The position numbers and the translations under genes are program-made. DNA of 64,000 bases from Allobosea sp. 117 (lineage in GTDB: Bacteria > Pseudomonadota > Alphaproteobacteria > Rhizobiales > Xanthobacteraceae). Shown here in pieces: positions 1-64,000 of the stretch. Location: positions 1-64,000 of the forward strand of contig NZ_JNLC01000018.1 of the NCBI RefSeq assembly GCF_000702305.1, in the 5' to 3' direction. Under the pieces are notes generated by a model. It saw only the letters and a program-made list of their open reading frames with translations. It did no database searches and had not been told where the DNA came from. Numbering within the stretch: the stretch's first letter is position 1; every line of letters begins with the position of its first letter.

Positions 1-1191
<1,191 letters not shown>

Positions 1192-1361
1192 AACTCGCTT
1201 CCCTCAGCGGCAGACCGCGCCGCGAAAAATCGGGCGTGGGATATGCGGTTTCAGTCAATTCCGCAAGCACCCATGTCACGGAACAGATCCCGCGCCCGCA
1301 TCGGCGCAGATATGGCGCGCGGCGCAGTTTCGGCAAGATGTCGGATCAGGCGGGAAAGAAT

Positions 1362-1435
1362 TGGAGCGGGTGAAGGGAATCGAACCCTCGTCATCAGCTT
1401 GGAAGGCTGTTGCTCTACCATTGAGCTACACCCGC
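1362..1435 (-). tRNA. tRNA-Gly (anticodon TCC)
   Basis: On the minus strand the 7-bp acceptor GCGGGTG/CACCCGC, a D-arm, an anticodon loop CTTCCAA (anticodon TCC, reads GGA) and a T-arm with GGTTCGATTCC all form. The discriminator is T and the 3' CCA is encoded. The length is 74 nt including CCA. It lies between tRNA-Tyr and tuf. Confidence 0.97.
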
Positions 1436-1464
1436 GAAGCCCGGAGCTCGGCGGATAGGCGACG

Positions 1465-1549
1465 TGGTGGGGGAGGTAGGACTCGAACCTACGAAGGCAT
1501 AGCCAGCGGATTTACAGTCCGCCCCCTTTGCCGCTCGGGACACTCCCCC
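1465..1549 (-). tRNA. tRNA-Tyr (anticodon GTA)
   Basis: A class II tRNA of 85 nt including an encoded CCA. The acceptor is GGGGGAG/CTCCCCC, the anticodon stem-loop carries CTGTAAA (GTA), there is a long variable arm, and the T-arm reads GGTTCGAGTCC. It is the first RNA of the tRNA-Tyr, tRNA-Gly, tuf unit, 29 nt from tRNA-Gly. Confidence 0.97.
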
Positions 1550-1787
1550 TCGCACGTCGGTCGCGCCCGGTTACGCAATCAATCGACACCGGCCTTTCGA
1601 CCACACGGAGCACCCTGCGCCGAAGCCTTGGGAATCCCGTGCGGCCGGCTTTATGGTGGGGTGCCCCTGCCCTGTCAACCCCGCCCGCGGCCTCCTCCAC
1701 CGGCGGGGTGCCGGCAGGCAGGCAAGCTTGTCGCACTCCGCTGCCGGGAAATTGCCAACCGGCTCCCGGCATGACAAGAACCGGCGG

Positions 1788-2636
1788 ATGAACGAGCGTC
1801 CGCCCCGCGCCCCCAAAAACCGCACTCCGTCGCGCCGGCCGGCGCGAGGCCATGCCCCCTCGCGCGGCGAACGACCGGCCGGACGGCCGTTCGGCGCGTG
1901 GCCGGACGACGTCGCCATCCTCTACGGCTGGCACAGCGTCGCCGAGGCGCTGCGCAATCCGCGCCGGCGGGTGCGCCGGCTCATGGTGACGGAGAATGCG
2001 GCAAAGCGGCTCGCCGAAGAGGGAATCACGCCCACCTGCCCGGTCGAGGTCGTCCGGCCGGGCGAGATCGACCGGCTGCTGGAGCCCGACGCCGTGCACC
2101 AGGGCATGCTCGCCGAAGCCGATCCCCTGCCCTCGCCGAGCCTGAAGCAGGCGGCCCGGTCCGACCTCATCCTGGTGCTCGACCAGATCACCGACCCGCA
2201 CAATGTCGGCGCCATCGTGCGCTCGGCCGCCGCGCTCGCGGTCGGCGCCATCGTCACCACCGCGCGCCACAGCCCCGCGGCGACCGGCGTGCTCGCCAAG
2301 GCGGCCAGCGGCGGGCTCGAGCACGTGCCGTTCTGCTTCGTGCCGAATCTCGCCCGCGCGCTCGACGAGCTGAAGGCGTCCGGCGTGCAGGTGGTCGGCC
2401 TCGACAGCGAGGGACCGGCCGACCTCGTCGACACGCCGCTGCAGGCGCCGCTCGCTCTTGTGCTGGGAGCCGAGGGCAAGGGCCTGCGCCAGCTCACCCG
2501 GCAGACCTGCGACACGCTCGCGCGCATTGACCTGCCCGGCCGGATCGTCAGCCTCAACGTATCCAACGCCGCCGTCCTCGCCCTGCATATCGCGCGTCGT
2601 GCGATCGGGCATGCGGGAACTCCAACGTCTTCATGA
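1788..2636 (+). CDS. rlmB: 23S rRNA 2'-O-ribose methyltransferase, TrmH/RlmB family
   Basis: A SPOUT-class SAM-dependent methyltransferase; RlmB methylates G2251 of 23S rRNA. The 282-residue protein has a basic, disordered N-terminus (about 40 residues), an L30e-like substrate-binding domain (about 45-110), then the SPOUT fold with NVGAIVRSAAAL, LVLGAEGKGLR and the knot motif IVSLNVSNAAVLALH. ATG at 1788 is chosen because coding similarity begins there; the reading frame is open further upstream without a recognisable domain. It is divergent from the tRNA-tuf unit, an order common in alphaproteobacteria. The exact target nucleotide is inferred from the family. Confidence 0.9.
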   Translation: MNERPPRAPKNRTPSRRPARGHAPSRGERPAGRPFGAWPDDVAILYGWHSVAEALRNPRRRVRRLMVTENAAKRLAEEGITPTCPVEVVRPGEIDRLLEPDAVHQGMLAEADPLPSPSLKQAARSDLILVLDQITDPHNVGAIVRSAAALAVGAIVTTARHSPAATGVLAKAASGGLEHVPFCFVPNLARALDELKASGVQVVGLDSEGPADLVDTPLQAPLALVLGAEGKGLRQLTRQTCDTLARIDLPGRIVSLNVSNAAVLALHIARRAIGHAGTPTSS

Positions 2637-2933
2637 ACCCGTCATAGCGCTTACGACCAATTACCAATCGTCAACGCGCCGTGATTTCGCCAATCTCCCG
2701 ATATTCGGCGCGCTCTCGATGAAGTCGTGCGCCGTGAAATCCGGCTTTCGACACTGCTGCCTCAAGATGGCGGGTCGTATCCGGGAGGAAATACGGGCCA
2801 GGGTGAAGGGCGTTCCCTAGGGGAATCCCGCAACTCGACATAATTCGTGACGGCACCGTTGTGCCGACGATGCCGTGCGTCTTGCAGGACGCGCGCGCCG
2901 ACGCATGAAAACGCACAGGGGAAGGGAAACGAA
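2637..2933. other. Intergenic region between rlmB and the MFS transporter
   Basis: About 300 bases with no convincing gene. The stretch at roughly 2650-2700 is more AT-rich than its surroundings and probably holds the promoter of the downstream transporter. I see no strong hairpin or RNA family. The Shine-Dalgarno of the transporter is GGGAAGGG just before 2934. Confidence 0.5.
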
Positions 2934-4601
2934 ATGAGCGTGACCACCGCAGGGCCGGTAGCCAAGACCGGCCCGATGACGCCGGAGGAGAGGAAGGTCA
3001 TTATCGCCTCCTCCGCCGGCACCGTCTTCGAATGGTACGATTTCTATCTGGCCGGTTCGCTCGCCGCGAACATCGCCGCCACCTTCGTTCCCGGCACCAA
3101 CGACACCGCGAAGTTCATCTTCGTGCTGTTCGGCTTCGCCGCCGGCTTCGCGGTCCGTCCCTTCGGCGCGCTGGTGTTCGGCCGGCTCGGCGACCTCATC
3201 GGCCGCAAATACACCTTCCTTGTCACCATGACGCTGATGGGCATCGCCACCTTCGTGGTCGGCCTGCTGCCCGGCTACGTCACCATCGGCTACGCGGCAC
3301 CGGTGATCTTCATCGTCTGCCGACTGCTGCAGGGCCTCGCGCTCGGCGGCGAATATGGCGGCGCCGCGACCTATGTCGCCGAACATGCCCCGCACGGGCG
3401 GCGCGGCTTTTATACCTCGTGGATCCAGACCACGGCGACCGTCGGCCTGTTCCTGTCACTGCTCGTCATCCTGACGCTCCGCCTGTCGATGACGCCCGAG
3501 GACTTCAACGCCTGGGGCTGGCGCATTCCGTTCCTGCTGTCGATCATCCTGCTCGGCTTCTCGATCTGGATCCGCCTGCAGCTCGCCGAATCGCCGGCCT
3601 TCCAGAAGATGAAGGACGAGGGCCGCCGCTCGAAGGCGCCGCTCACCGAAGCCTTCGGCACCTGGTCCAACGCCAAGATCGCGCTCATCGCCCTGCTCGG
3701 CGGCACCGCCGGCCAGGCCGTCGTCTGGTATTGCGGCCAGTTCTACGCGCTGTTCTTCCTCACCCAGACGCTGAAGGTGGACGGCACGACGGCGAACCTG
3801 CTGATCGCCGCCGGCCTGCTGCTCGGCACGCCCTTCTTCATCTTCTTCGGCTGGCTGTCGGACAAGATCGGCCGCAAGCCGATCCTGCTCGCCGGCTGCC
3901 TGATCGCGGCGCTCACCTACTTCCCGCTGTTCGAGCTGATCGCCCGCACCGCGAATCCGAAGCTGATCGCCGCCACCACGGAGGTGAAGATCGACATCAC
4001 CGCCGATCCGGCGAGCTGCGGCACGCTGTTCGACCCGGTCGGCGTGCGCGTCTTCACCCGGCCCTGTGACGTGATCCGCCGCACGCTGGCGACCAACTCG
4101 ATGCACTACCAGCTACTGCCAGGCCCGGCCGGCTCCCCCGTCACCGTCGCGGTGAACGGCACCGACGTGCCGACCGCCGACAACACCGGCGCCGCCGTGG
4201 TGGCCGCGGCGCAGGCCGCCGGCTATCCGAAGGTGGGCGATCCGAGCATCGTCAAGCAGCCCTCCATCGCCGGCGTGCTGTCGGACAGCCGGACGCTGAC
4301 CCTGATCGGCCTCTTGTTCATCCTCGTCCTCTACGTGACGATGGTGTACGGCCCGATCGCGGCGCTGCTGGTCGAACTCTTCCCGACCCGCATCCGCTAC
4401 ACCGGCATGTCGCTGCCCTACCACATCGGCAATGGCTGGTTCGGCGGCTTCCTGCCGCCCACCGCCTTCGCTATCGTGGCGGCCTCGGGCAACATCTTCT
4501 CCGGCCTGTGGTACCCGATCGTCATCGCGCTGATGACGGTGGTGGTCGGCCTCATCTTCCTGCCGGAGACCAAGGACCGGAACCTGGAAGACTGGCACTA
4601 G
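2934..4601 (+). CDS. MFS transporter, metabolite:H+ symporter (MHS) family
   Basis: A 12-TM inner-membrane symporter of 555 residues, similar in kind to shikimate, dicarboxylate or betaine importers. The N-terminal SSAGTVFEWYDFYLAG motif is diagnostic of the MHS family, followed by the loop motif GRLGDLIGRKYTF; the C-half repeats it as GWLSDKIGRKPILL. Between the ninth and tenth helices is a soluble insert of about 100 residues (about 347-450) with two cysteines, longer than the ordinary loop. ATG 2934 follows a GGGAAGGG ribosome site. The substrate cannot be read from sequence. The gene is monocistronic and is followed immediately by a palindromic repeat. Confidence 0.85.
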   Translation: MSVTTAGPVAKTGPMTPEERKVIIASSAGTVFEWYDFYLAGSLAANIAATFVPGTNDTAKFIFVLFGFAAGFAVRPFGALVFGRLGDLIGRKYTFLVTMTLMGIATFVVGLLPGYVTIGYAAPVIFIVCRLLQGLALGGEYGGAATYVAEHAPHGRRGFYTSWIQTTATVGLFLSLLVILTLRLSMTPEDFNAWGWRIPFLLSIILLGFSIWIRLQLAESPAFQKMKDEGRRSKAPLTEAFGTWSNAKIALIALLGGTAGQAVVWYCGQFYALFFLTQTLKVDGTTANLLIAAGLLLGTPFFIFFGWLSDKIGRKPILLAGCLIAALTYFPLFELIARTANPKLIAATTEVKIDITADPASCGTLFDPVGVRVFTRPCDVIRRTLATNSMHYQLLPGPAGSPVTVAVNGTDVPTADNTGAAVVAAAQAAGYPKVGDPSIVKQPSIAGVLSDSRTLTLIGLLFILVLYVTMVYGPIAALLVELFPTRIRYTGMSLPYHIGNGWFGGFLPPTAFAIVAASGNIFSGLWYPIVIALMTVVVGLIFLPETKDRNLEDWH

Positions 4602-4712
4602 AGCCCTTTCCGATCAGGCGGAATGCCTGATCGACAAGAAAGTGCTCTCGTTCAAGAAGCTGGAGCATGTTCTGATCGCGAAAGTCTCTCAACTTTCGCA
4701 GAATATGCTCCA
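4600..4712. repeat. Two-hairpin palindromic intergenic repeat
   Basis: Two consecutive inverted repeats. The first (4600-4648) has outer arms AGAGCCCTTTC/GAAAGTGCTCT around the perfect CGATCAGGC-GGAAT-GCCTGATCG hairpin. The second (4661-4712) has outer arms TGGAGCATGTTCT/AGAATATGCTCCA with one mismatch around an inner GCGAAAGT/ACTTTCGC stem. It overlaps the stop codon of the transporter. I recognise the general type as a dispersed palindrome of Hyphomicrobiales genomes; copy number was not checked. Confidence 0.7.
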
Positions 4713-4728
4713 GCCGATCACATCTTCA

Positions 4729-4762
4729 GAAAAGAAAACGGCCCCGCCTCGCGCGGGGCCGT
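4729..4762 (-). terminator. Rho-independent terminator for ridA
   Basis: A perfect 10-bp GC stem (4738-4747 with 4753-4762) and 5-nt loop. On the minus strand it is followed by TTTTCTTTT, so it terminates ridA. A shorter T-run on the plus side could also stop read-through from the MFS gene. Confidence 0.85.
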
Positions 4763-4781
4763 CGCTTTTGCGGCAGACCGT

Positions 4782-5123
4782 TCAGAGCGCCGCGATGACC
4801 ACGATCTCGACCTTGTAGTCCGGCGTCGCCAGCTTCGCCTCGACCGTGGCGCGGGCCGGCGTCTGTCCCGGCGCGACCCACGCATCCCACACCTTGTTCA
4901 TCTCGGCGAAGGTCGACATGTCCGACAGATAGATGGTGGCGGCGAGAAGCTTGGTCTTGTCGGTGCCGGCAGCCGCCAGCCACTTGTCGACCTGGGCCAG
5001 CACGTCCTGGGTCTGCTCGGCAACGGTCGCGCCGGTCCCTACCTGACCGGCGAGATAGACGGTCGAACCGTGCACCACCGCCTTGCTCATGCGCGGGCCG
5101 GTTTCGATCCTCTGGATGCTCAT
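4782..5123 (-). CDS. ridA: RidA family reactive imine/enamine deaminase
   Basis: RidA proteins hydrolyse reactive 2-aminoacrylate-type enamines released by PLP enzymes; they act as cytoplasmic trimers. At 113 residues the length is on the low side of normal. The conserved substrate-binding arginine is in TPARATVEAKLA (about residue 91) and the glutamate in KVEIVVIAAL at the C-terminus. The start is supported by AAGGAG eight bases upstream. The gene stands alone, with a strong terminator after it. Other Rid subgroups (Rid1-7) cannot be separated here with certainty. Confidence 0.88.
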   Translation of the reverse strand: MSIQRIETGPRMSKAVVHGSTVYLAGQVGTGATVAEQTQDVLAQVDKWLAAAGTDKTKLLAATIYLSDMSTFAEMNKVWDAWVAPGQTPARATVEAKLATPDYKVEIVVIAAL

Positions 5124-5211
5124 GATCGTCTCCTTGCGGCGCAGCGCGACGGCGCGGCGCTCGGAAGGGCGGATAAGGCGCCGGCCCCCGGCCGGTCAAG
5201 GGCGAAAAGAA

Positions 5212-5286
5212 TGGTGCCGGATGAGGGGATTGAACCCCCGACCTTCGGTTTACAAAACCGCTGCTCTACCGCTGAGCTAATCCGGC
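5212..5286 (-). tRNA. tRNA-Thr (anticodon TGT)
   Basis: A cloverleaf of 75 nt including encoded CCA. The acceptor is GCCGGAT/ATCCGGC, the D-stem GCTC/GAGC, the anticodon loop TTTGTAA (TGT, reads ACA) and the T-arm GGTTCAATCC. A degenerate related copy lies 96 nt away (5382-5422). Confidence 0.96.
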
Positions 5287-5381
5287 CCTCAGACACCGGT
5301 ACCCGGTGCCTATTCGGTACTTAAGCGGACCGCGCGCGCCCTAAGCGCATGATCCGATTCGCCTTTCGGCCTCAAGGCCCT

Positions 5382-5422
5382 CCGATTACAAAACCGCTGC
5401 ACTACCGCTGTGCTAACCCGGC
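5382..5422 (-). pseudogene. 5' half of a degenerate tRNA-Thr(TGT)
   Basis: 41 nt match the acceptor 5' strand, D-arm and anticodon arm of the intact tRNA-Thr at 5212-5286. The differences include a compensated D-stem (GCTC/GAGC changed to GCAC/GTGC) and acceptor GCCGGGT. The T-arm and 3' acceptor strand are absent, so it cannot fold as a tRNA. The compensatory change suggests descent from a once-functional second tRNA-Thr. Confidence 0.75.
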
Positions 5423-5594
5423 CTGCGCTGGAGGTAGCAGCGCTGCCGCGCGCCCGCAACCCGCACGATCTCCCCGCACGCGAGGGGGCGTGAATATGCG
5501 CGCCCTGCGAGGCATCGCAGGGCCGGCGCGGCGGCCATGGCGCGCCATCAACTTCCCGGCATTCCGCAAGGGAAGAGGTGTGCCGCCCACCATC

Positions 5595-5609
5595 GAATTG
5601 TATCAATTC
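5595..5609. promoter_or_regulatory. Operator-like palindrome upstream of the redox operon
   Basis: Perfect inverted repeat GAATTG-TAT-CAATTC in otherwise GC-rich DNA, 128 bases before the first gene of the molybdenum hydroxylase/sox operon. The size fits a dimeric repressor or activator site. No regulator can be assigned from sequence. Confidence 0.4.
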
Positions 5610-5737
5610 TTGCCAAGGGCGTGGATCGCGAAGTCTCTGCGACAATCCTCGATCGGATCGACAAGCTTCTGCGACAGCGCCCGCCTAGCGTCCGGTTCGA
5701 AGCAGGCATGACCCCCAGCGCGCAGCGAGGCACCGCC

Positions 5738-6196
5738 ATGACCCGACTGACGATCAACGGCCAGACCCACGACATCGACGCCGATCCCGACACGCCGCTG
5801 CTGTGGGTGATCCGCGAGCAGGTCGGCCTCACCGGCACCAAGTTCGGCTGCGGCATCGCCCAGTGCGGCGCCTGCACGGTGCATATCGACGGCGTGCCGA
5901 CGCGTTCCTGCGTCACCCCGCTCGCCAGCGTCGAGGAAGGCCAGAAGATCGTCACCATCGAGGGCCTCTCCCCGGACGGCTCGCACCCCGTGCAGAAGGC
6001 GTGGCTGGCGCTCGACGTGCCGCAATGCGGCTACTGCCAGTCCGGCATGATCATGGCCGCGGCCGGACTTCTGGAGGCGAACCCGAAGCCGACCGACGAG
6101 GACATCAGCGCCGAGATCACCAATATCTGCCGTTGTGGCACCTATAACCGCGTGCGCGCCGCCATCCACATGGCTGCCGCCGACAAGGCCGGCTGA
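5738..6196 (+). CDS. (2Fe-2S)-binding small subunit of a molybdenum hydroxylase (IorA/CoxS type)
   Basis: The 152-residue electron-transfer subunit of a xanthine-oxidase-family enzyme. The plant-type ferredoxin cluster is held by C38, C43, C46 and C58 ([10 protein letters not shown]), and the second cluster by C97, C100, C131 and C133 (QCGYC, CRC). It has no signal peptide and would be exported with the Tat-signalled large subunit that follows 11 bases later. ATG 5738 fits the family start and has GCGAGG upstream; an in-frame ATG at 5708 is possible. No FAD (CoxM-type) subunit gene is present, as in isoquinoline oxidoreductase-type two-subunit enzymes that pass electrons to a cytochrome. Confidence 0.92.
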
Positions 6197-6207
6197 GGGA
6201 GGCGAGC

Positions 6208-8391
6208 ATGACGATCGCGCAGAGCGTTTCCCGCCGTAACTTCCTCGCCGGATCGGCCGCCGCGCTGGGTGGCCTCTCCCTCGGCTTCCACATCCCCTTC
6301 GGCGCGACAGCGACGGCGCAGGAAGCCGCCTCGCCCGAGATCAATGCCTGGGTGGTGGTGAAGCCGGACGACACCGTGGTCATCCGCATCGTCCGCTCGG
6401 AGATGGGCCAGGGCACGCTGACCGGCCTCGCCCAGTTGGTCGCCGAGGAGTTGGAGTGCGACTGGTCGAAGGTCACGACGGAATATCCGCCGCCGGGCCG
6501 GAATCTCGCCCGTAACCGTGTCTGGGGCAGCTATTCGACCGGCGGCAGCCGCGGCATCCGCGACTCGCACGACTATGTCCGCAAGGGCGGCGCCGCCGCG
6601 CGGCAGATGCTGATCGCCGCCGCCGCCCAGCAGTGGAACGTGCCGGCGGGCGAATGCACCGCCGCCAGCAGCGTCATCACCCATGGGCCGAGCGGGCGCA
6701 CCGTCACCTTCGGCAAGGTGGCGGACGCCGCCGGCCGCCTCACCCCGCCCGCCGAGGTGACGCTCAAGGACCCGAAGGACTGGAAGATCGCCGGCAAACC
6801 GCTGCCGCGCCTCGACACGGTCGACAAGCTGACCGGCAAGCAGGTCTACGGCGCCGACCTGAAGCTGCCCGGCATGCTGAACGCGGCGGTGAAGGCCTGC
6901 CCGGTGTTCGGCGGCAAGCTCGCGAGCTTCGACGCCGCGGCGGTCGAGAAGATGCCGGGCGTGAAGAAGGTGGTGAAGGTCGACGACACCGCGGTCGCCG
7001 TAATCGCCGACACCTGGTGGCACGCCAAGACGGCGCTCGACGCCCTTCCCGTGACCTGGGACGAGGGACCGAACAAGGACCTCTCCAGCGCCGCCATCGC
7101 CGACATGCTGCGCGAGGGGCTCGACGCCCGGGAGGCCTTCGTCGGCCAGAGCCGGGGCGATGCCCGCGTCGAGCTCGCCAAGGGCGCGCCGACCGGCGGC
7201 AAGATCGTCACCGCGACCTATGCCTACCCCTACCAGAACCACGCCACCATGGAGCCGATGAACGCCACCGCGCTCTGGACACCCGAGAAGTGCGAGGTGT
7301 GGGTGCCGACGCAGAACGGCGAATCCAGCCTCGCCGTCGCGGCGGAAGCGGCCGGCCTGCCGGTCGCCAAGTGTGAGGTCTACAAAATCCATCTCGGTGG
7401 CGGCTTCGGCCGGCGCGGCAACTTCCAGGACTATGTCCGCCAAGCGGTGAGCATCGCGAGGCAGATACCCGGCACGCCGGTGAAGCTGCTGTGGACGCGC
7501 GAGGAGGACATGCTCCACGGCGCCTATCACCCCACCACGCAGGCCAAGCTCACCGGCACGCTGGACGCGCAGGGCAACCTCACGGCGCTTCACATGCGCA
7601 TCTCGGGACAGTCGATCCTCGCGGCGGTGCGCCCGGAAGGCATGCAAGGCGGCATGGACCCGGTTGTCTTCCAGGGCCTCACCGAGAAGGCGCCGGAAGG
7701 CCATCTTGGCTACACCGTGCCGAACCTGCTGATCGATCACGCCATGCGCAACCCGCCGATCCCGCCGGGCTTCTGGCGCGGCGTGAACCTCAACCAGAAC
7801 GCCATCTATGTGGAGAGCTTCATGGACGAGCTGGCGGCCGCCGCCGGCGTCGATCCGCTGGAGTTCCGCCGCAAGCTGATGGCGAACCATCCCAAGCACC
7901 TCGCCGTGCTGGAAGCCGCCGCCAAGGGCCTCGGCTGGGAGACGCCGGTGCCGCAGGGGCGCGGGCGCGGTCTCGCCCAGATCATGGGCTTCGGCAGCTA
8001 TGTCGCCGCCGCCGCCGAGGTGTCGGTGACGGACGGACGGCTGAAGATCCATCGCATCGTCGCCGCCACCGACCCCGGCCACGCGGTCAATCCGGCGCAG
8101 ATCGAGCGGCAGGTCGAAGGCTCCTTCGTCTACGGCCTCTCCGCCTGCCTCCATGGCGAATGCACGGTGAAGGGCGGGCGCATGGAGCAGGAGAACTTCG
8201 ATACCTACGAGGTGCTGCGCATGGACGAGATGCCGGCGGTCGAGACCGTCATCATCCCGTCCGGCGGCTTCTGGGGCGGCGTCGGCGAGCCGACCATCGC
8301 GGTGGCGGCGCCGGCGGTGCTGAATGCCATCTTCGCGGCGACCGGAAAGCGCTATCGTACGCTGCCGCTCAAGAACCACGAGCTGTCCTGA
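6208..8391 (+). CDS. Molybdopterin-binding large subunit of a xanthine dehydrogenase-family oxidoreductase (IorB type)
   Basis: A 727-residue Moco enzyme subunit of the periplasmic aldehyde oxidase/isoquinoline oxidoreductase type. A Tat signal (SRRNFLAGS, residues 8-16) precedes an alanine-rich segment ending ATATA. Moco-binding segments are seen at EMGQGTLTGLAQLVAEEL, LGGGFGRRGNFQDYV and near the C-terminus GVGEPTIAVAAPAVLNAIF, the last carrying the expected active-site glutamate. The substrate is not readable; the family hydroxylates aldehydes or N-heterocycles. The stop overlaps the cytochrome start (TGATG), implying translational coupling and a role in one electron chain with the following cytochrome. 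Confidence 0.92.
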   Translation: MTIAQSVSRRNFLAGSAAALGGLSLGFHIPFGATATAQEAASPEINAWVVVKPDDTVVIRIVRSEMGQGTLTGLAQLVAEELECDWSKVTTEYPPPGRNLARNRVWGSYSTGGSRGIRDSHDYVRKGGAAARQMLIAAAAQQWNVPAGECTAASSVITHGPSGRTVTFGKVADAAGRLTPPAEVTLKDPKDWKIAGKPLPRLDTVDKLTGKQVYGADLKLPGMLNAAVKACPVFGGKLASFDAAAVEKMPGVKKVVKVDDTAVAVIADTWWHAKTALDALPVTWDEGPNKDLSSAAIADMLREGLDAREAFVGQSRGDARVELAKGAPTGGKIVTATYAYPYQNHATMEPMNATALWTPEKCEVWVPTQNGESSLAVAAEAAGLPVAKCEVYKIHLGGGFGRRGNFQDYVRQAVSIARQIPGTPVKLLWTREEDMLHGAYHPTTQAKLTGTLDAQGNLTALHMRISGQSILAAVRPEGMQGGMDPVVFQGLTEKAPEGHLGYTVPNLLIDHAMRNPPIPPGFWRGVNLNQNAIYVESFMDELAAAAGVDPLEFRRKLMANHPKHLAVLEAAAKGLGWETPVPQGRGRGLAQIMGFGSYVAAAAEVSVTDGRLKIHRIVAATDPGHAVNPAQIERQVEGSFVYGLSACLHGECTVKGGRMEQENFDTYEVLRMDEMPAVETVIIPSGGFWGGVGEPTIAVAAPAVLNAIFAATGKRYRTLPLKNHELS

Positions 8392-8732
8392 TGCGCCTTG
8401 CCCTCGTGTTCCTCGTGCCGGCGCTGTGGCTCGCCACCGCGCCGGCGGACGCCGCGCCTCCGCGCGGCGCCACCTCCTGCACCGGCTGCCACCCGCGCAC
8501 CGCCTCGCGCGGACCCGTGCCCACGCTCAACGGGCGTCCGGCCGCCGAGATCGCCGAGCAGATGACGGCGTTCAAGACCGGCGAGCGCCCCTCGACCGTC
8601 ATGACGCGCATCGCCAAGGGTTTCTCGGAGGATGAAATCCGCGCGCTGGCGGAATGGTTTGCCGCCAACGCCGCGCCCGGCGCCAAGCCCTCCACGGCCC
8701 CCGCAAATGCGCCCGCTGCTGCCCAGCCGTAG
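8391..8732 (+). CDS. Monoheme c-type cytochrome (FccA/class I type)
   Basis: A 113-residue periplasmic cytochrome. The signal peptide covers residues 1-22 (cleavage after ADA), one heme-binding CTGCH is at 30-34, and Met71 (STVMTRIAKG) is the likely sixth ligand. A short Ala/Pro tail ends the protein. It overlaps the end of the hydroxylase by one base and the FccB-like gene by 26 bases. Its position lets it accept electrons from either the molybdenum hydroxylase or the flavoprotein. In flavocytochrome c sulfide dehydrogenases the cytochrome partner is similarly encoded next to fccB. Confidence 0.85.
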   Translation: MRLALVFLVPALWLATAPADAAPPRGATSCTGCHPRTASRGPVPTLNGRPAAEIAEQMTAFKTGERPSTVMTRIAKGFSEDEIRALAEWFAANAAPGAKPSTAPANAPAAAQP

Positions 8733-9978
8733 GAGCGTGGTCGGCGGCCTCGCCGCCACCGCCATGCTCGGCGCCCCGGCGCTGCGCGCGCAGGCGCCGC
8801 CGCGCGTCGTCGTCATCGGCGGCGGCTTCGCCGGCGCCAGCCTCGCCCAGGCGCTGCGCCGCGAGGACGCCGGCATCGCGGTGACGCTGGTCGAGCCCAA
8901 GGCAAGCTATATCGCCTGCCCGCTGAGCAATTACGTCATCGCCGGGCTCCGGGACATCGAGGCGCAGCGCTTCGGCTATGAGCGCCTTCCCGGCAACGGC
9001 ATCACCGTCGTGCCGCAGGCCGCCGTCGACGTCGATGCCGCCCGCCGGCAGGTGCGCCTCGCCGACGGCGGAACGCTCGACTATGACCGGCTGGTGGTCG
9101 CCCCCGGCATTGCGCTGAACTTCGATGCGCTGCCAGGCTACGATGCCGCGGCGGCGGAGCTGATGCCGCATGCCTGGCAGGCCGGCGAGCAGACGCTGCT
9201 GCTGCGCCGCCAGCTCGAGGCCATGGAGGATGGCGGCCTCGTCGTCATATCCGCACCCGCAAGCCCGTTCCGCTGCCCTCCGGGCCCCTATGAGCGGGCG
9301 AGCCTGATCGCCCACTATCTCAAGACGCACAAGCCCCGCTCCAAGCTCATCATCCTCGACGCCAAGGACAGCTTCTCCAAGCAGCGCCTGTTCGAGGCGG
9401 CATGGAAGGCGCTCTATCCGGGGCTGATCGAATGGGTATCGCTCTCCTTCGGCGGCAAGGTCATCGAGGTCGATCCGAAGACACGCACGCTGGTAACCGA
9501 GCTCGGCAGTCATGAGGCGGCGGTCGCCAATGTTATCCCGCCGCAGCGCGCCGGCGTCATCGCCGCGCGCATCGGCGTGGCCGACGCCACCGGCTGGTGC
9601 CCGATCGATCCGGTGACCTTCGAATCGAAGCTGGTGCCGGGCATCCACGTCGTCGGCGACGCGGCGATCGGCGGCGCCATGCCGAAATCCGCCTTTACCG
9701 CCAATGCGCACGCCAAGGCCTGCGCCACCGCGCTCGCCGCCCTGCTGCGCGGGCGTGCGCCGGGCGAGCCGAAGCTGGTCAATGTCTGCTACAGCCTCGT
9801 CGCGCCCGGCTATGGCATCTCCATCGCCGGGGTCTACAGCCCGAAGAACGGCCTGCTCGCGGATGTGGAGGGCGCTGGCGGAACCTCGCCGCTCGACGCG
9901 CCGGCGAGCGTGCGCGCCGAAGAGGCGGCCTTCGGCGAGGCATGGTTCGAGACCATCACCACGGAGGCGTTCGGTTGA
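8707..9978 (+). CDS. fccB: Flavocytochrome c sulfide dehydrogenase-like flavoprotein
   Basis: An FAD-dependent periplasmic oxidoreductase of 423 residues. It has a Tat-like start (SRRSVVGG, residues 7-14), a dinucleotide fold VVVIGGGFAGASLA at about 34-47, and a second FAD segment GIHVVGDAA near 312. Family redox cysteines are present: C190 in FRCPPGPYER and C298 in GWCPID correspond to the disulfide of sulfide dehydrogenases; C71 and C361 are extra. The C-terminal FCSD domain begins near CYSLVAPGYGISIAGVY. In the family it oxidises sulfide and reduces the adjacent cytochrome. The start at 8707 lies inside the cytochrome gene; the context is one operon. Confidence 0.87.
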   Translation: MRPLLPSRRSVVGGLAATAMLGAPALRAQAPPRVVVIGGGFAGASLAQALRREDAGIAVTLVEPKASYIACPLSNYVIAGLRDIEAQRFGYERLPGNGITVVPQAAVDVDAARRQVRLADGGTLDYDRLVVAPGIALNFDALPGYDAAAAELMPHAWQAGEQTLLLRRQLEAMEDGGLVVISAPASPFRCPPGPYERASLIAHYLKTHKPRSKLIILDAKDSFSKQRLFEAAWKALYPGLIEWVSLSFGGKVIEVDPKTRTLVTELGSHEAAVANVIPPQRAGVIAARIGVADATGWCPIDPVTFESKLVPGIHVVGDAAIGGAMPKSAFTANAHAKACATALAALLRGRAPGEPKLVNVCYSLVAPGYGISIAGVYSPKNGLLADVEGAGGTSPLDAPASVRAEEAAFGEAWFETITTEAFG

Positions 9979-9980
9979 GG

Positions 9981-10442
9981 ATGGCCGGCATGGGTGCCGC
10001 CCTGCTCGCACTGACGGCGCCGGCCGGCGCGCAGCCGGTGGGTGCGACCGACGTGCCGACCCTCATTGCCTATGAGGTGGCGGGCGATGCCATCACCGGC
10101 CCGCTCGGCGGCACGCGTGGCGATGCGGACCGTGGCGCGAAGCTGGTCGCCGAGCGGCAGAAGAGCCTGTGCGTGCTTTGCCATTCCGGCCCCTTCCCCG
10201 ACCCGCATCTTCAGGGGAACCTCGCGCCGGACCTGAAGGGCGTCGGCGTCCGGCTTTCCGAGGGCCAGATCAGGCTGCGCGTCGTCGACATGAAAAGGCT
10301 GAATCCGGCGAGCATCATGCCGGCCTATTATGGCCTGCCGGCCGGCGAGCGGGTCGCCGCCACATGGCGGGGCCGCCCGATCCTCGAGCCCGGCGAGATC
10401 GAGGACATCGTGGCCTATCTCGTGACGCTGAAGGACGAGTGA
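9981..10442 (+). CDS. soxX: Sulfur oxidation c-type cytochrome SoxX
   Basis: A 153-residue monoheme cytochrome that in Sox systems pairs with SoxA to attach thiosulfate sulfane to SoxY. The signal peptide ends at AGA (about residue 17). The heme site is CVLCH (64-68) and Met113 in ASIMPAYYGL is the expected distal ligand; LAPDLKGVGVRLSEGQIRLR is typical SoxX. ATG 9981 is used; an in-frame TTG at 9975 overlaps the fccB stop. The stop overlaps the next start (TGATG). Assignment to SoxX is supported by soxY, soxZ and soxA following. Confidence 0.87.
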   Translation: MAGMGAALLALTAPAGAQPVGATDVPTLIAYEVAGDAITGPLGGTRGDADRGAKLVAERQKSLCVLCHSGPFPDPHLQGNLAPDLKGVGVRLSEGQIRLRVVDMKRLNPASIMPAYYGLPAGERVAATWRGRPILEPGEIEDIVAYLVTLKDE

Positions 10443-10912
10443 TGGCAGGAGACTGTCACGGCATGATCGACAGGCGGGAGCTGCTCACGGCGGGCGGCGC
10501 CTCGCTGCTGGTGTGCGCCCTGCCCGGATCCGCCCTCGCCCGCCCCTCGCTCGCCGAGGCGGTCGCCGGCTTCACCGGCGGCGCGCCGGTGCAGACAGGG
10601 CGCGTCACGCTCACCATCCCGCCGCTGGTCGAGAACGGCAACGCGGTCGGCGTCAATCTCGCCGTTGAAAGCCCGATGACAGCGGCCGACCATGTGCGCC
10701 GCATCGCCCTGTTCAACGAGAAGAACCCGCAACCCGACATCGCCATCTTCACGCTCGGCCCGCGCACTGGGCGCGCCCGCATCGCCACGCGCATAAGGCT
10801 CGCCACCTCGCAGACCGTGGTGGCGGTCGCCGAGATGAGCGACGGCAGCTACTGGTCGAGCTCGGCCAGCGTCATCGTCACGCTGGCCGCCTGCATCGAG
10901 GACCTGTCATGA
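10442..10912 (+). CDS. soxY: SoxY-like sulfur carrier with atypical C-terminus
   Basis: The 156-residue protein has a Tat signal (IDRRELLTAGGASLLV) and a SoxY immunoglobulin-like domain (about 40-150). Canonical SoxY ends in a flexible GGCGG arm whose cysteine carries the sulfur substrate. Here the end is VIVTLAACIEDLS: a single cysteine at residue 151 but no glycine arm and five residues after it. It may belong to a SoxY-related group with another cargo or chemistry. The start at 10442 follows AAGGACGA; an in-frame ATG at 10463 still keeps the twin arginines. It overlaps soxZ by 4 bases. Confidence 0.8.
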   Translation: MAGDCHGMIDRRELLTAGGASLLVCALPGSALARPSLAEAVAGFTGGAPVQTGRVTLTIPPLVENGNAVGVNLAVESPMTAADHVRRIALFNEKNPQPDIAIFTLGPRTGRARIATRIRLATSQTVVAVAEMSDGSYWSSSASVIVTLAACIEDLS

Positions 10913-11229
10913 CCCGCGCGCTGGTGAACGTCCCCAAGACCGCGAAGCGCGGCGACGTCATCGATGTCCGCGCGATGATCGCCCACCCGATGGAGACCGG
11001 CTATCGCATGGGTCCGAACGGCGTGCCCATCCCGCGCGACATCATCACCCGCTTCGAATGCCTCTATGACGGCGAGATCGTCTTCGCTGCCGAGTTCTTC
11101 CCCGCCATGTCGGCGAACCCCTTCATCTCCTTCTCGACGGTGGCGACGGCGAGCGGCACGCTCACCTTCCGCTGGACCGACGATGCCGGCAAGGTCGAGA
11201 CCGCCACCGCCGAGATCGCGGTGAGCTGA
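10909..11229 (+). CDS. soxZ: Thiosulfate oxidation carrier complex protein SoxZ
   Basis: SoxZ (106 residues) is the stabilising partner of SoxY. The sequence follows the family: VPKTAKRGDVIDVRAMIAHPMETGYR at the start, the conserved ITRFECLYDGE, then AMSANPFISFSTVA and FRWTDDAGK. It has no signal peptide, as usual, and is exported with SoxY by Tat. It overlaps soxY by ATGA and soxA by one base, so expression is stoichiometrically coupled. Confidence 0.95.
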   Translation: MTRALVNVPKTAKRGDVIDVRAMIAHPMETGYRMGPNGVPIPRDIITRFECLYDGEIVFAAEFFPAMSANPFISFSTVATASGTLTFRWTDDAGKVETATAEIAVS

Positions 11230-12002
11230 TGCGCGCGCGCTGGCCCGCGCTCGGCCTCGCGCTGCTCGCCGGCGGCGTGGCGGCGGGCGAGATCGGCCCG
11301 AGCGAGCGGCGTTCCGGCCGGGATTTCATGTCGGCCGAAACGCGGGCCATGCAGGCCGACGACAATTCCAATCCCGGAATGCTCTGGGTGCTGCAGGGCG
11401 AGCAGCTCTGGAGCGATCCGGCGGGGTCGAAAAATCTCTCCTGCGCCTCCTGCCACGGTGAGGCAACCGAGAGCATGAAGGGCGTCGCGGCGCGCTACCC
11501 GGCCTTCGACGATGCCTCAGGCAAGCCGATCGACCTCGCCGGCCGCATCGCCCGCTGCCGCACCGAGCGCCAGGGCGCCGAAATCCCGGCACGGGAGGGC
11601 GACGAGCTCGTCGCGCTCACCACCTATGTCGCCCACCAGTCGCGCGGCCTCCCCGTGGCTCCGCCCGCGGATGAGCGCCTCGCGCCGGCCCGCGCCGAGG
11701 GACGCCGGCTGTTCGAGACCCGCATGGGCCAGCTCGACCTCGCCTGCGCCTCCTGCCACGACGACAACTGGCAGGGCCGGCTCGGCGGCAGCGCGGTCAC
11801 GCAGGCGCACCCGACGGGCTACCCGATCTACCGGCTCGAATGGCAGGCGGTCGGCTCGCTGCAGCGGCGCATGCGCGGCTGCATGGTCGGCGTCCGCGCC
11901 GAGCCCTTCGCCTATGGCTCCGACGCCTATGTCGCGCTGGAGGCCTATCTGATGTCCCGTGCCGCCGGCATGGCGATGGAGACGCCGGGCGTCAGGCCCT
12001 AA
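11229..12002 (+). CDS. soxA: Diheme cytochrome SoxA (L-cysteine S-thiosulfotransferase subunit)
   Basis: A 257-residue periplasmic catalytic subunit of SoxAX. The signal peptide ends near residue 19-20. Two heme sites CASCH are at 72-76 and 173-177. The cysteine ligands expected in diheme SoxA are present: C110 (RIARCRTE) for the first heme and C218 (RRMRGCMVGVRAE) for the active-site heme, where family members carry a cysteine persulfide. All catalytic features are therefore intact although the SoxY partner is unusual. It is the last gene of the operon; the stop overlaps the end of the convergent histidine kinase gene by 4 bases. Confidence 0.95.
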   Translation: MRARWPALGLALLAGGVAAGEIGPSERRSGRDFMSAETRAMQADDNSNPGMLWVLQGEQLWSDPAGSKNLSCASCHGEATESMKGVAARYPAFDDASGKPIDLAGRIARCRTERQGAEIPAREGDELVALTTYVAHQSRGLPVAPPADERLAPARAEGRRLFETRMGQLDLACASCHDDNWQGRLGGSAVTQAHPTGYPIYRLEWQAVGSLQRRMRGCMVGVRAEPFAYGSDAYVALEAYLMSRAAGMAMETPGVRP

Positions 12003-13516
12003 CCGTCGGATGGCCGCAGCCGGGCACCGGCGGCGATAGGCAGGCCGGGTTTCCGAGACGGCTTGACCGGCCGCTGCGTCTCGGCCGCCGGCGGGGCATG
12101 CGGCAGCGAGATGGTCGCCCGAAGCCCGGCGCCGGTATTGGTCAGCGTGATGTCGCCGCCATGGTGCCGCGCGATGTTGCGGGCGATGGACAGGCCGAGC
12201 CCGATGCCGCCGGTCTCGCGGCTGCGCGAATCCTCTAGCCGGAAGAACGGCGCGAAGACGCGTTCCAGCCTGTCGGCCGGAATGCCCGGCCCGTCATCCT
12301 CGATGGCGATCTCGATGGCGGAAGCGCTGCTCAGCACCGAGACGCGCGCCCGCCCGCCATAACGCACGGCGTTCTCGACGAGGTTGCGGACCGCCCGCTT
12401 CAGGGCGTCGGCCCGGCAGCGATAGCCGATCTTCGGCGCGTCGGCGACGACGACATCATGGCCGATCTCGACGAGGTCGTCGCACAGGCTTTCGACCAGC
12501 GCGGTGAGATCGACATTGCGCGTCGGCTCCTCGGCGGCCTGCTCGCGGGAGAAGGCGAGCGTCGCCTCGGTCATGGCGCGTAGCTCGTCGAGGGTCGAGA
12601 GCATCTTCTCGCGCGTCTCGTCGTCGGAGACGAACTCGGCGCGCAGCCTGAGCGACGTGATCGGCGTGCGCAGGTCGTGGCCGATCGCCGCCAGCATGCG
12701 GGTCCGGTCCTCGACGAAGCGCTGCAGTCGCGCCTGCATGAGATTGTAGGCGACCGCCGTCTGGCGGATGTCGTCCGGGCCCGTTTCGGGCAGCGGCTCG
12801 ACGGTCTCCCCGCGCCCCAGCGCCTCGGCCGCGACGGCGAGTCGCCGCATCGGCCGCGTCATGCCGCGCGCGATGAAGGTCGCGCAGATGGAAAGGATCA
12901 CCGCCGTCACCGCCAGCGAGATGATGGACTGGGTGGTCCACAGGCCGTTGGTCATCTTCTTGGCGAAGGCGGTGTTCAGCCAGGAGCCGTCCTTTAGCTG
13001 CACGGCGAGGCCCATGCCGTTGTTCTCGCCGAGATAGAGAAACTTCGCCGGTCGCGACAGCGGCCAGGCATAGGCCGGCATTTCGCCCCAGGAAGCGCGT
13101 GCCGGATCAAGCGGCGCCGCCACCATGGATGCCGGAACCGGCGTCGGAGGGTCGAGCGCGGTGGCGCTCCGCGTGCCGGCGAGGCTGGCGACGCTCGGCA
13201 GCGGCTCGGCGAGATGTTCGCGCGCGGTTCCCCGCCAATTGTCGGCGTCCGCAGGGAAGTCGCGCGATACCCAGAACCGCGTATAGCTCGTATTGCTCGC
13301 CCGCAATATGTCGGCCTGCAGCTCCGGCGGCGTCGCTTCCAGCACCTGCGCCACCGACGCGCTGCGGCTCAGGAACTCCGTCTTCGCAGCCTTGTAGAGC
13401 GCCTGCCCGCGCTCATCCATGAACAGCAGGAAGCTGATGCCCTGCGACAGCGCCAGGGCGAGCAGCATAATGGTGACGAAACGCGCGGTGAGGCTGCGGT
13501 TCCACAGGCCGATCAT
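11999..13516 (-). CDS. Membrane sensor histidine kinase
   Basis: A 505-residue EnvZ-type kinase. TM1 is at about 11-32, a periplasmic sensor domain of about 160 residues follows, TM2 is at about 197-216, then HAMP, HisKA with H280 in AAIGHDLRTPITSLR, N-box RNLVENAVRYG, and G-boxes EDDGPGIP and GGIGLGLSIARNIA. The start overlaps the response regulator stop (ATGA). The pair is convergent with the sox operon, sharing 4 bases at the 3' ends. A regulatory link to the sox operon is possible from position only. Confidence 0.92.
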   Translation of the reverse strand: MIGLWNRSLTARFVTIMLLALALSQGISFLLFMDERGQALYKAAKTEFLSRSASVAQVLEATPPELQADILRASNTSYTRFWVSRDFPADADNWRGTAREHLAEPLPSVASLAGTRSATALDPPTPVPASMVAAPLDPARASWGEMPAYAWPLSRPAKFLYLGENNGMGLAVQLKDGSWLNTAFAKKMTNGLWTTQSIISLAVTAVILSICATFIARGMTRPMRRLAVAAEALGRGETVEPLPETGPDDIRQTAVAYNLMQARLQRFVEDRTRMLAAIGHDLRTPITSLRLRAEFVSDDETREKMLSTLDELRAMTEATLAFSREQAAEEPTRNVDLTALVESLCDDLVEIGHDVVVADAPKIGYRCRADALKRAVRNLVENAVRYGGRARVSVLSSASAIEIAIEDDGPGIPADRLERVFAPFFRLEDSRSRETGGIGLGLSIARNIARHHGGDITLTNTGAGLRATISLPHAPPAAETQRPVKPSRKPGLPIAAGARLRPSDG

Positions 13517-14232
13517 TGCGGGGCCACCTCGGGCGAGAAGCTGTAGCCGCCGCCCCAATGCGTCTTGATGAGCGTCGGCGACTTCGGATCCGCCTCGATC
13601 TTCTTGCGCAGCCGGCTGACCTGGTTGTCGATGGCGCGGTCGAAGGGCTCGGCGCTGCGCCCGACGGTGAGGTCGAGCAGTTGGTCGCGGCTGAGCACCA
13701 GCCCCGCATGGTCGAGGAACACGCTGAGCAGCCGGAACTCGGCCGTGCTCAGCGGCACGACGAGGCCATCCTCGCCGACAAGCTCGCGCCGACCGACATT
13801 GAGCACCCAGCGGTCGAAGCGCATTTCCCTGGCCTTGAGCTGACCGCGCTGCGGCGGCAGGCTCTGCACCCGCCGCAGCACCGCCTTCACGCGCGCCAGC
13901 AGCTCCCGCGGGTTGAACGGCTTGGCGAGATAGTCGTCGGCGCCGAGCTCCAGCCCGACGATGCGGTCGGTCTCCTCCGCCATGGCGGTGAGCATGATCA
14001 CCGGCAGGTTGGTGGTCTCGCGCAGCGAACGGCAGAGCGAAAGCCCGTCCTCGCCCGGCATCATGACGTCGAGCACCACCAGATCGATAGCATTGCGCTC
14101 CGCCAGCCGCCGGAAGGCGGCCGCGCTCTCGGCAAGGCTCGTCCGATAGCCGTGCTTGGCAAGGTATTTGCCGACCAGATCGCGGATGTCGCGATGGTCA
14201 TCGACGATGGCAATGTGAGGCGTTGCATCCAT
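13513..14232 (-). CDS. OmpR-family response regulator
   Basis: A 239-residue DNA-binding regulator. The receiver domain (about 6-120) has acidic residues D11-D12, phosphoacceptor D55 in LVVLDVMMPGEDG, and K105 in DYLAKPFNPREL. The C-terminal winged helix (about 140-235) has FRLLSVFLDHAG, DRAIDNQVSRLRKKIE and a final TYGGGY-like HWGGGYSF. It is first in a two-gene operon with the kinase. The regulon is unknown. Confidence 0.94.
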   Translation of the reverse strand: MDATPHIAIVDDHRDIRDLVGKYLAKHGYRTSLAESAAAFRRLAERNAIDLVVLDVMMPGEDGLSLCRSLRETTNLPVIMLTAMAEETDRIVGLELGADDYLAKPFNPRELLARVKAVLRRVQSLPPQRGQLKAREMRFDRWVLNVGRRELVGEDGLVVPLSTAEFRLLSVFLDHAGLVLSRDQLLDLTVGRSAEPFDRAIDNQVSRLRKKIEADPKSPTLIKTHWGGGYSFSPEVAPQ

Positions 14233-14522
14233 TCGGCTTCTCCGCGCCCTCTACATACCGCTGGCCGACATCCGCCGCTGCGGAAAAAGTGTATCAAAGC
14301 TTGTGAAGTCCGCGAGGCGCGACAGCCGACGACAGTCCGGCCCCTTCCCTGCGAAATATCTGCGACAGACGAGCCCTAGAACGTCAGCATTCGAAAGCAC
14401 GGGACCACGGCGCTTTCGAGTGGATGACATCGCTGAAGCATGTCCAACGGCATGTTTCAGAATACATCACAACCCCAGCGCGCCGAATACAATGGCCCGC
14501 TCACGATTTCGGGAATTATCCT
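14233..14522. other. Divergent intergenic region
   Basis: 290 bases between the response regulator and a small secreted protein gene. The only structure I see is an inverted repeat with perfect 8-bp arms, TCGAAAGC at 14391-14398 and GCTTTCGA at 14412-14419, which could be a regulatory site or part of a repeat. No gene is evident. Confidence 0.45.
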
Positions 14523-14774
14523 ATGAAAAAGATCGTCGCCTTTTCGCTTCTTTCCGCTCTTCTGGGCAGCATCGCCTTTGCCCCGGCTGCCGTCGCGCAG
14601 ACCACGCAGGCCGGCCAGCCGGCCTATGGCCGCACGGTGAACACCGCTCCCGGGGCGAACGCCGCCCCGGCCACCGTGTTCGAAGGCCGCAACGTCTATG
14701 CCGCGCCGGCGCCGGCGCAGGGTGTCGAGCCCTACATCGCGCGGCAGATCGAGGCGGACCAGCGCAGCCGCTGA
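14523..14774 (+). CDS. Small secreted protein of unknown function
   Basis: An 83-residue protein starting MKKIVAFSLLSALLG, with a clear Sec signal peptide (cleavage after VAQ or AVA, about residue 24). The mature part is about 60 residues, rich in Ala, Pro and Gln and probably unstructured, with no domain I recognise. It has a strong terminator after it and no operon partner. Signal peptide and codon usage support a real gene. Confidence 0.6.
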   Translation: MKKIVAFSLLSALLGSIAFAPAAVAQTTQAGQPAYGRTVNTAPGANAAPATVFEGRNVYAAPAPAQGVEPYIARQIEADQRSR

Positions 14775-14840
14775 TCCGAAAACCGGATGGATCGGTCGCT
14801 GGGCCATCTCCCGCCCCGCGGCACAGCGACTGACCGGCGA

Positions 14841-14868
14841 GGCCGCGGAGGTATCCTCCGCGGCCTTT
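14841..14868 (+). terminator. Rho-independent terminator
   Basis: An 11-bp perfect stem (14841-14851 with 14855-14865) and 3-nt loop, followed by TTT. It closes the small secreted protein gene. Confidence 0.75.
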
Positions 14869-15001
14869 GCCATGTGACCCAGCCAAATAAGGGAGCGGGC
14901 TACCTGATCGCCAAAGAAGTTGCTCCGGCCCGGAACCTTGCAGGGCGGCGCTCGTTCACCGCCGGGGCAGCGGGGGAACGAGACGTATCAGGAGACCTCA
15001 C

Positions 15002-15499
15002 ATGGCTGCCAAGGCACTCGACACTCTGTTCCACGAGACCCTGAAGGACATCTACTACGCTGAGCGCAAGATCCTGAAGGCGCTGCCCAAGATGGCGCGC
15101 GGCGCGCAGTCGCCGGAACTGAAGGCGGCGTTCGAGAAGCATCGCGAGGAGACCGAGGGGCAGGTCGAGCGCCTGCAGCAGGTCTTTGAGATGCTCGGCA
15201 AGCGGGCGCAGGGCAAGACCTGCGACGCCATCGAGGGCATCGTCGCCGAGGGCGAGGAGGTGATGGAGGAGTTCAAGGGCGCGCCCGCGCTCGACGCCGG
15301 CCTAACCGCCGCCGCCCAGGCGGTGGAGCACTACGAGATCGCCCGCTACGGCACGCTGAAGCGCTGGGCCGAGATGCTGGGCATGAAGGACGCGGCGAAG
15401 CTGCTCGACGCCAATCTGCAGGAAGAGATCAAGACCGACGTCGCGCTTACCGCCCTCGCCGACAAGGTCACCAACACCAAGGCGCTGAAAGCCGCGTGA
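15002..15499 (+). CDS. DUF892 ferritin-like protein (YciE/YciF type)
   Basis: A 165-residue all-helical cytoplasmic protein. The family forms a ferritin-like four-helix bundle linked to stress response. Typical segments are LDTLFHETLKDIYYAERKIL at the start, AFEKHREETEGQVERLQQVFE (residues about 40-60) and EHYEIARYGTLKRWAEMLG. The spaced Glu/His pairs (AERKIL, KHREE, EHYE) could bind a di-iron centre. AGGAG sits seven bases before the ATG. Single gene with its own terminator. The biochemical activity of the family is not established. Confidence 0.88.
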   Translation: MAAKALDTLFHETLKDIYYAERKILKALPKMARGAQSPELKAAFEKHREETEGQVERLQQVFEMLGKRAQGKTCDAIEGIVAEGEEVMEEFKGAPALDAGLTAAAQAVEHYEIARYGTLKRWAEMLGMKDAAKLLDANLQEEIKTDVALTALADKVTNTKALKAA

Positions 15500-15537
15500 C
15501 GCGAAAGAGCCTTCGCAGGCCGGCCGGCAAACTCACG

Positions 15538-15565
15538 GGGCCGCTCCGAAAGGGGCGGCCCTTTC
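15538..15565 (+). terminator. Rho-independent terminator
   Basis: A 10-bp stem (15538-15547 with 15552-15561, one G-T pair) capped by a GAAA tetraloop and followed by TTT. It ends the DUF892 gene and separates it from the convergent pirin gene. Confidence 0.75.
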
Positions 15566-15572
15566 CGCGAGA

Positions 15573-16487
15573 TCATTCCGGAAGCGGTATGATCTCGCTT
15601 TCATCCGGCACCGCCGCGAAACGGCCCTGCCGCCAGTCCTCCTTGGCCTGCTCGATCCGCTCGCGCGAGGAGGAGACGAAGTTCCACCAGATGTGCCGCG
15701 GCCCTTCCATGGTGGCGCCGCCGAGCAGCATCATGCGCGCGGGCGTGACGGCCCGGACGGTGATGCGGTCGCCGGGGCGGAACACGAGCAGGCGCGGCCC
15801 CTCGAAGCTCTCGCCCGCGATCTCGATGGTGCCGTCGACGAGATAGATCGCGCGGTCCTCGTAATCCGGGTCGAGCGGCGCGCTCGCGCCGGCCGCGAGC
15901 CCGACCTCCACATAGAACCAGTCGTGCAGCGTCTGGACCGGCGCCGCAAGGCCAAAGGCCCGGCCGGCGATCACGCGCGCCCGCAGGCCGTCCCCCTCCA
16001 CCAGTGGAAGCGAGGCGGCGTCGAAATGCTGGAACGACGGCTCAATCTCCTCCCGATCACGCGGCAGGGCGATCCAGCTCTGCAGGCCGAGCACGGCATG
16101 CGGCGCCGCCCGGCTGGTCTGCGGCGTGCGTTCGGAATGGGCGATGCCGCGCCCCGCGGTCATCAGGTTCATCGCGCCCGGCACGATGTCCTGCACATGC
16201 CGGCCGCTGTCGCGGTGGGTGATCCGGCCGTCGAACAGATAGGTGACGGTCGAGAGCCCGATATGCGGATGCGGGGCGACGTCGATCCCCTGCCCGGCCA
16301 GGAACTGCATCGGGCCGAACTGGTCGAAGAAGATGAACGGACCGACTATCTGTCGCTTGCCGTGCGGCAGCGCGCGGCGGACACGGAACGGACCGATGTC
16401 GCGCGTGCGCGGCACGACGACGAGTTCGAGCGCCGCGCAGGAGGCGTCGTCGCCCTGGACAGGGTCGCTCGCAGGCATCCAGCTCAT
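15573..16487 (-). CDS. Pirin family protein
   Basis: A bicupin iron protein of 304 residues; bacterial pirins show quercetinase activity or bind metabolic enzymes. N-terminal cupin metal ligands are expected in APHPHIGLSTVTY (H73, H75 region) and MTAGRGIAHSERT. The C-terminal cupin domain contains IWWNFVSSSRERI. ATG 16487 has GGAG upstream; a GTG directly before it is also in frame. Neighbouring genes give no functional link. Confidence 0.88.
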   Translation of the reverse strand: MSWMPASDPVQGDDASCAALELVVVPRTRDIGPFRVRRALPHGKRQIVGPFIFFDQFGPMQFLAGQGIDVAPHPHIGLSTVTYLFDGRITHRDSGRHVQDIVPGAMNLMTAGRGIAHSERTPQTSRAAPHAVLGLQSWIALPRDREEIEPSFQHFDAASLPLVEGDGLRARVIAGRAFGLAAPVQTLHDWFYVEVGLAAGASAPLDPDYEDRAIYLVDGTIEIAGESFEGPRLLVFRPGDRITVRAVTPARMMLLGGATMEGPRHIWWNFVSSSRERIEQAKEDWRQGRFAAVPDESEIIPLPE

Positions 16488-16569
16488 CACGTTTCTCCGT
16501 AATCTTAAGCTTCTAGGGCCGGCTCCGCACGAATCACCTTATCCTCTCCGCAAACAGGCGGAGAACGGA

Positions 16570-17595
16570 ATGAACCCGGAATGGCGTGCACGCGCGTGCT
16601 ATGTCGCGGCGGCGGCTCTCTGCCTCGCTTACATCTTCATCGTGCCGAGCGTCGACCTGATCGACATCTGCGCCGGCGCCGGGCTCGGCGCGGCGGCCAT
16701 GTGGGCGCTGAACGACTGGGAGACGGTCGCCGCTCGCCGCACGCCAGAAGAGGGCCATCGCGGGGATGCGCCTGCCCGTCGCCCCCGGCAGGCCCGCAGC
16801 TCCTTCTTCGCCCGCCGGCGCGCGCCCGAACCCGACCCTGCCAGCGACGGCTACGAGGCTTACGGCGATCCTGCCGGGGAGCCGGAGGACTTCGCTCCCC
16901 GTGAGCTGGCGCCGCGCCGGCAGGAACACCGGCCCGAGCACCGGCCGGCCGCCGCGCAGACACAACGACAGGCCTACCCGGACGATCGGCAGCGCGAGGA
17001 GCGGATGCGGCAGCCGAACAGCCTGCTCGCCCGCGCCTATGAGGAGTTCCACCGCACGGCCGGGCGCCAGGAGACGCCGCGCCCGGATACCCGGGACGAC
17101 GCGCGGCGGGAGGCCCCGATGCGGGAGCCGACGCGGCCCCGAGCGTGGGAGCGCGATCTGCCGCCGGAGAGCCGGGAACGGGAACCCGCGCCGCGCGAAC
17201 CGGCACGCCGCGATCCGCCTGCGTCCACCTATTCCTCGGGCCGCACCGCGCCCAATCCGCCGCGGCCGCTCCGCGACCTGACGCCCCCCGAGCGACCCGA
17301 TCCGCGCGAGGGCATCGGCTGGCGGGAGGCGGGAGGCATTCACCCGGACGATCTGCCCCGCTACGAGGACGCGCGCGAATCCGAGCGGCTGGAGCGCTAC
17401 CGCGCGCTGACGCGCCGCACCGAGGACTATCTCTCCGGCACCCGGCGCGACGATGCGGCACGCCCCTATGAGCCCGTGTCCCTGCGGCCGGTCGATGACC
17501 GGGACGAGCCCACCGCACGGCCGCGCGCCGCCGGCGACGAACGCACGGACGAGCGCGCGCCCCCCAAGCGCACGCTGCGCCGTCCGTCGCGCTGA
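16570..17595 (+). CDS. Membrane-anchored Arg/Pro-rich protein of unknown function
   Basis: 341 residues. An N-terminal hairpin of two hydrophobic segments (about 9-25 and 33-48, LIDICAGAGLGAAAMWAL) precedes about 290 residues extremely rich in Arg, Pro, Glu and Asp with almost no hydrophobic stretches, predicted disordered. No domain is recognised. ATG 16570 follows GGCGGAGAACGG. The reading frame is long, starts with a sensible membrane anchor and follows local codon bias, so I regard it as real, but arginine-rich disorder is also what a GC-rich false frame looks like. Confidence 0.55.
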   Translation: MNPEWRARACYVAAAALCLAYIFIVPSVDLIDICAGAGLGAAAMWALNDWETVAARRTPEEGHRGDAPARRPRQARSSFFARRRAPEPDPASDGYEAYGDPAGEPEDFAPRELAPRRQEHRPEHRPAAAQTQRQAYPDDRQREERMRQPNSLLARAYEEFHRTAGRQETPRPDTRDDARREAPMREPTRPRAWERDLPPESREREPAPREPARRDPPASTYSSGRTAPNPPRPLRDLTPPERPDPREGIGWREAGGIHPDDLPRYEDARESERLERYRALTRRTEDYLSGTRRDDAARPYEPVSLRPVDDRDEPTARPRAAGDERTDERAPPKRTLRRPSR

Positions 17596-17618
17596 GCGGC
17601 ATACGGCGACGGGATCGG

Positions 17619-18302
17619 TCACTCGTCGTCGGAGTAGCGCTCTTCCTTCCACGGATCGGCGCGGTTGTGATAGCCGCGCACCTCCCAGAAGCCGCGCTCG
17701 TCCGCCGTGCGGAACTCGATACGCTGCACCCACTTGGCGCTCTTCCAGAAATAGAGGTGCGGCACCAGCAGGCGCATCGGACCACCATGCTCGCGGGTCA
17801 GCGGCTCGCCCTGCCAGCTATGCACCAGCATGGCGTCCTCGGCGGCGAAGTCCTCCAGCGCCATGTTGGTGGTGTAGCCGTCGCGGCTGTGGAGGACGAC
17901 ATGGCTCGCCTCCTCCTTCGGCATCACGAGCGCGAGCAGGTCGCGGGTCAGCACGCCGTCCCAGCCATTGTCGTAGCGCGACCAGGTGGTCACGCAATGG
18001 ATGTCGGTGACGAGATGGGTCTGCGGCTGGGCGAGGAAGGTCTCCCAGTCCCAGACGAGCGGATTCTCCACGGCGCCGAAGACGTCGAGCTTCCAGACCC
18101 TGAGCGGGATGTGCGGCTGTATGCCGAGATCGAGCACCGGCCAGTCCTTCACCAGATGCTGGCCCGGCGGCAGACGCTCGGATTCCGGCCGCGCCACGCG
18201 CCCGGTGAGGAACTTGCCCTCCCGCGCCCAGCGCTGCTTGGTGGTGGTGAGTTTGCTGTCGGGCGGCGTGTCGGCGGCCGGCGGGTCGATCTTCTCATCC
18301 AT
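17619..18302 (-). CDS. Sulfite oxidase-like molybdopterin oxidoreductase
   Basis: A 227-residue protein with the sulfite-oxidase Moco-binding fold only (YuiH-like, no heme or dimerisation domain and no signal peptide). The expected Mo-ligand cysteine is in TDIHCVTTWSRYDN (about residue 99). HGGPMRLLVPHLYFWKSAKW is a family signature near the C-terminus. The start is ATG 18302. Substrate unknown; members of the family are not necessarily sulfite oxidases. It stands alone, 5 kb from the sox operon. Confidence 0.85.
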   Translation of the reverse strand: MDEKIDPPAADTPPDSKLTTTKQRWAREGKFLTGRVARPESERLPPGQHLVKDWPVLDLGIQPHIPLRVWKLDVFGAVENPLVWDWETFLAQPQTHLVTDIHCVTTWSRYDNGWDGVLTRDLLALVMPKEEASHVVLHSRDGYTTNMALEDFAAEDAMLVHSWQGEPLTREHGGPMRLLVPHLYFWKSAKWVQRIEFRTADERGFWEVRGYHNRADPWKEERYSDDE

Positions 18303-18383
18303 GCTCGGGCTCCGTCGGAGGAGAGGAAGCCCGAGCATAGCATCGCCTGCGCCGTGCCGCTGCAAGACGGCACGGCGACGTCG

Positions 18384-19124
18384 TCAGTACGCCCTCGTCC
18401 GGCGCTTGCGCTGGAGCATGTTCAGCCCCTCGATCGCCGCCGAGAAGGCCATCGCCGTATAGATGTAGCCCTTCGGTACATGGGCGCCGAAGCCCTCGGC
18501 GATCAGCGTGGTGCCGATCAGCAGCAGGAAGCCGAGCGCCAGCATCACGATGGTCGGGTTGCGGGCGATAAAGTTGGCGAGCGGTCCCGCCGCCAGCAGC
18601 ATGGTCAGCACTGCAACAATCACCGCGATCACCATGATCGGGATGTGGTCGGTCATGCCCACCGCGGTGATGATGCTGTCGATGGAGAAGACGAGGTCGA
18701 GGACTAGAATCTGGATGATCGCCGCCCGGAAGCTGATGTCGAGCAGCTTGCCGGCGCCCGCCTCGGCCTCCTCCTCATGCACCTCCATGTTGTGGTGGAT
18801 TTCCTTGGTCGCCTTCCACACCAGGAACAGGCCACCGGCGACCAGGATGAGGTCGCGCCAGGAGAAGGCATGATCGAACATCGTGAAGATCGGCGTTGTG
18901 AGCTGCACGATGAAGGCGACCGTCGAGAGCAGGCCGAGCCGCATGATCAGCGCGAGGCCGATGCCGATGCGCCGCGCGCGGGGGCGTATATCCTCCGGCA
19001 GCTTGTTGGTGAGGATCGAGATGAACAGCAGATTGTCGATGCCGAGCACCACCTCCATCGCTATGAGGGTGATGAGCGCGGCCCAGGCGGTGGGATCGGC
19101 CGCGAGCTGAAGCAGATAGTCCAT
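18384..19124 (-). CDS. TerC family integral membrane protein
   Basis: 246 residues with about seven membrane helices. The family motif [20 protein letters not shown] (residues 22-41) with its acidic residues in helix 1 and the repeat [17 protein letters not shown] in the second half define TerC, a group linked to metal (Mn) export and metalation of secreted enzymes. The cytoplasmic loop has a His/Glu-rich [16 protein letters not shown] segment. Some TerC genes are controlled by a Mn-sensing riboswitch; a structured element does sit upstream here (19226-19300) but lacks that riboswitch's signature. Confidence 0.9.
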
Positions 19125-19225
19125 CGGTCACTCCGCCGAAACGAGGGTCACGAAGGGCACAAGCGGAATCACCGCGTCCGCCACAGCGGCAACGGAATAC
19201 TGAACAATCAAGGACGGCAAGGTAA

Positions 19226-19300
19226 GCTCCTCTGGCCGGCACGGATGTCGGGGTAGATCCGACATCACGCGAACGCCGGCTTGGCTCGCGTCAGAGGGGC
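19226..19300. ncRNA. Candidate structured RNA: three-way junction with complementary loops
   Basis: The plus strand can form an outer 9-bp helix (19226-19234 with 19292-19300), a hairpin with an 8-bp perfect stem (19244-19251 with 19259-19266), and directly next to it a second hairpin (19267-19272 with 19286-19291). The self-complementary GCCGGC occurs in the junction (19235-19240) and again in the second hairpin loop (19275-19280), which would permit a tertiary contact. It lies 102 bases before terC and 22 bases before the transglycosylase, so either gene could own it. No known family signature was recognised. Confidence 0.4.
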
Positions 19301-19322
19301 CCGGATCGGGTAGCGGCAATTT

Positions 19323-20261
19323 ATGGCACGACCGGCCTTATCGCAATGGGCACGGCACCGCGCCGGGGTGGTCAACGCCCGTTGGCGCGCGCTGTTCCCG
19401 GCCCTCGCCTTTCTCCTCGGCCTCTGCGCGCCGGCCGGCGCCGAGCCCTCCCGCGTCCCGGCGCAGGCGGAGACGGTCGAGGAGGCGCTGTGCCGCATGA
19501 TCGAGGACGCGGCCGGCCGGCACGCGATCCCGGTCGACTTCTTCACCCGGCTGATCTGGCGCGAGAGCAGCTTTCGCGCCGGCGCGGTGAGCCCGAAGGG
19601 CGCGCAGGGCATCGCCCAGTTCATGCCGGGCACCGCCGCCGAGCGCGGACTGGACGATCCCTTCGACCCGGAGACCGCCCTTCCCGCATCGGCGGAGCTG
19701 CTGGCCGACCTACGCGCGCGCTTCGGCAATCTCGGCCTCGCGGCCGCCGCCTACAATGCCGGACCCACCCGGGTGGAGCGCTGGCTCGGCGGCCAGGGCG
19801 GCCTGCCATTGGAGACACAGGACTATCTCCTGTTCATCACCGGCCGTGCGGCGGAGGACTGGGCGGCCGAGCGTGCGGCGACACCCGCCCCGCCGCCGAA
19901 CGATGTCGCCCCGCCGAAACCGGCAGCTTCGAAAACCGACTGCCTCACCGTGACCGCCGCGCTCCGACGCGGCGGCGGCGAGATCGCGCAGGAGATCGCC
20001 ACCGTCACCGCGCCATGGGGCGTGCAGCTCGCCGGCAATTTCTCGAAGACGCGCGCCCTCGCCAGCTACCAGCGCGCCCTGAAGCGCTACGCCGCCGTCC
20101 TCGACGGCACCGAGCCGATGATCATCGGCACGCGCATGCGCTCGCGCGGCACGCGAGCCTTCTACCGCGTACGGGTCGCCCAGCCGACGCGGCAGGCGGC
20201 GACCGCCCTGTGCAACAGGCTTCGCGCCGCCGGCGGCGCCTGCATCGTGCTGCCGAGCTGA
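19323..20261 (+). CDS. Lytic transglycosylase (SLT domain) with C-terminal SPOR-like domain
   Basis: A 312-residue periplasmic peptidoglycan lyase. The signal peptide spans about 1-40 (hydrophobic LFPALAFLLGLCAPAGA). The SLT domain (about 57-170) has catalytic Glu in LIWRESSFRAGAVSPKGAQG, then GIAQFMPGTA and AAYNAGPTRVERWL. An Ala/Pro linker leads to a C-terminal region (about 215-312) ending FYRVRVAQPTRQAA, CNRLRAAGGACIVLPS, resembling a SPOR peptidoglycan-binding fold. Single gene. Confidence 0.88.
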   Translation: MARPALSQWARHRAGVVNARWRALFPALAFLLGLCAPAGAEPSRVPAQAETVEEALCRMIEDAAGRHAIPVDFFTRLIWRESSFRAGAVSPKGAQGIAQFMPGTAAERGLDDPFDPETALPASAELLADLRARFGNLGLAAAAYNAGPTRVERWLGGQGGLPLETQDYLLFITGRAAEDWAAERAATPAPPPNDVAPPKPAASKTDCLTVTAALRRGGGEIAQEIATVTAPWGVQLAGNFSKTRALASYQRALKRYAAVLDGTEPMIIGTRMRSRGTRAFYRVRVAQPTRQAATALCNRLRAAGGACIVLPS

Positions 20262-20424
20262 GGCTTTGCGAGCCCAACTTTGAACGGAAGCGACGAGTCT
20301 CCTGTCACCCGGCGACATCGGCTTTCTCGCCCCGCCGGCTCGTGTCATCGTCCGTTCATCGCCCCCAACTAGAGCGGACGCCATTCCGCCCCAAGGGGGC
20401 AGGCTTCGGCTCTGGGAGGACCTG

Positions 20425-21549
20425 ATGAACCGCTTTTCCCGTCGCGATCTGATGAAGGCCGGCGCCTTCGCGCTCGCCGCGCCCGCCGTGCTGCGCGCCC
20501 ATGACGCGCTGGCCTCCTCCGGCTCGATCAATGTCTATGCCTGGGGCGATTACTTCGACAAGAACACCGTGCTGGCCGACTTCACCAACGCCACCGGCGT
20601 GAAGGTAAACCTGTCGACCTACGGTTCGAACGAGGAATGCGAGAACAAGCTGCGCGCCGCCGGCGGCAAGGGCTTCGACCTCATCTTCCCGTCCGTCGAC
20701 ACCGGCCCGAACTACTACAAGGACAACCTGCTGGCGCCGATCGACGAGGCCAAGTTCAAGGCCGGTCAGGTCGTCCCCTCGATCTACCGCAACTCGCTGA
20801 CCCTCGGCGCCGCCTATCGCGGCAAGCGCTACCTCGTGCCCTTCGACTGGGGCACCGAGGGCATCACCTGGGATTCCACCAAGTTCAACAAGAAGTCAGG
20901 CGAGATCTCCTATGGCGACCTCTGGCTCGCCAGCAATCCGAAGCAGACCGCCATTCGCCAGAAGTCGGTGTTCAACGGCATCGCGCTCTATCTCGACGCC
21001 ACCGGCGAGCTGCCGTCGAACCGTGGCCTCGACATGTACAAGTCGGAAGCCGACAGCCGCCGCGTCTTCGACGGCTGCCTGAAGTTCCTGACCGCCCACA
21101 AGGGCAATGTCGGCGCCTTCTGGAACAACGCCACCGAGGCGACCGCCGCCTTCACCGACGCCGGCTGCACCATCGGCCAGACCTGGGACACCACCGGCAT
21201 CCTGCTGAAGCGCAAGACCGATCCGAAGTGGCGCTACGGCATGCCGAAGGAGGGCGGCCTCGCCTGGACCGACACCTTCGCCATCCCGTCCGGCGCGGAG
21301 AACCCCGACCAGGCCTATGCGCTGGTGAACTTCCTCTACCAGCCGGAAGTCGGCGCGAAGTTCGCCAACACCACCGGCTACAATTCCTGCGCCACCGGTG
21401 CGGAGAACTACCTCTCCATCGAGGCGCAGGAGGACTTCAAGGCCGCCTATCCCGCCGGCACCATCGACAACCTGTTCTGGTGGCCGATGCAGACCGATTT
21501 CTACGCCAAACTCCGCGCCGAGTATGTCGAGAAGCTGACCAACGCCTGA
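20425..21549 (+). CDS. Polyamine-type ABC transporter substrate-binding protein (PotD-like)
   Basis: 374 residues. A Tat signal (FSRRDLMKAGAFALA, residues 4-18) is followed by the type-II binding protein fold with INVYAWGDYFDKNTV, DLIFPSVDTGPNYY and IGQTWDTTGILLKRKTD, and EGGLAWTDTFAIPSGAENPD near the C-terminus. This pattern is that of spermidine/putrescine binding proteins, though the exact ligand is not certain. GGGAGG precedes the ATG. It is the first of four genes of an import system. Confidence 0.9.
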   Translation: MNRFSRRDLMKAGAFALAAPAVLRAHDALASSGSINVYAWGDYFDKNTVLADFTNATGVKVNLSTYGSNEECENKLRAAGGKGFDLIFPSVDTGPNYYKDNLLAPIDEAKFKAGQVVPSIYRNSLTLGAAYRGKRYLVPFDWGTEGITWDSTKFNKKSGEISYGDLWLASNPKQTAIRQKSVFNGIALYLDATGELPSNRGLDMYKSEADSRRVFDGCLKFLTAHKGNVGAFWNNATEATAAFTDAGCTIGQTWDTTGILLKRKTDPKWRYGMPKEGGLAWTDTFAIPSGAENPDQAYALVNFLYQPEVGAKFANTTGYNSCATGAENYLSIEAQEDFKAAYPAGTIDNLFWWPMQTDFYAKLRAEYVEKLTNA

Positions 21550-21598
21550 TCTCCCGCCGCTCGGGCCGGCCTTCGGTGGGGCCGGCTCTCCCGCACGA

Positions 21599-21689
21599 CG
21601 TCATCCCCGGGCTTGTCCCGGGGACCCACGCCCTCTTCCGGATGGCCCCCGAAGACGTGGATGGCCGGGACAAGCCCGGCCATGACGGC
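21599..21689. repeat. Palindromic intergenic repeat (CGTCATCCCCGGGCTTGTCC type)
   Basis: The left half CGTCATCCCCGGGCTTGTCC and right half GGGACAAGCCCGGCCATGACG are complementary over most of their length, with a less conserved middle around 21625-21665. This is a dispersed repeat type familiar from alphaproteobacterial genomes. It lies between the binding-protein gene and the ATPase gene of one ABC system, where it could act as a partial terminator or mRNA stabiliser. Confidence 0.75.
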
Positions 21690-21716
21690 AATCTAGCTGG
21701 CTCTTTGGATCGGCCC

Positions 21717-22793
21717 ATGCGCGGCAAGGACGTGCGTCTCGACAACGTGACCATCCGCTTCGGCGACACCACCGCCGTGCATCCGACCGACCTCGCCATC
21801 CATGCCGGCGAGTTCTTCTCGATCCTCGGCCCCTCCGGCTGCGGCAAGACCACGCTCTTGCGCACCATCTCCGGCTTCATCGAGCCCACCGAGGGGCGCG
21901 TGCTGATCGGCGGCGAGGACATGGCCGGCAAGGGGCCGAACGAGCGGCCCACCGCGCTGATCTTCCAGAACCTCGCTCTGTTCCCGCTGATGAGCGTCGC
22001 CGAGAACGTCGCCTTCGGTCTTGAGGCGCGCGGCGTCGCCAAGGCCGAGCGGCTGAAGCGCGCCGAGGAATTGCTCGCCCTCGTCGCGCTCGGCGGCTTC
22101 GGCGGCAAGAAGCCGGCCGACCTGTCCGGCGGCCAGAGACAGCGCGTCGCCATCGCCCGCGCGCTCGCAGTCGAGCCCTCCGTGCTGCTGCTGGACGAGC
22201 CGCTCTCGGCGCTCGACCTTAAGCTCAGACAGCACATGCGCGCGGAGCTGCGCGCCATCCAGCGGCGCGTCGGCATCACCTTCATCTACATCACCCACGA
22301 CCAGGGCGAGGCACTCGCCATGTCCGACCGCGTGGCGGTGATGAGCCGCGGCCGCGTCGAGCAGGTCACCACCGCCGAGACGCTCTATGCCGATCCGGCG
22401 ACGCCGTTCGTCGCCACCTTCGTCGGCGAGCAGAACGTCCTGCCCGGCACCGTCGCCTCGGTCGCCGATGGCGTGGCGCGCATAGATACCCCGCTGGGGC
22501 CGATCACCGGCCGTGCCAAGGCGACGCTCGCGCCCGGCGCCGCCGCGCTGGTGATGGTGCGCCCGGAGCGCGTGGCGCTCGGCACCGGCCGCGAGAACAC
22601 GGTGACCGCCCGGCTCGCCGCCCGGCATCTGGAAGGCCCCTCGGTCAATCTGGAGTTCGAGCACGATGGTCGGCGCCTCGTCGTCACGGTGCCGAACGGC
22701 CCCGAGCTGCGCGACCTGCCCTCCGAGATGACGCTGAGCTTCGGGCGCGACGACGCGCTCGTCTATGCCGAGGGGCCGCTCGCCCATGGCTAG
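21717..22793 (+). CDS. ABC transporter ATP-binding protein (PotA-like)
   Basis: A 358-residue ATPase. Walker A GPSGCGKTT is near residue 39-47, the Q-loop is in TALIFQNLALFPLMSV, the signature is LSGGQRQRVAIARAL, Walker B VLLLDEPLSALD, and the H-loop IYITHDQGEALAMSD. A C-terminal TOBE/OB domain (about 245-358) follows, as in PotA/FbpC ATPases. ATG 21717 lacks a strong ribosome site; an in-frame TTG lies four codons upstream. It overlaps the next permease by 8 bases. Confidence 0.93.
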   Translation: MRGKDVRLDNVTIRFGDTTAVHPTDLAIHAGEFFSILGPSGCGKTTLLRTISGFIEPTEGRVLIGGEDMAGKGPNERPTALIFQNLALFPLMSVAENVAFGLEARGVAKAERLKRAEELLALVALGGFGGKKPADLSGGQRQRVAIARALAVEPSVLLLDEPLSALDLKLRQHMRAELRAIQRRVGITFIYITHDQGEALAMSDRVAVMSRGRVEQVTTAETLYADPATPFVATFVGEQNVLPGTVASVADGVARIDTPLGPITGRAKATLAPGAAALVMVRPERVALGTGRENTVTARLAARHLEGPSVNLEFEHDGRRLVVTVPNGPELRDLPSEMTLSFGRDDALVYAEGPLAHG

Positions 22794-23823
22794 CCTCGCG
22801 CGCGCCTATGGGCGCCTCCTCGCCTTTCTCTTCGCGGCCATCACGCTGCTGTGGATCCTCGTTCTGGTCCTGGTGCCGCTCGGCGCGATGATCGATCAGG
22901 CGCTGTGGTGGCGCGAATCCAAGGGCGACGTCTCGCTCGCCATCGACCGCCTCTACAACGACATCGCGCTGGCGCAGCTCGACCGCAACAGCGAGAAGGA
23001 CCCCGCCAAGCAGGCAGCGCTCGACCAGCAGATCGCGCAGAAGCAGGCCGAGGCGACCGCGCTGGAGGCGCAGGAGAAGAACCCGCCCAAGACTTACGGC
23101 TTCGCCAACTTCACCCGCATGAGCGGGCTGCATTTCTACATCTTCGTGCGCACCATCCTCTACGCCCTGATGGTGACGCTGCTGGCGCTCGTGGTCTGCT
23201 ATCCGGTGGCCTATGTCGTCGCGCTGGCGAGCGGGCCGCGCAAGGCCATCGTGCTGACCGTCGCGCTGATCATCCCCTATGCGATCAACGAGCTGCTGCG
23301 CGTCTATGCGTGGCTGATGATCCTCGACTATCGCGGCGTCATCAACGGCGTGCTCGGCTGGCTCGGCTTCCTCGACCTCGACAATCGCGGCTGGATCCCC
23401 TTCCTCGAAAGCCCCTCCGCAGTCTTCGTGGCGATGATCTACACCTATGTGCTGTTCATGGTGTTCCCGATGGTGAACACGCTGGAGACGCTCGACCGCA
23501 ACCAGATCGAGGCGGCGCGGGACCTCGGGGCGGGCACGCTGCGTATCCACCGGCGCATCATCATCCCGCACGCCAAGCCCGGCATCGCGGTCGGCTGCAT
23601 CATGACCTTCATGCTCTCGGCCGGCTCCTATTCGGTGCCGGCGATCATGACCCGCGGCCAGGGCGGCGACTGGTTCTCCCAGCTCGTCTACCGGCAGTTC
23701 TACGAGAGCAACAACTGGAACATGGGCTCGGCCTATGCGGTATCGCTGCTCGTCGTCTGCACCGCCTTCATCCTCATCATGATGCGCCTGTTCGGCGTCG
23801 GCCTGAGGGACATCGCCAAATGA
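22786..23823 (+). CDS. ABC transporter permease (PotB-like)
   Basis: A 345-residue inner-membrane permease with about six helices. After TM1 a periplasmic segment of about 75 residues is rich in Gln, Ala, Glu and Lys (QQIAQKQAEATALEAQEK) and likely helical or coiled-coil, longer than in PotB. The coupling EAA motif is in EAARDLGAGTLRIHRRIIIP. It overlaps the ATPase gene by 8 bases. The long helical insert is the main oddity. Confidence 0.9.
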   Translation: MASLARAYGRLLAFLFAAITLLWILVLVLVPLGAMIDQALWWRESKGDVSLAIDRLYNDIALAQLDRNSEKDPAKQAALDQQIAQKQAEATALEAQEKNPPKTYGFANFTRMSGLHFYIFVRTILYALMVTLLALVVCYPVAYVVALASGPRKAIVLTVALIIPYAINELLRVYAWLMILDYRGVINGVLGWLGFLDLDNRGWIPFLESPSAVFVAMIYTYVLFMVFPMVNTLETLDRNQIEAARDLGAGTLRIHRRIIIPHAKPGIAVGCIMTFMLSAGSYSVPAIMTRGQGGDWFSQLVYRQFYESNNWNMGSAYAVSLLVVCTAFILIMMRLFGVGLRDIAK

Positions 23824-23858
23824 GCGCGTGTCTGCTTCACGCTCGCCGCCGCGAGCGC

Positions 23859-23963
23859 CGTCATCCTGAGGCGCCGCCACAGGCGGCCTCGAAGGATGCC
23901 CGTCTGGGCGCGTATGGCGAACATCCTTCGAGGCCCGGCTTTGCCGGGCACCTCAGGATGACG
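23859..23963. repeat. Palindromic intergenic repeat (CGTCATCCTGAGG type)
   Basis: Ends CGTCATCCTGAGG and CCTCAGGATGACG are perfect inverted copies. Inside, CCTCGAAGGATG pairs with CATCCTTCGAGG. The whole can fold as a long cruciform. This dispersed repeat type is common in alphaproteobacteria. It separates the two permease genes. Confidence 0.8.
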
Positions 23964-23998
23964 TTGGTCGGGCCGCCTGCCGGGATCGGAGTCGCCCC

Positions 23999-24802
23999 AT
24001 GAGCACCTCCACCGAGAGCCGCGGCGCGCAGTTCCTGCTGAACGCCTATGTGGCGCTGTTCTGCCTCTATCTCTTCCTGCCGCTGGGGGTGATGTCGGCG
24101 GCGGCGTTCAACTCGTTCGACTACCCGTCCGTCACCCAATGGCGCGGCTTCACCCTGAAATGGTTCGTCGCGCTCGCCCATGACCAGCGCATCCTCGAGG
24201 GCCTGCGCAATTCGGTGCTGGTCGCGCTCGGCGTCATAGCGGTGTCGATCCCCGCCGGGCTCGCCGGCGCGCTGATCCTGACCCGGCTAGGCCAGCGCTC
24301 CGGCACCATGCTCTATTCCGTGCTGGTCTCGCCGGTGCTGACCCCGGGCATCATCCTCGGCATTTCGAGCCTGATCTTCTGGCGCGAATTCGGCGTACCG
24401 GGCGGGCTGTTCGTGGCGGTGATGGCGCAGTCGAGCTTCATCGCCTCCTACGCCATGCTGCTGTTCCTCGCCCGCCTGCAGCGGCAGGACCGCACGCTGG
24501 AGGAAGCCGCGCTCGACCTCGGCGCCAGCCACACCATGGTGTTCCGCCGCATCACCCTGCCCTTTCTGGCGCCGACCGCTTTCACGGCGGCGGTGGTGGC
24601 GTTCCTGCAGTCCTTCGAGAACTACAACACCACCGTCTTCGCCATCGGCGGCGAGTGGACGCTGGTCACCGAGATCGCCTCGCGCCTGCGCTTCGGCCTC
24701 TCGCCGGTGATCAATGTGGTGGGCGTCATCTTCGTGGTGTTGACCGTCGTCGCGGCGGTCACCTATGTGCTGCTTAAAGGTCGCCGCGCCGTGGCGCACT
24801 GA
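23999..24802 (+). CDS. ABC transporter permease (PotC-like)
   Basis: A 267-residue second permease with about six helices. The family start NAYVALFCLYLFLPLGVMSAAAFN is recognisable in pieces, and the EAA coupling motif is EEAALDLGASHTMVFRRITLP. It completes a PotABCD-type set. It lies 175 bases after the first permease because of the inserted repeat. ATG at 23999 has only a weak ribosome site (CGGAG about ten bases upstream). Confidence 0.92.
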   Translation: MSTSTESRGAQFLLNAYVALFCLYLFLPLGVMSAAAFNSFDYPSVTQWRGFTLKWFVALAHDQRILEGLRNSVLVALGVIAVSIPAGLAGALILTRLGQRSGTMLYSVLVSPVLTPGIILGISSLIFWREFGVPGGLFVAVMAQSSFIASYAMLLFLARLQRQDRTLEEAALDLGASHTMVFRRITLPFLAPTAFTAAVVAFLQSFENYNTTVFAIGGEWTLVTEIASRLRFGLSPVINVVGVIFVVLTVVAAVTYVLLKGRRAVAH

Positions 24803-24905
24803 CGATGGGTGAGCGTCTCACCGGAATGTGAAGCCGGCTGCCGTGACCCGCCGCGCCCGGACACCTAGCCTGCCGCCACACCAAATCACCTGAAGAGGAA
24901 CCGCC

Positions 24906-25892
24906 ATGAGCAACCTGCACCGTCGCGATCTCATGGTGGGCGCCGCCCTTCTCCCGGCCGTGGGCGCGCTCGAATTCGGCGCCGTCGCAAAAGCCCAGGC
25001 TTCCCAACCGCCCATGGGTCAGCAGGTGCCGAGCATCTACCGCTACAAGGTCGGCGGCATCGAGGCGACCGCCGTCAATGACGGCGTGCGCACCTTCCCG
25101 CTCGCCGACGGCTTCGTGAAGAACGCGACGCTCGATCAGGTCAACGGCGCGCTGGAGGCCGCCTTCCTGCCGAAGGGCCAGATGAGCATCCAGTTCAACC
25201 CGCTGCTGCTCAACACCGGCGGCAAGCTGGTGCTGATCGACACCGGCAACGGCCCGCAGAGCGGCAATGCGACGGTCGGCCGCCTGCCGGCCAATCTCGC
25301 CTGGGCGGGCGTGAAGCCGGCCGACATCGACATCGTCATCATCTCCCACTTCCACGGCGACCACATCAACGGCCTGCGCTCGGACGACGGCGGCTTCGCC
25401 TTCCCGAACGCCGAGGTGCTGGTGCCGACGCCGGAATGGGCGTTCTGGATGGACGAGGGCGAGATGAGCCGCGCCCCCGAGGGGTTGCAGGCGAACTTCA
25501 AGAACGTGCGCCGCGTCTTCAAGGATATCGACAGCCGCGTGAAGAAATATGAGTGGGACAAGGAGATCGCGCCGGGCGTGACCTCGGTCGCTGCTCCCGG
25601 TCACACGCCTGGCCACACCGCCTTCGTGGTTGCCTCGGAAGGCGGTAAGCTGTTCGTCCAGTCCGACGTCACCAACCACCCGGCGTTGTTCGCGGTGAAT
25701 CCGGAATGGCGGGTGCAGTACGACATGGACGCGGACAAGGCGATCGAGACCCGCCGCAAGGTCTACGACATGGTGGCAGCCGAGCGGCTGCAGATCACCG
25801 GTTTCCACTATCCCTTCCCCTCGACCGGCTTTGTCGAGAAGGACGGGGCGGGCTACCGGGTCGTGCCGGCCGTCTGGAATCCGGTCCTGTAG
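24906..25892 (+). CDS. Exported MBL-fold metallo-hydrolase
   Basis: 328 residues. A Tat signal (LHRRDLMVGAALL, residues 4-16) is followed by a metallo-beta-lactamase fold with zinc motif SHFHGDHING (H148, H150, D152, H153), third ligand in APGHTPGHTAFVV and D in FVQSDVTNHP. The layout resembles periplasmic lactonase/quorum-quenching type and alkylsulfatase-unrelated MBL proteins; the substrate is unknown. It has GAAGAGGAA before the ATG. A cupin gene follows 13 bases after the stop and is probably co-transcribed. Confidence 0.88.
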   Translation: MSNLHRRDLMVGAALLPAVGALEFGAVAKAQASQPPMGQQVPSIYRYKVGGIEATAVNDGVRTFPLADGFVKNATLDQVNGALEAAFLPKGQMSIQFNPLLLNTGGKLVLIDTGNGPQSGNATVGRLPANLAWAGVKPADIDIVIISHFHGDHINGLRSDDGGFAFPNAEVLVPTPEWAFWMDEGEMSRAPEGLQANFKNVRRVFKDIDSRVKKYEWDKEIAPGVTSVAAPGHTPGHTAFVVASEGGKLFVQSDVTNHPALFAVNPEWRVQYDMDADKAIETRRKVYDMVAAERLQITGFHYPFPSTGFVEKDGAGYRVVPAVWNPVL

Positions 25893-25905
25893 TTCGCGCG
25901 CCGGC

Positions 25906-26250
25906 ATGGACGGCAACCTGCTCGACGGGCTTCCCCCGCTCGCATCGGATGGCGAGGCGCTGGAGGATATCCTCGCCTTGCCGGGCACCCGCATCGAGCG
26001 GATCGTCTCCACCGGCCAGTCGAGCCCGCCCGGCTTCTGGTATGACCAGCCGATCGCCGAATGGGTGCTGCTGGTCGCCGGCGCGGCGCGGCTGCGCTTC
26101 GAGGACGAGCACGACGCCCGCACGCTGAAGCCGGGCGACCACGTCTTCATCGCCCCACATCGCCGGCATCGTGTCGAGGCGACCGACCCGTCGATGCACA
26201 CGGTCTGGCTGGTGGTCTGGATCGGCGACGTGCCCTCCGCTTCGGCGTGA
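25906..26250 (+). CDS. Small cupin-domain protein
   Basis: A 114-residue single cupin. The metal-site motifs are partly visible: EWVLLVAGAARLRFEDE (motif 1 region) and LKPGDHVFIAPHRRHRVE (motif 2), with H residues near 88-95. The same protein type often appears beside metabolic enzymes with no assigned role. ATG 25906 is chosen over an upstream in-frame ATG that lies inside the MBL gene. Confidence 0.8.
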   Translation: MDGNLLDGLPPLASDGEALEDILALPGTRIERIVSTGQSSPPGFWYDQPIAEWVLLVAGAARLRFEDEHDARTLKPGDHVFIAPHRRHRVEATDPSMHTVWLVVWIGDVPSASA

Positions 26251-26353
26251 GGGACGTGTCTCGGCAGACCATGCACGCGAAGCGCTCGGCGTTGGCTTGG
26301 CCGGCGAAGCGGATTATGTCTGCGCGAATCCCGCCGTGCCAACCGGATGCACC

Positions 26354-26617
26354 ATGACCGACACGTTCCCCGCCACCCTGCCCGACCGCCTCTCGACCGA
26401 CCCTCGGAGCCCGTTCCACGACGCCGAGCTTCTGGAGCGAGGCATAGGCATCCGCTTCAACGGCGCCGAGAAGACCAATGTCGAGGAATATTGCGTCAGC
26501 GAGGGCTGGATCCGCGTCGCCGTCGGCAAGGCCCGCGACCGCGCCGGCAACCCGATGACCATGAAGCTGAAAGGGACGGTCGAACCCTATCTGCGTTCGC
26601 CCGGACAGACGGGCTGA
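26354..26617 (+). CDS. DUF3297 family protein
   Basis: An 87-residue cytoplasmic protein of a conserved proteobacterial family of unknown function. Characteristic segments are LPDRLSTDPRSPFHDAELL, GIRFNGAEKTNVEEYCVSEG and GNPMTMKLKGTVEPY. Start ATG 26354. It is followed 10 bases later by the convergent cutA gene. Confidence 0.85.
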   Translation: MTDTFPATLPDRLSTDPRSPFHDAELLERGIGIRFNGAEKTNVEEYCVSEGWIRVAVGKARDRAGNPMTMKLKGTVEPYLRSPGQTG

Positions 26618-26627
26618 GCGGCGAAGG

Positions 26628-26957
26628 CTACTCCTCCGTCTCGGCGTCGATCCACTGGAGGTAGCCGGGATCGCCGCCGGTGACGGGCAGGAACATCACT
26701 GCCGGCGTCTCGTAGGGATGGCGCGCCCTCACCGCCTGCGCCACCGGCTCGGCGAGGTCGGCGCGGGTCTTGAACAGCATCACCACCTCCTCGGCGCGCT
26801 CGATCTCGCCCTGCCAGCGATAGAGCGAGACCATGCCGGGCAGGATGTTGACGCAGGCGGCGAGCCCGTCGGCGACGATGGCCCGGCCGGCCGCTTCGGC
26901 CTCGACGCCGGACGGCCACGTCGTATAGACGACGACTGTGCTATATCCCTGCGCCAT
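26628..26957 (-). CDS. cutA: Divalent cation tolerance protein CutA
   Basis: A 109-residue trimeric ferredoxin-like-fold protein, cytoplasmic. Motifs seen are [37 protein letters not shown] and [13 protein letters not shown], all conserved in CutA1. The family binds copper in vitro, but its cell role is unsettled. It is divergent from nadK, with 29 bases between the starts. Confidence 0.93.
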
Positions 26958-26986
26958 CGCCCTTCCTCCATGTCCGGCCGATCCGC

Positions 26987-27814
26987 ATGAACGAAGCCGC
27001 CCGACCCGATCTCGCCGCGACCGGCCTGCGCCGGCCTGATTCTGAGCCGGCCTATGATCGCATCGCTTTCGTCGCGAGCGAAGCGGCCGATGCGGTCGAG
27101 GCGCGCGCGATCCTTGTGGCGCGCTACGGTAGCGTGGCGCCGGAGGACGCCAATGTCGTGGTCGCGCTCGGCGGCGACGGCTTCATGCTGCAGACCCTGC
27201 ATCGCTTCCGCGACACCGGCACGCCAATCTACGGCATGAACCGCGGCTCGGTGGGGTTCCTGATGAACAGCTACCGCGTCGATCGCCTGCACGAACGCAT
27301 CGCCAGCGCCCAGCGCGTCGTCATCCATCCTTTGATGATGGAGGCGACCGACGCCAATGGCCGTCTGCACCGCGCCCCCGCGATCAACGAGGTGTCACTG
27401 ATCCGCCAGTCCTATCAGGCTTCCAAGCTCCGGATCGCCATCGACGGCAAGGTGCGGCTGGAGGAGCTCATCTGCGACGGCGTGCTCATCGCCACCCCGG
27501 CCGGCTCGACCGCCTACAACCTCTCGGCGCAGGGTCCGATCCTGCCGATCGGCACGCCGCTGCTCGCCATCACCCCGATCTCGGCCTTCCGTCCCCGCCG
27601 CTGGCGCGGCGCGCTGGTGCCGGACCGCGCTCATGTCGAGGTCACGGTGCTGGAAGCGGAGAAACGGCCGGTGAACGCCACCGCCGACCATTTCCAGGTG
27701 CTGAACGTGGTGAACGTGTCCGCGCGGCTCGACCCGACCTCGTCGATGACCATGCTGTTCGACCCCGACCACTCGATCGACGAACGCATCCTGCGCGAGC
27801 AGTTCGACTACTGA
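26987..27814 (+). CDS. nadK: NAD kinase
   Basis: Phosphorylates NAD to NADP in the cytoplasm. 275 residues. Motifs: [11 protein letters not shown] (GGDG nucleotide site), [11 protein letters not shown], the catalytic-site [20 protein letters not shown], and the C-terminal DGVxV-type strand region. The N-terminus is about 15 residues longer than in many homologues, so a later start is possible, but no better ribosome site was found. Single gene. Confidence 0.95.
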
Positions 27815-27827
27815 CGCCCCGCCGGAC

Positions 27828-29060
27828 TCACGCCGCCAGCTCGGTCACCAGCACATCCGCCGTCTCATCGGCGGGTTCAACCCGAATAACCGGGTCGACA
27901 TCGGCCACCAGCCCGGCTTCCAGCGCGCGGGCCTCCTCGCGGGCGGCCTCCATCTGCCAGCGCCTGAGCGCCGCGAGCAGGTGGCCGAGCTCCTCGCGCG
28001 CGGGCTGCTTGGCATATTCCTCCAGCACGCGCTCGACGATGCGCCGCTTGAGGCCGGAGGGCTGCGTGCGATCATCGAGGTAGTTCTCGCGCTGCACCAC
28101 CTGCAGCGCGGTGCGGAAGGCGAGATAGGCCCCGCGCGGCAGGCCGACCTTGTCGTAGAGCGCGCGGAACGCGCCGCCGGAACGGTCCGCTGCCAGCGCC
28201 GCCACCTTCGCCGTCGGCAGGCCGGAAAGCAGCGACACCGCTTCGAGGAACAGCCGCACATGGCCGGAGAGCAGCGAGCGCAGCACCAGGCCAGGCGTGA
28301 GCTGGCCCTTGCCGCGCAGATGCTCGACGAGGGCGCGCAGCTCGCCCGTGGCGCGGTCCTCGGCGAGCACCACAGTCGCCTTCTCGCAGGCCTCGCGGCT
28401 GACCCGCGCCGCCTGCTCCGGCGGCAGCCACTCGCACTGCACGACGAAGGCGGAGAGCGTGTCGGCGACCGAGCGGATCAGCGCCTGATGCGCCTCGGCG
28501 GGCAGATCGGACCGCGCGAGCAGCGCCTCGCGCAGCGCCGGCAGATGGCCGAACCGCGCCACGATCCGGCCGAGCGCAAAGCCCGGCACGTCGGCGCCGG
28601 CATTCTCGATCAGCGTGAGGCAGGCCTCCGAGCAGCCGGATTCGGCGATCGCGGCGGCGACCGGCGCCGGCAGCCGCTCGCGCGCGGCGATGGCCGACTG
28701 GCGCAGCGGGTTCGCCTCGGCGAGCATCTCGACGAGCTCGCCGTCGCTCAGCACTGGCGAGCGCGAGAGCACGATGGCGCCGATCTCCCCCGGTTCGTTG
28801 GCCAGCGCCAGGATGACGCCCACCGGCGCCCGGCGATGCTCGGCGAAGGCGTCGGCGAGGGCGAGCCGCACCAGCGGCGAGGGATCGTCGAGCAGAATGA
28901 GCAGCGCCGCCTCGGCGGCCTGCCGGTCGTCCATGTCGAGATCGGAATAGAGATAGGCCCGCGCCAATGCGCTGGTGGCGTCCGCCCGCTCGCCGGCCGG
29001 AGCCGTTTTCACCCAGCGCAGAAAATGCCGCACGATCATGATGGAAACCCGCGCATCCAT
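27828..29060 (-). CDS. DUF2336 domain-containing protein
   Basis: A 410-residue, alpha-helical, HEAT-like repeat protein of an alphaproteobacterial family with no settled function. Helical repeats such as LLILLDDPSPLVRLALADAF near residue 50 start the domain; the C-terminal half contains GLPTAKVAALAADRSGGAFRALYDKVGLP, typical of the family (here quoted only as its first and last parts in the protein, residues about 287-315). Single gene; a CtrA-like sequence lies just upstream (29088-29102). Confidence 0.82.
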   Translation of the reverse strand: MDARVSIMIVRHFLRWVKTAPAGERADATSALARAYLYSDLDMDDRQAAEAALLILLDDPSPLVRLALADAFAEHRRAPVGVILALANEPGEIGAIVLSRSPVLSDGELVEMLAEANPLRQSAIAARERLPAPVAAAIAESGCSEACLTLIENAGADVPGFALGRIVARFGHLPALREALLARSDLPAEAHQALIRSVADTLSAFVVQCEWLPPEQAARVSREACEKATVVLAEDRATGELRALVEHLRGKGQLTPGLVLRSLLSGHVRLFLEAVSLLSGLPTAKVAALAADRSGGAFRALYDKVGLPRGAYLAFRTALQVVQRENYLDDRTQPSGLKRRIVERVLEEYAKQPAREELGHLLAALRRWQMEAAREEARALEAGLVADVDPVIRVEPADETADVLVTELAA

Positions 29061-29087
29061 GGTCCCGTCAAGGATGCACGAGCGGCA

Positions 29088-29102
29088 TTAAGAAACCGTT
29101 GA
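29088..29102. promoter_or_regulatory. CtrA-like site upstream of the DUF2336 gene
   Basis: TTAA-N7-TTGA, one mismatch from the CtrA consensus TTAA-N7-TTAA, located 28 bases before the ATG of the DUF2336 gene. Short motif; weak alone. Confidence 0.25.
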
Positions 29103-29132
29103 CCATAATCGGCGACACGGCCGCCGCGCCCG

Positions 29133-30287
29133 TCATTCGGTGTCGTTGAGGTTCATCTCGCCGGCGGGAACCTCTCCAGAGGTGCCGTCGAAGGAAGGCT
29201 GGGCGCTCTTCGGCGCCGCCTGCGCGTTCATTTGCACCTCGACCTCGGTGTCCTTGCCCGATTCGACGACGAACTCCTTGGTGTAGGTCTTGCCATCGTG
29301 GCGCGCGATCACCGCATATTCGCCTTCGGCCAGCACGAACACCGGGAAGGCGCCGGTCGCTTCCTTGATGGTGTCGCCGCCCGGCGTCAGCACCGACCAT
29401 TGCGTGTCCGGCAGCGCTGTGCCGCCGACGCCCTGCACCAGCTTAAGGGTGATCTCCGCCGCCCGGTGATGGATGACCGCGTCGGTGAGCTTGCCCGGCT
29501 GGACGTTGAGGTCCGCCTGGATGACGGCGTTGCCCTCTCCATAGGTGGAGACGACGTGGTAGGTGCCGGAGGGCAGCACGACCAGCTGGCCGGAATTGGC
29601 GCCGCGGAAGAACGGCCGCGTCGAGGTCTTGCCCTGCAGGAAGCTGCCCTCGAAGATGTCGAAGGCAACCTTCTGAGCTGGGATCGGCTTGTCGTTCACA
29701 TCGCTCTGCAGCTTCACCGCGCCGGCCTGGATGACGAGCTGCTCGCGTCGCGAATTGGCGCCGACGATGATCTTGCGGGCCGAGCTGGCGAGGCCGTAGG
29801 ACACGTGCAGCACATAGCCGCCGGGCGACAGGAAGAACACCGGCGCCGGCTCCACCGCCTCAGCGACCAGCGGATAGGCGCCCGAGGCCTCGGCCTTGTC
29901 GGCGAAGACGCGCCAGACGAGGCCGCGCGGGATCAACCCCTCCTTCTCGCCGAACCGGGCGCTGACGCCAACCGCCGCCTTGCCGGCCGGCGGCTGCGGC
30001 AGCACGGTGTGCGGATCGCGCTCCCCCGGCCCCGCCGGCGGAAGCCCGTTCGGATTGAGGATGGTCGAGGGCGAGAATCCCGTCACCGGCGGCATGCCCG
30101 GTCCGCCGGGCGTGCCGGTGAAGGGCATCGCCTGGGCGAGATCGAAGCTGCGCACCTCCATCGCCCCGCCGGTCTCGGCCGACGCCGGCGCGGCAGCGAA
30201 CGCCACGGCGAGCGCGCAGGCCATGCTTCGGCGGAACGGGGAGAAACGACGCGAATCGCGGCGCGCAGTCATGGAGGCAGCAGACAT
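29133..30287 (-). CDS. Secreted protein with repeated beta-sandwich-like segments
   Basis: 384 residues. A long signal peptide with basic start (ARRDSRRFSPFRR) and hydrophobic core ends at PASA (about residue 37). The mature part has three or four similar segments of the form GGYVLHVSYG, GTYHVVSTYGEG and GEYAVIARHDGKTYTKEF, resembling PEGA or carboxypeptidase-regulatory-like strands. The C-terminal 40 residues are low-complexity and acidic. No enzyme motif. Function unknown; probably a periplasmic or envelope protein. Confidence 0.7.
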   Translation of the reverse strand: MSAASMTARRDSRRFSPFRRSMACALAVAFAAAPASAETGGAMEVRSFDLAQAMPFTGTPGGPGMPPVTGFSPSTILNPNGLPPAGPGERDPHTVLPQPPAGKAAVGVSARFGEKEGLIPRGLVWRVFADKAEASGAYPLVAEAVEPAPVFFLSPGGYVLHVSYGLASSARKIIVGANSRREQLVIQAGAVKLQSDVNDKPIPAQKVAFDIFEGSFLQGKTSTRPFFRGANSGQLVVLPSGTYHVVSTYGEGNAVIQADLNVQPGKLTDAVIHHRAAEITLKLVQGVGGTALPDTQWSVLTPGGDTIKEATGAFPVFVLAEGEYAVIARHDGKTYTKEFVVESGKDTEVEVQMNAQAAPKSAQPSFDGTSGEVPAGEMNLNDTE

Positions 30288-30432
30288 TTTTCCAGCGGCG
30301 TTGTCCTGTCGTGCCCGTAAACCGGGGCGAATTCAAGTCATTGGGAACAGGCGGTCCGGCGCTTGGTGCGGCGCCGGCCGCGTGCTACCGCCGCTCGGCC
30401 GGGACATATGTCGACCACCGAAGGACGAATCC

Positions 30433-30996
30433 ATGACCGATGCGCTACGCCTGCTCGAGACCCGCAAGAGCCCGAAGATCTTCGACATCACCGGTCCGGG
30501 TCCGTCGGCGGAGGAGATCGACACCCTGCTACGGATCGCCTCCCGCGTGCCGGACCACGGCAAACTCGCGCCCTGGCGCTTCGTCGTGTTCGAGGGCGAG
30601 GCCCGTGCCCGCGCGAGCGAGGCCATCGCCGCCGTGTTCCGGTCGGACAATCCGGGCGCCGACGAGGAGCGTGTCGCGGTCGAGCGCACCCGCCTCACCC
30701 GCGCGCCGCTAGTGATCGCCGTGGTCTCGAAAGCCGGCCCGCATGCGAAGATTCCCGAATGGGAGCAGCTTATGTCCGGCGCGGCGGCCTCGACGCTTCT
30801 GGTGCTCGCCGCCCACGCACTCGGCTACGCCGCGACCTGGCTCACCGAATGGTACGCCTATGATGCCCGCGTGTGCGCCGCGCTCGGGCTCGCCGAGAAC
30901 GAGCGGATCGTCGGCTTCGTGCACATCGGCACGCTCGTCCGCCCTCAGGAGGACCGGCCCCGCCCGGCCCTCGCCGACATCGTGACGAGGTTCTGA
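30433..30996 (+). CDS. Nitroreductase family protein (YdjA-like)
   Basis: A 187-residue FMN-dependent NAD(P)H oxidoreductase. Family signs are LLETRKSPKIF at the start (FMN phosphate arginine/lysine), ASRVPDHGKLAPWRFVVF (residues about 35-52) and LLVLAAHALGYAATWLTEW. Length matches the short, single-domain YdjA group. ATG 30433 follows AAGGACGA. It is followed 3 bases later by a flavin reductase-like gene; the two probably form an operon and may share flavin chemistry. Confidence 0.88.
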   Translation: MTDALRLLETRKSPKIFDITGPGPSAEEIDTLLRIASRVPDHGKLAPWRFVVFEGEARARASEAIAAVFRSDNPGADEERVAVERTRLTRAPLVIAVVSKAGPHAKIPEWEQLMSGAAASTLLVLAAHALGYAATWLTEWYAYDARVCAALGLAENERIVGFVHIGTLVRPQEDRPRPALADIVTRF

Positions 30997-30999
30997 GCC

Positions 31000-31599
31000 A
31001 TGTTCTACGAACCGGCGAAGCGGAACCACGGCCTGCCGCACAATCCCTTGAAGGCGGTGGTGGCGCCGCGCCCGATCGGCTGGATCTCCAGCCTGACGCC
31101 GGGCGGCACGGCCAACCTCGCCCCCTATTCCTTTTTCAACCTGGTGAGCGAGCAGCCGGACATCGTCGCCTTCTCCAGCACGGGGCGGAAGCACTCGGTG
31201 GCGAACATCGAGGCGACCGGCGAATTCGTCTGCAACCTCGCGACCCACGCGCTGGTGGCGCAGGTGAACCTCACCTCGAAGCCGATCCCCGCCGACGAGA
31301 GCGAGTTCGACCTCGCCGCGCTGGAGCGCGCGCCCTCGCGCCTCGTGAAGCCTCCGCGCGTCGCCGCCTCGCCCTGTGCGCTCGAATGCGTGTGGATCGA
31401 GACCATCGAGCTGAAGGGTCGCGATCGCCGTCCTGCCGGCGATTTCCTCGTGCTGGGGGAGATCGTCGGCATCCATATCGACGACGCCTTCATCGAGAAC
31501 GGCCTGTTGCGCACGGACCTGATGCAGCCGCTCGCCCGCTGCGGCTATTTCGACTATGCCTGGGTCGACGAGACGGTCTCGCTGCCGCGCCCGACCTGA
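31000..31599 (+). CDS. Flavin reductase domain (FMN-binding split barrel) protein
   Basis: 199 residues with a split-barrel flavin fold. Motifs are VVAPRPIGWISSLTPGGTANLAP split over residues 17-40, SFFNLVSEQPDIVAFS and TGEFVCNLATHALVAQVN. Such proteins bind FMN and reduce flavin or act as flavin-dependent oxidoreductases. It is translationally close (3 bases) to the nitroreductase. The substrate cannot be named. Confidence 0.88.
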   Translation: MFYEPAKRNHGLPHNPLKAVVAPRPIGWISSLTPGGTANLAPYSFFNLVSEQPDIVAFSSTGRKHSVANIEATGEFVCNLATHALVAQVNLTSKPIPADESEFDLAALERAPSRLVKPPRVAASPCALECVWIETIELKGRDRRPAGDFLVLGEIVGIHIDDAFIENGLLRTDLMQPLARCGYFDYAWVDETVSLPRPT

Positions 31600-31611
31600 G
31601 CGGAGCCGCGC

Positions 31612-32193
31612 TCACTCGCCGCGCCGACCGGCCTCGCGCAGGCGCGCGAGCCAGGCGAGGCGCTTTCTTTCGCCCATCTGCTCCACCATGCCGATCACGT
31701 CGCGCCGGGTCGGGCGGATGCCGACGAAGCCGAGCATGTTGCGCTCCAGGCACTTCACGCCATGGGCGCGATACCAGAGCGTGAACAGCCAGCCCGGCAT
31801 ACCCATGGTCACGACGATCCGCGCCGTGCGCCCCGTCAGCAGCTTCTGCGGCGTGGCGGCCTCGCGATAGGCAAAGGCGCGGCCGGGCCGCAGCACCTGC
31901 TCGAGGAAGGCCTTCAGCAGCGCCGGCATGGTCCCGAGCCAGAGCGGGAAGATGATCACAAGATGCTCGGCACGCTGGATCGCCTCCGCCGGCCCGGCAA
32001 GGCCCGGCGGCACCCCCGACGTCTCGAATTCCACCTGCGAGCGCAGGAAGGGAACATCGAGCCGGGCAAGGTCGATCCGCTCGACGCTGTGGCCCGCAGC
32101 GGCGGCGCCCTCGGCATAGGCGGCCTCCAGCGCCCGGCAATAGCGGGCCGGAACCGGGTCGGGATGGCCCTGGATGATCAGGATGCGGCGCAT
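31612..32193 (-). CDS. NAD(P)H:quinone oxidoreductase-like flavodoxin-fold protein
   Basis: A 193-residue protein. It begins MRRILIIQGHPDPVPARYCRAL (strand and FMN/FAD phosphate loop, given here up to residue 20 in effect) and has EHLVIIFPLWLGTMPALLKA followed by FLEQVLRPGRAF, typical of the NQO1/KefF group. The start at 32193 is preferred because the fold begins there. Convergent with the flavin reductase gene, 12 bases apart. Role: two-electron quinone reduction by family. Confidence 0.85.
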   Translation of the reverse strand: MRRILIIQGHPDPVPARYCRALEAAYAEGAAAAGHSVERIDLARLDVPFLRSQVEFETSGVPPGLAGPAEAIQRAEHLVIIFPLWLGTMPALLKAFLEQVLRPGRAFAYREAATPQKLLTGRTARIVVTMGMPGWLFTLWYRAHGVKCLERNMLGFVGIRPTRRDVIGMVEQMGERKRLAWLARLREAGRRGE

Positions 32194-32391
32194 CGGGGTG
32201 ACCTCGCCAATCTCACCCGGCAACGATGCCTCGCGCCGCAGCCGGCGCATTGAGGTGGATCAGCATCGGTGACGCAGCGGAAGTCATTCGGTTACCAAGA
32301 GAAATTTCAGGCGTGGCGCAACGGCCATATCGCTTTGCGTGTAGCGCGCGCTAACATTTGACGAATCGCGCCTGCGGAGGCTTTCGGAACC

Positions 32392-33105
32392 ATGCGTGAC
32401 GTCAATCGTCGTAACTTTCTTGCCGGCGTTTCCCTGGCCGGGGTCGGTCTCGGCCTCGCCGGCTGCAGCCGCACCACCAGCACGGCCAGCAACGGCCCCT
32501 CGCCCGCTCCCATCACCTCGCCGGTCTACAGCTACACCCCGGCGAATTACGGCGCGACGTCCGACCGCTTCCCGGTGCCCGCAGTGGACACCTCGAAGAT
32601 CAACCCGATGTTCCTGCGTCAGGAGGTCGCCTATGTCACGAAGGAGCCGCCGGGCACCATCGTGATCGATCCGCAGGGGAAGTTCCTCTACTACGTGCAG
32701 CCCGGCGGGCGGGCGATCCGCTACGGCGTCGGCGTCGGCAAGCAGGGCTTCGCCTGGTCCGGCACGGCGACCATCAACTCCAAGCAGGAATGGCCGGACT
32801 GGTATCCGCCGAAGGAGATGATCGAGCGTCGCCCCGACATCAAGCCGCAGCTCAGCCAGTTGCAGAGCGGCATCGGCATGCATGGCGGGCCGGGCAACCC
32901 GCTCGGCGCCCGGGCCATGTATCTCTGGCAGGACGGCAAGGACACGCTCTACCGCATCCACGGCACGGTCGAGCCCTATTCGATCGGCACCAATGTCTCG
33001 TCCGGCTGCATCCGCATGATCAACCAGGACGCCATCGACCTCTACAACCGCACGCCGACCGGCACGCGGGTGGTGGTCCTCGGCTCCGGCGCGCGCGTCT
33101 CCTGA
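32392..33105 (+). CDS. L,D-transpeptidase (YkuD domain), Tat-exported lipoprotein
   Basis: A 237-residue peptidoglycan cross-linking or lipoprotein-attaching enzyme. The N-terminus combines twin arginines (NRRNFLAG, residues 5-12) with a lipobox GLAGC at 21-25, so it is probably a Tat-routed lipoprotein. YkuD catalytic residues: H190 in YRIHGTVEP and C206 in SSGCIRMINQDAIDLY. Single gene. The ErfK/YbiS/YnhG group is the closest fit. Confidence 0.92.
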   Translation: MRDVNRRNFLAGVSLAGVGLGLAGCSRTTSTASNGPSPAPITSPVYSYTPANYGATSDRFPVPAVDTSKINPMFLRQEVAYVTKEPPGTIVIDPQGKFLYYVQPGGRAIRYGVGVGKQGFAWSGTATINSKQEWPDWYPPKEMIERRPDIKPQLSQLQSGIGMHGGPGNPLGARAMYLWQDGKDTLYRIHGTVEPYSIGTNVSSGCIRMINQDAIDLYNRTPTGTRVVVLGSGARVS

Positions 33106-33182
33106 CAGGCAGCGTCCCACCGACTTCCGTCGGGGGTTGCGGCGGCGCTGCTGCAGTGCAACCTTTGCGGGGGGAGTGAGGG

Positions 33183-33824
33183 ATGGCTGGCCGAATCATC
33201 ACGCTTGCGCAGCAGAAGGGCGGTTCGGGCAAGACCACCCTTGCCGCGCATCTGGCCGTCGCGCTCACCCGCGGGCAGGCCCGCGTCGCGCTGCTCGACT
33301 GCGACCCGCAGGGCAGCCTCGGCGAATGGTTCGAGGCCCGCGAGGAGAGCCTCGGCGAGGCCGGCACCGGCCTCGACTTCCGCACCGCCAGCGGCTGGGG
33401 CGCCCGGCGCGAGGCGCGCAGCCTCTCCCGCGACTATGACGTCGTCGTTATCGACACGCCGCCGAAATCCGACATCGAATCCCGCCCGGCCATCGAGGCG
33501 GCGAGCCTCGTCGTGGTGCCGGTGCAGCCGACCCCGATCGACCTCTGGGCGACGCAGCCGACGCTAGAGATGATCGCCAAGGAGGGCACGCCCTCGCTGT
33601 TGGTCATCAACCGCGCCGCTGCCCGCGGGGCGCTGACCGTCGAGATGAGCGAAGCGATCCGCGCGCTCGGCCACCCCGCCGCGGCCACCCAGCTCGGCAA
33701 CCGCCTCGCCTTCGCCGCCTCCATGGGCGACGGGCGCACCATCCTGGAGACCGCGCCCGGCAGCAAGGGCGCGCAGGAGATCGAGGCGCTGGCGGCCGAG
33801 ATCGCGCGCAATCTGGGCCTTTGA
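33183..33824 (+). CDS. ParA family ATPase, orphan
   Basis: A 213-residue P-loop ATPase with deviant Walker A QQKGGSGKTTLAAHLA (about 10-25), CDPQGSLGEW, VVIDTPPKS and VPVQPTPIDLWA. It is a short ParA/MinD type without an N-terminal DNA-binding domain and without an adjacent ParB, so it may position some protein cargo rather than the chromosome. It is convergent with the small protein/protease operon, 24 bases apart. A functional link to that operon is not shown. Confidence 0.88.
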   Translation: MAGRIITLAQQKGGSGKTTLAAHLAVALTRGQARVALLDCDPQGSLGEWFEAREESLGEAGTGLDFRTASGWGARREARSLSRDYDVVVIDTPPKSDIESRPAIEAASLVVVPVQPTPIDLWATQPTLEMIAKEGTPSLLVINRAAARGALTVEMSEAIRALGHPAAATQLGNRLAFAASMGDGRTILETAPGSKGAQEIEALAAEIARNLGL

Positions 33825-33848
33825 CCGCCCCCGGCTTTGGAAAGGGTT

Positions 33849-34079
33849 CTAGAACCGAGCCCGGATCTTGCCGACGACCTCATAGATGACGGGCACGCCA
33901 TCGACCGTCTTCGGCAGGTCGAGTTCCTTGGCCGGAGCGCTGCCGAGATTGACCTTCACCGCCGTGCGCCCGTCCACAAGGCTGATGCCGATGCCGGCGA
34001 GCTCGAGTCCCGGCGGCAGAATGGCCCGCAGATGCACCTTGGCATCGCGTGCGCGCTGATATCCGGCCTGATCGCTCAT
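33849..34079 (-). CDS. Small protein partner of the trypsin-like protease
   Basis: 76 residues, no signal peptide. The sequence pattern GIGISLVDGRTAVKVNL then LPKTVDGVPVIYEVVGKI resembles the N-terminal domain found in front of bacterial trypsin-like proteases of the upstream gene's type; that protease has a comparable segment (VGIIQGKKAGDVRLALRI, EIDIRYVGRI). It begins 9 bases after the protease stop, so both are in one operon. It may be a propeptide-like inhibitor or chaperone; this is inference. Confidence 0.65.
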   Translation of the reverse strand: MSDQAGYQRARDAKVHLRAILPPGLELAGIGISLVDGRTAVKVNLGSAPAKELDLPKTVDGVPVIYEVVGKIRARF

Positions 34080-34088
34080 GCCCTCAAT

Positions 34089-35102
34089 CTATGCGAGCGC
34101 AAGGTCGATCGCCAGTGTGTCCAGCACGCGGCCAATCGGGTTGGCATAGGTCAGGCCGCGCCCGTTGGTGCCCCCGCGCTCGCTTCCGGCGAACAGGAGG
34201 CAGGCCGCGCGGCGCTTGTCGTCCAGTATGAGCGAGCCGGAATCACCGCCGCTGCTGAACGGGCCGTTGCCAAGCCCCTCAATCTCGATCTGATCGTCGA
34301 AAATGACTGTCCCCACGTCATATTCGATCGCCAGCCCGTCGACCTCGGTGGCCGTCACCCGGCCATGCGTCAGGCCGGTGGTGCGGCCGATCTTGACCAC
34401 CTCCTGTCCCGGCAAAAGCGGCTCGTTCCGCACGCCGGCCAGCGTGCCTATGTCGCGATAGCTGCCGACGAGGGCATCGACGCCTTCCGCCAGGGCCGCG
34501 ATCGCGGCATCGACATGGTTGGGCGTGCCGCTCTTGAGCGGCACCCAGTCGGCCAGCCGGCCCGCGACGTCGCGGGGCCGCCGGCCGCCGTCGTAGCGGC
34601 CCGGCTGCAGGATCGCGTCGCCGCGCCGCGCATTGTTCTCGTTGGCGAGCACGTGATTGTTGCTCAGCATCACCAGCTCGCCGTCGCGCCGACGGTTGGC
34701 GAAAGCGCCCAGCGTTCCGGCGGTAACGCGGAAATGCCCCACCGAGCTGCCGGCCTCCAGCGGCCGCAGCTTGGTGCGGTACCACGGCGTCGGCGCCTGC
34801 CCTCGGGCGATGCGCCCGACATAGCGGATGTCGATCTCGTTCTTGGCGAGCTTGCTGACATCCGTGATGAAGCTTTTGGTTTGCTCGAACGAATGTCGCT
34901 GAATGCGCAGGGCAAGCCGCACATCGCCAGCTTTCTTGCCCTGAATGATGCCCACCGCGACGGTCGGCTCGACGCCGGTGAGCTTGTTCACCGAGAACGT
35001 CGTAACCGAGAAGCCGCCCTCGGCGCGTATCGTCTCGTAGGCTGACGGAACGATGCGCGCGAGGATTTCCTGCTTGAGCTCCCGTGCCGATTTCAGCTGC
35101 AT
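34089..35102 (-). CDS. Cytoplasmic trypsin-like serine protease (S1-like)
   Basis: 337 residues, with no signal peptide. The N-terminal domain of about 115 residues is followed by a chymotrypsin-like core: H150 in MLSNNHVLANENN, D198 in PNHVDAAIAAL and S288 in FSSGGDSGSLILDD. Further family motifs are IGRTTGLTHGRV and LLFAGSERGG. All triad residues are present. The start at 35102 (MQLKSARELK) fits better than the in-frame ATG ten codons upstream, though ribosome sites are weak for both. It is transcribed with the small gene behind it. Substrate and role unknown. Confidence 0.8.
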   Translation of the reverse strand: MQLKSARELKQEILARIVPSAYETIRAEGGFSVTTFSVNKLTGVEPTVAVGIIQGKKAGDVRLALRIQRHSFEQTKSFITDVSKLAKNEIDIRYVGRIARGQAPTPWYRTKLRPLEAGSSVGHFRVTAGTLGAFANRRRDGELVMLSNNHVLANENNARRGDAILQPGRYDGGRRPRDVAGRLADWVPLKSGTPNHVDAAIAALAEGVDALVGSYRDIGTLAGVRNEPLLPGQEVVKIGRTTGLTHGRVTATEVDGLAIEYDVGTVIFDDQIEIEGLGNGPFSSGGDSGSLILDDKRRAACLLFAGSERGGTNGRGLTYANPIGRVLDTLAIDLALA

Positions 35103-35173
35103 GGCCCGCCCCGCGTTCGGAGCGGGCATCATACAGCCAAAGGCAGGGCCGGAAAGCCGGGCGCTTCCCGCGC

Positions 35174-37180
35174 CTAGACGTTGGCCTCAACCAGATCCGG
35201 CGGCGTCGCTTCCTTGACGAGCGCCGCGAGCGCCTCGTCGAGAGGTAGCGAGGTCTGGTTCGGCGAGCCGAGCCGGCGGACCGAGACGGTGCGCTCGGCC
35301 GCCTCCTTGCGCCCGACGACGATCAGCACCGGCACCTTGGCAAGCGAGTGCTCGCGGACCTTGTAATTGATCTTCTCGTTCCTGAGGTCCAGCTCAACCT
35401 TCAGCCCGAGGCGCTTCGCCGCCGCCGCAACCTCGGCAGCGTACTCGTCGCCCTCCGAGGTAATGGTCGCCACCACCGCCTGCACCGGCGCCAGCCAGAG
35501 CGGGAAATGCCCGGCGAAATGCTCGATCAATATGCCGGTAAAGCGCTCCATCGAGCCACAGATGGCGCGGTGGATCATCACCGGGGTCTTCTTGGTACCG
35601 TCCGCATCGACATAGAACGCGCCGAAGCGCTCCGGCAGGTTGAAGTCGACCTGCGTGGTGCCGCACTGCCATTCGCGGCCGATGGCGTCGCGCAGCGTGT
35701 ACTCGAACTTCGGGCCGTAGAACGCACCCTCGCCCGGCAGGATGTCGGTCTTGATGCGGTTGCCGGACTGAGCGGCGATGGTCTTGAGCACGCGCATCAT
35801 CACGTCCTCGGCGTGATCCCACACCTCGTCCGAGCCGACGCGCTTCTCCGGACGCGTGGAGAGCTTCACCACGATCTCGTCGAAACCGAAATCGGCATAG
35901 GTGGAGAGGATGAGGTCGTTGATCTTCAGGCACTCCGCCGCCATCTGCTCCTCGGTGCAGAAGATGTGGGCGTCGTCCTGGGTGAAGCCGCGCACGCGCA
36001 TCAGCCCGTGCAGCGCGCCGGACGGCTCATAGCGGTGCACGGCGCCGAATTCAGCAAGACGCATGGGTAGATCGCGGTAAGACTTCAAACCGTGCTTGAA
36101 GATCTGCACATGGCCGGGGCAGTTCATCGGCTTCAGCGCATAGACGCGGTCATTGTCCTCGGTGTCGCCGGCCGGCTGCACCTTGAACATGTTCTCCTTG
36201 TACCAGCCCCAATGGCCGGAGGTCTCCCACAGCGACTTGTCGAGCACCTGCGGGGCGTTGACCTCGCTGTAGTCCGCCGCGAGCCGCCGGCGCATATAGG
36301 CGACGAGACCCTGGAAGAGCGACCAGCCCTTCGGGTGCCAGAACACGACGCCCGGCCCCTCCTCCTGGAAGTGGAACAGGTCCATCTCCCGGCCGAGCCG
36401 GCGATGGTCGCGCTTCTCGGCCTCCTCGAGCTGGACGATATAGGCGTCGAGCTCTTCCTGCGTGCGCCAGGCGGTGCCGTAGATGCGGGTCAGCATCGGG
36501 TTGTTGGAATCGCCGCGCCAATAAGCGCCGGCCACCTTCATCAGCTTGAAGGCGCTGCCCACCTTGCCGACGCTCGGCATGTGCGGGCCGCGGCAGAGGT
36601 CGAACCACTCGCCCTGCTTGTAGATCTTGATCGACTGATCGGCGGGGATGGCGTCGACCAGCTCGACCTTGAAGGCCTCGCCCTTCTCCGCGAAGACGCG
36701 CTTTGCCTCGTCGCGGCTCCACACCTCCTTGGTGAAGGCCGCGTCGCGGGCGATGATCTCCTGCATCTTGCGCTCGATCGCCGGGAAATCCTCCAGCGAG
36801 AACGGCTCGTTGCGGAAGAAGTCGTAATAAAAGCCGTTCTCGATCACCGGGCCGATGGTCACCTGCGTGCCCGGCCACAGCGTCTGCACCGCTTCAGCCA
36901 GCACATGCGCGGCGTCGTGCCGGATCAGCTCCAGCGCCTCCGGGCTCTCGCGGGTGACGAGCTCGAATTTCGCGTCCTGCGTGATCGGGTCGGAAAGGTC
37001 GCTCAGCGTGCCGTCGAGCTTCATGGCGAGCGATTTTTTCGCCAAGGATTTGGCGATGGAGGCAGCGACCTCGGCGCCCGTGGTGCCGGAGGCATAGGCC
37101 CGGACGGCGCCATCGGGGAAGGTGAGATTCACAGTTGCCGGCTGGCCGGCAACGTTCTTGCTCGCGAGACTGTCGGACAT
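35174..37180 (-). CDS. thrS: Threonyl-tRNA synthetase
   Basis: A class II synthetase of 668 residues charging tRNA-Thr. Domains in order: TGS (about 20-80), editing domain with [12 protein letters not shown] (about 95), the second-additional domain, catalytic core with motif 2 [23 protein letters not shown] (residues about 390-412) and motif 3 region [16 protein letters not shown], then anticodon-binding domain. ATG 37180 has GGGAG upstream. It follows yidD on the same strand by 49 bases. No T-box-like leader was seen. Confidence 0.97.
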
Positions 37181-37229
37181 AAGCTTTTCTCCCGCCCACT
37201 CCTGCGAACCACGCAGGTAGGCTTGTTGG

Positions 37230-37547
37230 TCAATTGTCGCCGGCTCCCGCGCGTTTCGGGGTGCGGGCGTAGCGCCACGGCATATACCACGCCCCGTCGC
37301 GCGGCAATTCGACCGGAACCGCCTCATAGCCCGAGCCGCCCCAGGGATGGCACCGGCAGACCCGCCCGCCGGCCATCCAGCTCCCGGCCCAGACGCCGTG
37401 ACGCTCGATCGCCTCCTCGGCGAATTCCGAGCAGGTCGGCAGATAGCGGCACTGCCGGCCCATGAACATCGAGAAGGAGTAGCGATAGAGCCGGATCGGC
37501 ACCTTCAGCAGCAGGCGCGGCAGGCGGGAAAGCGTCGCGCCGTTCAT
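37230..37547 (-). CDS. yidD: Membrane protein insertion efficiency factor YidD
   Basis: 105 residues. Family core: [20 protein letters not shown] with [12 protein letters not shown] after it, and [15 protein letters not shown]. Conserved cysteines are present. YidD is a small inner-face protein that helps YidC insert membrane proteins. It is upstream of thrS on the same strand and likely co-transcribed. The C-terminus is somewhat longer than in Escherichia coli, with a charged tail. Confidence 0.93.
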
Positions 37548-37630
37548 GGCGTCGCCCTCGCCGAGGGGAACGCACGCGCCTCGCGCGCATTTACCGAAGC
37601 CCGCTCAAAGGTCGTCAGGAGGCGCCCGCC

Positions 37631-38107
37631 ATGATCCGCATGCAAAGGACAGCTCCGGCGCTTTTCGCCGCCTTGATGCTCGCGGCTCCCGCTCTCGCGC
37701 AGAATGCGCCGCCCGTGCCGCCGGGAAAGCCCGCCGAGGCGCAGACGCCCACACCGCCCCAGCCACCCGCCAAAGGCACCGCTCCGGCGAACACCCCGGC
37801 TCCGGCCGCGCCGTCGCCACCCGGCGAAGCCGCGACGCCGGACGCCGAGATGGACCTCGTCGCCGCGTGCAAGGCGGAGGCCCTCGGCAAGCTGAAACAG
37901 AAGAGCCCCGAGATCGACGACATCTTCATTGATGTCGACGGGCTCACCGTCGCGGAGGCCGATGGCAGGCTCGGCGACACCGCGGTGAAGGGCGTGCTGA
38001 TGGGCGAGGCCTATATCCAACGCGACCGCTCCGACCGGGTGCACCGCTTCCTCTGCCTCACCGGAGACAAGGGCCAGGTGCTGTTCACCTTCTTCACCGA
38101 GCGCTGA
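37631..38107 (+). CDS. Secreted protein of unknown function
   Basis: 158 residues. A signal peptide (about 1-23, ending ALA) is followed by a Pro/Ala-rich linker (about 24-68) and a small folded domain of about 85 residues (CKAEALGKLKQKSPEID, VKGVLMGEAYIQRDRSDRVH, LCLTGDKGQVLFTFFTER) with two cysteines that could form a disulfide. AGGAGG lies nine bases before ATG 37631. No family is recognised; likely periplasmic. Confidence 0.7.
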   Translation: MIRMQRTAPALFAALMLAAPALAQNAPPVPPGKPAEAQTPTPPQPPAKGTAPANTPAPAAPSPPGEAATPDAEMDLVAACKAEALGKLKQKSPEIDDIFIDVDGLTVAEADGRLGDTAVKGVLMGEAYIQRDRSDRVHRFLCLTGDKGQVLFTFFTER

Positions 38108-38116
38108 AGCGTGGCC

Positions 38117-38563
38117 TTACTCGGCCGCAGCGCGCTCGCGCGCCTCGATCTGGTCGACCGCGTCGACCACCGCGTCGAAAGTCAGCATGGTGGAGGCATG
38201 GCGCGCCTTGTAGTCGCGCACCGGCTCCAGCACGGCGAGCTCCGCCCAGCGGCCGGAAGGCGGCTCGCCGCCCTCCTTCAACATGCGGCGCATCGTCTCG
38301 CGTACCGCGCGCAGCTCGTCGGCGGTTGAGCCGACGACGAGCCCGGCCATGATGGAGGAGGAGGCCTGCCCGAGCGCGCAGGCGCGCACTTCATGGGCGA
38401 AATCGCTCACCTTCCCGTCGCGCATGGAAAGATCGATGGTTACGGTGGAGCCGCAAAGCTTGGAATGCGCGGTTGCAGTCGCATCGGGGGAGGCAAGACG
38501 CCCCAATCGTGGTATGTCGGCCGCAAGCTCGAGTATGCGGCGATTATAGACTTCGTTCAGCAT
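38117..38563 (-). CDS. Iron-sulfur cluster assembly scaffold protein (IscU/SufU-like)
   Basis: 148 residues with the NifU-N fold. Two of the usual three cluster cysteines are visible: C37 in AHSKLCGSTV and C62 in RACALGQASSSIM. At the third IscU cysteine position the sequence is ARHASTML (Ser/Thr instead of Cys), which I believe is common in alphaproteobacterial members. Aspartate usually next to the first Cys is also altered. The start at 38563 (MLNEVYNRR) fits the family. It is divergent from folE, 230 bases apart. Confidence 0.85.
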   Translation of the reverse strand: MLNEVYNRRILELAADIPRLGRLASPDATATAHSKLCGSTVTIDLSMRDGKVSDFAHEVRACALGQASSSIMAGLVVGSTADELRAVRETMRRMLKEGGEPPSGRWAELAVLEPVRDYKARHASTMLTFDAVVDAVDQIEARERAAAE

Positions 38564-38793
38564 GCCCTGCCCATCCGTCCCGGAGCCTTGCGGCAATATT
38601 GCAGCCTCTGGCCGGAGCCTTATATAGGTTGCCGAGTTGGTGCACGAAAGCGGACGGCGCGAGCCGTTTCGGTTTGGTGGTCAATTTGTCAGAGTACGGG
38701 CTGAGCCGGACGGCTTCAGGTCGCGTACATGACGAGAAAAACCGGTGACACCCCGGCGCCCCGGTCAATAGGCGCCGTCGAACGGAGTTCGTC

Positions 38794-39453
38794 ATGGATG
38801 CCGTGCTGAAGTCGTTGATGCAGAGTGCCCAGGCCGAGGCGGCCAGAGCTGGTACCCCGAAGGCCGATGGCGCCGTAAAGCGTCCCTCCCAGGAGGAAGC
38901 CGAAGCAGCGGTGCGCACGTTGATCGCCTGGGCAGGCGACGATCCGGACCGCGAGGGCTTGCTCGACACGCCCCAGCGGGTGGTGCGCGCCTATGAGGAG
39001 CTCTATGCCGGCTATCGCGTGCCGCCGGAGAGCGTGCTCGACCGTACCTTCGGCGAGATCGCCAATTTCGACGACATCGTCGTCGTGCGCGACATCCCGT
39101 TCTATTCGCATTGCGAGCACCACATGGTGCCGTTCTCGGGCAAGGCGCACATCGCCTATTTCCCGGTCGAGCGGGTGGTCGGCCTGTCCAAGCTCGCCCG
39201 TGTGGTCGAACTCTACGGACGCCGCCTGCAGACGCAGGAGCGCCTCACCGCACAGATCGTCGGCGCCATCGACGAGGCGCTGAAGCCGCGCGGCATTGCC
39301 GTGATGGTCGAGGCCGAGCACCTCTGCATGGCCATGCGCGGCGTGCAGAAGCCGGGTGTGTCGACCGTCACCACCCAATTCACCGGTGTGTTCCGCGACG
39401 ATCCGCAGGAGCAGATCCGCTTCCTCAGCCTCGTGCGCGGCGTGCGCCCGTGA
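38794..39453 (+). CDS. folE: GTP cyclohydrolase I
   Basis: A 219-residue enzyme forming 7,8-dihydroneopterin triphosphate, the first step of folate synthesis. The zinc and active-site motif is [20 protein letters not shown]; further motifs are [20 protein letters not shown] and [13 protein letters not shown] with the third zinc cysteine. The N-terminal 35 residues are variable. hisI follows after 31 bases and may be in the same transcript. Confidence 0.97.
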
Positions 39454-39484
39454 CGGCGGGACGCGGCTCTCAGGAATATTTGCC

Positions 39485-39991
39485 GTGACCGACGTCCCTG
39501 CCCTCTTCGCGCCGCCCGCCGGCAAGCGCGAGACTGAGGAGGGCGATCGCCTCACGCCGAAATTCGATGCCAGCGGCCTGATCACCGCGGTCACGGTCGA
39601 TGCCGGGACCGGCGACGTGCTGATGGTCGCGCACATGAACGCGCAGGCGCTGGCGCTCACCATCGAGACCGGCGTGGCGCATTATTTCAGCCGCTCGCGC
39701 GGCCGACTCTGGAAGAAGGGCGAGGAGAGCGGGCAGGTCCAGAGCGTCGTCGAGCTCAGGGTCGACTGCGACCAGGACGCGGTCGTGCTGCGGGTCGAAA
39801 TGGCGGAACTCGGCACGGGCACTCCCGGCGCCGCCTGCCACACCGGGCACCGCTCCTGCTTCTTCCGCTCGGTGCCGCTCGGCGCGCGTCCCTCGCCGGA
39901 GCTGAAGCTCACCGTCAATGACGGCGGCAGGCTGTTCGATCCCGCCACCGTCTACGGCACGCCGAAGAAGACCGACGAACCGCGCTTCTGA
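39485..39991 (+). CDS. hisI: Phosphoribosyl-AMP cyclohydrolase
   Basis: A 168-residue histidine biosynthesis enzyme (third step). Metal-site motifs are [13 protein letters not shown] and [12 protein letters not shown]; upstream [11 protein letters not shown] is conserved. Start GTG 39485 (VTDVPALF) is chosen because the frame upstream runs into folE. The C-terminus has a tail of about 40 residues, usual in alphaproteobacteria. No hisE fusion. Confidence 0.95.
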
Positions 39992-40019
39992 CCATTCATC
40001 CAATCGGCCTGATGATCCG

Positions 40020-40451
40020 TCAGGTCGACATGATGTATTCGCGCATGGCGTGGCTCTCGCGCTCCATTTCCGCGAGACGCTCCTTCACCACGTCGCCGAT
40101 CGAGATGATGCCGATCAGCCGCCCGTCGCGCACCACCGGCACATGCCGGAACCGCCCGGACGTCATGTTTTCCATGAGCTGCGGCACCGTCTGGGCCTCG
40201 TCGCAGGTCACCACCTTGCGCGTCATGATCGCGGACACCGGCTCGTCGAGCCGCCCCGGCCCGTCCGTGCCGACCACCCGCACGACGTCGCGTTCGGACA
40301 GGATGCCGACCACGCGGCGATCCGCATCGGTCACCACCACGGCACCGATACGGTGTTCCGCAAGCAGGCGGGCGGCATCGCGCAGCAACAGGTCGGGTGT
40401 CACCGTCAGGACGTCGTGACCCTTCCCGTCGAGAATCGCTCGCACTGTCAT
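40020..40451 (-). CDS. CBS domain-pair protein
   Basis: 143 residues made of two CBS motifs: MTVRAILDGKGHDVLTVTPD to about residue 65 and VSAIMTRKVVTCDEAQTVPQ to about 130, with RFRHVPVVRDGRLIGIISIGD in the second. Such modules bind adenosine nucleotides or NAD(H). GAGGAGA sits just before ATG 40451. No partner enzyme is fused. Single gene. Confidence 0.92.
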   Translation of the reverse strand: MTVRAILDGKGHDVLTVTPDLLLRDAARLLAEHRIGAVVVTDADRRVVGILSERDVVRVVGTDGPGRLDEPVSAIMTRKVVTCDEAQTVPQLMENMTSGRFRHVPVVRDGRLIGIISIGDVVKERLAEMERESHAMREYIMST

Positions 40452-40589
40452 ATCGTTTCTCCTCACCAGCCGGACCGCGATCGGAAACCCGTCGCGCCTT
40501 GTTGTTGGGTGCCGCCTCGCGGCGTTCCCTTGTGAGAATGATTGATCGTTACGCTGCGTAGGGCAATAGCGGCGGCGCGATTGCAGCCG

Positions 40590-41456
40590 TCAATAAGGCT
40601 CGCCCGGCGAGACCGGCTCTCGCCGCGAACGCTGCACGGGATCGAACAGCGGAAAGAGCAGCAGCCCGGCAATGAAGCCGCCGATATGCGCCTGCCAGGC
40701 CACCGTCGCATCGGCGCTGCCAGTCGGGGCGCCGAGCCCGAAGGCGAGGTTGATCACGAACCACACGGCGACGAATCCGATCACGCGCCGGTCCCGCATC
40801 ACCGTCGAGAGCGGGGCGGCCGGCGCCCGCACCGTGTATTCGAATCCGGCCGGGCCGAGACCGGAAAAGCCGTGCGCGGCGAAGACGAAGCGGATCGCCG
40901 CGGCCATGCAGCCGGAGATCGCCGCGGAGGCGCCGATCATCGGCACCAGCTCGCCGGTATGGGTCAGCAGATGCAGCCCCGCGCCCGCCGCCGCCGTGAC
41001 CGCGAAGAAGGCGAGGAAGCGCACGGCGCCGAAGCGGCGCGCCACCGGGCTGCCGAACGCCACGAGCCAGAGCAGGTTCACCCCGATATGGGTGACGTCA
41101 CCATGCAGGAAGGCATAGGAGACGAAGGTCCACACATCCGCCCCGACGCCGCCTGGCAGCACGCCGTCCGAAAGGATCGACGGGTCATAGCGGGCCGGGA
41201 TGAAGGCGAACAGCGCGAGGATGTCGATGTCGGTATCCGCGCTCACCAGCGCGCGCAGGCCATGCACGGCAAGCATCAGCGCGGCCAGGACGGTGATCAC
41301 CGCAGGCACGTTGAAGATGGGCTGACGCCCCGGGACTGCGGCGTTGGTTCGGTCGAGCACGCCGATCACATAGGCCGGCGCGTCACGCCCGGCAAGCGGC
41401 AACTCACGCAGCCGTGCGCGGCAATCCGACGGGCGGACGAGCGGAACGAAGGGCAA
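40590..41456 (-). CDS. Rhomboid-family intramembrane serine protease
   Basis: 288 residues, six or seven membrane helices. The catalytic serine is in MIGASAAISGCMAAA (GASAAISG), and the histidine in AWQAHIGGFIAGLL; HGDVTHIGVNLLWL in the second helix is the usual HN motif. The frame opens with TTG at 41456, inside the T-run of a terminator, which is unlikely as a true start; GTG at 41369 just before the first helix (QPIFNVPAVITVL) is an alternative. It is the only gene downstream of the leader RNA candidate. Confidence 0.85.
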   Translation of the reverse strand: MPFVPLVRPSDCRARLRELPLAGRDAPAYVIGVLDRTNAAVPGRQPIFNVPAVITVLAALMLAVHGLRALVSADTDIDILALFAFIPARYDPSILSDGVLPGGVGADVWTFVSYAFLHGDVTHIGVNLLWLVAFGSPVARRFGAVRFLAFFAVTAAAGAGLHLLTHTGELVPMIGASAAISGCMAAAIRFVFAAHGFSGLGPAGFEYTVRAPAAPLSTVMRDRRVIGFVAVWFVINLAFGLGAPTGSADATVAWQAHIGGFIAGLLLFPLFDPVQRSRREPVSPGEPY

Positions 41457-41484
41457 AAAAGAAGGGGAGAGCTTAGCTCTCCCC
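41454..41484 (-). terminator. Rho-independent terminator or attenuator before the rhomboid gene
   Basis: Stem GGGGAGAGC/GCTCTCCCC (9 bp perfect; 41464-41472 with 41476-41484), 3-nt loop, then TTCTTTTTT on the minus strand. It lies between the 12-codon peptide and the rhomboid gene. No ordinary gene precedes it on this strand, so it ends a small RNA or controls the rhomboid gene. Confidence 0.75.
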
Positions 41485-41605
41485 TGGTCGATGCGGAATG
41501 CGTCCGGTCATGCCGGCTCCTGTCGCTTCCCGCCTCCCATGTTTCGGAGGATGCCGCCGCTCGCGTATGGCGGCATCCCGAATTGCAGTCAGTGGATGAG
41601 CCAAG
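41464..41605 (-). ncRNA. Candidate small RNA or 5' leader
   Basis: Within the 371-base gap between the rhomboid and PilZ genes the minus strand contains a 10-bp perfect hairpin (41549-41558 with 41569-41578), then an AGGAG site with a 12-codon reading frame, then the terminator hairpin. A possible -10 (CTATCT) is at about 41606-41611. The layout is that of an attenuator leader or an sRNA of about 140 nt. I do not recognise a known family. Confidence 0.4.
41473..41511 (-). CDS. Possible 12-residue leader peptide
   Basis: ATG at 41511 preceded by AGGAG at a five-base spacing encodes MTGRIPHRPGES and stops at TAA lying exactly in the terminator loop (41473-41475). A ribosome ending there would cover the 5' arm as the hairpin forms. 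Very short, so the coding evidence is weak. Confidence 0.3.
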   Translation of the reverse strand: MTGRIPHRPGES

Positions 41606-41756
41606 AGATAGCATGCCCGCCGACCGCGCCAACCCGGACGGCTCGTCAACCTTCCATTAAAGTTAACGGTCCCCTGCCCTGGCATTCCCGTCTTTGTGGC
41701 GGCTGGACCGGCTGCAAAGGCAATGATGCGAAATTGTGGCATGATTAACTGTTATC

Positions 41757-41771
41757 CTAACGCACCGTTAA
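41757..41771. promoter_or_regulatory. CtrA-like site upstream of the PilZ gene
   Basis: CTAA-N7-TTAA, one mismatch from TTAA-N7-TTAA, in an AT-rich stretch 57 bases before the PilZ start. Nearby TTAAC words add some support. Confidence 0.3.
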
Positions 41772-41827
41772 ACTAACGCCCTGCATAGTTTTCCCATTGC
41801 TCATGGTCACAGGATTCTTCGGCCGTC

Positions 41828-42436
41828 ATGAACGAAGCTCAGCGAGCGCTCATCCTGCCGATCTCGGACGAACGTCGGCGGCACCAGCGGGTTCGCGTCG
41901 CTATTCTTGGGCGCTTCATGCTTGAGGACCGTCGGGAGTTTCCCTGCCAGACCATCAACATGTCGCCGGGCGGCGTGGCCATGGCGACGCCGGTGCTCGG
42001 CCGCGTCGGCGAGCGGGTGGTCGCCTATCTCGATCATGTCGGCCGCATCGAGGGCGTCGTGGTCCGCCAGTTCGAGCGCGGCTTCGCCATGTCCGTCTGG
42101 GCGACGCTGCGCCGGCGCGACAAGCTCGCCGAGCAACTGACCTGGCTCGCCAACCGCGAAATGCTCGGCCTGCCGGAAGGCCGCCGGCACGAGCGCAGCG
42201 CCCCGCAGGAGCCGGTCTCCACCCTGGTGCTGCCGGACGGCGTCGAGGTGAGCTGCCGCGTCATCGACGTCTCGCTCTCCGGCGCCGGCATCGCCAGCGA
42301 CCTGCGTCCGCCGATCGGCACGGTGGTGATGCTGGGCAAGACGCCCGGCAAGGTGGTGCGCCACCTCGACAACGGCTTCGGCATCGAGTTCATCCGGCTC
42401 GTCGACGAGCAGCCCGACGGCAAGCCGCAGCTCTAG
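41828..42436 (+). CDS. Tandem PilZ-domain protein
   Basis: 202 residues. The first PilZ domain (about 15-100) has the c-di-GMP-binding pieces RRRHQRVRV and NMSPGGVAMATP (RxxxR and N/DxSxxG). The second (about 125-195) has VIDVSLSGAGIASDLR but no clear RxxxR motif, so only the first may bind c-di-GMP. FGIEFIRL ends it. No enzymatic or membrane part. It is upstream of a transglutaminase-like peptidase gene, a pair I associate with Hyphomicrobiales. Confidence 0.87.
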   Translation: MNEAQRALILPISDERRRHQRVRVAILGRFMLEDRREFPCQTINMSPGGVAMATPVLGRVGERVVAYLDHVGRIEGVVVRQFERGFAMSVWATLRRRDKLAEQLTWLANREMLGLPEGRRHERSAPQEPVSTLVLPDGVEVSCRVIDVSLSGAGIASDLRPPIGTVVMLGKTPGKVVRHLDNGFGIEFIRLVDEQPDGKPQL

Positions 42437-42743
42437 AAGCCTGCTCCGCAGCCCTCTGAGATAACCCGACGCGTTGGCAGCCCGCCGCGCGCAGGTCCGG
42501 TGCGACGCCGCGCATGGCGTGCGAGCCGATGTAGATTCCCTCCTCGCATCGCCTCGCGCATCGTCCGCCGCTCGGTCAACGCGACCTGTCCCCGCATCCT
42601 TAACGGGATATTCTTGGTTAATGCCAAGCAAAACAGGCGTTAACAATTCCTGTTTCAGGTATATCGGAATTACATCTCAAGCTTAGATCGGGATAAAAGC
42701 GCGTCTGCCAATATGGCCTCATCGACAGGGGATGAGGTACGCG
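42437..42743. other. AT-rich regulatory region before the cysteine peptidase gene
   Basis: 307 bases without a gene. The last 150 are AT-rich and carry two inverted repeats: CTTGG-N6-CCAAG (42613-42628) and AAACAGG-N11-CCTGTTT (42631-42655), the latter enclosing GTTAAC. This is the probable promoter and operator region of the peptidase gene. Confidence 0.5.
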
Positions 42744-43379
42744 ATGAACAAGAGGCTCGAATGGGCCCTGATCGCGGCGATCGTGGTGGGGACCATGGTT
42801 GGCGCGGCGTCGGCAAAGGCGGCAAGCAGCGAATTGGCGATGCTGGCCGACGTGACCAACATGAATGTCGGCCGGGTGACGACGCCGCCGGTCGGCTATG
42901 TGGAATTCTGCGAGGCCAATCCGCACGAATGTGGCCGGGGGAACCAGCGCGGCGGCAAGATCGCCCTCGGCGAGCCCGACCTCGCGCAGCTCAAGTCGGT
43001 CAACGACACCGTCAACGAGCGCGTCCAGCCGATGACCGACATGGACCATTACGGCGTGGTGGAACGCTGGGCCTATCCGGATGACGGCTTCGGCGACTGC
43101 GAGGACTATGTGCTGGCCAAGCGCCGCGCCCTGATCGCGCTCGGCTGGCCGGCCGAGACGCTGCTCATCACCGTGGTGCGCGACAAGAACGGCGACGGCC
43201 ATTCGGTACTCACCGTCGCCACCGACCACGGCGATCTCGTGCTCGACAACCAGCAGCCCGGCGTCATGCCCTGGTACGAGACCGGCTACCGCTTCGTGAA
43301 GCGCCAGGCCCAGGGTAATCCGGACGAGTGGGTCTCGCTCGGCGACGTGCGCGCCCCGGTCACCGTCGGCCGCAACTGA
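42744..43379 (+). CDS. Bacterial transglutaminase-like cysteine peptidase (BTLCP)
   Basis: A 211-residue exported protein. The signal peptide is about 1-28 (ending AKA). Catalytic triad candidates are C119 in GFGDCEDYVLAKR, H153 in GDGHSVLTV and D168 in LVLDNQ, matching the family, which includes LapG-type periplasmic proteases. The start at 42744 has GGATGAGG upstream and is preferred over an ATG four codons earlier. In c-di-GMP adhesion systems LapG cleaves a surface adhesin, but no LapD or adhesin is in the window. Confidence 0.9.
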   Translation: MNKRLEWALIAAIVVGTMVGAASAKAASSELAMLADVTNMNVGRVTTPPVGYVEFCEANPHECGRGNQRGGKIALGEPDLAQLKSVNDTVNERVQPMTDMDHYGVVERWAYPDDGFGDCEDYVLAKRRALIALGWPAETLLITVVRDKNGDGHSVLTVATDHGDLVLDNQQPGVMPWYETGYRFVKRQAQGNPDEWVSLGDVRAPVTVGRN

Positions 43380-43439
43380 GGAACTCCAAGCCAGATTCGC
43401 CGGTCGCCCCTGACTTCCCCCGAAGACCGGCGCATTGCC

Positions 43440-43475
43440 GCCGGCTCCCTGCCCCTGGGAGCCGGCGCTTTTTTT
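43440..43475 (+). terminator. Rho-independent terminator
   Basis: A 10-bp perfect stem (43440-43449 with 43457-43466), 7-nt loop and seven T residues. It ends the cysteine peptidase gene. Confidence 0.92.
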
Positions 43476-43505
43476 GTTTCAGCGTGCGATGGAAGACAGC
43501 GAAAT

Positions 43506-44036
43506 CTAGCCGATCTTCTTCAGCCCGTCGGCGAAGCGCCGCCAGTTGCGCACATAGCGCCCAGCGGTGGCGGCGATGCGGGCGACCGCCTCGGCATCGA
43601 GCTCGCGCACCACCCGCGCGGGCGCGCCGACGATGAGCGAATTGTCGGGGAATTCCTTGCCCTCGGTGACGAGAGCACCGGCGCCGACGAGGCAGTTCCG
43701 GCCGATGCGGGCGCCGTTCAGCACCGTGGCGCCCATGCCGATCAGGCTGTTCGGGCCGATGATGCAGCCGTGCAGGATCGCCTTGTGGCCGACCGTGCAG
43801 TCCTCGCCGATGGTCATCGGATATCCGGGATCGGTGTGCAGCATGCACAGCTCCTGGATATTGACCCGGGCGCCGAGCGTGATGCGCTCATTGTCGCCGC
43901 GCAGCACCGAGCCGAACCAGACGCTGGCCTCGTCGCCGAGCGTCACCTTGCCGATCACGCTGGCATCCGGCGCGACCCAGTAGCGGCCGAGCGCCGGCAG
44001 ATCGGGCTCGATGCCGTCCAGCATATAGATCGCCAT
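43506..44036 (-). CDS. Gamma-class carbonic anhydrase family protein
   Basis: 176 residues forming a left-handed beta-helix of hexapeptide repeats. Zinc histidines appear in CMLHTDPG and VGHKAILHGCIIG; SVLRGDNERI is the conserved loop. A C-terminal helix (about 140-176) ends the protein. The start at 44036 follows GAGGGC. Whether it has CO2 hydration activity cannot be decided; many members lack it. It follows the DUF3126 gene on the same strand by 35 bases, probably in an operon. Confidence 0.9.
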   Translation of the reverse strand: MAIYMLDGIEPDLPALGRYWVAPDASVIGKVTLGDEASVWFGSVLRGDNERITLGARVNIQELCMLHTDPGYPMTIGEDCTVGHKAILHGCIIGPNSLIGMGATVLNGARIGRNCLVGAGALVTEGKEFPDNSLIVGAPARVVRELDAEAVARIAATAGRYVRNWRRFADGLKKIG

Positions 44037-44071
44037 CGCGCCCTCGCCTCGCCGACCTTCGGGTCCCGCCG

Positions 44072-44284
44072 TCAGTCGTCGAGATCGGTGTCGAGAATGG
44101 CCATCTGGAAGTTGTAGGAAAGGTCGCCGTCTTCCTTGTCCTCGAAGATGACGCCGATGAACTCGTCGCCGATATAGACCTCGGCGGAGTCCTTCTTCTT
44201 GGGCCGGGCCACGACCCTGATCTGCGCGTTTCCGAACAGGCGGCGCATATAAGTCTGCACCCGTTCGAGGTCCTTCTTTTCCAA
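44072..44284 (-). CDS. DUF3126 family protein
   Basis: A 70-residue cytoplasmic protein of a conserved alphaproteobacterial family with no known function: MEKKDLERVQTYMRRLFG at the start, KKKDSAEVYIGDEFIGVIFE and SYNFQMAILDTDLDD at the end. The TTG at 44284 is chosen because it is preceded by GGAG at eight bases and gives the family's usual N-terminus; an ATG 15 codons upstream is also in frame. It heads the operon with the gamma carbonic anhydrase gene. Confidence 0.82.
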   Translation of the reverse strand: MEKKDLERVQTYMRRLFGNAQIRVVARPKKKDSAEVYIGDEFIGVIFEDKEDGDLSYNFQMAILDTDLDD

Positions 44285-44368
44285 CGCCGACACTCCTGCG
44301 AAGCGAAAGTTCGGGCGCAGCCTTGCCACGCCCGACGCGCCCGCGCAACCGCGAAGGTCAGGCGGGGC

Positions 44369-45220
44369 TCAGATCGCCTCGCCCGCGAACAGCGGGATGT
44401 CGAACATCTGGTCCATGCTGCGCGAGGGCTGTGCGCAGCCGGCCTCGCCGATCACCTTGGCCGGCACGCCGGCCACCGTGCTCTTGGGCGGGACGGGCTT
44501 CAGCACCACCGAGCCGGCAGCGACGCGCGCGCAATGGCCGACCTCGATATTGCCGAGCACCTTGGCGCCGGCGCCGATCAGCACGCCGCGGCGGATCTTC
44601 GGGTGACGGTCGCCGTGCTCCTTGCCGGTGCCGCCGAGCGTCACGCCCTGCAGGATCGACACGTCGTCCTCGATCACCGCGGTCTCGCCGACCACGATGC
44701 CGGTGGCGTGGTCGAAGAAGATGCCGCGCCCGAACGGCGCCGCCGGATTGATGTCGACCTGGTTCACGCTCGACGAGCGGCTCTGCAGGTAGAGCGCGAA
44801 ATCGTTCCGGCCGCTATTGTGCAGCCAGTGCGCCAGACGGTGGGTCTGGATCGCGTGGAAGCCCTTGTAATAGAGCACCGGCTCGATCGCCCGCGTCGTC
44901 GCCGGGTCGCGGTCGCACACCGCCGTGATGTCGGCGCGGATGGCGAGGCCGATAGACGGGTCGGCCGCGAAGGCCTCGTCGAAGGCGTGGCGGATCAGCT
45001 CGCCCGGCATGTCGACATGATCGAGCCGCTGCGCGATGCGGTGCGCTACCGCCTTCTCCAGCGAGGAGTGGTAGAGCACGGTGGCGAAGACGAAGCTCGC
45101 CATCGCCGGCTCGCGCTCGGCGATCTCCTCCGCCTCGGCCCGGATGCGCGACCAGATGGGATCGATCTTCTCGATCGTCCGCTTGGCGGCATCCACCACC
45201 TGCAAATTATTCTGCGCCAT
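44369..45220 (-). CDS. cysE: Serine O-acetyltransferase
   Basis: A 283-residue cysteine-pathway enzyme making O-acetylserine. The N-terminal helical domain (about 15-150) is followed by the left-handed helix with HRLAHWL, DINPAAPFGRGIFFDHATGI in the active-site region and GVTLGGTGKEHGDRHPKI. The C-terminus lacks the long feedback tail seen in Escherichia coli CysE but extends into CAQPSRSMDQMFDIPL. GGGAG precedes the ATG. Single gene. Confidence 0.95.
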   Translation of the reverse strand: MAQNNLQVVDAAKRTIEKIDPIWSRIRAEAEEIAEREPAMASFVFATVLYHSSLEKAVAHRIAQRLDHVDMPGELIRHAFDEAFAADPSIGLAIRADITAVCDRDPATTRAIEPVLYYKGFHAIQTHRLAHWLHNSGRNDFALYLQSRSSSVNQVDINPAAPFGRGIFFDHATGIVVGETAVIEDDVSILQGVTLGGTGKEHGDRHPKIRRGVLIGAGAKVLGNIEVGHCARVAAGSVVLKPVPPKSTVAGVPAKVIGEAGCAQPSRSMDQMFDIPLFAGEAI

Positions 45221-45518
45221 GGATCGCTCCCGAGGGCCGCTTGGCAGCCTGCTTTTTTGTTCGGACCGGCTTTTTAGCACAGGTGGGAACTCGGGCCTAT
45301 GCCGTCCAGAGGCGGCAGACCCGTGCACGCCGCGCATCGTGAAGACTTTCCGACAAGCCGTACGGAAGACTCGCTGTTCGCGCGCCGGTGAACCGACACG
45401 TCGGAATCGACACATGAACGCCTTCACGCGGAATCGACATCTCAGCAGGAGCCTCCAAGCGATTCCGATGACTCGCGATTTGCGCCGCACCTGAATCGGA
45501 TCGTGAGGGACGGATCTC
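45221..45518. other. Intergenic region upstream of cysE
   Basis: About 300 bases without a convincing gene. CGGAATCGACA occurs twice in direct orientation (45402-45412 and 45429-45439, period 27). A short stem CGTGAG/CTCACG (45502-45523) overlaps the 3' end of the hydrolase gene and has no T-run. The cysE promoter should lie here. Confidence 0.4.
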
Positions 45519-46271
45519 TCACGGCCGCGCGTCGAGGAAGGCCAGCACGGCGTGCTTCCAGACGCGATCCCCGACCGCCAGCATGTGGTCGCGATCGGGA
45601 ATGTCGACCACCTCGGCATCCGGCATCAGCGCGGCGAGCTCATGGGCCGAGCCGGCGATCGGGTCCTTGGTGCCGACGCCGATCAGGGTCGGCGTCTCGA
45701 TGCTCGCCACCTCCGCGCGGGTAAGCGTGCGTCGCGAGCCGAAGATACAGGCGGCGAGCGCCCGCCGGTCGCTCTTGGTCTGCTCCGCGAAGGCCCGGAA
45801 GGTACGGCCCGTCGGGTCGGTGACGTCCTCGAGGCTCGGCGCCAGCAGCGCCTCGGCGACCGTCGCCGGCAGCCCCGCCCCCTCGACGAGATGGATGCCG
45901 ATGCCGCCGATGATCAGCGAGCGCGTCCGCGCCGGCGCCGCCAGCGCGACGCAGGCGCCGATCCGTCCGCCCATCGAGTAGCCCATGATGTCGGCGCGCG
46001 GGATATCGAGATGGTCCATCAGCGCCAGCGCGTCGGTCGCCATCAGCGCCGGATCGTAGAGCTCGGCCTCGTAGAGCTTGCCCGAGGCGCCGTGGCCGCG
46101 ATTGTCGAAGGCGATCGCCCGCCGCCCGGCGCGCGTCAGCGTCGACACCCAGCCCGGCGCCACCCAGTTCACTTCCTTGGTCGAGCCGAAGCCGTGGATG
46201 AGGATGACCGGATCGCCCTTCCCCTCGTCGAGATAGGCGAACTCGATGCCGTCATGGGTGAAGCTGGGCAT
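45519..46271 (-). CDS. Alpha/beta-fold hydrolase
   Basis: 250 residues. The oxyanion region is VILIHGFGSTKE, the nucleophile elbow IMGYSMGGRIGA (Ser about 97), the acid is in LIGVGTKDPIAGS (about 200) and the histidine is in IPDRDHMLAVGD (about 228). Size and layout fit cytosolic esterases or C-C bond hydrolases; the substrate is not evident. No signal peptide. Single gene. Confidence 0.88.
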   Translation of the reverse strand: MPSFTHDGIEFAYLDEGKGDPVILIHGFGSTKEVNWVAPGWVSTLTRAGRRAIAFDNRGHGASGKLYEAELYDPALMATDALALMDHLDIPRADIMGYSMGGRIGACVALAAPARTRSLIIGGIGIHLVEGAGLPATVAEALLAPSLEDVTDPTGRTFRAFAEQTKSDRRALAACIFGSRRTLTRAEVASIETPTLIGVGTKDPIAGSAHELAALMPDAEVVDIPDRDHMLAVGDRVWKHAVLAFLDARP

Positions 46272-46336
46272 GGGCAGGCGCGACTCCGACGTTCAGGGAG
46301 CGCGCACGCTAAGGCATGTTCCGCCAAAGGTGGACT

Positions 46337-47335
46337 CTACGCGAGCACCGGCATCCATCGCCCAGCGAGCGAGGGCCGCCGCTTGCGCCACAGCGGGCGC
46401 AGCATCGACACCACCATCGCGTTGAAGGAGGCGATCAGCCCGACGAGGTTGGCGGCGGCGGCGATCAGCCACCAGGCGAGCTTCGCCATCGCCTCGGTGA
46501 TGAACAGCGCGCCACGCCCGAGCGTCTTCAGGACCGCCAGCGTCTGCCCGCCCTTCACCTCGGCGAGCCGCCGGAGCCGCGCGGCGTCGGCCGCCTCGTC
46601 GACATGGCGCAGCCCGAGGAGCGCGGCCCGCGTGCCGGCCTTGCCCTGCACCGCGCCGAGATCGCCGACCACACGCACCGCTGAACCCTTTGCGCCGCGC
46701 CGCAGCAGGCGGGTCATGTCCTCGGCGAGGCGGATGCCGATGGCGCCGGTGCGGCGCGCGCCCTTGAGCACCGAGAGGCCGGTGCGCACCGGCACGGAGG
46801 CGCCGAGCGTCGCATAGGTCACGCCGGTCGCCGCGATGCCGGCCGCCGACAGCCCGACGATCAGCTCGTCCACGTCCTCGCCGCGCGCCCAGTGCCAGCC
46901 CTCGCGGCCGAGGTCGCGCACGTCGCCCCATACGGTGAGATCGCCCGCCGTGGCGCCGGCGAGGCCCGCGAGGTCGTCCGCGCGGCCGGTGACGAAGCCC
47001 CAGCCGAAGCGCCCGGCGCCGCGCGCCGCCTGTGTCGCGCCGCTGGTCTCCACCGTGACTCGCGCCCGCAGGCCGGCGTCGACCGGAATGCCGCGCGCAT
47101 CGGCGAGCGCGACGAAGCTCGCGGCAAGCTCGCCGTCATCCGCTGCCAGCGCCGATTCGATCTCTGCCGCCACGCGCGGGCCGTCCAGCACGCGATCGAG
47201 CTGAAGGTCGGCGATGCGCGCCGCGTCGTCGCCCGCAACGACATAGGCGAGTGCCTCCCGCCCCGGCGGCACGACCCAGTGGGCCGCGCCCGCGAAGGCG
47301 AGGAGAAAGGACAAAGCGGCGAGGAAGCGAGTCAT
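46337..47335 (-). CDS. Hypothetical envelope protein
   Basis: 332 residues. A signal-like or anchor segment (LAALSFLLAFAGAAHWV) opens the protein. A middle hydrophobic, Ala/Gly-rich region (about 160-200) and a C-terminal membrane segment (WWLIAAAANLVGLIASFN, about 290-307) followed by RKRR suggest two or three membrane passes. No family is recognised. The start at 47335 is the ATG closest to the hydrophobic segment. Separated from the hydrolase gene by 65 bases on the same strand. Confidence 0.6.
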   Translation of the reverse strand: MTRFLAALSFLLAFAGAAHWVVPPGREALAYVVAGDDAARIADLQLDRVLDGPRVAAEIESALAADDGELAASFVALADARGIPVDAGLRARVTVETSGATQAARGAGRFGWGFVTGRADDLAGLAGATAGDLTVWGDVRDLGREGWHWARGEDVDELIVGLSAAGIAATGVTYATLGASVPVRTGLSVLKGARRTGAIGIRLAEDMTRLLRRGAKGSAVRVVGDLGAVQGKAGTRAALLGLRHVDEAADAARLRRLAEVKGGQTLAVLKTLGRGALFITEAMAKLAWWLIAAAANLVGLIASFNAMVVSMLRPLWRKRRPSLAGRWMPVLA

Positions 47336-47485
47336 CGCAATGAGGCGACCCAACGGAAACGCCTTTCCATATGCTGCGGCATTGTGGCGGGGAGAAGGGC
47401 GCCAGCGCCGATCCGCCGCGCTTTGCCGCAGCGCCGCGAGCGGCTATGTTCGCCGCACATCACGGCAGGCGCAGGCGGACACATC

Positions 47486-47734
47486 ATGGCGGGACACGTC
47501 GTTCCTCACTTCCACAATTCGGCGGGCGTCGAGACGATCCGCATCGGCGCCAAGGAATTCATGTGCGTCGGCGCCAAGCCGCCCTACGACCATCCCCACG
47601 TCTTCCTCGACATGGGATCGGACGACGAGATCGTCTGCCCCTATTGCTCGACCCTCTACCGCTTCGACGTGTCGCTGCACGGCGACGAGACCAACCCGCC
47701 GGGCTGCCTCTACGACGTGCCCGCTGCCGCCTGA
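47486..47734 (+). CDS. CHCC-type zinc-finger protein
   Basis: 82 residues. The C-H-C-C zinc site is visible: C27 in EFMCVGAKPP, H36/H38 in YDHPHVFLDM and CPYCSTLYRF. The same fold is in mitochondrial complex I subunit NDUFS6; alphaproteobacteria carry it as a short protein. Start ATG 47486. The monooxygenase gene follows 11 bases later. Association with complex I is by family, not shown here. Confidence 0.85.
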   Translation: MAGHVVPHFHNSAGVETIRIGAKEFMCVGAKPPYDHPHVFLDMGSDDEIVCPYCSTLYRFDVSLHGDETNPPGCLYDVPAAA

Positions 47735-47745
47735 GCGGTGATGCG

Positions 47746-48927
47746 GTGTCCCGCGACGACATCATCGTCTCCGGCGCCGGCATAGGCGGCCTCGCGGCCG
47801 CTCTCGCGCTGGCGCGCGTCGGCTATCGGGTGACGGTGCTCGAACGCGCGCTGAAGATCGAGGAGGCCGGCGCCGGCGTGCAGCTCGCGCCCAACGCCAC
47901 GCGGTGCCTCGCCTTTCTCGGCGTGCTCGACCGTGTGCGCGAGACGGCGGTGCGCCCTCGCCTGTTCCGCGTCACCGACGGCAAGGGTGGCGGACGCCTC
48001 GCCGAGGCCCGCATGGACCGCGAGGCGGAGACGCGCTTCGGCAGCCCCTTCCTCGTCATCCATCGCGCCGACCTGCAGGCGGCGCTGCTCGCCGCCGCCG
48101 AGGCCGAGCCGATGATCGCCATCCGGCTCGGCCGCACGGTGGAGGAATTCGCCGCGCATGACGGCGCGGTAACGGTGCTCGCCAACAATGCCGGCACGAC
48201 GGAGGACTATGTCGGTCGCGCTCTGATCGGCGCCGACGGCATCCGCTCCACCGTGCGCAACCGGCTCCATCCCTCGGCCGTGCCGATCTTCAGCGGCCGC
48301 GCCGCCTGGCGCGCCACCGTGCCGGCCGACAGCCTGCCCGCGCACCTCGCCGAGCCGATCGTGCGGCTCTGGCTGGGCCCCGGCGCGCATCTCGTCAGCT
48401 ATCCGATCAGCGCCGGCGCGGCGGTCAACCTCGTGGCGGTGACGCCGGACGATCGGCCCGCGCAGGGCTGGGGTGTCGGCGCCGACCGCGACGAGCTGAC
48501 CAAGCGCTTCGCCGGATGGAGCCGCGACGCGCGCGCCCTCGTCGGCCGGCCGGAGCGCTGGCTGCGCTGGGCGCTCTTCGACATCGATCCGATGAAGAGC
48601 TGGGGCAAAGGTCCGGTCACCCTGCTCGGCGACGCCGCCCATGCGATGTTCCCCTTCCTCGCGCAGGGCGCCGCGCAGGCGCTGGAGGATGCCTGCGTGC
48701 TCGGCCTCGCGCTCCAGGAGGCAGGCGACGACATGCCCGCGGCCCTGCGCGTCTACGAGCAGCTCCGCGTCGCCCGCACCGCCCGCGTGCAGAAGGCCGC
48801 CCGCGCCAATGGCCGGGTCTATCACCTGAAGGGACCGGCACGCGTCGCGCGCGATTTCGCCATCCGCGCCCGCTCCGGCGCCGCGCTGCTTGAGCGCTAT
48901 GCCTGGATCTATGAATGGGGGCCGTAG
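47746..48927 (+). CDS. FAD-dependent monooxygenase (salicylate hydroxylase-like)
   Basis: A 393-residue class A flavin hydroxylase. The nucleotide fold IIVSGAGIGGLAAALALARVG is at the N-terminus (residues about 6-25), the GD motif is in VTLLGDAAHAMFPFLAQGA, and ALIGADGIRSTVR is the DG motif. The substrate is usually an aromatic acid or 3-hydroxybenzoate-type ring. Start GTG 47746, preceded by GAGCGG. The next gene overlaps its 3' end by 13 bases. No catabolic neighbours to suggest a pathway. Confidence 0.88.
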   Translation: MSRDDIIVSGAGIGGLAAALALARVGYRVTVLERALKIEEAGAGVQLAPNATRCLAFLGVLDRVRETAVRPRLFRVTDGKGGGRLAEARMDREAETRFGSPFLVIHRADLQAALLAAAEAEPMIAIRLGRTVEEFAAHDGAVTVLANNAGTTEDYVGRALIGADGIRSTVRNRLHPSAVPIFSGRAAWRATVPADSLPAHLAEPIVRLWLGPGAHLVSYPISAGAAVNLVAVTPDDRPAQGWGVGADRDELTKRFAGWSRDARALVGRPERWLRWALFDIDPMKSWGKGPVTLLGDAAHAMFPFLAQGAAQALEDACVLGLALQEAGDDMPAALRVYEQLRVARTARVQKAARANGRVYHLKGPARVARDFAIRARSGAALLERYAWIYEWGP

Positions 48928-49598
48928 ACGAAGCCGCCACCGGCGAAAGCCGCGCCGGGACGAAGGACCCGTTCCGCGCCTTCGGCCTCGCCAGCGCGAT
49001 CACCTTCGTCGCCGGCTTCATCGACGCCGTCGGCTATGCCCATGTCGGCAACCTCTATCTCTCCTTCATGAGCGGCAACACCACCCGGCTCGGCATGGCA
49101 CTGGCCGGACATGACTATGCCCTCGTGGTGCTCGCCGGCGCCGTCATCGCGAGCTTCGTCGTCGGCTCGGGCCTCGGCACGCTGATCGTCGAGGGCGCTG
49201 CGCATCGCAGCCTCTCCTGCCTGCTGGGTGCGGAAGCGGTGCTGGTCGCCGTCGCCATGGCGCTCTTCGCGGCTTTCGGAAGCGCGTCCGCGCTGGTGCC
49301 GGTGGCGGCTGCGATGGGCATGCAGAACAACGCCCATCAGGTCGTGCTGCACGCCGATATCGGCAAGAGCTTCGTCACCGGCGCGCTGTTCAGCCTCGGC
49401 CAGTCCTTCGCCCGCGCGCTGCGCGACCGCGCCTCGCCGAGGGAATGGCTCGTCTATGCGGCCTCCTGGCTGAGCTTCATCGCCGGCGTGACGACGGGCG
49501 CGACCGTGCTGCTCAACACCAACCTTCTAACGGCCCTCGCGATCGTCTTCGCTGCACTCGCCGCCCTCGCGCTTGCCGCGTGGCGGCGGACGCGCTGA
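48915..49598 (+). CDS. DUF1275/YoaK family membrane protein
   Basis: 227 residues, six predicted helices. The family pattern is FVAGFIDAVGYAHVGNLYLS, FMSGNTTRLGMALAG, and AAAMGMQNNAHQVVLH. Function unknown; some members are annotated as transporters without proof. It starts inside the monooxygenase gene and its stop abuts the convergent eutC stop with no spacer. Confidence 0.88.
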   Translation: MGAVDEAATGESRAGTKDPFRAFGLASAITFVAGFIDAVGYAHVGNLYLSFMSGNTTRLGMALAGHDYALVVLAGAVIASFVVGSGLGTLIVEGAAHRSLSCLLGAEAVLVAVAMALFAAFGSASALVPVAAAMGMQNNAHQVVLHADIGKSFVTGALFSLGQSFARALRDRASPREWLVYAASWLSFIAGVTTGATVLLNTNLLTALAIVFAALAALALAAWRRTR

Positions 49599-50462
49599 TC
49601 AGGCCGACCCGATCGCCGGCGGCCTGCCGGCTTCCAGCAACAGGTCGCTCTCGTCCTTGAGGTTCACACCGGTGAGCTGGCGCCTGAACGCCTCGCCGAT
49701 CAGCCAGGCGAGCTTGAAGGCGGCGAGGTCGTGGGACAGGCCCTCGCCGCGCACGTTGGAGATGCAGTTGCGCTCGGCGTCGGTGCGCCCGACCTTCGGG
49801 TCGAAGGTGAGGTACAGTCCGAGGCTGTCCGGCGAGGAGAGCCCCGGCCGCTCGCCGACCAGCAGCGCCACCGCCTTCGCCTTGAGCACCTCGCCCACCT
49901 CGTCGCCGAGCGCCACCCGCGCCTCGCGCGCGATGACGACCGGCGCGACGCTCCAGCCCGCCTGAGCGATGCGTGGCTTCAACGCGGCGAGGAACGGCAC
50001 CGCCTGCACATGCACCGCGGTGGAGGAAAGACCGTCCGCCACCACGATAGCGAGATCGACCGGGCCTCTGCCCGTCTCGCGGAGCAGCGCGCGGCTCTCG
50101 TCGGCAAGCCGCCGCCCGAGGTCCGGACGGCGCAGATACGCGTCGCGCGCCGGCGCGGCGGAGGACACCTGCAGCGTCGCCAAGCCGAGCCCGGCGATGC
50201 CTTCCGCCACCGCCTCGGCATCGAAGGGCGTGTGGACCGCGTCGCGCGCCTGCGCATGGGCGAGGGAGAAGCGCAGCACCTCGCGGGTCGGCAGCCCGGC
50301 ACCGGCCCGGCCAAGCGCGATGCGCGCCGGCGTCATCGCGGCGAGGCGCCGCCATGAGTCGAGATGCACGTAACCTTCCGCTCGGCCCTCCGACTGACCT
50401 TCCGAAGGCGCCGCTTGCGGCTCGTTGATCGGACGCTCGTCCCCCACCCCGGCGGCGCTCAT
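49599..50462 (-). CDS. eutC: Ethanolamine ammonia-lyase small subunit
   Basis: 287 residues. EutC forms the B12-binding interface with EutB for cleavage of ethanolamine to acetaldehyde and ammonia. Recognised pieces: ARIALGRAGAGLPTREVLRF, HAQARDAVH, IVVADGLSSTAVHVQAVPFL and LVGERPGLSSPDSLGLYLTF. The N-terminus has about 25 extra residues of low complexity. It overlaps eutB by ATGA, so the two are coupled. Confidence 0.95.
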   Translation of the reverse strand: MSAAGVGDERPINEPQAAPSEGQSEGRAEGYVHLDSWRRLAAMTPARIALGRAGAGLPTREVLRFSLAHAQARDAVHTPFDAEAVAEGIAGLGLATLQVSSAAPARDAYLRRPDLGRRLADESRALLRETGRGPVDLAIVVADGLSSTAVHVQAVPFLAALKPRIAQAGWSVAPVVIAREARVALGDEVGEVLKAKAVALLVGERPGLSSPDSLGLYLTFDPKVGRTDAERNCISNVRGEGLSHDLAAFKLAWLIGEAFRRQLTGVNLKDESDLLLEAGRPPAIGSA

Positions 50463-51859
50463 GCCGCGAGCCCCGCGCCGAGCCCTCTGGCCGCCGCCAG
50501 CAGCGGATGGCTCGCGCCCTGCGGCTTCAGCCGCCCGTCCGGCCCGGTGATGCCCATCTCCATGAGCCAGGCGGCGAATTCCGGCGCGCGCTTCAGGCCC
50601 AGCACCTCGCGCAGATAGAGCTGGTCGTGGAACGAGGTGGACTGGTAGTTGAGCATCACGTCGTCCGAGCCCGGAATGCCCATGATGTAGGTGACGCCCG
50701 CCGCCCCGAGCAGCGTCATCAGCGTGTCCATGTCATCCTGGTCGGCTTCGGCGTGGTTGGTGTAGCAGACGTCGCAGCCGAGAGGCACGCCCATCAGCTT
50801 GCCGCAGAAATGGTCTTCCAGACCGGCGCGGATGATCTGCTTGCCGTCATAGAGATATTCCGGCCCGATGAAGCCGACGACGGTGTTGACGAGTAGCGGC
50901 CGGAACGGCCGGCACACCGCATAGGCGCGCGCCTCCAGCGTCTGCTGGTCGACCCCGTGATGCGCGTTCGCCGAGAGCGCGGAGCCCTGGCCGGTCTCGA
51001 AATACATGACGTTGTCGCCGAGCGTGCCGCGCCCCAGCGACAGCGCCGCCTCGTGCCCCTCTTTCAGCGTTGCGAGGCTGATGCCGAAGGAGGCGTTGGC
51101 GCCCTCCGAGCCCGCCACCGACTGGAAGACGAGGTCGACCGGCACGCCGCGATTGATCACCTCCACCGAGGTGGTGACATGGGTCAGCACGCAGCCCTGC
51201 GTGGGAATCGCGAAGCGCTGGATGACGTCGTCGATGAGCTTCAGGAGGTCGGCCAGCACCGGGATGCTGTCGGAAGCGGGGTTGATGCCGATCACCGCAT
51301 CGCCGCAGCCATAGAGAAGGCCGTCGAGGATGGAGGCGGTGATGCCGGCCGCGTCGTCGGTCGGGTGGTTCGGCTGCAAGCGCACCGCCATGGTCCCGGC
51401 CAAGCCGATGGTGTCGCGAAAGCGCGTCACAACCCGGCACTTCTTCGCCACCGCGATGAGGTCCTGGTTGCGCATGATCTTCGAGACCGCCGCCGCCATC
51501 TCCGGCGTGATGCCTGGCGCCAGCGCGGCGAGCGCCTCGGAAGTCGCCGCCTCGGAGAGCAGGAAGTCGCGGAAATCGCCCACCGTCATATGCGCGACGG
51601 GGCGGAACACAGCCTCGTCATGGGTGTCGATGATGAGGCGCGTGACCTCGTCCCGCTCATAGGGGATCAGCGCCTCGGTCAGGAAGGCCCTCAGCGGCAC
51701 CTCGGCGAGGCACATGCGCGCCGCGACGTTCTCCTCCGCCGAGCCGGCGGCGATGCCGGCCAGCATGTCGCCGGAACGGATCGGCGTCGCCTTCGCCATC
51801 AGGTCCCTGAGGTCCGCGAACGCCCATGTACGGGCGCCGATGATGTGACGATAGGCCAT
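50459..51859 (-). CDS. eutB: Ethanolamine ammonia-lyase large subunit
   Basis: 466 residues, the substrate-binding subunit with a TIM barrel. Motifs: DTIGLAGTMAVRLQPNHPTD, DAVIGINPASDS, TTSVEVINRGVPVDLVFQSV, QGSALSANAHHGVDQQT and CDVCYTNHAEADQDDMDTLM. GAGAGGAC precedes the ATG. Neither the reactivase eutA nor shell-protein genes are in the window, indicating a cytosolic, microcompartment-free system. Confidence 0.97.
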   Translation of the reverse strand: MAYRHIIGARTWAFADLRDLMAKATPIRSGDMLAGIAAGSAEENVAARMCLAEVPLRAFLTEALIPYERDEVTRLIIDTHDEAVFRPVAHMTVGDFRDFLLSEAATSEALAALAPGITPEMAAAVSKIMRNQDLIAVAKKCRVVTRFRDTIGLAGTMAVRLQPNHPTDDAAGITASILDGLLYGCGDAVIGINPASDSIPVLADLLKLIDDVIQRFAIPTQGCVLTHVTTSVEVINRGVPVDLVFQSVAGSEGANASFGISLATLKEGHEAALSLGRGTLGDNVMYFETGQGSALSANAHHGVDQQTLEARAYAVCRPFRPLLVNTVVGFIGPEYLYDGKQIIRAGLEDHFCGKLMGVPLGCDVCYTNHAEADQDDMDTLMTLLGAAGVTYIMGIPGSDDVMLNYQSTSFHDQLYLREVLGLKRAPEFAAWLMEMGITGPDGRLKPQGASHPLLAAARGLGAGLAA

Positions 51860-52053
51860 GTCCTCTCCTCATCCGGCGCGCCACTGCCCATTTCGGCGCC
51901 ATGCCTGCGAAATATATTCGGGCCCGGCCTGAGGGGAAAGCCGGAAGGAGGACGAAGACGACCTATCTCTGGACGACCGCCGGCGGCCGCACTAGGACGA
52001 GGCACACAAAATGCCAGACCGAACGGCGACGGCGAGGAACCACGAGGAACCCC

Positions 52054-52797
52054 ATGGCCACCTTCATCCTGATCCACGGCTCCTGGCACTGGGGCGGCTG
52101 CTTCGTGAAGGTCGCCAATATCCTCGGCGCCGCCGGCCATGCGGTGATCACGCCCGATCTGGCGAGCCACGGCTTCGACCCGACCCCGACCGCCGCCGTC
52201 ACCGACATATCGATCTATGCCGCGCCGGTGCGCACGGCGCTGGAGGAGATCGAGGGCAAGGCCATCCTCGTCGGCCACAGCGTCGGCGGGGCAACCTGCA
52301 CCTGGCTCGGCGAGGAGATGCCCGAGCGCATACACGCCCTCGTCTACCTCACCGGCTTCATGGCGCCGGCCGGCAAATGCGCCCGCGACTTCGTGATGAC
52401 TCCCGCCTATCTCAAGGACCCGGCCATCGTCGAGAGCCAGGGCATGCTGCGCCTCGGCAAGGAGGGCCTGGGCCTCGACCTGTCGAAGCGCGACCTCATC
52501 GCCCGCTCGCTCTATTCCGACTGCACCGAGCACGACATCGACGTCGCTCTGAAGAGCCTCGTGCGCACCACCCCGCACGCCCCCTTCACCGCGGTCTCGG
52601 CGATCACGCCCCACCGCTTCGGCAGGCTGCCGCGCCACTACATCGAATGCCTTCAGGATCGCGGCCTGCCGCTCGCCGTGCAGCGCGACATGCAGGCCGC
52701 CGTGCCGGGCGCCAAGGTCCACCAGCTCGCCACCGGCCACTCGCCCTTCCTCAGCGCACCGGAGGACGTCGCGGAGGTCCTGCTGGGGATCGCCTAG
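52054..52797 (+). CDS. Alpha/beta-fold hydrolase (pyrethroid hydrolase/methylesterase type)
   Basis: 247 residues. Motifs: FILIHGSWHWGGC oxyanion region, VGHSVGGATCTWL nucleophile (Ser about 77), and ATGHSPFLSAPEDVAEVLL with the catalytic histidine. This layout matches EstC-like esterases and plant methylesterases. No signal peptide. ATG 52054 has GAGGAAC upstream. Substrate unknown. Confidence 0.87.
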   Translation: MATFILIHGSWHWGGCFVKVANILGAAGHAVITPDLASHGFDPTPTAAVTDISIYAAPVRTALEEIEGKAILVGHSVGGATCTWLGEEMPERIHALVYLTGFMAPAGKCARDFVMTPAYLKDPAIVESQGMLRLGKEGLGLDLSKRDLIARSLYSDCTEHDIDVALKSLVRTTPHAPFTAVSAITPHRFGRLPRHYIECLQDRGLPLAVQRDMQAAVPGAKVHQLATGHSPFLSAPEDVAEVLLGIA

Positions 52798-52897
52798 CGC
52801 CCGCATGCCGGTACCGCCGGCACCTGCCGATCCCGCTTTGCGCACTCGCCCGGAGGCCCTATTCATCGGCGGCAGCGGATGGAGGGCGCGCAGGGCG

Positions 52898-54508
52898 ATG
52901 AACGCCGCATTGAACATGTTATCGATGCTGGCGGCGTTCGGCGTGCCGGCGCTGATCGGCCTCGCCATGCCGAAACGCTGGCGCGTCGGCACGCTGGTGC
53001 TGTGGATTCTCGCCCCGCTGGTCCTGCTGCTGGCACTCGCGGGTGTCGAGGCGGCGCGCAATCCGACGGGCGCCGACCTCGGCAACCTGCTGTACGGGCT
53101 GGCGCTGATCGGCTCGATCGCCGCCCTGCCCTGGCTGCTCGCCTGCCTGCTCGGCTTCGGCATCGGCCTCGCGCTGCGGCGCATGTTAGGCACGCGGCAA
53201 GCAAGCACCACGGCGGCACCCTCGCAAATCACATCCGCCCAGCCAGCACCCAAGGCTTCGGCCGGAGCAGCGCCACGCACACCAGCGGCTCCGCCCATCA
53301 CCCCCGCCCTTCAGCCGCCGTCCGGCTGGCGGGCGGTGCATGTCGGCTTCGACCATGATGATCTCGTCATCGACGGTCTGGCCGTCTGGTCCCTGCCCTG
53401 GCGCACCGAAGCGGGCCCGCCCGTCAGGCTGGAGCACCCTGCCCATCCGGGGCAGCTACACGACTTCACCGTTCATTCGGTCGATGACGGTCGCAGCGCG
53501 ACCCGCTTCGCAGCGGCGGAGCTCTCCAATGGCGTATGGGGTTTCTACCGCTGGATCGTGCCGGCCGACGCCTCCGAGGGCTGCTCAGCGGACGGCACGC
53601 TGCGCTACACCCATGGCCATGGCGAGCTGATCGGTGGGAGCTACGACGCCGTCGCGCCCACCGCCACGCTGAGCGACGCGCGCACCGGCGCTCTGGTCTT
53701 CGACGGGAAGGACTGGTTCTCCAGCCGTGTCGTGCCGCAGGCAGATGGCGGACTCATCCTCGATCTGGAGCAGAACCAGCGGCAGACACTGTTCCACATC
53801 GATCCGCCACGCGCCGTCTTCCTCGATCTGGCGCGCAGCGATCCCGAGCGGCCGCTCGGCGAACTCGCCGGGGCGGCGGCCGCGGCGCATCGCGAGAGCC
53901 TTGATAAAGCCAACGCCTATATGGGCCGGCGCGTCGCGCCCGACGGGTCGATGATCGTCGAGCTGGCGGCCGTCGAATGGTTCAACACCCATTGGGTGCA
54001 CTCGCCGCGCGTGACCGAGGTCGCCACCGGCAGGATCGTGCTTGACCTCGCGGGAAGCGACTGGGACGCCTTCGCCAGCTTCCCGCGCGAGCGGGCGGTG
54101 CGGCTGGCACTGAGGTCCTATCGCACTGGCGCCTCGCTGGCGGTCACGATCGATCTTGACGCCGGCCGCTACGCGATCGAGGGACGCGAAGCCTCTGGCG
54201 CCGTCGCGGATCTGCCGACGATGCTCGCGCGCGAGGCCCGCGCCGCGGCCGCCCGACCTCATGCACCACCCGCGGCGATCCGGCCACGCGTGACGCTACG
54301 CTCCTGGGGCGTCGCGTTCCTCATCCTCGTGGGAGCGCTCGTCGCCATCGCCGCCGCCACGCTCGTCACCCTGCGGCTGCAGCCCGAAGCTTCGCAACGG
54401 CTCGACCGCGTCCCAGCCATGCCCCGCCTGCCGGCCGGCGCTGTGGCACCTTTGTCGCAGCTTTCCGCTCGCGTAAGCACATGGCTACCTGCCGGACGCC
54501 CGAAGTGA
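52898..54508 (+). CDS. Large membrane-anchored protein of unknown function
   Basis: 536 residues. Three N-terminal membrane segments (about 10-25, 30-55, 68-95), an Ala/Pro linker (about 98-140), a soluble beta-rich region of about 330 residues with pieces like WRAVHVGFDHDDLVIDGLAV and VWGFYRWIVPADAS and LAVTIDLDAGRYAIEG, and one C-terminal membrane segment (VAFLILVGALVAIAAATLV). No domain is recognised. ATG 52898 has GGAGGG upstream and begins the first helix; an in-frame ATG at 52805 is possible. Confidence 0.65.
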   Translation: MNAALNMLSMLAAFGVPALIGLAMPKRWRVGTLVLWILAPLVLLLALAGVEAARNPTGADLGNLLYGLALIGSIAALPWLLACLLGFGIGLALRRMLGTRQASTTAAPSQITSAQPAPKASAGAAPRTPAAPPITPALQPPSGWRAVHVGFDHDDLVIDGLAVWSLPWRTEAGPPVRLEHPAHPGQLHDFTVHSVDDGRSATRFAAAELSNGVWGFYRWIVPADASEGCSADGTLRYTHGHGELIGGSYDAVAPTATLSDARTGALVFDGKDWFSSRVVPQADGGLILDLEQNQRQTLFHIDPPRAVFLDLARSDPERPLGELAGAAAAAHRESLDKANAYMGRRVAPDGSMIVELAAVEWFNTHWVHSPRVTEVATGRIVLDLAGSDWDAFASFPRERAVRLALRSYRTGASLAVTIDLDAGRYAIEGREASGAVADLPTMLAREARAAAARPHAPPAAIRPRVTLRSWGVAFLILVGALVAIAAATLVTLRLQPEASQRLDRVPAMPRLPAGAVAPLSQLSARVSTWLPAGRPK

Positions 54509-54543
54509 TAAAGCTGCGCGGTGAGGTTGTGGGGGCGTAAGCG

Positions 54544-55845
54544 GTGAGCGGGATCAATCCGGCAGGCGTTTCAGGACGGAAGGGCGGCGCACGGACCATC
54601 GGGCGCATCCGCATCGCCGCAGTTGCCGCCACATTGCTCGTCGTCGCCGGCTGCGGCTCACGGCCCGGACCGGACTCGCTCGCCACCAGCGACGCCACCG
54701 CGCCAGGCGCCACCAGGCATACCATCCTCGTCGCCTCGACGCGGGCGCGCGATCCCCACCCCGGCACCTTCTACAGCGGCGAACGCACCCCGGCGCTGAG
54801 CTTCGCCAAGGTCGACCTCACCGTGCCGCCGAGCCATCAGGTCGGCGAGGTGGAATGGCCGAAGCAGCCGCCCGGCAACCCGGCCACCGAGATGGTGGTG
54901 CAGAGCGCCGCCTATCGCGAGACGCCGCAGGAGTTCAACGCCGATCTCAAGGCCGAGCTGGCGCGCCGCCCGGCCGGCCAGCGCAACGCCGTCATCTTCA
55001 TCCACGGCTACAACACGCAGTTCTCGGAGGCGCTCTACCGCCTCGCGCAGATGGCCGAGGATTCCAAGTCGACCGCCGTTCCGGTGCTGTTCACCTGGGC
55101 CTCGCGCGGCGACACCGCCGACTATGTCTACGACACCAACAGCGCCACCGCCGCGCGCGACCGGCTGGAAGACACCATCCGCATGGTCTTCGCCAGCGGC
55201 GCGGACCAGGTGAGCATCTTCGCCCACTCGATGGGCAACTGGGTGACGGTCGAGGCGCTGCGGCAGATCAAGATCTCCGGCAAGGGTCTGCCGGTCGATA
55301 AGCTCGGCAACATCATCCTCGCCGCGCCGGACATCGACGTCGACGTCTTCAAGACCCAGCTCAAGCGCTTCGGCAAGCCGCCGAAGCCCTTCATCGTGGT
55401 GGTGTCGGCGGACGACAAGGCGCTCGGCTTTTCGCAGTTCATCGCCGGTGGCAAGAGCCGCCTCGGCTCCTACACCAAGGACGACGAGCTGGTCGCGCTC
55501 GGCGCGGTGGTCGCCGACATGACCGACGTGAAATCGCTCGACGAGTATAACCACGGCAAGTTTGCCCAGCTCGTCGCCATGGCGCCGGAGCTGCAATCCG
55601 TCGTCGCCTCCGCCAAGAAGAACAAGGAAGGCGGCCAGATCACCGTCGCCGGCGTGAAGCTGTTCGGCCTGGAGCAGTTCGCCTTGCAGCAGCCCAGCCG
55701 TGGCACGACGCGGCAGAGAGGGCGGGACGCGTCGACCGGCAACGACGTCGCCGCGACGACCCCGGCCGCCACCGCTGCCGAGCCGGCACCGGCGGCGACG
55801 ACGACGGAGGTCGCCGAGGCGGCACAGGCAGCGCAGCCGCAATAG
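54544..55845 (+). CDS. DUF900 alpha/beta-hydrolase lipoprotein
   Basis: 433 residues. The signal ends in a lipobox LVVAGC (Cys about 38). The DUF900 domain (about 60-370) has NAVIFIHGYNTQFSEALYRL with VPVLFTWASRGD, the nucleophile elbow SIFAHSMGNWVTVEAL and aspartate/histidine motifs in NIILAAPDIDVDVF and SLDEYNHGKFAQ. The last 60 residues are Ala/Thr-rich and disordered. Start GTG 54544. Follows the unknown membrane protein by 35 bases; possibly an operon. Confidence 0.85.
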   Translation: MSGINPAGVSGRKGGARTIGRIRIAAVAATLLVVAGCGSRPGPDSLATSDATAPGATRHTILVASTRARDPHPGTFYSGERTPALSFAKVDLTVPPSHQVGEVEWPKQPPGNPATEMVVQSAAYRETPQEFNADLKAELARRPAGQRNAVIFIHGYNTQFSEALYRLAQMAEDSKSTAVPVLFTWASRGDTADYVYDTNSATAARDRLEDTIRMVFASGADQVSIFAHSMGNWVTVEALRQIKISGKGLPVDKLGNIILAAPDIDVDVFKTQLKRFGKPPKPFIVVVSADDKALGFSQFIAGGKSRLGSYTKDDELVALGAVVADMTDVKSLDEYNHGKFAQLVAMAPELQSVVASAKKNKEGGQITVAGVKLFGLEQFALQQPSRGTTRQRGRDASTGNDVAATTPAATAAEPAPAATTTEVAEAAQAAQPQ

Positions 55846-55992
55846 CGCGTGCCGCAGGCGGCCGAACCGTTCCGTCGGCGAAAGCGAGTCGCCATCGATC
55901 GCGTCCTTTCATAGGCCCCATGAAAACATCTCGTTTTCCGATGGATGGCGCCTGAATTATGGTCGCGCCCCACTGAAGCTGGAGCGCGCCCC

Positions 55993-56979
55993 ATGTCCGC
56001 CCCGACATCCGCCTCGACCGCCATGCCTTCGCAGTCCCATACCTTCCTGCCCTTGCCGATGCTGGTGGGACTGTTCTGCGTGCTGTGGTCGTCGGCCTTC
56101 GCCGGCGCGAAGATGGCGCTCGCCGACGCCCCGCCGCTGACACTGCTGGCGATCCGGCTGCTGCTGGCCGGTGCTATCATGCTGGCGCTCGCCTGGGCAG
56201 TGGACGGGCGCCCGCGCCTCGGCCGGCGGGATATCGGCGCGCTCGTCTTCATCGGCGTGCTGAACAACGCCGTCTATCTCGGCCTCAACTGGACAGCGCT
56301 GACCTTCACCTCATCCGCCTATACGGCGGTGCTGACGAGCTGCCTGCCGCTGCTCGTCGCCCTGTTCGCCGGGCCGCTGCTGGGCGAGAAGCTGAATCTG
56401 AGCAAATGGATCGGCATCGGCCTCGGCCTTGCCGGCGTCGTCATCGTGCTGCGCTCACGGCTCGAAGGCGCTCATGAGAGCCTCGCCGGCACGCTGCTCA
56501 TCGGCGGCGGCGTCACGGCGCTGGCGGCCGGCACGCTCGCCTTCAAATATTTCCGCCCGCGTGGCGGCGTGTGGACCGGCAATGCCATCCAGTGCCTCGC
56601 CGGCGGGCTTGTGCTGGTGCCCCTTGCCCTCGCCACCGAAAGCGTCTCGGACGTGCGGCTGACCGCGAACCTGTTCGGCGGCCTCGCCTTCCTCGTGGTC
56701 GGCGTGTCGATCGGCGGCTACGGGCTCTGGTTCTACCTGCTGACCCGCTCCAGCGCGACGGCGGCCTCCAGCCTGCACTTCCTGATGCCGCCGCTCGGCC
56801 TCGCCTTCGGCTGGCTGCTGCTCGGCGAGACGGTGCCGCCGCTCGACTTCGTCGGCATCGCACCGATCGCGCTCGGCATCTGGCTGGTGACGCGGCCGGG
56901 CAGAAAACCGGCCGAGCTTCAGCGGCGGGAAGACAGCGCCGCGGCCGAGGGCACCTGCATGTCGGCCAGCAATTCGTAG
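55993..56979 (+). CDS. EamA/DMT superfamily transporter
   Basis: A 328-residue ten-helix drug/metabolite exporter. Two EamA halves: PMLVGLFCVLWSSAFAGAKM and NNAVYLGLNWTALTFTSSAY in the first, and GGLAFLVVGVSIGGYGLWFY with HFLMPPLGLAFGWLLLGE in the second. ATG 55993 has GGAGC upstream. Its last 61 bases overlap the 3' end of the convergent LLM oxidoreductase gene. Substrate unknown. Confidence 0.88.
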   Translation: MSAPTSASTAMPSQSHTFLPLPMLVGLFCVLWSSAFAGAKMALADAPPLTLLAIRLLLAGAIMLALAWAVDGRPRLGRRDIGALVFIGVLNNAVYLGLNWTALTFTSSAYTAVLTSCLPLLVALFAGPLLGEKLNLSKWIGIGLGLAGVVIVLRSRLEGAHESLAGTLLIGGGVTALAAGTLAFKYFRPRGGVWTGNAIQCLAGGLVLVPLALATESVSDVRLTANLFGGLAFLVVGVSIGGYGLWFYLLTRSSATAASSLHFLMPPLGLAFGWLLLGETVPPLDFVGIAPIALGIWLVTRPGRKPAELQRREDSAAAEGTCMSASNS

Positions 56980-58004
56980 GAGCGCTTCTTCGCCTCCAGC
57001 AAATGGATCGGCGAGGTGATCATCAGCTCGTCCGCCAACGTCGTCTCGACGAAGCGGGCGAGCCCTTCCCTCACCTTCTCCGGCCCGCCGACCAGCAGCC
57101 GCTCGCGGTTGCGCCGGATCATGCCCCGGTCGCTGTCCTTGTAGTCATAGGCGCCCGCCTCCTCCGGCGAGGGGATCGGCGCGAACTCGCCGCGCATGCG
57201 CCGCAGATGCATCAGGTCGGCGCTGGAGGCGAGACGTTCGGCCTCCTCGTCCGTCTCGGCGCAGATCACCGAAAGGGCGAGGATCGCATGCGGCTTCGCC
57301 AACCGGTCCGAGGGGCGGAAATTGGCGCGATAGCTCAGCATGGCGTCGAGCACGTCATGGGTGGCGAAATGATGCGCGAAGGCGAAGGGAAGCCCGAGCT
57401 GCGCCGAGAGCCGCGCGCTGTAGCCGCTCGAACCGAGCAGGAAGATCGGCGGCAGCCGCACGTCGACCGGCATCACCTGGATCTTGCGGTAGGGATGGTC
57501 GGCCGGCCAGGCGCCGCTGTCCCACAGCATCAGCTCCTGCAGCCGGTCGAGGAAATCGTCCTCCGGCTCGACGCCCTGCCGGCGGCGCAGCGCATGGGCG
57601 GTGAGCTGGTCGGTGCCCGGCGCCCGGCCGAGCCCGAGATCGACGCGGCCCGGATAGAGACCCTCCAGCACCTTGAAGCGCTCGGCGACCATCAGCGGCG
57701 CGTGGTTCGGCAGCATGACGCCGCCCGAGCCGACCCGGATGCGCTGCGTCGCCGCCAGGATCTGCCCGCTCATCACATCCGGCGACCCCGAGGCGATGGA
57801 GGGCAGATTGTGGTGCTCGGCGACCCAGAAGCGGGTGTAGCCTAGCTCATCGACATGCCGCGCGAGCTCGATGGTACCGCGCAGCGCCTCGGGTCCGGTC
57901 CCGCCGGAGACGACGAAGGACAGATCGAGCACCGAGAGCGACGTGCGCGACGGATCGGAGGCCTCGTTCGAGGCCGCGGGCGAGACAGGTGTGGTGGCGT
58001 CCAT
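56919..58004 (-). CDS. LLM-class flavin-dependent oxidoreductase
   Basis: A 361-residue luciferase-like monooxygenase fold (F420 or FMN). Pieces: VLDLSFVVSGGTGPEAL, YTRFWVAEHHNLPSIASGSP, RIRVGSGGVMLPNHAPLMVA and GRVDLGLGRAPGTDQLTAHAL. MsnO8-type FMN enzymes fit best. It is divergent from putA, with 157 bases between the starts. Confidence 0.88.
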   Translation of the reverse strand: MDATTPVSPAASNEASDPSRTSLSVLDLSFVVSGGTGPEALRGTIELARHVDELGYTRFWVAEHHNLPSIASGSPDVMSGQILAATQRIRVGSGGVMLPNHAPLMVAERFKVLEGLYPGRVDLGLGRAPGTDQLTAHALRRRQGVEPEDDFLDRLQELMLWDSGAWPADHPYRKIQVMPVDVRLPPIFLLGSSGYSARLSAQLGLPFAFAHHFATHDVLDAMLSYRANFRPSDRLAKPHAILALSVICAETDEEAERLASSADLMHLRRMRGEFAPIPSPEEAGAYDYKDSDRGMIRRNRERLLVGGPEKVREGLARFVETTLADELMITSPIHLLEAKKRSYELLADMQVPSAAALSSRR

Positions 58005-58043
58005 GTTCGGCAGATAGGCGCGACATGGGGGAGCGCAAGATGG

Positions 58044-58059
58044 TTCGATAACGATCGAA
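58044..58059. promoter_or_regulatory. Inverted repeat between the LLM and putA genes
   Basis: TTCGAT-AACG-ATCGAA, a perfect 6-bp inverted repeat 40 bases before the LLM start and about 100 before putA. Possible operator for either gene; no regulator assigned. Confidence 0.35.
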
Positions 58060-58082
58060 TTGAGAATCTCTCATGGCTTCCA

Positions 58083-58114
58083 GGTTGCACCCATTGCCAG
58101 AAACCGGTTGCACC
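58083..58114 (+). promoter_or_regulatory. Two PutA-operator-like sites upstream of putA
   Basis: GGTTGCACC occurs at 58083-58091 and 58106-58114, 23 bases apart, and a third copy is at 58301-58309 inside the coding region. Each contains GTTGCA, the known recognition core of PutA ribbon-helix-helix domains. The gene product below carries that domain, so autorepression is the natural reading. Confidence 0.65.
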
Positions 58115-58161
58115 TGTATGTGGTGGGCGATCTTGATCGGGTATAACCTTCGGGGGCGGGC

Positions 58162-61100
58162 ATGGCGACGACGACCATCGGCGTGAAGATCGACGACGAG
58201 CTGCGGTCCCGGCTCAAGGCCGCCGCCGAAGGTCAGGGGCGCACGCCGCATGCGCTGGTGAAGCAGGCGCTGGTGAACGCCGTCGAGCGCGCCGAGCTCG
58301 GGTTGCACCCTGAGGAGCAACCACCGCTTCCCTTCACGCCCTCCGACGTCGAGAGCCCCTTCCTCGATTTCGCCCGCGGCGTACGCCCCCAATCGGTGCT
58401 GCGTGCCCGCATCACCGGCGCCTATCGCGTGCCGGAGCCGGAATGCGTGCCGCTGCTCATCGCCGAGGCGACGCTGCCGGACCACAGGGCGCAGGCCGCG
58501 AAGGAACGCGCGGCCTCCCTCGTCGCCGCGCTGCGCGAAAAGGGCCAGAAGGGCGCGGTGGAAGGCCTGATCCACGAATATTCGCTCTCGTCCCAGGAAG
58601 GCGTCGCGCTGATGTGCCTCGCCGAGGCGCTGCTGCGCATTCCCGACCGCGCCACTCGCGACGCGCTGATCCGCGACAAGATCGGCGTCGGCGACTGGCA
58701 GTCGCATGTCGGCCACTCGCCCTCGCTGTTCGTGAACGCCGCCACATGGGGCCTCGTCGTCACCGGCAAGCTGACCAGCACAACCAGCGAGACCGGCCTG
58801 ACCGGCGCCCTCACCCGGCTGATCGGTCGCGGCGGCGAGCCGCTGATCCGCAAGGGCGTCGACCTCGCCATGCGGATGATGGGCGAGCAGTTCGTCACCG
58901 GCCAGACCATCTCCGAGGCGCTGGCCAATTCGCGGAAGATGGAGGCCAAGGGCTTCCGCTATTCCTTCGACATGCTCGGCGAGGCCGCCACCACGGAGGC
59001 GGATGCCGCGCGCTATCTGGCGGATTACGAACAGGCCATCCATGCCATCGGCAAAGCGTCGGACCGGCGCGGCATCTATGAAGGGCCGGGCATCTCGATC
59101 AAGCTCTCGGCCCTGCACCCGCGCTATTCCCGCGCCCAGTATGACCGCGTCATCGGCGAGTTGCTGCCGCGCCTCGTGCATCTCGCCCGCCTCGCGCGGC
59201 ACTACGACATCGGCCTCAACATCGATGCCGAGGAGGCCGACCGGCTCGAACTGTCGCTCGACCTGCTTGAATCGCTTTGTTTCGAAGAGACGCTAAGTGG
59301 CTGGAACGGCATCGGTTTCGTCGTCCAGGCGTACCAGAAGCGCTGCCCCTATGTGATCGACTATCTGATCGACCTCGCCCGCCGCAGCGGCCACCGGCTG
59401 ATGATCCGGCTGGTCAAGGGCGCCTATTGGGACAGCGAGATCAAGCGCGCCCAGCTCGACGGGCTGGAGGGTTTCCCGGTCTACACCCGCAAGGTGCACA
59501 CCGACGTCTCCTACCTCGCCTGCGCCCGCAAGATGCTCGCGGCGCCGGACGCGATCTTCCCGCAATTTGCCACCCACAACGCGCAGACCCTCGCGACCGT
59601 CATGGAGATGGCGGGCGGCAATTATTATGGCGGCCAGTACGAGTTCCAGTGCCTGCACGGCATGGGCGAGCCGCTCTATGAGGAGGTGGTCGGCCGCGAC
59701 AAGCTGAACCGCCCCTGCCGCGTCTATGCGCCGGTCGGCACGCATGAGACGCTGCTCGCCTATCTCGTCCGCCGCCTGCTGGAGAACGGCGCCAATTCCT
59801 CCTTCGTGAACCGCATCGCGGACGAGACAGTCAGCATCGACGAGCTCGTCGCCAATCCGGTCGACGTGGCCCGGGCCGTCGAGCCGCTCGGCAGCCCGCA
59901 CCCGAAGATCGCGCTGCCGGCGGCCCTGTTCGGGGCCGAGCGCCGCAACTCGGAGGGGCTCGACCTTTCCAACGAACAGCGCCTCGCCTCACTCGCCGCC
60001 GCGCTGCTGGCCTCCTCGGCCGCGCCTCTCCATGCGACGCCGCTACTCGGCGACGGCCCGGCGGCCGGCATTCCGCGCACCCTGCTCAACCCCGCCGACC
60101 GGCGCGACGTCGTCGGCACGGTGGAGGACGCGACGCCCGAGATCGTCGCGCGCGCCATGGAGCAGGCGGCGGCCGCCGCGCCGATCTGGCAGTCCACCCC
60201 CCCGGCCGAGCGTGCCCAGTGCCTGATCCGCGCCGCCGACCTCATGGAATCGCGCATGCCGATGCTGATCGGCGTCATCGTCCGCGAGGCCGGCAAGTCG
60301 CTCGCCAATGCCATCGGCGAGGTGCGCGAGGCGGTCGATTTCCTGCGCTACTACGGCGTGCAGGTGCGCGACCAGTTCTCCAACGACACCCACCGTCCGC
60401 TTGGGCCGGTGGTGTGCATCAGCCCGTGGAACTTCCCGCTCGCCATCTTCACCGGGCAGGTCGCCGCCGCGCTCGCCGCCGGCAATCCGGTGCTCGCCAA
60501 GCCGGCGGAGGAGACCCCGCTGATCGCCGGCCTTGCCGTCGGCATCCTGCGCGAGGCCGGCGTGCCGGCCGGCGCGGTACAATATCTGCCCGGCGCCGGA
60601 AATGTCGGCGCGGCGCTGGTCGCCGATCCGGCGACGCGCGGCGTGATGTTCACCGGCTCGACCGAGGTCGCCCGGCTGATCCAAGCGGAGCTCGCCAAGC
60701 GCCTCAGCCCCGAGGGCCGCGCGATCCCGCTGATCGCCGAGACCGGCGGCCAGAACGCGATGATCGTCGATTCCTCGGCGCTCGCCGAGCAGGTGGTCGG
60801 CGACGTCATCGCCTCCGCCTTCGATTCCGCCGGCCAGCGCTGCTCCGCCCTGCGCATCCTCTGCGTTCAGGACGACGTGGCGGACCGCATCCTCGCCATG
60901 CTGAAGGGGGCGCTGAAGGAGATCGCGGTCGGCAATCCGGTGCGGCTGTCGACCGATGTCGGCCCGGTCATCACCGACGAGGCACGCGCGACCATCGAGG
61001 CGCATATCGAGCGGCTGCGCGAGGCGGGCCGCGCTGTCGAGCAGCTCGAGCTGCGGCCCGAATGCGCGCACGGCACCTTCGTGCCGCCGACGCTGATCGA

Positions 61101-61989
61101 GATCGATGACATCGCCGAGTTGAAGCGCGAGGTGTTCGGCCCGGTGCTGCATGTGGTGCGCTTCAAGCGCGAGGCGCTGGACGAGCTGATCGCCGCGATC
61201 AACGCCACCGGCTACGGTCTCACCTTCGGCCTGCATACCCGCATCGACGAGACCATCGCGCATGTCACCGAGCGCATCTCGGTCGGCAATGTCTATGTGA
61301 ACCGCAACATCATCGGCGCCGTGGTCGGCGTGCAGTCCTTCGGCGGCCACGGCCTCTCCGGCACCGGCCCGAAGGCCGGCGGCCCGCTCTATCTGCGCCG
61401 CCTGCTCTCCCTCCGCCCGGAGGCTTCGCCGCTCGCCGGCACGGCGCAGGCGCCGGAGCCGGCGCGTCTCTGGCTCGACTTCCTCACCGATCCGCTGGCG
61501 CGCGAACGCGTCGCCGCCGTCCTCGACGCCGCGCTCCCCGGCACCGCGATCGAGCTTCCGGGCCCGGTCGGCGAGCGCAACATCTATGCGCTGGAGCCGC
61601 GCGGCACCGTGCTGTGCCTGCCCTCGACCGAGCTCGGTCTCGCCGTGCAGGTCGCAGCGGCGTTGGCGACCGGAAACCGCGTGCTGCTGGAGACTACCGA
61701 CGCTCCCAAGCTGCCCAAGGCGCTCCGCGGGCTCGTCGACACGACGACCGACCTCGCCGAAGCGAGGTTCGATGCGGTGCTGTTCGAAGGCGACAGCGAC
61801 ACGCTGCGCCAACTCGCCCAACAGATGGCGGCGCGGCCGGGTCCGCTCGTCATGGTGCATGGCGCGAGTTCCGAGGGCCTCGCACGCGGCGGCGAGACCT
61901 ATCCGCTGGACATGCTGGTGCTGGAGCGCTCCACCAGCACCAACACAGCGGCAGCCGGCGGCAATGCCAGCCTGATGACGATCGGCTGA
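58162..61989 (+). CDS. putA: Trifunctional proline utilisation protein PutA (regulator, proline dehydrogenase, glutamate-semialdehyde dehydrogenase)
   Basis: 1275 residues. The N-terminal ribbon-helix-helix DNA-binding domain (about 1-48: TTIGVKIDDELRSRLKAAAE, RTPHALVKQALVNAVE) marks a trifunctional PutA. The PRODH barrel (about 190-540) has IGFVVQAYQKR, RLVKGAYWDSEIKRAQ and GTHETLLAYLVRRLLE. The P5C dehydrogenase part (about 580-1080) has ISPWNFPLAIFTGQVAAALA, ETGGQNAMIVDSSA and catalytic Cys in GQRCSALRIL. A C-terminal domain of about 170 residues makes it a long, type B PutA. It oxidises proline to glutamate on the inner membrane. Single gene with three operator-like 9-mers nearby. Confidence 0.97.
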   Translation: MATTTIGVKIDDELRSRLKAAAEGQGRTPHALVKQALVNAVERAELGLHPEEQPPLPFTPSDVESPFLDFARGVRPQSVLRARITGAYRVPEPECVPLLIAEATLPDHRAQAAKERAASLVAALREKGQKGAVEGLIHEYSLSSQEGVALMCLAEALLRIPDRATRDALIRDKIGVGDWQSHVGHSPSLFVNAATWGLVVTGKLTSTTSETGLTGALTRLIGRGGEPLIRKGVDLAMRMMGEQFVTGQTISEALANSRKMEAKGFRYSFDMLGEAATTEADAARYLADYEQAIHAIGKASDRRGIYEGPGISIKLSALHPRYSRAQYDRVIGELLPRLVHLARLARHYDIGLNIDAEEADRLELSLDLLESLCFEETLSGWNGIGFVVQAYQKRCPYVIDYLIDLARRSGHRLMIRLVKGAYWDSEIKRAQLDGLEGFPVYTRKVHTDVSYLACARKMLAAPDAIFPQFATHNAQTLATVMEMAGGNYYGGQYEFQCLHGMGEPLYEEVVGRDKLNRPCRVYAPVGTHETLLAYLVRRLLENGANSSFVNRIADETVSIDELVANPVDVARAVEPLGSPHPKIALPAALFGAERRNSEGLDLSNEQRLASLAAALLASSAAPLHATPLLGDGPAAGIPRTLLNPADRRDVVGTVEDATPEIVARAMEQAAAAAPIWQSTPPAERAQCLIRAADLMESRMPMLIGVIVREAGKSLANAIGEVREAVDFLRYYGVQVRDQFSNDTHRPLGPVVCISPWNFPLAIFTGQVAAALAAGNPVLAKPAEETPLIAGLAVGILREAGVPAGAVQYLPGAGNVGAALVADPATRGVMFTGSTEVARLIQAELAKRLSPEGRAIPLIAETGGQNAMIVDSSALAEQVVGDVIASAFDSAGQRCSALRILCVQDDVADRILAMLKGALKEIAVGNPVRLSTDVGPVITDEARATIEAHIERLREAGRAVEQLELRPECAHGTFVPPTLIEIDDIAELKREVFGPVLHVVRFKREALDELIAAINATGYGLTFGLHTRIDETIAHVTERISVGNVYVNRNIIGAVVGVQSFGGHGLSGTGPKAGGPLYLRRLLSLRPEASPLAGTAQAPEPARLWLDFLTDPLARERVAAVLDAALPGTAIELPGPVGERNIYALEPRGTVLCLPSTELGLAVQVAAALATGNRVLLETTDAPKLPKALRGLVDTTTDLAEARFDAVLFEGDSDTLRQLAQQMAARPGPLVMVHGASSEGLARGGETYPLDMLVLERSTSTNTAAAGGNASLMTIG

Positions 61990-62096
61990 GCCTCCGGCCG
62001 CCAGCGGAAGGCTGGCGGCCGCTGCGTCATTTTGCGAAGATGCGGCCCCCGCAGCCGGCGCCGATAACGCCGGGCCGGGACCGAGGCCGGGAGGCG

Positions 62097-63194
62097 ATGG
62101 ACGAACACCGCAATTCCTTCGACGCGCTGCGGCTGCTCGCCGCGCTGCTCGTCCTTGTCGGCCACCTGCACGGTATGCTCGGCAATCCGCTGGCGATGGT
62201 CCCGCTGGTCCACCTGCCGTTGGAGAGCGTCGGCGTCACCATCTTCTTCTTCGTCAGCGGCTATCTGATCTCGCGGAGCGTGCTGCGCGGCGCCTCTGCG
62301 CGCTACTACATCGCCTCGCGCATGCTGCGCATCTATCCGGGCCTCATCGTGGCGCTGCTCGCCTCGATCGCGCTCGGCCTTGTCATCGGCCGCCTGCCGC
62401 CCGCCCAGTTCCTCGCCGATCCGGGTACGCTGCGCTTCCTGTTCGGCAACCTCGTCCCGTTCTTCCAGGAACAGCCGATCGCCCTGCCCGGCGTGTTCGA
62501 GACCGCCATATGGCCGGCGGTCAATGGCTCGCTCTGGACCATCAAATACGAGCTGATCTGCTACCTAATCTTCTTCGCCTTCTGCCTGATCCCGCAGCCG
62601 CGGCTCAGGCTCGCGGCGATGGCCTGTGCGGTCGCGACCTTCTTCATCTATGCCTATGTCGTCTTTCCAAAGCTGCCGCCCCCCTCGCCGGATATCCTGT
62701 TCACATGGGTGAACCGCTACTATTTCGTGCTGTTCACCTTCTGCTTCGGCCTCGGCTCGGCACTGGCGATGCTGTCGAGCCTGCGCTGGTTCGATTTCCG
62801 GCTGGCGGCCGTGGTGGCGGCGGCGCTGGTCTTCGCCCTCCCCGGCACCGATCTCGGACGCGCGGCCAATCTGCTGCTCATCTGCACGCTGTCGCTCGGC
62901 ATCGCGCGACTGCGCATTCCGGTGCTCTCGCGCGTCGACCGTGTCGGCGACCTGTCCTATGGCGTCTATCTCTACGCCTATCCGGTGTCGAACTTCGGCG
63001 CGACCTACCTCGCCGGCACCCTGCCGGTGTGGGGCATCTACGCCTTCACGCTGGTCGTCACCTTCGCGCTCGCCTTCCTCTCGTGGAAGCTCGTCGAGGC
63101 GCCCGCCCTCGCCCTGCGCCGCAGGCTGCGGCGCACGCCACGGCCCGCCGTGCCCGTGAGCGAGCCCTCCGAGGCGCTGAACAACGCGGCCTGA
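62097..63194 (+). CDS. Acyltransferase family membrane protein (OafA/YrhL type)
   Basis: 365 residues, about ten membrane helices. The N-terminal motif NSFDALRLLAALLVLVGHLH (active-site His 21-type in the VGH) and FFFVSGYLISRSVLRG with RMLRIYPGLIVALL are standard for the acyltransferase 3 family that O-acetylates polysaccharide or other surface molecules. LSYGVYLYAYPVSN is the late-helix motif. No SGNH domain is fused. GGGAGG precedes the ATG. Confidence 0.9.
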   Translation: MDEHRNSFDALRLLAALLVLVGHLHGMLGNPLAMVPLVHLPLESVGVTIFFFVSGYLISRSVLRGASARYYIASRMLRIYPGLIVALLASIALGLVIGRLPPAQFLADPGTLRFLFGNLVPFFQEQPIALPGVFETAIWPAVNGSLWTIKYELICYLIFFAFCLIPQPRLRLAAMACAVATFFIYAYVVFPKLPPPSPDILFTWVNRYYFVLFTFCFGLGSALAMLSSLRWFDFRLAAVVAAALVFALPGTDLGRAANLLLICTLSLGIARLRIPVLSRVDRVGDLSYGVYLYAYPVSNFGATYLAGTLPVWGIYAFTLVVTFALAFLSWKLVEAPALALRRRLRRTPRPAVPVSEPSEALNNAA

Positions 63195-63197
63195 GGA

Positions 63198-64000
63198 TCA
63201 GTGGCGGGCGCTCTTGATCCGGCGCTCGACGCTCTGGCTGAACAGCGACATCGCATAGCAGCAGACGAAGAAGACGAGGGCGGCGAAGGCGTAGCCCTCG
63301 CGGCCGAGGCCGAGCCAGTTCGGGTCCTTCAGCGACTGGCCGACGATGCCGAGCAGGTCGAACAGGCCAATGATCGAGACCAGCGTCGTGTCCTTGAACA
63401 GGTCGATCACCGTGTTCACGATGCCCGGCACCACCAGCCGGAAGGCCTGCGGCAGCACCACCTGCCGGTGAGCGCCCCAGAAGCCGAGGCCGATCGCTGC
63501 CGCGGCCTCGTACTGCCCCCTGGGTACGCCCTGCAGGCCGCCCCGGATGATCTCGGCGAAATAGGCCGAGACGAAAAGCGACAGGCCGACGATGGCGCGC
63601 AGCAGCCGGTCGAAGGTGATGCCCTCCGGCAGGAACATCGGCAGCATCACCATCGCCATGAACAGCACGGTGAGCAGCGGCACGCCGCGCAGCACCTCGA
63701 TGAAGATCGTGCAGGCCCAGCGGATGACCGGCAGGCCGGAGCGGCGCCCGAGTGCCAGCAGCACGCCGAGGGGCAGCGAGATGGCGACGGTGGCGAAGGT
63801 CAGGATGATATTGAGCGAAAGCCCGCCCCATTGATCGGTGGGGACGAAGGCGAGGCCGAACACGCCGCCCACCATCAGCACGCCGACGATCGCCGGGCAG
63901 AGCGTGACGAGCAGCGCCACGCACAACACACGGAAGGGATTGCGCGGCCAGATGGCGAGCGCGGTGAAGGCGAGGAGCACGAGCCCGGCGAGGTTCACCC
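63198..64000 (-). CDS. aapM: General L-amino acid ABC transporter permease (AapM-like), 5' end outside the window
   Basis: About 267 visible residues of a polar amino-acid permease; the frame runs off the window end, so the true start is beyond 64000 (family members are about 380 residues). Features: FVPTDQWGGLSLNIILTFA, FIEVLRGVPLLTVLFMAMVM, MFLPEGITFDRLLRAIVGL, the EAA coupling motif QYEAAAAIGLGFWGAHRQVV and FKDTTLVSIIGLFDLLGIV. All match the AapM/YhdY group. Partner genes would be outside the window; the aapJQMP order puts aapQ upstream on this strand. Confidence 0.9.
   Translation of the reverse strand, partial: VNLAGLVLLAFTALAIWPRNPFRVLCVALLVTLCPAIVGVLMVGGVFGLAFVPTDQWGGLSLNIILTFATVAISLPLGVLLALGRRSGLPVIRWACTIFIEVLRGVPLLTVLFMAMVMLPMFLPEGITFDRLLRAIVGLSLFVSAYFAEIIRGGLQGVPRGQYEAAAAIGLGFWGAHRQVVLPQAFRLVVPGIVNTVIDLFKDTTLVSIIGLFDLLGIVGQSLKDPNWLGLGREGYAFAALVFFVCCYAMSLFSQSVERRIKSARH

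Follow-up and report, generated by a model that had tools for sequence, protein, structure and literature searches.

The window analysed here, a stretch of 64,000 nucleotides from Allobosea sp. 117 (contig NZ_JNLC01000018.1), carries two closely spaced genes on its minus strand. The first (34089..35102) encodes a NAL1-like (Nal1_C) serine protease of 337 aa, identified by Pfam and from the sequence, whose start at 35102 is the start common to its closest relatives. Its N-terminal region (residues 1-97; 34812..35102, minus strand) was assigned as a NAL1_N-type domain from an AlphaFold2 one-chain model and a chain of profile comparisons, and its chymotrypsin-fold catalytic domain (residues 113-337; 34092..34766, minus strand) was delimited by structural comparison of the model. 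The codons of the catalytic residues His150 (34653..34655), Asp198 (34509..34511) and Ser288 (34239..34241), all on the minus strand, were located with an alignment of 81 members. The stop codon of the protease gene and the spacer that follows it occupy 34080..34091 (minus strand): after the TAG (34089-34091) come nine bases that include the ribosome-binding-like stretch GAGGG (34081-34085), and then the ATG (34077-34079) of the second gene (33849..34079, minus strand), a stand-alone partner of 76 aa recognised from sequence, the ORF of which ends at 33849. The coordinates, lengths, strand and nine-base spacing are those given by the first-pass annotation. A scan for promoters and terminators found none. 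A gene for a ParA-family partition ATPase (NF041546; 33183-33824, plus strand) is convergent with the pair. Further away in the window, at 19250-19312 on the minus strand, we detected an Rfam terC RNA match (55.5 bits, above the gathering score).

The Pfam model Nal1_C (PF25819) matches the window protease with 34.5 bits, which passes the curated cut-off of 26.1, and also matches 27 of 32 related proteases (E ≤ 0.01). Chains of NAL1 (NARROW LEAF 1; PF25819 and PF25608) in the PDB match its sequence with an E value of 3e-6, and a PDB search with an alignment of 32 members again ranked NAL1 best (1.7e-11), followed by a Glu-specific protease, the streptogrisins and alpha-lytic protease. The protein also matches a protease family of the PHROG collection. 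Its modelled catalytic domain aligns equally well with alpha-lytic protease (Z 23.2, rmsd 2.2, 189 aligned) and with NAL1 (Z 23.0, rmsd 2.7, 222 aligned), and the HtrA-type proteases score well below both (Z about 16). The His-Asp-Ser triad, which the first-pass annotation had described as intact, is intact in 81 of 81 aligned members. We read the protein as a NAL1-type protease and not as a trypsin in the narrow sense. The residue six positions before the catalytic serine is F in 62, M in 14, L in three, K in one and I in one of the 81 members; since this position, a crude offset, is mostly occupied by F or M, cleavage after Arg or Lys is not predicted, and trypsin-like P1 specificity was rejected. 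A crude hydropathy test found no signal-like hydrophobic stretch at the N-terminus of the window protease, in agreement with its earlier description as a protein without signal peptide, and no signal-like N-terminus was found in any of 80 related proteases (0/80).

The NAL1-like protease family is already known, from Pfam and from plant NAL1. One plant paper calls NAL1 plant-specific and states that the family sets leaf width in plants and flowering time in maize (PMC12915138). In the model of the N-terminal region (residues 1-97) of the window protease, a helix (3-28) is followed by two strands (48-54 and 61-67), two helices (70-74 and 76-85) and a last strand (90-94), and residues 31-44 are predicted with a pLDDT below 50. 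The Pfam model of the leading NAL1 domain (NAL1_N, PF25608) does not match the window protease and matches six of the 32 related proteases (E ≤ 0.01).

The 76-aa protein is predicted with a pLDDT of 89 as a compact core made of a helix (4-20) and three strands (27-35, 38-45 and 62-68), and has a six-residue tail after a conserved glycine (G70). The length at the N-terminus varies among the small proteins; at the other end, 38 of the 62 that have the conserved Gly terminate exactly five residues past it. In the proteases, as we read their sequences, the linker that leads to the catalytic domain begins at about the position that matches this Gly and tail. NAL1_N does not match the window's small protein either, and at E ≤ 0.01 it matches four of 64 small proteins (L045, L051, L066 and L070), two of which pass the curated cut-off; the main stand-alone lineage, including the protein of the window, thus goes unrecognised by this model.

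Structural comparison of the small model gave weak matches to the alpha-lytic protease pro-region (2pro, Z 6.2, rmsd 2.6, 69 aligned; 3pro and 4pro, Z 5.7), with unrelated folds within one Z unit, and to NAL1 (8pmm, Z 5.7, rmsd 3.1, 68 aligned; 8pme residues 92-174, Z 4.7, rmsd 2.5, 67 aligned). The first six rows of this search comprise three alpha-lytic pro-region structures, one NAL1 and two ribosomal proteins, and further ribosomal and KH-type domains tie with the pro-region. A Foldseek search of the PDB returned nothing at an E value of 0.001 or better, with NAL1 chains among the top 50 rows, and a PDB sequence search with the small-protein profile returned chance matches only (E 0.15 and above). 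We rejected the alpha-lytic pro-domain as a sequence relative: a profile of five PF02983 domains has no similarity to the small or the N-terminal domains, and PF02983 is absent from the Pfam matches of the 64 small proteins.

The first-pass annotation had proposed that the small protein resembles the N-terminal region of the protease next to it. For the window pair taken alone the resemblance is weak: blastp finds no similarity between the two proteins, and of the shared "G-x-G" strand that had been cited, the small protein has a literal instance (GIG) and the protease has AVGI. Compared with the N-terminal regions of the subfamily to which the window protease belongs, a profile of all 64 small proteins reached a probability of 16% (P 0.0016), with a score of 21.5, whereas 50 column shuffles reached at most 16.7; the same comparison gave 25% (P 0.00078) after removal of the four in-protease-like small proteins, and 1.7% (P 0.028) for the 18 closest small proteins, no better than the catalytic-domain control. 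The likeness comes out clearly through relatives. The small family matches the N-terminal regions of two other NAL1-like groups at 98.1% and 95.8% (catalytic-domain controls, 0.2% and 0.6%), and the N-terminal region of the window protease matches the second of these groups at 99.1%, a further group at 98.0% and the first group at 52%. For the Mesorhizobium group, no match was obtained between the N-terminal region and the small profile (0.2%). A profile of the 60 stand-alone proteins that remain without the four in-protease-like ones matches the N-terminal regions of 27 of 80 proteases at E < 0.01 (best 4.3e-8), and including those four raises this to 33 of 80 (best 2.7e-13). Because the main stand-alone lineage matches these 27 N-terminal regions by itself, the profile comparisons argue strongly that stand-alone and in-protease NAL1_N-type domains are homologous, for the protease of the window by way of its relatives, and the homology stands without the four-member side lineage. 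The predicted order of elements agrees as well (helix, strand, strand, optional helix, strand), with extra helices before the last strand in the N-terminal region. When the pair was modelled as one chain, the pTM was 0.64 and the small domain was not confidently placed.

The small protein had also been called a copy of the N-terminal-type domain of the protease. We built a tree of 66 stand-alone and 28 in-protease domains (small-protein HMM, E < 0.001; 89 columns, arbitrary root; the in-protease domain of the window protease left out). All 28 in-protease domains and four stand-alone ones fall in a single branch (99/99), and the other 62 of the 66 stand-alone domains lie outside it; these four are again L045, L051, L066 and L070. 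The label, stand-alone or in-protease, changes five times on the tree, compared with 24.5 times in shuffles. Since the tree sets 62 of the 66 stand-alone domains apart, most stand-alone proteins appear to belong to an old, separate lineage, and a few seem to have split off later from in-protease domains. The word copy is thus slightly wrong, as most of these proteins are not recent duplicates of the N-domain of their partner.

The small family was first recognised by reading the neighbourhoods of order-level protease matches by eye. For the survey of cellular loci, named genomes gave at least 580 protease relatives, of which we took the best 80, all of them with the scan motif, and ran a small-protein HMM on all 4654 ORFs (≥ 40 aa) of these loci. 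The HMM went through five rounds of rebuilding, each with matches from these loci; its seed version, made from seven order-level sequences (L006 included), found 73 ORFs at E < 0.01, and the last round found 100. These 100 comprise 67 stand-alone ORFs, spread over 66 loci, and 33 proteases matched in their own N-terminal region, with no antisense ORFs among them. An 84-aa ORF adjacent to the protease of L006 was tried as a partner; the profile does not recognise it, and it was left out of the counts.

A stand-alone ORF is thus present in 66 of the 80 loci (37 of the first 40 and 29 of the last 40), and in 63 of the 66 it lies less than 300 bases from the protease on the same strand (52 downstream and 11 upstream), with the other three farther away. 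At 14 of the 80 loci we detected none. Six of these (L049, L053, L064, L069, L075 and L085) have less than 1500 bases beside the protease, L069 on both sides, so that some absences may be due to contig ends. A clear stand-alone copy is encoded elsewhere in two of the 14 partnerless genomes (L142 and L151); of two further matches, the one in L157 reaches the end of its contig and probably represents a truncated protease, and G942:C57 is weak. On two Rhizobium plasmids the small gene adjoins the protease gene and is divergent from it, and the link therefore outlives the operon. The distances among the partners track those among the proteases (Mantel r 0.80, 66 pairs, 0 of 2000 permutations), a statistic that ignores host kinship.

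In a class-level sample of 385 genomes, including the genome of the window, at least 11 match the small profile (E ≤ 0.001), at least 11 match the protease profile (E ≤ 1e-10) and at least nine match both (Fisher P 6e-15, with genomes taken as independent); counts from these genome searches are lower bounds. All nine pairs are adjacent, within about 360 bases, in line with the co-occurrence check that the first-pass annotation had proposed. Within the order, the protease was found in at least nine of 199 genomes, with none found in the one other genome of the genus that was searched, and by profile a small partner accompanies the protease at five of the nine other loci of the order. A search of the 199 genomes with the single 76-aa sequence returned only the protein itself among the matches listed.

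If the two genes were neighbours by chance, or through shared operon ancestry only, they would have no functional link. The class sample does contain unpaired matches, two of 11 small-profile matches without a protease (G845, at a contig end, and G674, weak) and two of 11 protease matches without a small protein (G732 and G913). However, the adjacency was found under 20 phylum labels, archaea included (many of these loci are MAG contigs and their labels may be wrong), in both gene orders and also in divergent arrangement. The survey had already made chance unlikely, and applying the same method to protease loci on viral contigs found a small ORF in at most four of 80 (L164, L195, L221 and L237), where the proteases are also more distant. 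Of these four, the ORFs in L195 and L237 continue into protease sequence and are probably in-protease domains that have been broken; the ORF in L164 is 1098 bases away. We regard neighbourhood without function as very improbable. The first-pass annotation had raised the prospect that homologues of the protease always stand alone, which nearly holds for viral contigs and does not hold for the cellular loci. The reading as a stand-alone N-terminal-type domain that probably acts on the protease is well supported by the homology, the conserved adjacency and the co-occurrence.

Clustering of neighbouring ORFs (≥ 80 aa, blastp 1e-8) gave no convincing third conserved gene among the 14 largest clusters listed. 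The largest cluster (20 loci) has as its example an ORF antisense to the protease and was taken for an artefact; the next contains nine loci, all from Geodermatophilaceae, and one of seven loci has a small-family protein as its example. A cluster of five loci across phyla is ABC transporter-like by our reading and belongs to a common family. Several loci have layouts of their own. In two cyanobacterial loci (L034 and L038) the partner is upstream, and the protease is followed by a gene whose product of about 120 aa is hydrophobic in its C-terminal half and does not resemble the partner. On the two Rhizobium plasmids (L132:1271-4852 and L139:1384-4933) the protease comes after radical SAM and HEXXH "peptide modification" proteins, with the divergent partner between, which hints at a peptide-maturation cluster. 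In L109 (1426-1710) a stand-alone domain is divergent from a gene that we read as a subtilisin-like protease with a signal-like start; the locus lies at a contig end, beyond which a NAL1-like neighbour may be encoded.

We propose that the 76-aa protein is a pro-domain-like regulator in trans, an inhibitor and/or a folding helper, of the adjacent protease. Because the distances of the two families correlate, the tail is nearly constant in length and there are structural matches to a pro-region, weak as they are, we consider this proposal evenly balanced between right and wrong. The small protein would dock onto its cognate catalytic domain, where it would assist folding of the protease and/or keep it inactive in the cytoplasm. 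The short C-terminal tail would lie towards the active-site cleft, much as a propeptide's end does after cleavage, and a signal or dilution could then remove the partner and release the protease. What we infer in this scheme is that the two proteins bind, that the partner inhibits or chaperones the protease, what its tail does and what triggers the release.

Several known systems resemble the pair in part. As in NAL1, a putative NAL1_N-type domain, assigned by the profile chain, precedes a Nal1_C catalytic domain; unlike in NAL1, where the match to the small model lies within the same chain ahead of the catalytic domain (8pme 92-174), a second, stand-alone copy is encoded next door. Alpha-lytic protease and the streptogrisin-type proteases, which are secreted, belong to the same catalytic fold group and have a loosely similar small domain ahead (PF02983), but this pro-region acts in cis, is cleaved off and shares no sequence similarity with the small protein. 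The pro-region of alpha-lytic protease is a folding catalyst according to PMC2829044. The clearest precedent comes from the subtilases: PMC6993865 describes SUB1-ProM of Plasmodium as a stand-alone propeptide-like protein that potently inhibits SUB1 and whose gene occupies a syntenic locus next to those of subtilases, and PMC10580911 reports for POIA1 and YIB2 that the last six residues affect potency. Like the small protein of the window, these inhibitors are free proteins that resemble the leading domain of a protease; they differ in protease clan and in domain, and inhibition was shown for them and is a proposal for the window pair. The Hachiman/AVAST nuclease-protease pairs are likewise conserved two-gene units with a trypsin-like protease, as presented in PMC12799240, but there the partner is an MBL-fold nuclease proenzyme and here it is a domain of 76 aa. 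We found no description of a stand-alone partner of a NAL1-like protease in the open-licence papers searched.

Like domains often pair, and the protease keeps its own N-terminal region, so that each system has two such domains. The small protein may accordingly be an assembly or activator subunit that pairs with the N-domain of the protease and sets its oligomer or presents substrates, with the active site unblocked. Where a NAL1 sequence is represented by only one PDB entry, that entry contains three or six chains of it, which hints at an oligomer. A role in assembly does not, however, require the near-constant free C-terminus, and we view it as possible, though on the doubtful side.

The pro-domain-like regulator has a difficulty of its own if the complex is purely cytoplasmic. 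Read from the first start, four stand-alone proteins (L063, L083, L086 and L091) have signal-like N-termini, and the stand-alone protein of L107 also looks signal-like whereas its protease does not; such partners of signal-less proteases are a misfit and count against a purely cytoplasmic complex. In L063 (2406-3341) two stand-alone copies, one with a lipoprotein-like signal, lie upstream of the protease, which has no such signal. The few signal-like starts, together with the small size, the joint encoding and the variable N-terminal length, would suit a dedicated substrate or sensor, cleavage of which, in the whole protein or in its tail, relays a signal. The compact and confidently predicted core speaks against this, as does the homology to the in-protease domain, which is not expected of a mere substrate, and we judge a substrate or sensor to be improbable.

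The pair had also been suggested as a stress or defence module, for which we found no support at the locus. The ten flanking genes (29-39.5 kb of the window) include by Pfam thrS, yidD, a NifU-like protein, GTP cyclohydrolase I, flavin/FMN reductases, a ParA-type ATPase and an L,D-transpeptidase, two of the ten have no Pfam match, and there are no VMAP or MoxR-vWA types among them. Neither window protein has a PADLOC match, and a single stray one (0.0037) was detected among the 64 small proteins. At E ≤ 0.01, the Pfam scan of these 64 proteins, which presumably covers both Trypco models, yielded no match to either. Trypco1 and Trypco2 are likewise small proteins beside trypsin-like peptidases, but belong to VMAP/MoxR-vWA conflict systems according to PMC7159879, and no such neighbours were seen among the ten flanking genes.

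More generally, a toxin-antitoxin-like or defence module, with a toxic protease and the small protein as its antidote, would suit the patchy distribution within the order and the genus and the relatives on plasmids. The wider NAL1-like family has some contact with conflict biology: plasmids of Streptomyces and Tsukamurella encode a NAL1-like protease and its N-domain within one chain annotated as DNA/RNA non-specific endonuclease (L135:4926-6806 and L136:4923-6821), a layout like that of the predicted conflict "System 3" of PMC7159879. Set against this, the neighbours are of housekeeping type, the scan of ten flanking genes revealed no family of mobile elements, and PADLOC has no model for either protein. 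A defence role at the window locus is unsupported, and the antidote reading in general seems to us quite unlikely.

Relatives of the domain also occur in viruses. Gene product 024 of Mycobacterium phage Phabba (L134:3923-4216) is a lone stand-alone domain, and the 164 kb of Phabba contain no match to the NAL1-like protease profile. Among the 66 cellular partners it aligns best with that of Mycobacterium colombiense (score 91; next 86), and a fold search of viral proteins is led by Phabba (E 2.5e-5) and Mycobacterium phage Myrna (8.5e-5). Three genes upstream of gp024, Phabba encodes a protein (gp021) that is vWA-like by our sequence reading. In the Aeropyrum coil-shaped virus (L133:2836-3816), a NAL1-like protease with an N-domain is annotated only as a putative serine protease. 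The lone phage copy suggests a possible counter-measure. Taken further, the pro-domain-like regulator would be an ancient, separate inhibitor that checks NAL1-like proteases in bacteria and archaea, of which phages (Phabba, perhaps Myrna) captured a lone copy, without the protease, to switch off that of the host. We consider this extended scenario unlikely; if true, the pair would be a host module that has so far gone unrecognised and that an infecting phage would gain from blocking, and NAL1_N would be a general trans-acting switch, plant NAL1 included.

The pair would define a widespread and so far unnamed two-gene protease module in prokaryotes, and would give a hint as to what the leading domain does in proteins of the NAL1 family. 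A genetically encoded regulator of 76 aa would make the control of NAL1-type proteases directly testable.
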